Assembly: GCA_028717525.1 (NCBI GenBank)
Contig: JAQUNT010000019.1
Span: 1 to 12,578, forward strand
DNA: 12,578 bases
Source: Elusimicrobiota bacterium
Lineage (GTDB): Bacteria > Elusimicrobiota > Elusimicrobia > UBA1565 > UBA9628
Direction of reading: 5' to 3'
In this document: one piece after another, positions 1 through 12,578 of the stretch
Layout of the letters: each line of letters opens with the position of its first letter
How positions within the stretch are numbered: the stretch's first letter is position 1
Notes under the pieces: generated by a model
What the model was told of the DNA's origin: nothing
What the model saw: only the letters and a program-made list of their open reading frames with translations
The model's database searches: none
Position numbers and translations under genes: made by a program

Positions 1-1506
<1,506 letters not shown>

Positions 1507-1547
1507 GGTCTGGGCTCCAGGGGCGCGGAAGATCTCGCCGTCGAGGG

Positions 1548-1556
1548 ATTTTAGCA
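1548..1556 (-). promoter_or_regulatory. Possible extended -10 promoter proximal to glnS
   Basis: On the minus strand the sequence TGCTAAAAT forms an extended -10 (TGn plus TAAAAT) about 40 nt upstream of the glnS ATG and downstream of the hairpin terminator at 1593-1623. I see no convincing -35. If used, it would let glnS be expressed independently of the upstream terminator. This is motif matching only. Confidence 0.35.
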
Positions 1557-1587
1557 ATTTTGGGGGCCCGGGCTTTCCCGTGAGGCC

Positions 1588-1623
1588 TGAAAAAGCCAAA
1601 TCCCCTGTTCGGGGATTTGGCTT
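1588..1623 (-). terminator. Intrinsic terminator or attenuator upstream of glnS
   Basis: A perfect 13-bp inverted repeat (AAGCCAAATCCCC at 1593-1605, its complement at 1611-1623) encloses a 5-nt loop. Read on the minus strand, the second arm runs directly into a TTTTT tract (within 1591-1595). This is the form of a Rho-independent terminator. It lies between the promoter at 1685-1713 and glnS, so it either ends a short RNA or attenuates a glnS leader. The stem is longer than needed for a simple terminator. Confidence 0.75.
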
Positions 1624-1678
1624 ATCCGGCGGCGACGCCGCCTGGAGTCTTCTTTTGGACGCCCCGAGGGGCGGCCAC
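1590..1678 (-). ncRNA. Candidate three-hairpin small RNA or glnS leader
   Basis: The promoter at 1685-1713 would start transcription near 1678 on the minus strand, and the terminator at 1593-1623 would end it about 88 nt later. Between them lie two further compact hairpins: CGCCC-CTCG-GGGCG (1660-1673, a stable four-base loop) and GGCGGC-GTC-GCCGCC (1628-1642). No SD-preceded reading frame is evident in this stretch. It could be a small RNA, or the leader of glnS acting by attenuation. I do not recognise a known riboswitch or RNA family. Promoter, stems and terminator are seen; the RNA itself is inferred. Confidence 0.4.
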
Positions 1679-1684
1679 ATACTC

Positions 1685-1713
1685 AGTCTACCCCCGGTTG
1701 CCGGCCCTGTCAA
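1685..1713 (-). promoter_or_regulatory. Strong sigma-70-like promoter
   Basis: On the minus strand a perfect -35 hexamer TTGACA (1713-1708) is followed by exactly 17 nt and then TAGACT (1690-1685) as the -10. The predicted start is near 1678. This is the best -35/-10 pair in the window. It lies between the tRNA gene and the hairpins upstream of glnS, so it would drive the candidate short RNA or the glnS leader. Confidence 0.65.
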
Positions 1714-1737
1714 GGCCCAAAAAAATCGAAAAAAATC

Positions 1738-1811
1738 TGCCCCCGGCAGGACTTGAACCTGCGACCCTCCCGTTATGAGCGGGGTGCTCTGACCAACTGA
1801 GCTACAGGGGC
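1738..1811 (-). tRNA. tRNA with CAT anticodon (elongator Met, or Ile2)
   Basis: The 74-nt cloverleaf folds cleanly. The acceptor stem is GCCCCTG/CGGGGGC, the D stem is GCTC/GAGC with an AGTTGGTCA loop, the anticodon loop is CTCATAA (anticodon CAT), and the T stem GCAGG/CCTGC has a TTCAAGT loop. The first base pair is G-C and the anticodon stem lacks the three consecutive G-C pairs of initiators, so it is not tRNA-fMet. Elongator Met and lysidine-modified Ile2 share this anticodon loop and I cannot separate them with certainty. CCA is not encoded. The acceptor is followed by two runs of seven T on the transcribed strand, which may help termination. The 5' ten bases overlap the end of alkA. Confidence 0.95.
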
Positions 1812-2761
1812 GACGCGGCGATTGTACCAAGTTTGCCTACAGCCCGTAAGTCCTTCGCAAGGAGGAAGCCTTTTCTAGAGAGGGAATCGAGGAGCAGGTG
1901 AAAATAGATCATTCCCCGATAAGGCCGGAAACGGTCAAGCACCCTGTGCATGGCGTCGTAGCCTGGCCGGCTTCGCAGGCCGCGCCAGCGCTGGAGTTTG
2001 GCCTGGCTGCTCACGTCGTCGGCCGGGAAGACATCGAGGCGCCCCAGGCCGCGCAGCAGCGCATACTCGGCCGTCCAGCGTCCGACGCCGTCAAGCTCGA
2101 GCAGATCGGTCGTCGCCGCGTCATCGCCGCGGTCTTTGAGCGTCTCCAGGTCCAGCTCGCGGCTGGCGACGGCCCGCGCGAGCGTAATGATGTGATGTGC
2201 TTTACTCCGGCTGTAGCCGAGCCGGCGCAGTTTGGGCACGCTCGCGCTCGAGAGATCCCGGGGCCTCGGGAAGGCCGGGCTCTCGCCTCGGCTCAGGCCG
2301 AATTCCCGCGCCAGGCGGCTGAGCAGCAGGATCCCGACATGGAGAGACAACTGCTGGCAGGAGATGCCGTTGATCAGGCTCTCGAAGATGGACTCGAAGC
2401 GGGGCGGCTTGAGGCCTCGGAATCTCTCCACCAGCGACGCGAGCCGGCGGTCGGCGGCGGCGATGCGGTAAAAGGGCTCAAGATCGATGCGCAAGCCAAG
2501 CAGCTTCTCCAGGGCCGCGGTCGCGGCCGCTCGCCTTCTTGCGGTCAGGCGTCCGCCGGGAAAGCCGACCCGCAGCCGCGGCCTCTCGGGCGGTCCGGCC
2601 TGGGAGACTTCGGCTTCCTCCGGCAAGCCGTCAAGGACCAGGACCCGCCGGTAGGTCCGGCCGTCCCAGCGATCGATAGCGTTGGTGGGCAGCCTGCGCA
2701 GCGCCCAGACCGTGAAATCCAGCCGGAAGGGCGCCGCGGCGGCAAGGTCGAACGTCGACAT
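1802..2761 (-). CDS. alkA: DNA-3-methyladenine glycosylase, AlkA-like (HhH-GPD)
   Basis: Predicted base-excision repair glycosylase that removes alkylated purines from DNA. The 319-residue product has an N-terminal AlkA-N-like region, then the HhH-GPD fold. The segment [18 protein letters not shown] (127-144) matches the core helices. The helix-hairpin-helix [14 protein letters not shown] (220-233) is followed by DVFPADD, whose second Asp (about residue 249) corresponds to catalytic D238 of E. coli AlkA. It is last in the minus-strand cluster, starting 15 nt after the ferredoxin stop. I see only a weak SD before the ATG. Oddly, the TAG stop is formed by the T8-A9-G10 bases of the adjacent tRNA gene, so the last codons lie in the tRNA acceptor stem. 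Substrate range cannot be read from sequence. Confidence 0.88.
1821..1826 (-). promoter_or_regulatory. Possible tRNA promoter -10 inside alkA
   Basis: TACAAT on the minus strand would place the transcript start near 1814, three bases before the mature tRNA 5' end at 1811. It lies within the last codons of alkA (part of Gly-Thr-Ile). A TTACGG lies 17 nt upstream as a weak -35. It would let the tRNA be transcribed independently of the upstream cluster. Confidence 0.45.
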
Positions 2762-2776
2762 TCGAATGGACCCAAG

Positions 2777-3037
2777 TCAAGCGTCTATGGACACATCCGT
2801 CTTGGGGACCGCGACGCACGTCAAGATCATGTTCTGCGCCCGGTCTTCATCCTGCAGCCCGTCCTGGGTCTCCATCTGCACTTCTCCGGACAGCAATTTG
2901 ACCTTGCAGGTCCCGCAGATCCCCACCCTGCAGACATTGTCTATTTGGATTCCATTGCCCTCCGCGCATTCCAGGATGCTGGCGAATCTGGCATCCCACT
3001 CAACCGTCTTGTTTGACTTCACGAATGTGATCCTCAA
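2777..3037 (-). CDS. Plant-type [2Fe-2S] ferredoxin (TTG start)
   Basis: Small electron carrier of 86 residues. The cysteines C36, C41, C44 and C74 give the CX4CX2CX29C pattern of plant/adrenodoxin-type [2Fe-2S] ferredoxins, in CRVGICGTC and LTC contexts. The start is a TTG at 3037 whose TGA overlaps the stop of the upstream DUF488 gene (TTGA). A strong GGGGAGG sits 7 nt upstream, which decides this start. The frame continues open further upstream, but that part lies under the DUF488 gene in another frame and has no ferredoxin sequence. Its partner oxidoreductase is not evident. Neighbouring redox and iron proteins (CPYC thioredoxin-fold, hemerythrin) suggest a shared redox context, which is inference. 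Confidence 0.9.
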   Translation of the reverse strand: MRITFVKSNKTVEWDARFASILECAEGNGIQIDNVCRVGICGTCKVKLLSGEVQMETQDGLQDEDRAQNMILTCVAVPKTDVSIDA

Positions 3038-3615
3038 CTGGCGACCTCCCCAGGCGCAGCGACTGCCCCTGGCTGCGGGTAGGTCACATGCTCGCCTTGG
3101 ACCTTGGCGATCCTTGTCAAAGCGTGGGGCTTGGCGTTGCCGGGACTGAAAATATTCCGCACCGCGATGCCTCGCGCGGTGAGCGCATCGGCGATCAAGG
3201 AGCGGTGGCAGCGCCATGGGACAGCCTCGGCGCACATGATGGCTGCGGGTTTGCGGGCCGCCTGGGAGATGAGCCGCCCCAAGGCCGCTTGAAATCGCTC
3301 GGTCTGCATGTAGTCGGCGAAGCCCCGGAACGAGGCATTGCGCCAGCCCTGGTTGACCGTCAAGCCCGCCCTGGCATGCCGCAGCCCGCCCAGGTCCTTC
3401 ATGTGCCGATATCCGATGCGGCGATTGCGCAGGGCCTTGCCCAGGGTCTCCATGTTGAACTGCGGATTATGCCGGGAACGCGGGATGCTCCGGACGTCCA
3501 CCAGTTGCCGGATCCCGTGCGCCCGGAGCAGAGCGACAAGATCCTCAAGAGACCGCGTCGAATGGCCGACCGTGAAGATCGTTCCGGCCGCAGCCGCAGA
3601 AGTCCTAAGGTCCAT
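3034..3615 (-). CDS. DUF488 family protein
   Basis: The 193-residue protein matches the DUF488 family. It has TVGHSTRSLEDLVALLRAHG near the N terminus (15-34), VDVRSIPRSRHNPQFN (39-54), and the signature CAEAVPWRCHRSLIADAL (128-145), with its conserved Cys, Glu, Cys and His. The family's biochemical function is not established; the conserved Cys/His cluster suggests metal binding or catalysis. The ATG lies two bases after the DUF929 stop and no clear SD precedes it, so translation is probably coupled. It ends by overlapping the ferredoxin start. Confidence 0.9.
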   Translation of the reverse strand: MDLRTSAAAAGTIFTVGHSTRSLEDLVALLRAHGIRQLVDVRSIPRSRHNPQFNMETLGKALRNRRIGYRHMKDLGGLRHARAGLTVNQGWRNASFRGFADYMQTERFQAALGRLISQAARKPAAIMCAEAVPWRCHRSLIADALTARGIAVRNIFSPGNAKPHALTRIAKVQGEHVTYPQPGAVAAPGEVAS

Positions 3616-3617
3616 GA

Positions 3618-4253
3618 CTAGGGCGCGGGCGTTCCATGAACGAGGACGCTCTGGGCTTGCTCCACCAAGCCCGCGATCTCGGGTTCCCTGAAGAGCTGCA
3701 ACGGCAAACCGGCCAGGCAGGCCAGGGCGCAGATCACGTTCGCTTCGGTCTCGACCGCCTGACCGAGCGATGTCGCGCGATCTTGGGCCTGGGCTTGCGC
3801 CTGCGAGAACGAGAGTCCGGCCAGCAGCGACAGCTTGACGCCTGAGCCGACCTGCGTGAAGCGGCCCCCGATCAGGAGGAACGGGATGTAGCCTTTCGGG
3901 TCGAACTTCCTCACCAGCGGAGCGTCGGCCTGGGCAGGCTTCTGCAGCGGCCGGAACTCCCGGTCATCCGTCTCGCACGCGGCGAATTCCACGTGCTCGC
4001 TGCCGTAGGCGGCGGAAGCGAAATCATAGGTGGGCAGATCCAGCCATGGCTCGTCCCGGGAAGCGCTGGAACTCTCCTTGAGCCCGCTCCAGCGGCCGAA
4101 CCGCTCCAGCGCGCGCACGATGGCCCACCTTTCGCCCGCGCAGTACGGGCAATAGCCGGCGCTCATGAAATAGACATACAGTTTGCCGTTGCGCCTGAGA
4201 GTCTCCGTCCCGGCTTCGATGAATCTGCCCAAGATCCTCCGTGGTTTGTCCAT
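3618..4253 (-). CDS. DUF929 thioredoxin-fold protein with CPYC motif
   Basis: Around residues 26-50 the product reads YVYFMSAGYCPYC followed by AGERWAIVRALERFG. This is the DUF929 pattern: a thioredoxin-like strand, a CPYC redox pair (C35, C38) and a helix beginning GERW. A later segment, KGYIPFLLIGGRFTQVGSG, matches the cis-Pro and strand region of thioredoxin folds. No signal peptide or membrane helix is visible, so it is probably cytoplasmic, although some relatives are exported. The ATG at 4253 is chosen because GAGG lies 6 nt upstream; an in-frame TTG at 4259 lacks comparable spacing. It follows the hemerythrin gene after about 20 nt. A thiol-disulfide role is inferred from the CPYC motif. 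Confidence 0.85.
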   Translation of the reverse strand: MDKPRRILGRFIEAGTETLRRNGKLYVYFMSAGYCPYCAGERWAIVRALERFGRWSGLKESSSASRDEPWLDLPTYDFASAAYGSEHVEFAACETDDREFRPLQKPAQADAPLVRKFDPKGYIPFLLIGGRFTQVGSGVKLSLLAGLSFSQAQAQAQDRATSLGQAVETEANVICALACLAGLPLQLFREPEIAGLVEQAQSVLVHGTPAP

Positions 4254-4274
4254 CTTCAACCTCGCAACTACATC

Positions 4275-4868
4275 TTAGCGCGGCCTGATAAAATCCCGGT
4301 CAAGCCGGCTCTGCCCCTCTTTTGATTGCGTCGCGGCCCTCAATTCATCCGCCAGCTCTTCAAGTCGATGATGGTTCTCCCGGCCGATCCGCTCTTCCAC
4401 GGCCTCGAATCGCTCCAGGAGGCTCTTCTGCTCCTCAGCCGAGAGCAGTTTGTCGGTCATCGGAAACAGCAGAAAATTCTCTTTCCAGATATGGCCCGGA
4501 TACAGCGCCACGAGTCCGCGTAAGGCCTCCAACAGGGATTCGCGCCGGCGCGGCGCGCTTGCCGGGGAATCGGCCGCCAGGGTCAGCTGGGCGACCAGCT
4601 TCCTGCCCGACTCGTGCTCGTGGGTGAGGGCTCCGAGAGGGCATCCGGTCACCGGCACGCCTTTGCGCACAAGCAGAGGAAAGAGGATGCGTTCCTCCTT
4701 CTCATGGTGGCAATTCTCGACGTAATCGCGCATGAAGCGGATGATACGGCCAAGGACCTCCTGGTCGGGCCCCTCTGCGGGATTGTCAGCGAGCGCGGCT
4801 GCGCAGGCGATGACCTTTTCAATGGCGTGGTGCTCTTCTTCGAGGATCTTTGTGGCGCTGCTCTCCAT
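4275..4868 (-). CDS. Hemerythrin HHE-domain protein
   Basis: The 197-residue protein carries the hemerythrin-like iron ligand pattern in a four-helix arrangement: EEEHH (H13, H14), NCHHEKEE (H54, H55, E58/E59), LTHEHESG (H83, H85) and PGHIWKENFLLFP (H126, E130). Such proteins bind a non-heme di-iron centre and take part in O2, NO or peroxide sensing or repair of iron centres; which applies here cannot be told. The charged C-terminal helix resembles longer cytoplasmic HHE proteins. An AGGGGG lies 5 nt before the ATG. It is the first gene of the minus-strand cluster and is divergent from the gene at 4917. Confidence 0.92.
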   Translation of the reverse strand: MESSATKILEEEHHAIEKVIACAAALADNPAEGPDQEVLGRIIRFMRDYVENCHHEKEERILFPLLVRKGVPVTGCPLGALTHEHESGRKLVAQLTLAADSPASAPRRRESLLEALRGLVALYPGHIWKENFLLFPMTDKLLSAEEQKSLLERFEAVEERIGRENHHRLEELADELRAATQSKEGQSRLDRDFIRPR

Positions 4869-4890
4869 GAGGCCCCCTTTCTCACGGCAT

Positions 4891-4907
4891 GCCTAAATGT
4901 GCTAGGC
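4891..4907. promoter_or_regulatory. Small dyad in divergent intergenic region
   Basis: GCCTA-AATGTGC-TAGGC is a 5-bp inverted repeat centred in the 48-bp gap between the hemerythrin and membrane-protein genes. Its right arm overlaps a weak -10-like TAGGCT (4903-4908) that would start transcription near 4915, two bases before the ATG at 4917. It might be an operator, but arms of 5 bp can arise by chance. Confidence 0.2.
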
Positions 4908-4916
4908 TCAGCTGAC

Positions 4917-5540
4917 ATGGGCGCCCCGGCCGACTTCGCCTGGCACGTCTGCCAGCGCCGCCAGGAGTACCAGGGCGAGAGCCGCGCCAACCTCCTGCGC
5001 GTCTGCGCCATCGCCGCCTTCTACGCGGTGGAGCTGGTCAACTACCGCGGCCTGGACCTGCTCGGCCTGCACCTGCCCAAGGTGGCCGGCGTGGACTGGC
5101 GCTTCCACCTGGCCATGACCGTCCTGGCCGGGGCCTGGGCCCTCACCGGCTGGGCCGTGCTCGTGCTCCTGCGCGCCGGGTTCTTCCCGGGCCGGCTCAA
5201 GTTCGCCTCCACCGCCTGCGACCTGGCCTACCTCACCGCCATCCTGCTCGTGGCCGACGGCCCCAAGAGCCCCTTGGCCGTCGCCTACTTCCCCCTCCTG
5301 GCTTTGGCCGGCTTGCGCTTCGACCTGGCCTTGGTGCGCTTCGCGGGCGCGGGCGCGGGCCTCGGCTACGCCTTGCTCCTGGCGCACAGCGCCTGGCTGC
5401 GGCCCGAAGCCCTCGTGCCCGGCTACGCCGCGGTCACTTTCCTGCTGGCCCTGGCCTTCACCGCGGTCTGGCTCGGCCAGGTCATCCGCCGCAGCCGGGA
5501 CTTGGCGCGGGACTACGCCTCGCGCCGGGACCGGCCATGA
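4917..5540 (+). CDS. Six-helix membrane protein of unknown function
   Basis: The 207-residue product is strongly hydrophobic, with about six predicted membrane segments near residues 26-42, 64-86, 97-113, 120-136, 141-159 and 168-189. A short cytoplasmic-looking N terminus precedes them and a basic tail (RRSRDLARDYASRRDRP) follows. It resembles the stand-alone form of membrane input modules found at the front of sensor kinases or cyclases, but I see no catalytic domain. The start at 4917 is chosen because the upstream open frame lies under the hemerythrin gene on the opposite strand. There is no SD, and a -10-like hexamer lies just upstream. It overlaps the next gene by ATGA, so the two are probably co-translated. 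Confidence 0.75.
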   Translation: MGAPADFAWHVCQRRQEYQGESRANLLRVCAIAAFYAVELVNYRGLDLLGLHLPKVAGVDWRFHLAMTVLAGAWALTGWAVLVLLRAGFFPGRLKFASTACDLAYLTAILLVADGPKSPLAVAYFPLLALAGLRFDLALVRFAGAGAGLGYALLLAHSAWLRPEALVPGYAAVTFLLALAFTAVWLGQVIRRSRDLARDYASRRDRP

Positions 5541-5983
5541 GCGACGAGTCCCCCCATCCGGTCTGCCCGCACTGCAGCAGCGACATCCTGCGGCCCGCCC
5601 CCTGCTGCTGGCTCTGCGGCCGGCCCCTGCCCGACGAGCTCGTGGAGCGCCTCGTGGTGGAGGACGTGCTGCGCCGCCCCGTCACCTTGGCCGGCGGCGC
5701 GGACCAGGACTCCTCCCATTTCGGGCTGATCTTCCTCTTGGCCTGCCTGGCCGCGGGCGGCTTCACGGTCTCCGCGAAGTTCGGCTGGCTCTTCTTGGCC
5801 TTGCTCCTGCCCGCGGGCCTCTGGCTGGTCATGGAGAGCATCCCCGCCTTCTCGCGCCGGTGGTCGGGCGCGGCCTGGACCGCGGCCGCGCTCGTCGTGA
5901 TGCCGCTGGGCCTCATCGCGGCCCTGGTCTCGGCCGGTCTGGCGGGCCTGCCGGGCGGCTCTTTGCTGCGCCTGCTGCGCTGA
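5537..5983 (+). CDS. Zinc-ribbon membrane protein of unknown function
   Basis: The 148-residue protein starts with a zinc-ribbon-like pair, CPHC (C10, C13) and CWLC (C24, C27). An acidic linker follows, then three hydrophobic segments near residues 62-80, 82-101 and 113-137. The arrangement suggests a cytoplasmic metal-binding knuckle anchored to the membrane. The ATGA overlap with the upstream membrane protein points to a functional pair. I do not recognise the family. It ends 12 nt before the convergent end of the histidine kinase gene, with no room for a terminator. Confidence 0.8.
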   Translation: MSDESPHPVCPHCSSDILRPAPCCWLCGRPLPDELVERLVVEDVLRRPVTLAGGADQDSSHFGLIFLLACLAAGGFTVSAKFGWLFLALLLPAGLWLVMESIPAFSRRWSGAAWTAAALVVMPLGLIAALVSAGLAGLPGGSLLRLLR

Positions 5984-5995
5984 GCCCGGGCCGCC

Positions 5996-7222
5996 CTAGC
6001 GGTCCGGCTTGCCGTCCCAGGCCGAGAGGTCGAAGGCGAAGCGCGTGCCCTGGCCGGGCGCGCTCTTGACGTCGAGGCGAGCCCCGTGCAACCCGAGGAG
6101 CTCGTTGATCAGCGCGATCCCCACGCCGAAGCCCTTGTGCCGACCGCCCCGCTGCTCCGCTGGGGCGGGCTCGGGCTCGGGCTCGGAGTAGAGCTTGGCG
6201 ACCTGCTCGCTCGACATCCCGACCCCCGTGTCCTGGATCGAGAACCTGGCCCAGAGTTCTCCCATCGGGGCCACGCGCACCACGATGACGCCTCCGGACG
6301 GCGTGTACTTGACGGCGTTGGTCAGGAGGTTGCTGATGATGATGGAAAGGGCCGCCGCGTCGGCCAATACCAGGACGGGGTGAACCGGGAACTCCGTGAG
6401 CACTTCCAAGCGGTTGTTCTCGACCACGGGCCGCAGGACGGCGATGGCGTCGCGCGCCACGCCGCACAGGTCGGTCCGGGACATCTCCAGCTTCAGGCGC
6501 CCCGACTCGATGCGGTCCATGGTCAGGAAGCTCTCCGTGGAGACGCGCAGGCGGCTCAGGACGCTGTCCAGGATCGCGAAGGCGCCCTCCCGCGAGCACA
6601 ACGGCTGGGGGCCCTCAGGCTCATGGAGCACCTTCAGGGCCAGCTTCATGTTGGTCAGGTAGTTCGCGTATTCATGGCTGACCAGCGAGATCAAGCCGGT
6701 CTTCAGGCGCGCGGTTTGCTCCGCGGTCTTGCGCGCGTCGCGTTCCTGCAGGTAGCGCCTGATCATCACCAGCAGTCCGACATAGAACATGAAAGAGCCG
6801 AAGCGGATCGCCGCGTTCCAGACGCCCGTCATCCAATTGCCGGAGAACTCTCCCGAGAGGCGCGCCACGGCCAGCCAGCCGGCGGCGCAGAGCAGCGGCA
6901 CGGCCACCGTCCACGCCCCGCCCAGGCACAGGGTCGCCCCGGCGATCGGGACGAGGTATAGGATCGAGAGGCTGAACTGCGGGCCGGCCCGGTAGTCCAG
7001 CAGCCAGATGGCCGCCAGCATCGCCCACACCAGCACCGCGACGCCGCCGCGATGGAGGCAGCGCATGGGATCGGGCAGGCCCTGAAGCCAGGACACCCAG
7101 CGCGGCGGGGCATTGTCCGGCCGGGCTGACGGCCCGTCGGCCGGCGGACTCTCCCGGCGCGCAGGCGGAGTCCGGCGCCCGCTCTCGCGGCGGGTGCCGT
7201 TGCCCTGGGCGTTTGGCCGCAT
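5996..7222 (-). CDS. Membrane sensor histidine kinase (orphan)
   Basis: The 408-residue product begins with a basic, Pro-rich cytoplasmic tail. About four to five membrane segments follow between residues 60 and 155, then a short coiled linker (YLQERDARKTAEQTARLKT) and the kinase core. The phosphoacceptor box is SLVSHEYANYLTNMKLAL with H183; it keeps HExxN but lacks the usual Pro. The ATPase domain has the N box NLLTNAVKYTP (298-308), G1 DTGVGM (331-336) and G2 GFGVGIALI (364-372). The ATP lid carries a low-complexity SEPEPEPAPAEQ segment. The ATG at 7222 is chosen because AAGGA lies 8 nt upstream; the frame also opens at a TTG at 7243. No response regulator is encoded nearby, so its partner is elsewhere. 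The signal is unknown. Confidence 0.93.
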   Translation of the reverse strand: MRPNAQGNGTRRESGRRTPPARRESPPADGPSARPDNAPPRWVSWLQGLPDPMRCLHRGGVAVLVWAMLAAIWLLDYRAGPQFSLSILYLVPIAGATLCLGGAWTVAVPLLCAAGWLAVARLSGEFSGNWMTGVWNAAIRFGSFMFYVGLLVMIRRYLQERDARKTAEQTARLKTGLISLVSHEYANYLTNMKLALKVLHEPEGPQPLCSREGAFAILDSVLSRLRVSTESFLTMDRIESGRLKLEMSRTDLCGVARDAIAVLRPVVENNRLEVLTEFPVHPVLVLADAAALSIIISNLLTNAVKYTPSGGVIVVRVAPMGELWARFSIQDTGVGMSSEQVAKLYSEPEPEPAPAEQRGGRHKGFGVGIALINELLGLHGARLDVKSAPGQGTRFAFDLSAWDGKPDR

Positions 7223-7242
7223 AGATATGGTCCTTGAATACA

Positions 7243-7272
7243 ATTTTAGCCACAGTGGGGCCGCTTTGCCAC
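7243..7272 (-). promoter_or_regulatory. Possible histidine kinase promoter
   Basis: On the minus strand TAAAAT (7248-7243) is preceded after 18 nt by GTGGCA (7272-7267), a weak -35. The predicted start near 7236 gives a 14-nt leader that contains the AAGGA ribosome site at 7231-7235. The three GTCAG repeats at 7281-7305 lie just upstream of the -35. Confidence 0.35.
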
Positions 7273-7280
7273 TTCGCGCA

Positions 7281-7305
7281 GTCAGGATTTGTCAGCGCTT
7301 GTCAG
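7281..7305. repeat. Three GTCAG direct repeats at 10-bp spacing
   Basis: GTCAG occurs at 7281-7285, 7291-7295 and 7301-7305, exactly one helical turn apart; the last two extend to TTGTCAG. They lie upstream of the likely histidine kinase promoter and overlap the last codons of the B3/B4 gene. The phasing suits a tandem regulator site, but no protein can be named. Confidence 0.4.
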
Positions 7306-8035
7306 GCCGGCCGGAGCCCAGGAGCACGGTCCGGACTGAGGAGGCCCCGCCGAACCGCTCGAGCAAAGCGGCGAAGCGGCCGGCCAAGGCGGCGAGCTCC
7401 CGGCCCGGGGCGCAGTCCAGGCTGGCGTAGACGACTCCGATGACCGCGGTCGTATCGTCTTTGAGCTTGGCGGCCATGGAATCCTTGACCGCGTTGCCCA
7501 GGGGGGCTCCTTGCTCCCCTTCGCCGGCGCCTGCGGTATCGGAAGTTCCGCAGGTGCCGGCGGGACGGATTTCCTTACCGCCGGCGCAGACGCAGATGAG
7601 CCCCTCGAGCTCGATCTCCTGGCCGGCGCTGTTGAAGACGTAGCGCTCCCCGGGCCGGCCGCGGCGCAGCCAGGCCGGGCCCGGGAAGGCGCGCAGGTCC
7701 AGGAGGCTGATGGGCAGGCCGCTCTCCAAGGAGAGCAGGTTGTTGACGTCCACGAGGTTGTTGATGCGCGGGAAGCGCCCCTCGCGCGCGGCCTGGGCCA
7801 GGTACTCGCTGGCGGGCTTGTTGCGGCCGGTGGGCTTGAAGCCCCCCCGCCGCAGCAGGCCGCGCACGGCGTCCTTGACCGGCGCGGGCGGGAAGTCCTC
7901 GAGCGCCCGCCGCGCGGCCAGCTCGTCGACCAGCCGCCCCAGTTCCGCCGGAGCCGCGGCCACGCGCACGCCTTCGGCCAGCACGACCGCGGCCGCGAAG
8001 GACTGGTCGGGAACGAGGTTCTCGATGGTCGTCAT
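7292..8035 (-). CDS. B3/B4-domain protein with in-frame repeat insertion
   Basis: The 247-residue protein matches the stand-alone B3/B4 domain, related to the editing region of phenylalanyl-tRNA synthetase beta chains. Recognisable blocks are FKPTGRNKPASEYL (66-79), FPRINNLVDVNNLLSLESGL (88-107), ERYVFNSAGQEIELEGLICV (130-149) and PLGNAVKDSMAAKL (178-191). Homologues are thought to act in trans on misacylated tRNA or to bind amino-acid-like ligands; activity here is inferred only from family. Between ICVC and PLGN, residues 150-171 are encoded by a dispersed repeat element (7524-7586), adding EIRPAGTCGTSDTAGAG in what should be a short loop. The frame is intact, so the protein is probably functional. 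Its ATG is 22 bp from the divergent ATG at 8058, with no SD seen. Confidence 0.88.
   Translation of the reverse strand: MTTIENLVPDQSFAAAVVLAEGVRVAAAPAELGRLVDELAARRALEDFPPAPVKDAVRGLLRRGGFKPTGRNKPASEYLAQAAREGRFPRINNLVDVNNLLSLESGLPISLLDLRAFPGPAWLRRGRPGERYVFNSAGQEIELEGLICVCAGGKEIRPAGTCGTSDTAGAGEGEQGAPLGNAVKDSMAAKLKDDTTAVIGVVYASLDCAPGRELAALAGRFAALLERFGGASSVRTVLLGSGRPDKR
7524..7586 (+). repeat. Coding palindromic element, copy 1
   Basis: A 63-bp dispersed element inside the B3/B4 gene. Hairpin 1 pairs 7526-7536 with 7548-7558 (11 bp including one G-T). Hairpin 2 pairs GCCGGCGG (7556-7563) with CCGCCGGC (7578-7585), 8 bp, perfect. CCGGCGC occurs as a direct repeat at both ends. The element is open in one frame on each strand. 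The host gene reads the minus strand (EIRPAGTCGTSDTAGAG); the plus strand would read PAVSEVPQVPAGRISLPPA. It differs from copy 2 at only 3 of 63 positions. Confidence 0.9.
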
Positions 8036-8045
8036 CGGGAAACGC

Positions 8046-8052
8046 TATGATA
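8046..8052. promoter_or_regulatory. Overlapping divergent -10 elements
   Basis: TATGAT (8046-8051, plus) would start transcription at about 8058, which is the ATG itself. The minus strand reads TATCAT over 8052-8047, giving a start near 8040, five bases before the ATG at 8035. Both lie in the palindrome TGATATCA within a 22-bp intergenic gap. No good -35 is visible on either side. Confidence 0.35.
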
Positions 8053-8057
8053 TCAAA

Positions 8058-9833
8058 ATGACCGGGACGGTCCTGGCCAAAGCCCTCGCCCTCTGGTACT
8101 CGCCGGCCTTCCAGGAGCTGCTGCGCCCGGTCCGGACGCTGAGCGCCATCAGCGCCATGTTCTGGATGCTGGCGCGCCTGGCGGCCCTGTTCATGGCCGG
8201 GCTCAAGACTTTGCTGCCCGAGGAGCTCGGCGTCCTCCTGGCCATAGTCTGGAACATCGTCCTGTCCGTCGCCTACGCGGCCATGATGTTCTACACCGCC
8301 CTGCAGGGGAATTGGCACCCCTCCCTGCCGGCGCGCGAGGCCTGCGGCTTCGTCTTCATGTACGTCATGCTGGGCGTCACCTTCACGGACCGCGCCACCG
8401 GCCGCCTGCAGCCGGTCGCCCGCCCCGGCTTCTTCATCGGGATCAGCGCCTACCTCTTCCTGGCCCTGGCGCCCTCGGTGGCGCGCCTGCCCGTCTTTGC
8501 CGAGTCCCACCGCGTGCTCGAGCTCTTCGCCGCGGGCGGCTGGGGCAACGTCATGACCGCCCTGACCGCCGCGCTCATGCTCTGGTCCTTGCTGGCCTGG
8601 ACGGTCTCGGAGGTCGCCTACAGCCTCAGCCCGCTGCTCTTCCGCCTGAAGCTCATCAAGGCCCCGCTCATCCGCTTCCGCGACCTGCCCGCGGACGGGG
8701 AAGATGGCGCGCCCGCGCGGCGCATCGGGGCGGTCCCCTCCATGCGCCGCTCCGTGCTCATGCTGGCCCTGCTGGCGGCGGGCGCCGGCGCGGCGCTGCG
8801 CTGGTGGCCGCAGCTGCGCGCCGGGGCCCGGGCCGCGGCGCCCGCCATACAGAGCCGGGCCCAGTCGCCCCAGGCCGCCGAGGCCGCGGCCCGGCTCAAG
8901 CGCGTGCTGCCCGCGGTCTCATTCACCGCGGTGCGCTCCCTGCCCAGGCAAGGCCCGGTGGCGGAGCTCGCCCGCCCGGCCTTCCGCAAGCTGTTGGCCG
9001 CGCCCGCCCAGGCGGACCGCTGGCTCGCGGCCGCGGCCCTCGACCGCGTGGATCCCTCCTTCCGCATCTCGCCCCAAGAGCTCTTCCGCTCCACGGCCGC
9101 CGCGTCCTGGGACTGCGCCTGGCAGGGCCGCGCCTTCCAGGTGCTCATGCAGCCCCTGCCCGGCGACGAGCCGGCCAAGACCCGCACCTACTGGGTCTTA
9201 GACGAGCGCGGCCTCCATTTCACGGGAGTGGGGCCGGGGGAGCTGAGCGAGGTGGCCGGCTCCAGCGCCTGCGCGGTGGCCGCCTTCGGCTCGGCCGACG
9301 GCGCGCTGCTGCTGGCCTTCACCGAGGCCCCGGCCGAGCCCGGCGCCGCGCCGCGCCTGTGGCTGACCGCCTACTCCCCGACCCGGCGCGAGGTCCTCGC
9401 CGCGGCGCGGCTGGGCGAGAACGCCTCGGGCGATTTCGCCCTGGCCGAGGCCGCGGGCGGCGTAGTCTGGGCCGACGCGCCGGCGAGCACCGCGGCCGCG
9501 GCCTGCCGGGGCGACTGCGGCGAGGTGCTCGGCGGCCGGGCGCTGTCCTCGGCCGTCGAGCCCCTGGTGGAGTACCGCCGCTCCGCGGCGGCGGGCGGCG
9601 CGATCCGCACCGCGGCGAGCCTGGAGCAGACCTTCGCGCACAGCGGCCTGGACCGGCACTTCGCGTCCCTGGCGGCCTTCGCGCGGGCCTTCCGCTTCGA
9701 CCCGGAGGCGGGGTTCCTCAACCGCTGGTACCGCCGGGCGCGGCTGGTCGACGGCCGGGACTGCGTGAGCGTCGCGCTCGACCCGTCCTGGCCCGGTTGG
9801 GAGGCGAAGGACGCCTGGACCTGCGCCCAATGA
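8058..9833 (+). CDS. Large membrane protein of unknown function
   Basis: The 591-residue product has five hydrophobic segments in its first 190 residues (about 29-50, 57-80, 96-113, 123-145, 165-187). A charged stretch and a further membrane segment follow near 232-248. The C-terminal domain of about 340 residues, rich in Ala and Arg, carries scattered cysteines (DCAW, CRGDCGE, DCVS, and TCAQ at the end) and is probably extracytoplasmic. I recognise no family or catalytic motif. The ATG at 8058 is chosen because the longer open frame lies under the divergent B3/B4 gene; it has no SD but a -10-like TATGAT just upstream. It is followed after 40 bp by the AcuI/YhdH gene, which has its own promoter-like sequence. 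Confidence 0.75.
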   Translation: MTGTVLAKALALWYSPAFQELLRPVRTLSAISAMFWMLARLAALFMAGLKTLLPEELGVLLAIVWNIVLSVAYAAMMFYTALQGNWHPSLPAREACGFVFMYVMLGVTFTDRATGRLQPVARPGFFIGISAYLFLALAPSVARLPVFAESHRVLELFAAGGWGNVMTALTAALMLWSLLAWTVSEVAYSLSPLLFRLKLIKAPLIRFRDLPADGEDGAPARRIGAVPSMRRSVLMLALLAAGAGAALRWWPQLRAGARAAAPAIQSRAQSPQAAEAAARLKRVLPAVSFTAVRSLPRQGPVAELARPAFRKLLAAPAQADRWLAAAALDRVDPSFRISPQELFRSTAAASWDCAWQGRAFQVLMQPLPGDEPAKTRTYWVLDERGLHFTGVGPGELSEVAGSSACAVAAFGSADGALLLAFTEAPAEPGAAPRLWLTAYSPTRREVLAAARLGENASGDFALAEAAGGVVWADAPASTAAAACRGDCGEVLGGRALSSAVEPLVEYRRSAAAGGAIRTAASLEQTFAHSGLDRHFASLAAFARAFRFDPEAGFLNRWYRRARLVDGRDCVSVALDPSWPGWEAKDAWTCAQ

Positions 9834-9860
9834 GCCTCCCGCGGGTTCCGCATTCCGGGG

Positions 9861-9866
9861 TATAAT
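9861..9866 (+). promoter_or_regulatory. Consensus TATAAT -10, likely leaderless start
   Basis: A perfect TATAAT ends at 9866, which predicts a transcript start at 9873, one base before the ATG at 9874. No SD is present and no good -35 is visible 16-18 nt upstream. If this is the promoter, the acuI-like mRNA is essentially leaderless. Confidence 0.5.
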
Positions 9867-9873
9867 ACCCGGG

Positions 9874-10881
9874 ATGAATCCCTGCAAAGCCTTTCGGGTC
9901 TTCCAGGAAGGCGGCCGGGCCCAGGGGCGCTTCACGGAGATGCGCCTGGAAGAGCTCGCTCCGGGCGAGGTGCTGGTCAAGGTGGAACTCTCCAGCGTCA
10001 ACTACAAGGACGCCTTGGCCGGCACCGGCGCTCCCGGGCTCATCCGGCGCTTCCCCTGCACGGCGGGCATCGACCTCTGCGGGACCGTGGCCGAGTCCGC
10101 GGACCCCGAATTCAAGCCCGGAGACGGGGTCCTGGCCACCTGCTGCGGACTAGGCGAGAGCCAGGACGGCGGCTACGCCGAGTACTGCCGCGTCCCGTCG
10201 GCCTGGGCCGTGCCCCTGCCCGCGGGCCTGAGCCCCTTCGAGGCCATGGCCTTGGGCACGGCGGGCTTCACGGCCGCGCTGGCCTTGCAGCGCCTGGAGC
10301 ACGAGGGCCTGCGCCCGGGCCAGGGCCCGGTCATCGTGACCGGAGCCACCGGCGGCGTCGGCAGTCTCTCCATCTGCCTGCTGGCCCAGGCCGGCTACCG
10401 CGTGACGGCTTTGACCGGCAAGCCCGACCAGGAAGGCTGGCTCAAGGGCCTGGGGGCCAGCGAGGTCCTGCGCCGGGACTCCCTGGACTTCTCCCGCATC
10501 AAGCCGCTGGGACAGGCCGTCTGGGCGGGGGCCGTGGACAGCCTGGGCGCGCAAGCCCTCTCCTGGCTGGCCTCCACCATGCTTCCGGGCGGCGCCATCG
10601 CCAGCATCGGGCTGGCCGCGGGCGCCGCATTCTCGGCCACGGTCATGCCCTTCATCCTGCGCGGGGTGTCCATCCTGGGCATCAACGCCCTGAGCGTGGA
10701 GGCCGCGCCCCGCCGCGCGCTGTGGCGGCGCCTGGCCGGCGAGCTCAAGCCCCGCGCCCTGGACTCCATCGCCGAGCCGATCGGCTTCGCGCAGCTGCCC
10801 GAGGCTTTCAGCCGCATGCTCGCGGGCAAGGTCCGCGGGCGCTCCGTCGTGAGGATCAGCGGCCCAGAAGCGAGTCGCTGA
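9874..10881 (+). CDS. AcuI/YhdH-type NADPH-dependent oxidoreductase
   Basis: This 335-residue member of the zinc-independent MDR superfamily is closest to the YhdH/YhfP and AcuI group, whose characterised members reduce acrylyl-CoA with NADPH. Diagnostic blocks are SSVNYKDALAGTG (40-52), FPCTAGIDLCGTV (60-72), DGGYAEYCRVP (98-108), FEAMALGTAGFTAALALQRL (122-141) and the nucleotide-binding GATGGVGS (157-164). The length is normal for the family. It has no zinc-ligand cysteine set of alcohol dehydrogenases. No dddL- or propionate-type neighbours are visible to fix the substrate, so a general acrylyl-CoA or quinone reductase role is inferred. The 3' end overlaps the convergent flavoprotein gene by 26 bp. 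Confidence 0.92.
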   Translation: MNPCKAFRVFQEGGRAQGRFTEMRLEELAPGEVLVKVELSSVNYKDALAGTGAPGLIRRFPCTAGIDLCGTVAESADPEFKPGDGVLATCCGLGESQDGGYAEYCRVPSAWAVPLPAGLSPFEAMALGTAGFTAALALQRLEHEGLRPGQGPVIVTGATGGVGSLSICLLAQAGYRVTALTGKPDQEGWLKGLGASEVLRRDSLDFSRIKPLGQAVWAGAVDSLGAQALSWLASTMLPGGAIASIGLAAGAAFSATVMPFILRGVSILGINALSVEAAPRRALWRRLAGELKPRALDSIAEPIGFAQLPEAFSRMLAGKVRGRSVVRISGPEASR

Positions 10882-12010
10882 AGAACTTCCTGTAGTCCGA
10901 CTCGCCGGAGAGCACGCGCAGGAAGCGCTTCATGGCGCCCGTGCCGGCGCGGAAGCGCCGCATGGCCAGGCTGCGGAAGGGCTCGCGGAAGAGCAGGTTG
11001 CGCGCGCGCAGGGCCTGCGCGAAGAGCGGGGTGATCTCGCTGCGGCAGGCCGCGTTGTAGCGCGCGGCGCAACCGGCGCCTGCGGTATCGGAAGTTCCGC
11101 AGGTGCCGGCCGGACGGAATTCCTTACGGCCGGCGCCTGCGAGCATGCTCTGCGCGGCCAGGGCGCCGCTGTGCAGGGCGAAAGCGATGCCCTCCCCGGT
11201 CAGCGGCTCGGCGAAGCCCGCCGCGTCTCCGCAGAGCAGGACCTGGCCCGCGGCCGGCTCGCGCAGGAAGGCCGCGTTGGGGAGTTTCGCCCCGCGCAGC
11301 TTGAGGCTTTGGGAGCCGGCCACGCCGCAGTCCGCGAGCAGGCGGCGCATGGCCGCCGCGAGGTCCTCCTTGGTGCCGGGCATGCCTCCCAGGCCGATGG
11401 AGACCCGCTCGCCCTTGGGGAAGGCCCAGCCCCAGCCCAGGCGCAGGTAGCCGAAGAAGATGCGCGCCGCGTGCAGGCCGGCCAGGGCCGGGCTGGCCGA
11501 GCGCGGCACGTCCACCTGCAGGCCCACGGCCAGGCTGCGGTCCGGCAGGGACTTGCCCTGGGCCCGGCCCACCGCGCTGAAGACCCCGTCGGCCCCGACG
11601 ATGCGGCCGCAGCGCAGCTCCCGGCCGTCCACCACGGCCGCATCGCCGCGCAGGCCCTCGAAGCGCCCCGGCTCCACCCGGCAGCCGGCCCCGCGCGCCG
11701 CTTCCAGGAGGAAGGCGTCGAACCGGTCCCGGAACACGAAGGTCAGGGGGGCTTCGCCTTCCGCGGAGTTGAGCAGCTCGCGGCCGTCGCAGATCTCGAA
11801 GCCGGCGCAGACCTCCCCCACCACGGAAGCCGGCAGCTCGAGCCCCAGGCGCTCGCGCAGAAGGCGCAGGGCCCGGCCGCTCAGGAGCCCCCCGCAGAGC
11901 TTGTCGCGGGGCAGGGCCTTGTCCACCATGAGCACCTCGCGGCCGGCGCGCGCCAGCAGGATGGCCGCGGCGCAGCCCGCGGGCCCGGCCCCGACGATGA
12001 GGGCGTCCAT
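10856..12010 (-). CDS. Geranylgeranyl-reductase-like FAD oxidoreductase with repeat insertion
   Basis: The 384-residue flavoprotein belongs to the geranylgeranyl reductase/FixC-like group. It has an N-terminal FAD dinucleotide fold (DALIVGAGPAGCAAAILLAR, 2-21), the family DKLCGGLLS motif (36-44), GADGVFSAVGR (139-149) and the second FAD motif LLCGDAAGFAEPLTGEGIAF (258-277). Members reduce isoprenoid double bonds on lipids, quinones or chlorophyll chains; the substrate here is unknown. Residues 292-313 are encoded by repeat element copy 2 and add EFRPAGTCGTSDTAGAG after the helix LHSGALAAQSML, before the C-terminal helical region, a likely surface site. The frame is intact. No SD precedes the ATG; TACAAT (12025-12020) would start transcription three bases upstream. 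Confidence 0.9.
   Translation of the reverse strand: MDALIVGAGPAGCAAAILLARAGREVLMVDKALPRDKLCGGLLSGRALRLLRERLGLELPASVVGEVCAGFEICDGRELLNSAEGEAPLTFVFRDRFDAFLLEAARGAGCRVEPGRFEGLRGDAAVVDGRELRCGRIVGADGVFSAVGRAQGKSLPDRSLAVGLQVDVPRSASPALAGLHAARIFFGYLRLGWGWAFPKGERVSIGLGGMPGTKEDLAAAMRRLLADCGVAGSQSLKLRGAKLPNAAFLREPAAGQVLLCGDAAGFAEPLTGEGIAFALHSGALAAQSMLAGAGRKEFRPAGTCGTSDTAGAGCAARYNAACRSEITPLFAQALRARNLLFREPFRSLAMRRFRAGTGAMKRFLRVLSGESDYRKFFSDSLLGR
11073..11135 (+). repeat. Coding palindromic element, copy 2
   Basis: A 63-bp copy inside the flavoprotein gene, 60/63 identical to copy 1. Stem 2 is GCCGGCCG paired with CGGCCGGC, where copy 1 has GCCGGCGG with CCGCCGGC, so two of the three differences preserve a base pair. 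The 12-mer CCGGCGCCTGCG occurs at the left end (11073-11084) and again across the right end (11130-11141). The host gene reads the minus strand in the same frame as in copy 1. Confidence 0.9.
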
Positions 12011-12016
12011 GCGATA

Positions 12017-12044
12017 TTGATTGTAGATAAATTCGCGCTATACT
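12017..12044 (+). promoter_or_regulatory. Promoter for the secreted-protein gene
   Basis: TTGATT (12017-12022), a 16-bp spacer and TATACT (12039-12044) predict a start near 12051, three bases before the ATG at 12054. The region is markedly AT-rich compared with its surroundings. It overlaps the minus-strand TACAAT (12020-12025) of the divergent flavoprotein gene, so the two promoters share sequence. Confidence 0.5.
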
Positions 12045-12053
12045 TATGGGCGG

Positions 12054-12578
12054 ATGATGAACGCGGCCCTGCTCTGCGCCCTGCTCGCCCTTTCGGCTCA
12101 CGGCCAGCCCGGGCCCGGAGGCCCCCCCTTCCCGCTGCCCGACCCCCGCCGGCTCGCGGCCGAAGTGAGGATGTCGCCCACCACGGCCCGCAACGCGCAC
12201 CTGCGCTTCCGCAGGCTCATGGGCGTCGTCGAGTTCGCGGGGCGGCCGCCGCAGACCGGGGTCAAGGACCTCATGCGCATCCGCCGGCTCCTGCAAGAGG
12301 GCAGGCTGACCCAGGCCGCGCCGCTCATCGACGCGGCGATCCTGGCCATGGAGGGGCCCGGCGCTAGGCCGCCCGGCGCACCTGCGGCAGCGGAGATTCC
12401 GCAGGTGCAGGCCGGACGGATCTCCTCACGGCCGGCGCCGGCCATATTGGAGGTCCCGCAAAAGGAGCTCGGCGCTCCCATCATGCTCTCGCAGCCGGCG
12501 CAGAGCCGGCCCATCGAGCACCCGGCCCCGCCGGCCGAGTTCGCGCCGGCGGCGCCCGCCGAGCCGCCGCAGCCGCGC
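12054..12578 (+). CDS. Predicted secreted protein, 3' end cut by window
   Basis: The 175 visible codons begin with a signal-peptide-like segment (MMNAALLCALLALSAHG, cleavage plausible after AHG; no lipobox). A Pro-rich linker follows, then a helical charged region at about 40-100 (RNAHLRFRRLMGVVEF, DLMRIRRLLQEGRLTQAA). A long Pro/Ala-rich tail runs on past the window edge. I do not recognise a family. Residues 107-128 come from repeat element copy 3, here read on the element's other strand as PAAAEIPQVQAGRISSRPA. Two adjacent ATGs (12054, 12057) are possible starts. The opposite-strand open frame covering this region is a shadow: the plus frame has the signal peptide and a promoter. Confidence 0.7.
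   Translation, partial: MMNAALLCALLALSAHGQPGPGGPPFPLPDPRRLAAEVRMSPTTARNAHLRFRRLMGVVEFAGRPPQTGVKDLMRIRRLLQEGRLTQAAPLIDAAILAMEGPGARPPGAPAAAEIPQVQAGRISSRPAPAILEVPQKELGAPIMLSQPAQSRPIEHPAPPAEFAPAAPAEPPQPR
12373..12437 (+). repeat. Coding palindromic element, copy 3 (diverged, reversed relative to its gene)
   Basis: A 65-bp copy, alignable to copy 1 with 9 substitutions and a 2-nt insertion. Hairpin 1 is a perfect GCACCTGCGG/CCGCAGGTGC. Hairpin 2 has one mismatch (GCAGGCCG with CGGCCGGC). It has the same orientation in the window as copies 1 and 2, but its host gene is on the plus strand. The peptide is therefore read from the opposite strand of the element (PAAAEIPQVQAGRISSRPA), and the frame is still open. 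Confidence 0.85.

Follow-up and report, generated by a model that had tools for sequence, protein, structure and literature searches.

Passages of the literature on palindromic and small mobile DNA inside genes describe several systems: the RPE of Rickettsia are dispersed palindromic repeats of about 150 bp, found in frame in unrelated genes (PMC10969869); enterobacterial RU repeat units are small mobile sequences of 103–168 bp, also in frame inside genes (PMC2759123); PARCEL repeats are translated palindromic DNA forming 25-residue tandem domains (PMC2996958); and the mitochondria of Nematomorpha carry coding palindromes in conserved protein parts that are not repeat-family insertions (PMC6649704). 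In the relevant passages of PMC3733652 and PMC3116915, REP dimers and REPINs are units of two adjacent hairpins with singlets as remnants, some dimers have a 1–2 bp spacer, intragenic dimers encode 20–30 residues, and members occur in Opitutus terrae and as RPE-4/6 of Rickettsia conorii. CGTC REPs are portrayed there with an unpaired CGTC end, a stem of 8–9, a loop of 4–5 and a short tail (PMC3733652), and a part of PMC8266576 has IS200/IS605 elements picking the cleavage site by short pairing with element DNA next to a hairpin.

The element described here shares in-frame insertion into unrelated genes with RPE, from which its description sets it apart: 55 nt, two separate hairpins, a 2-nt duplication, a target-matched linker and another phylum. 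RU repeat units are likewise in frame and differ, by description, in length and architecture; PARCEL and nematomorph palindromes are likewise translated but differ in the features given above. The two-hairpin unit, tiny linker and intragenic members recall REP dimers and REPINs. GTAG REPs and REPINs have an unpaired GTAG at the base of the palindrome, which is lacking here, where the bases next to the stems come from the flanking dinucleotides, usually CG; nor was an associated RAYT or dedicated Y1 gene found in the genomes searched. CGTC REPs differ too, as stems here are 7 and loops 11 and 14, with no CGTC tag. Short pairing between element and target is a likeness to IS200/IS605. Those elements are not known to duplicate their target, whereas the target is duplicated here; their guide belongs to the element, and no matching transposase is shown here. 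Target duplication and a flank-matched linker are not mentioned for REP dimers or REPINs in the passages of PMC3733652 and PMC3116915.

Three copies in three genes

The window, the whole 12,578-nt stretch analysed (contig JAQUNT010000019.1 of an Elusimicrobiota bacterium), was reported in the initial annotation to hold a 63–65-nt two-hairpin element inside three genes, with frames undisturbed. Ab initio detection recovered copies at 7524–7587, 11073–11136 and 12375–12438, and the host frames are open across all three. The two hairpins stand as described; the length does not, the unit being 55 nt plus a 2-nt duplication, 57 nt net. With 2 nt per side, each window copy measures 59 nt. Copy 1 (7528–7586, plus strand, flanking CG dinucleotides included) consists of CG at 7528–7529, hairpin 1 at 7530–7554, linker TG at 7555–7556, hairpin 2 at 7557–7584 and CG at 7585–7586. 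Copy 2 (11077–11135, plus strand, both CG flanks included) has CG at 11077–11078, hairpin 1 at 11079–11103, linker TG at 11104–11105, hairpin 2 at 11106–11133 and CG at 11134–11135. The CCGG ahead of both is host sequence in a preferred context. The diverged copy 3 (12379–12437, plus strand) has differing flanks, CA (12379–12380) on the left and CG (12436–12437) on the right, around hairpin 1 (12381–12405), linker TG (12406–12407) and hairpin 2 (12408–12435). Identity to copy 1 is 95% for copy 2 and 80% for copy 3. With DNA parameters, each copy folds into two hairpins (−21.5, −21.5 and −19.0 kcal/mol for copies 1, 2 and 3; folding z −4.67, −4.61 and −3.40). The best match elsewhere in the same genome has an E-value of 1.4e-27, and at least 46 own-genome matches reach E ≤ 5.1e-12 (40 of 87 candidates scored). 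The three window copies are confirmed as real, far beyond chance.

Copy 1 lies in a gene for a B3/4-domain protein (7292–8035, minus strand; PF03483, E-value 1.2e-9), where it is read in the AGGKEIRPAGTCGTSDTAGAG frame and forms a loop between two strands; residues 161–168 have pLDDT below 50 in a model averaging 91.4. The host of copy 2 encodes an FAD-dependent protein (10856–12010, minus strand; PF01494, E-value 9.5e-14) whose best homologues carry the name geranylgeranyl reductase family. Its model, of mean pLDDT 91.9, places the copy in a loop (294–308) between helices 274–293 and 309–325, with values of 64 and 52 for the block. For each of these two proteins, none of the other 119 homologues among the matches listed carries the insert. 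Copy 3 is in frame within a Pro/Ala-rich open reading frame (12054–12578, plus strand) that has, by eye, a signal-peptide-like start, runs past the contig end and gave no match in a Pfam search.

Empty sites in relatives

At copy 2, exactly 57 nt are missing in three relatives (G001, G006 and G039); at copy 1, 57 nt are missing in the G006 orthologue and 54 in the G003 and G001 orthologues. Copy 3 sits within a Pro/Ala-rich stretch, with flanks partly conserved in G001, and the comparison gave no clear empty site for it. The relatives demonstrate insertion for copies 1 and 2. The initial annotation had looked to orthologues lacking the insert, and two of the three window genes have them; it had also set against its proposal an insert shared by distant homologues or a lack of copies elsewhere in the genome, and neither was seen. 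Among the 29 copies with any cross-genome comparison, 9 have one or more relatives in which exactly 57 nt are missing, and other length differences occur in 13, which counts against the explanation proposed below. A larger repeat gives a clear-cut pair of states: with the element (TG...TA...TG) at L139 and L142 of G001, and without it, with a single TG, at L130 of G001 and L149 of G006.

A high-copy family of one genus

The suspicion that three copies in one window reflect a high-copy family was borne out in this genome and its relatives. A pattern search counted 65 hits in the window's genome (22 + 43) against 9 (5 + 4) for a reversed control pattern, and 24–39 against 3–10 in three congeners; the fourth congener, G004, holds 6 copies by the structure model. 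Two others, G002 and G005, have none. All three window copies are members of a high-copy family found in one Elusimicrobiota genus. Within that phylum, the structure-model scan found carriers in 7 of 340 genomes, of which one holds a sister family and one is a probable mis-binning. The pattern count alone does not exceed controls in G004 (8 against 12) or G044 (8 against 14), and copies there rest on the other searches. Spread to another family, suggested by G044, is probably mis-binning, since contigs G044:C105 and G006:C152 terminate in the same copy. Carriage by phages or plasmids was rejected: viral contigs gave no exact-pattern match, and plasmid and phage collections no blastn match.

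The sister family, in G012, has a unit length of 30 + 33. Among its 12 complete standard copies, all but one have the linker CA regardless of flanks, and its 4 copies with a non-CG flank all have differing flanks, so the linker rule set out below lacks support there, a point against the explanation proposed below.

A linker that matches the target

The search gave 119 copies at E < 1e-6, a half copy among them. We dropped 1 at a contig edge and 9 in which either stem had under 6 paired positions (a gapped copy included), leaving 109; removing tandem neighbours left 103, and removing near-identical flanks 96 or 97, depending on filter order. The unit is a 55-nt hairpin pair: stem 7 with loop 11, a linker of 2, and stem 7 with loop 14. 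Stem positions are 98.3% paired and the stems covary, with 69 double-change cells against a comparison value of 21.7.

The target dinucleotide, XY, is mostly CG in the context GG-XY-C; G occupies the two preceding positions in 77 and 75 of 103 copies. Right and left dinucleotides agree in 81 of 97 non-redundant copies, and the 16 with differing flanks count against the proposed explanation. Where the left flank is not CG (n = 35), 22 right flanks are identical against 1.9 expected and at most 9 in 20,000 shuffles. The linker is the reverse complement of the copy's own duplicated XY, usually with one G.T-type wobble, in 79 of 81 copies, including all 22 whose target is not CG (shuffles of these: mean 4.6, maximum 12), by a rule derived from the very copies scored with it. 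A rule-free test gave 20 double-change cells between linker and left flank (3.7 in shuffles) and 19 between linker and right flank (4.1). In the wobble form, on one strand, the linker begins with T facing a purine Y, and its other letter complements X. This linker–target rule is a new observation, invisible from the window alone.

A cut-and-paste MITE with a 2-bp target duplication would account for the duplication observed, and the outer ends of hairpin 1 and reversed hairpin 2 are alike in sequence (CCNGNNGTA). Its linker would have come to match the flanks later, through palindrome correction in replication or selection on the folded strand; correction of imperfect palindromes is a known mutational process. 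Correction predicts perfect complements, yet 67 of 81 linkers have exactly one wobble and 12 are exact, and an IS630-type DDE_3 gene occurs in G004 alone among 8 genomes searched. We regard this origin as improbable. The near-universal single wobble also counts against the account we prefer.

Proposed mode of insertion

We propose, with a probability of roughly 75% for the explanation as a whole, that the family consists of non-autonomous mobile DNA elements; that it is a mobile element of some kind is very probable indeed. Comparison of the copies establishes, at the level of sequence, a precise 57-nt presence/absence, a 2-nt duplication, covarying stems, the linker rule and retention in four of six frames. 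Insertion at XY would duplicate the dinucleotide, giving XY-hp1-linker-hp2-XY and adding 57 nt. The mobile form may be a folded single strand served by an enzyme acting in trans, possibly a closed 57-nt dumbbell with linker and XY opposed between two 7-bp arms. At insertion the linker would pair with the target, or the target would be copied into the linker during strand joining. We lean slightly towards such a folded-strand route with linker–target pairing. More tentatively, XY might be laid down three times (XY-hp1-rc(XY)-hp2-XY) by an undescribed route, the inverted imprint of the landing site being made at insertion and not inherited. The target letters found between the hairpins are a trace that can be read for every insertion and that narrows the possible mechanisms; if made at insertion, this imprint points to a novel means of attaching folded single strands to DNA.

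Mobilization of a REPIN-like element by a Y1 tyrosine transposase (RAYT or IS200/IS605 type), in which the linker, inherited as a guide, base-pairs with the target, would fit the two hairpins, the single-strand logic and the short pairing stretch, and guide-type choice of cleavage site is reported for IS200/IS605 in a part of PMC8266576. Y1_Tnp genes are present in the copy-rich genomes G000, G001, G003 and G006 and in G012. None was found in G004 (93% complete, 6 copies), and the element-free genomes G002 and G005 have them. Among 30 Y1 rows, the carriers do not group as a clade (8 changes, a number as low arising in 84 of 500 shuffles); one of 12 Y1 neighbourhoods contained a (half) copy, and a parent transposon with the same ends was recognized in none. 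GTAG is absent beside the stems. Ten identical-body copy pairs share their linker in 20% of cases against 36% of all pairs, so inheritance of the linker with the body is not seen, in a test made weak by the conservation of bodies. Linker class gave a weak nearest-neighbour signal before duplicate removal (p = 0.043), which counts against our explanation. On balance, Y1 mobilization seems unlikely, if less so than the MITE origin. Y1/RAYT, IS110, reverse transcriptase, serine recombinase and IS630 genes were sought through five Pfam families, which revealed no parent transposon, and none co-occurs cleanly with the element; this counts against our explanation too, though such absences are not proof because the genus genomes are 79–99% complete.

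Copies within genes

The initial annotation proposed a coding-tolerated mobile or non-autonomous repeat family with a substantial share inside reading frames. The copies, the empty sites and the in-frame share support it: of 116 classified copies, 42 are in frame inside genes, 47 have one coding flank and 8 have none. GTAG REPs and REPINs are mostly extragenic. The tolerance is qualified, copies being rarer in genes than random points judged by the same score (36% against 56%).

The near-identical peptide in two window proteins, and the position of some copies at contig ends, might suggest a conserved protein motif or regulatory RNA in unrelated genes, or an assembly artefact. Motif and RNA are excluded by the use of four of six reading frames on both strands and by the insert-free homologues among the matches listed; scanning the window and three loci against Rfam returned tRNAs only, and copies lie within contigs of several genomes. 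A non-mobile origin of any of these kinds is exceedingly improbable.

The Arg-rich sense phase accounts for 1107 of 4369 GGCGC sense sites in long open reading frames and 0 of 25 sense copies, and the stop-bearing antisense phase for 1689 of 4406 GGCGC sites and 1 of 34 antisense copies. These counts demonstrate that in-gene copies avoid the stop-bearing and the arginine-rich frame. Selection would purge copies that are read in either of these frames. The family is a compact, abundant example of mobile DNA through which ordinary enzymes gain a loop of 19 residues with the frame intact, and may serve as a gauge of protein tolerance to insertions. Frame neutrality follows from length, 27 + 30 nt or 19 codons here and 30 + 33 in the sister family.

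A repeat of two covarying hairpins

The three copies that the initial annotation reported in the window, lying in a B3/4-domain gene, a flavoprotein gene and a Pro/Ala-rich ORF, were found again ab initio, and its suggestion of a high-copy family was borne out by at least 46 BLAST matches (E 5.1e-12 or better) in the source genome, G000 of the Elusimicrobiota (3.02 Mb, 562 contigs, 79% complete), of which the window is contig C19; the count is a lower bound with 40 of 87 candidates scored. The fetched stretches yielded 119 copies, nearly all full length, and the 97 non-redundant ones form a gap-free alignment of 59 columns. In the window orientation the element reads XY - CCTGCGG(TATCGGAAGTT)CCGCAGG - linker - CCGGCCG(GACGGATTTCCTTA)CGGCCGG - XY, where XY, the flanking dinucleotide, and the linker between hairpins 1 and 2 are two letters each. 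The unit of 55 + 2 = 57 nt divides into 27 + 30, both multiples of three. Covariation is seen in both stems: 98.3% of cells are paired, double changes occur in 7 of 14 pairs, and double-change cells number 69, where shuffles give 21.7 and sliding the partner gives no more than 8. There are also half copies (hairpin 1 alone or hairpin 2 alone), one triple copy (hairpins 1-1-2) and several tandem pairs with a 57-nt period, and one copy on contig C277 of G000 seems to lie within a degenerate hairpin 1, in its loop.

Empty sites and target duplication

The clearest case of insertion is a larger dispersed repeat, which carries the element at two loci of the congeneric genome G001 (L139, L142) and lacks it at another (L130) and in a second congener, G006 (L149:10348). 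Its empty form reads GTYTG-CCGGGCGC and its filled form has TG on either side of 55 nt; the mobile body is therefore 55 nt, with two letters duplicated. This larger repeat, which starts near GCAGGCTGCTGAT in G001, looks like an IS end or a MITE.

Orthologues without the insert, anticipated in the initial annotation, do exist: exactly 57 nt are absent from the flavoprotein gene in three relatives, and the B3/4 gene lacks exactly 57 nt in one relative and 54 in two. The proposed alignment of host proteins with homologues gave the same picture. When an insert was scored as absent at 70% gaps or more across it, the other 119 of the best 120 homologues lacked it, both for the flavoprotein (of 3482) and for the B3/4 protein (of 2092). 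Among 29 copies with any cross-genome comparison, exactly 57 nt are absent in at least one relative for 9 and 58–59 nt for 2 further copies; for 5 copies, at two gene regions, both genomes carry an element, and the remaining 13 differ in length in other ways.

The linker matches the target

Of 97 copies, 81 have the same dinucleotide on the left and on the right. Because CG dominates, the informative test of duplication lies in the 35 copies with a non-CG left dinucleotide, 22 of which have an identical right one (1.9 expected; never more than 9 in 20,000 shuffles). For 79 of the 81 identically flanked copies the linker matches the reverse complement of XY, perfectly in 12 and with a single C-to-T change at its 5′ letter on one strand in 67. 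All 22 such non-CG copies fit (shuffled mean 4.6, maximum 12), the fit rule having been read from these same copies; plain linker/flank pair counts, which do not use the rule, give double-change cells above all 500 shuffles. Put differently, the linker on one strand is T N′, in which T stands opposite a purine Y and N′ complements X. The commonest XY/linker/XY combinations among 109 copies are CG/TG/CG (48) and CG/CA/CG (16); others are GG/TC/GG, CA/TG/CA, TG/CA/TG, TT/AA/TT, TC/GA/TC, TA/TA/TA and AG/TT/AG.

Ten pairs of copies with identical bodies share the linker in 20% of cases, versus 36% over all pairs. In a biotin-carboxyl-carrier-like gene region (identified by eye), the G000 copy, about four codons from the site in the congener G003, has CG/TG/CG, and those of G003 and G006 have TG/CA/TG. 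These different linkers on identical bodies, and the difference between the genomes, favour a linker that is set at insertion. Conservation of the bodies is so strong, however, that identity dates them poorly, and the linker could instead be a heritable guide. The biotin-carboxyl-carrier-like region is struck near the gene start in three species (L009, L172, L161), and may be an insertion hot spot.

Folded as a closed strand, the 57 nt would give a dumbbell with 7 + 2 + 7 pairs and loops of 11 and 14 nt, placing linker and XY opposite each other. Most likely, we infer, a single strand folded in this way becomes joined at XY to its target, served by an enzyme acting in trans, the linker being fixed by pairing with the target or by copying of it. 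In the genomes searched, none of Y1 transposases, IS110, reverse transcriptases, serine recombinases and IS630-type enzymes tracks the element. Of these five families, Y1 alone was found in each of the genus's four copy-rich genomes; the Y1 genes of carrier genomes form no clade.

Insertion within genes

Coding context was called for 116 copies with a periodic Markov score trained on the fetched DNA, at thresholds set by choice. Both flanks are coding in 61 copies (on one strand in 58, continuous in frame in 42, open through the element in 39), one flank in 47 and neither in 8. Scored in this way, 842 of 1500 random points fall within a continuous frame. The expectation that a substantial share would lie in ORFs held insofar as about a third of copies are inside genes, but they are rarer there than random points.

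The element uses four reading frames; the stop-bearing frame and the open Arg-rich frame are unused, apart from a single copy that has coding sequence on one side only. The preferred target GGCGC lies in the stop-bearing phase at 1689 of 4406 antisense sites of long ORFs, versus 1 of 34 antisense copies, and in the Arg-rich phase at 1107 of 4369 sense sites, versus 0 of 25 sense copies (one further copy could not be placed). Because sites in the disfavoured phases are common and copies there nearly absent, we interpret the frame bias as the result of selection acting on inserted copies. In AlphaFold models, both tested window inserts form low-confidence loops between well-predicted strands or helices.

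Distribution and relation to known repeats

An exact 35-nt pattern, searched in one genome per species over 84,980 species, gave 10 matching stretches, none outside three MAGs of Elusimicrobia: G006 (JACRDS, NC_groundwater_1678_Pr3), G044 (JACRDO) and G004 (CAIRTQ). Matches to a 19-nt pattern of hairpin 1 (3 mismatches allowed), versus those to a control pattern, number 65 versus 9 in G000, 38 versus 10 in G001, 39 versus 9 in G006, 24 versus 3 in G003, 4 versus 15 in G005 and 0 versus 6 in G002. G004 (8 versus 12) and G044 (8 versus 14) do not exceed background by this count, yet BLAST detects 8 matches in G004 and 4 in G044, and the structure model 6 and 4. Among 340 genomes of the phylum, a covariance model of the 97 copies detects the family (E < 0.001) in 7, namely five of the genus's seven, G044 and, in diverged form, G012. 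The G044 copies are doubtful because contigs of two public bins, G044:C105 (L303) and G006:C152 (L302), terminate in one shared copy, likely one genome split between two bins at the repeat.

G012, of another genus in the same taxonomic family, holds a sister family (L258–L264, L036, L042, L048, L054) of two hairpins with loops of 14 and 17 and a unit of 63 nt = 30 + 33. Flanks are mostly CG. Of 12 complete copies, 11 have CA as linker irrespective of their flanks, and the linker rule is therefore not demonstrated there. One copy (L042) has its hairpins in a different order.

Known palindromic repeats within genes include RPEs (PMC10969869) and intragenic dimers of GTAG and CGTC REPs, which encode 20–30 residues and in some cases have 1–2 bp spacers (PMC3733652). 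Unlike these dimers, our element has neither their tags nor, in the genomes searched, a RAYT partner, and its stem and loop sizes differ from those of CGTC families. In the portions of the literature on such repeats that were searched, we found no description of target duplication with a target-matched linker. We file the element with intragenic palindromic repeats as a variant, the comparison with RPEs being by description only (PMC10969869, PMC3733652).

Other features of the window

At 1593–1623, just upstream of a minus-strand gene that by eye resembles a synthetase, lies a hairpin with a perfect stem of 13 bp and a loop of 5 bases; a tRNA-Met occupies 1738–1811 on the minus strand. A gene run at 3034–4868 encodes a DUF488 protein and a hemerythrin-domain protein, both assigned by Pfam, and a CPYC-motif protein recognized by eye.
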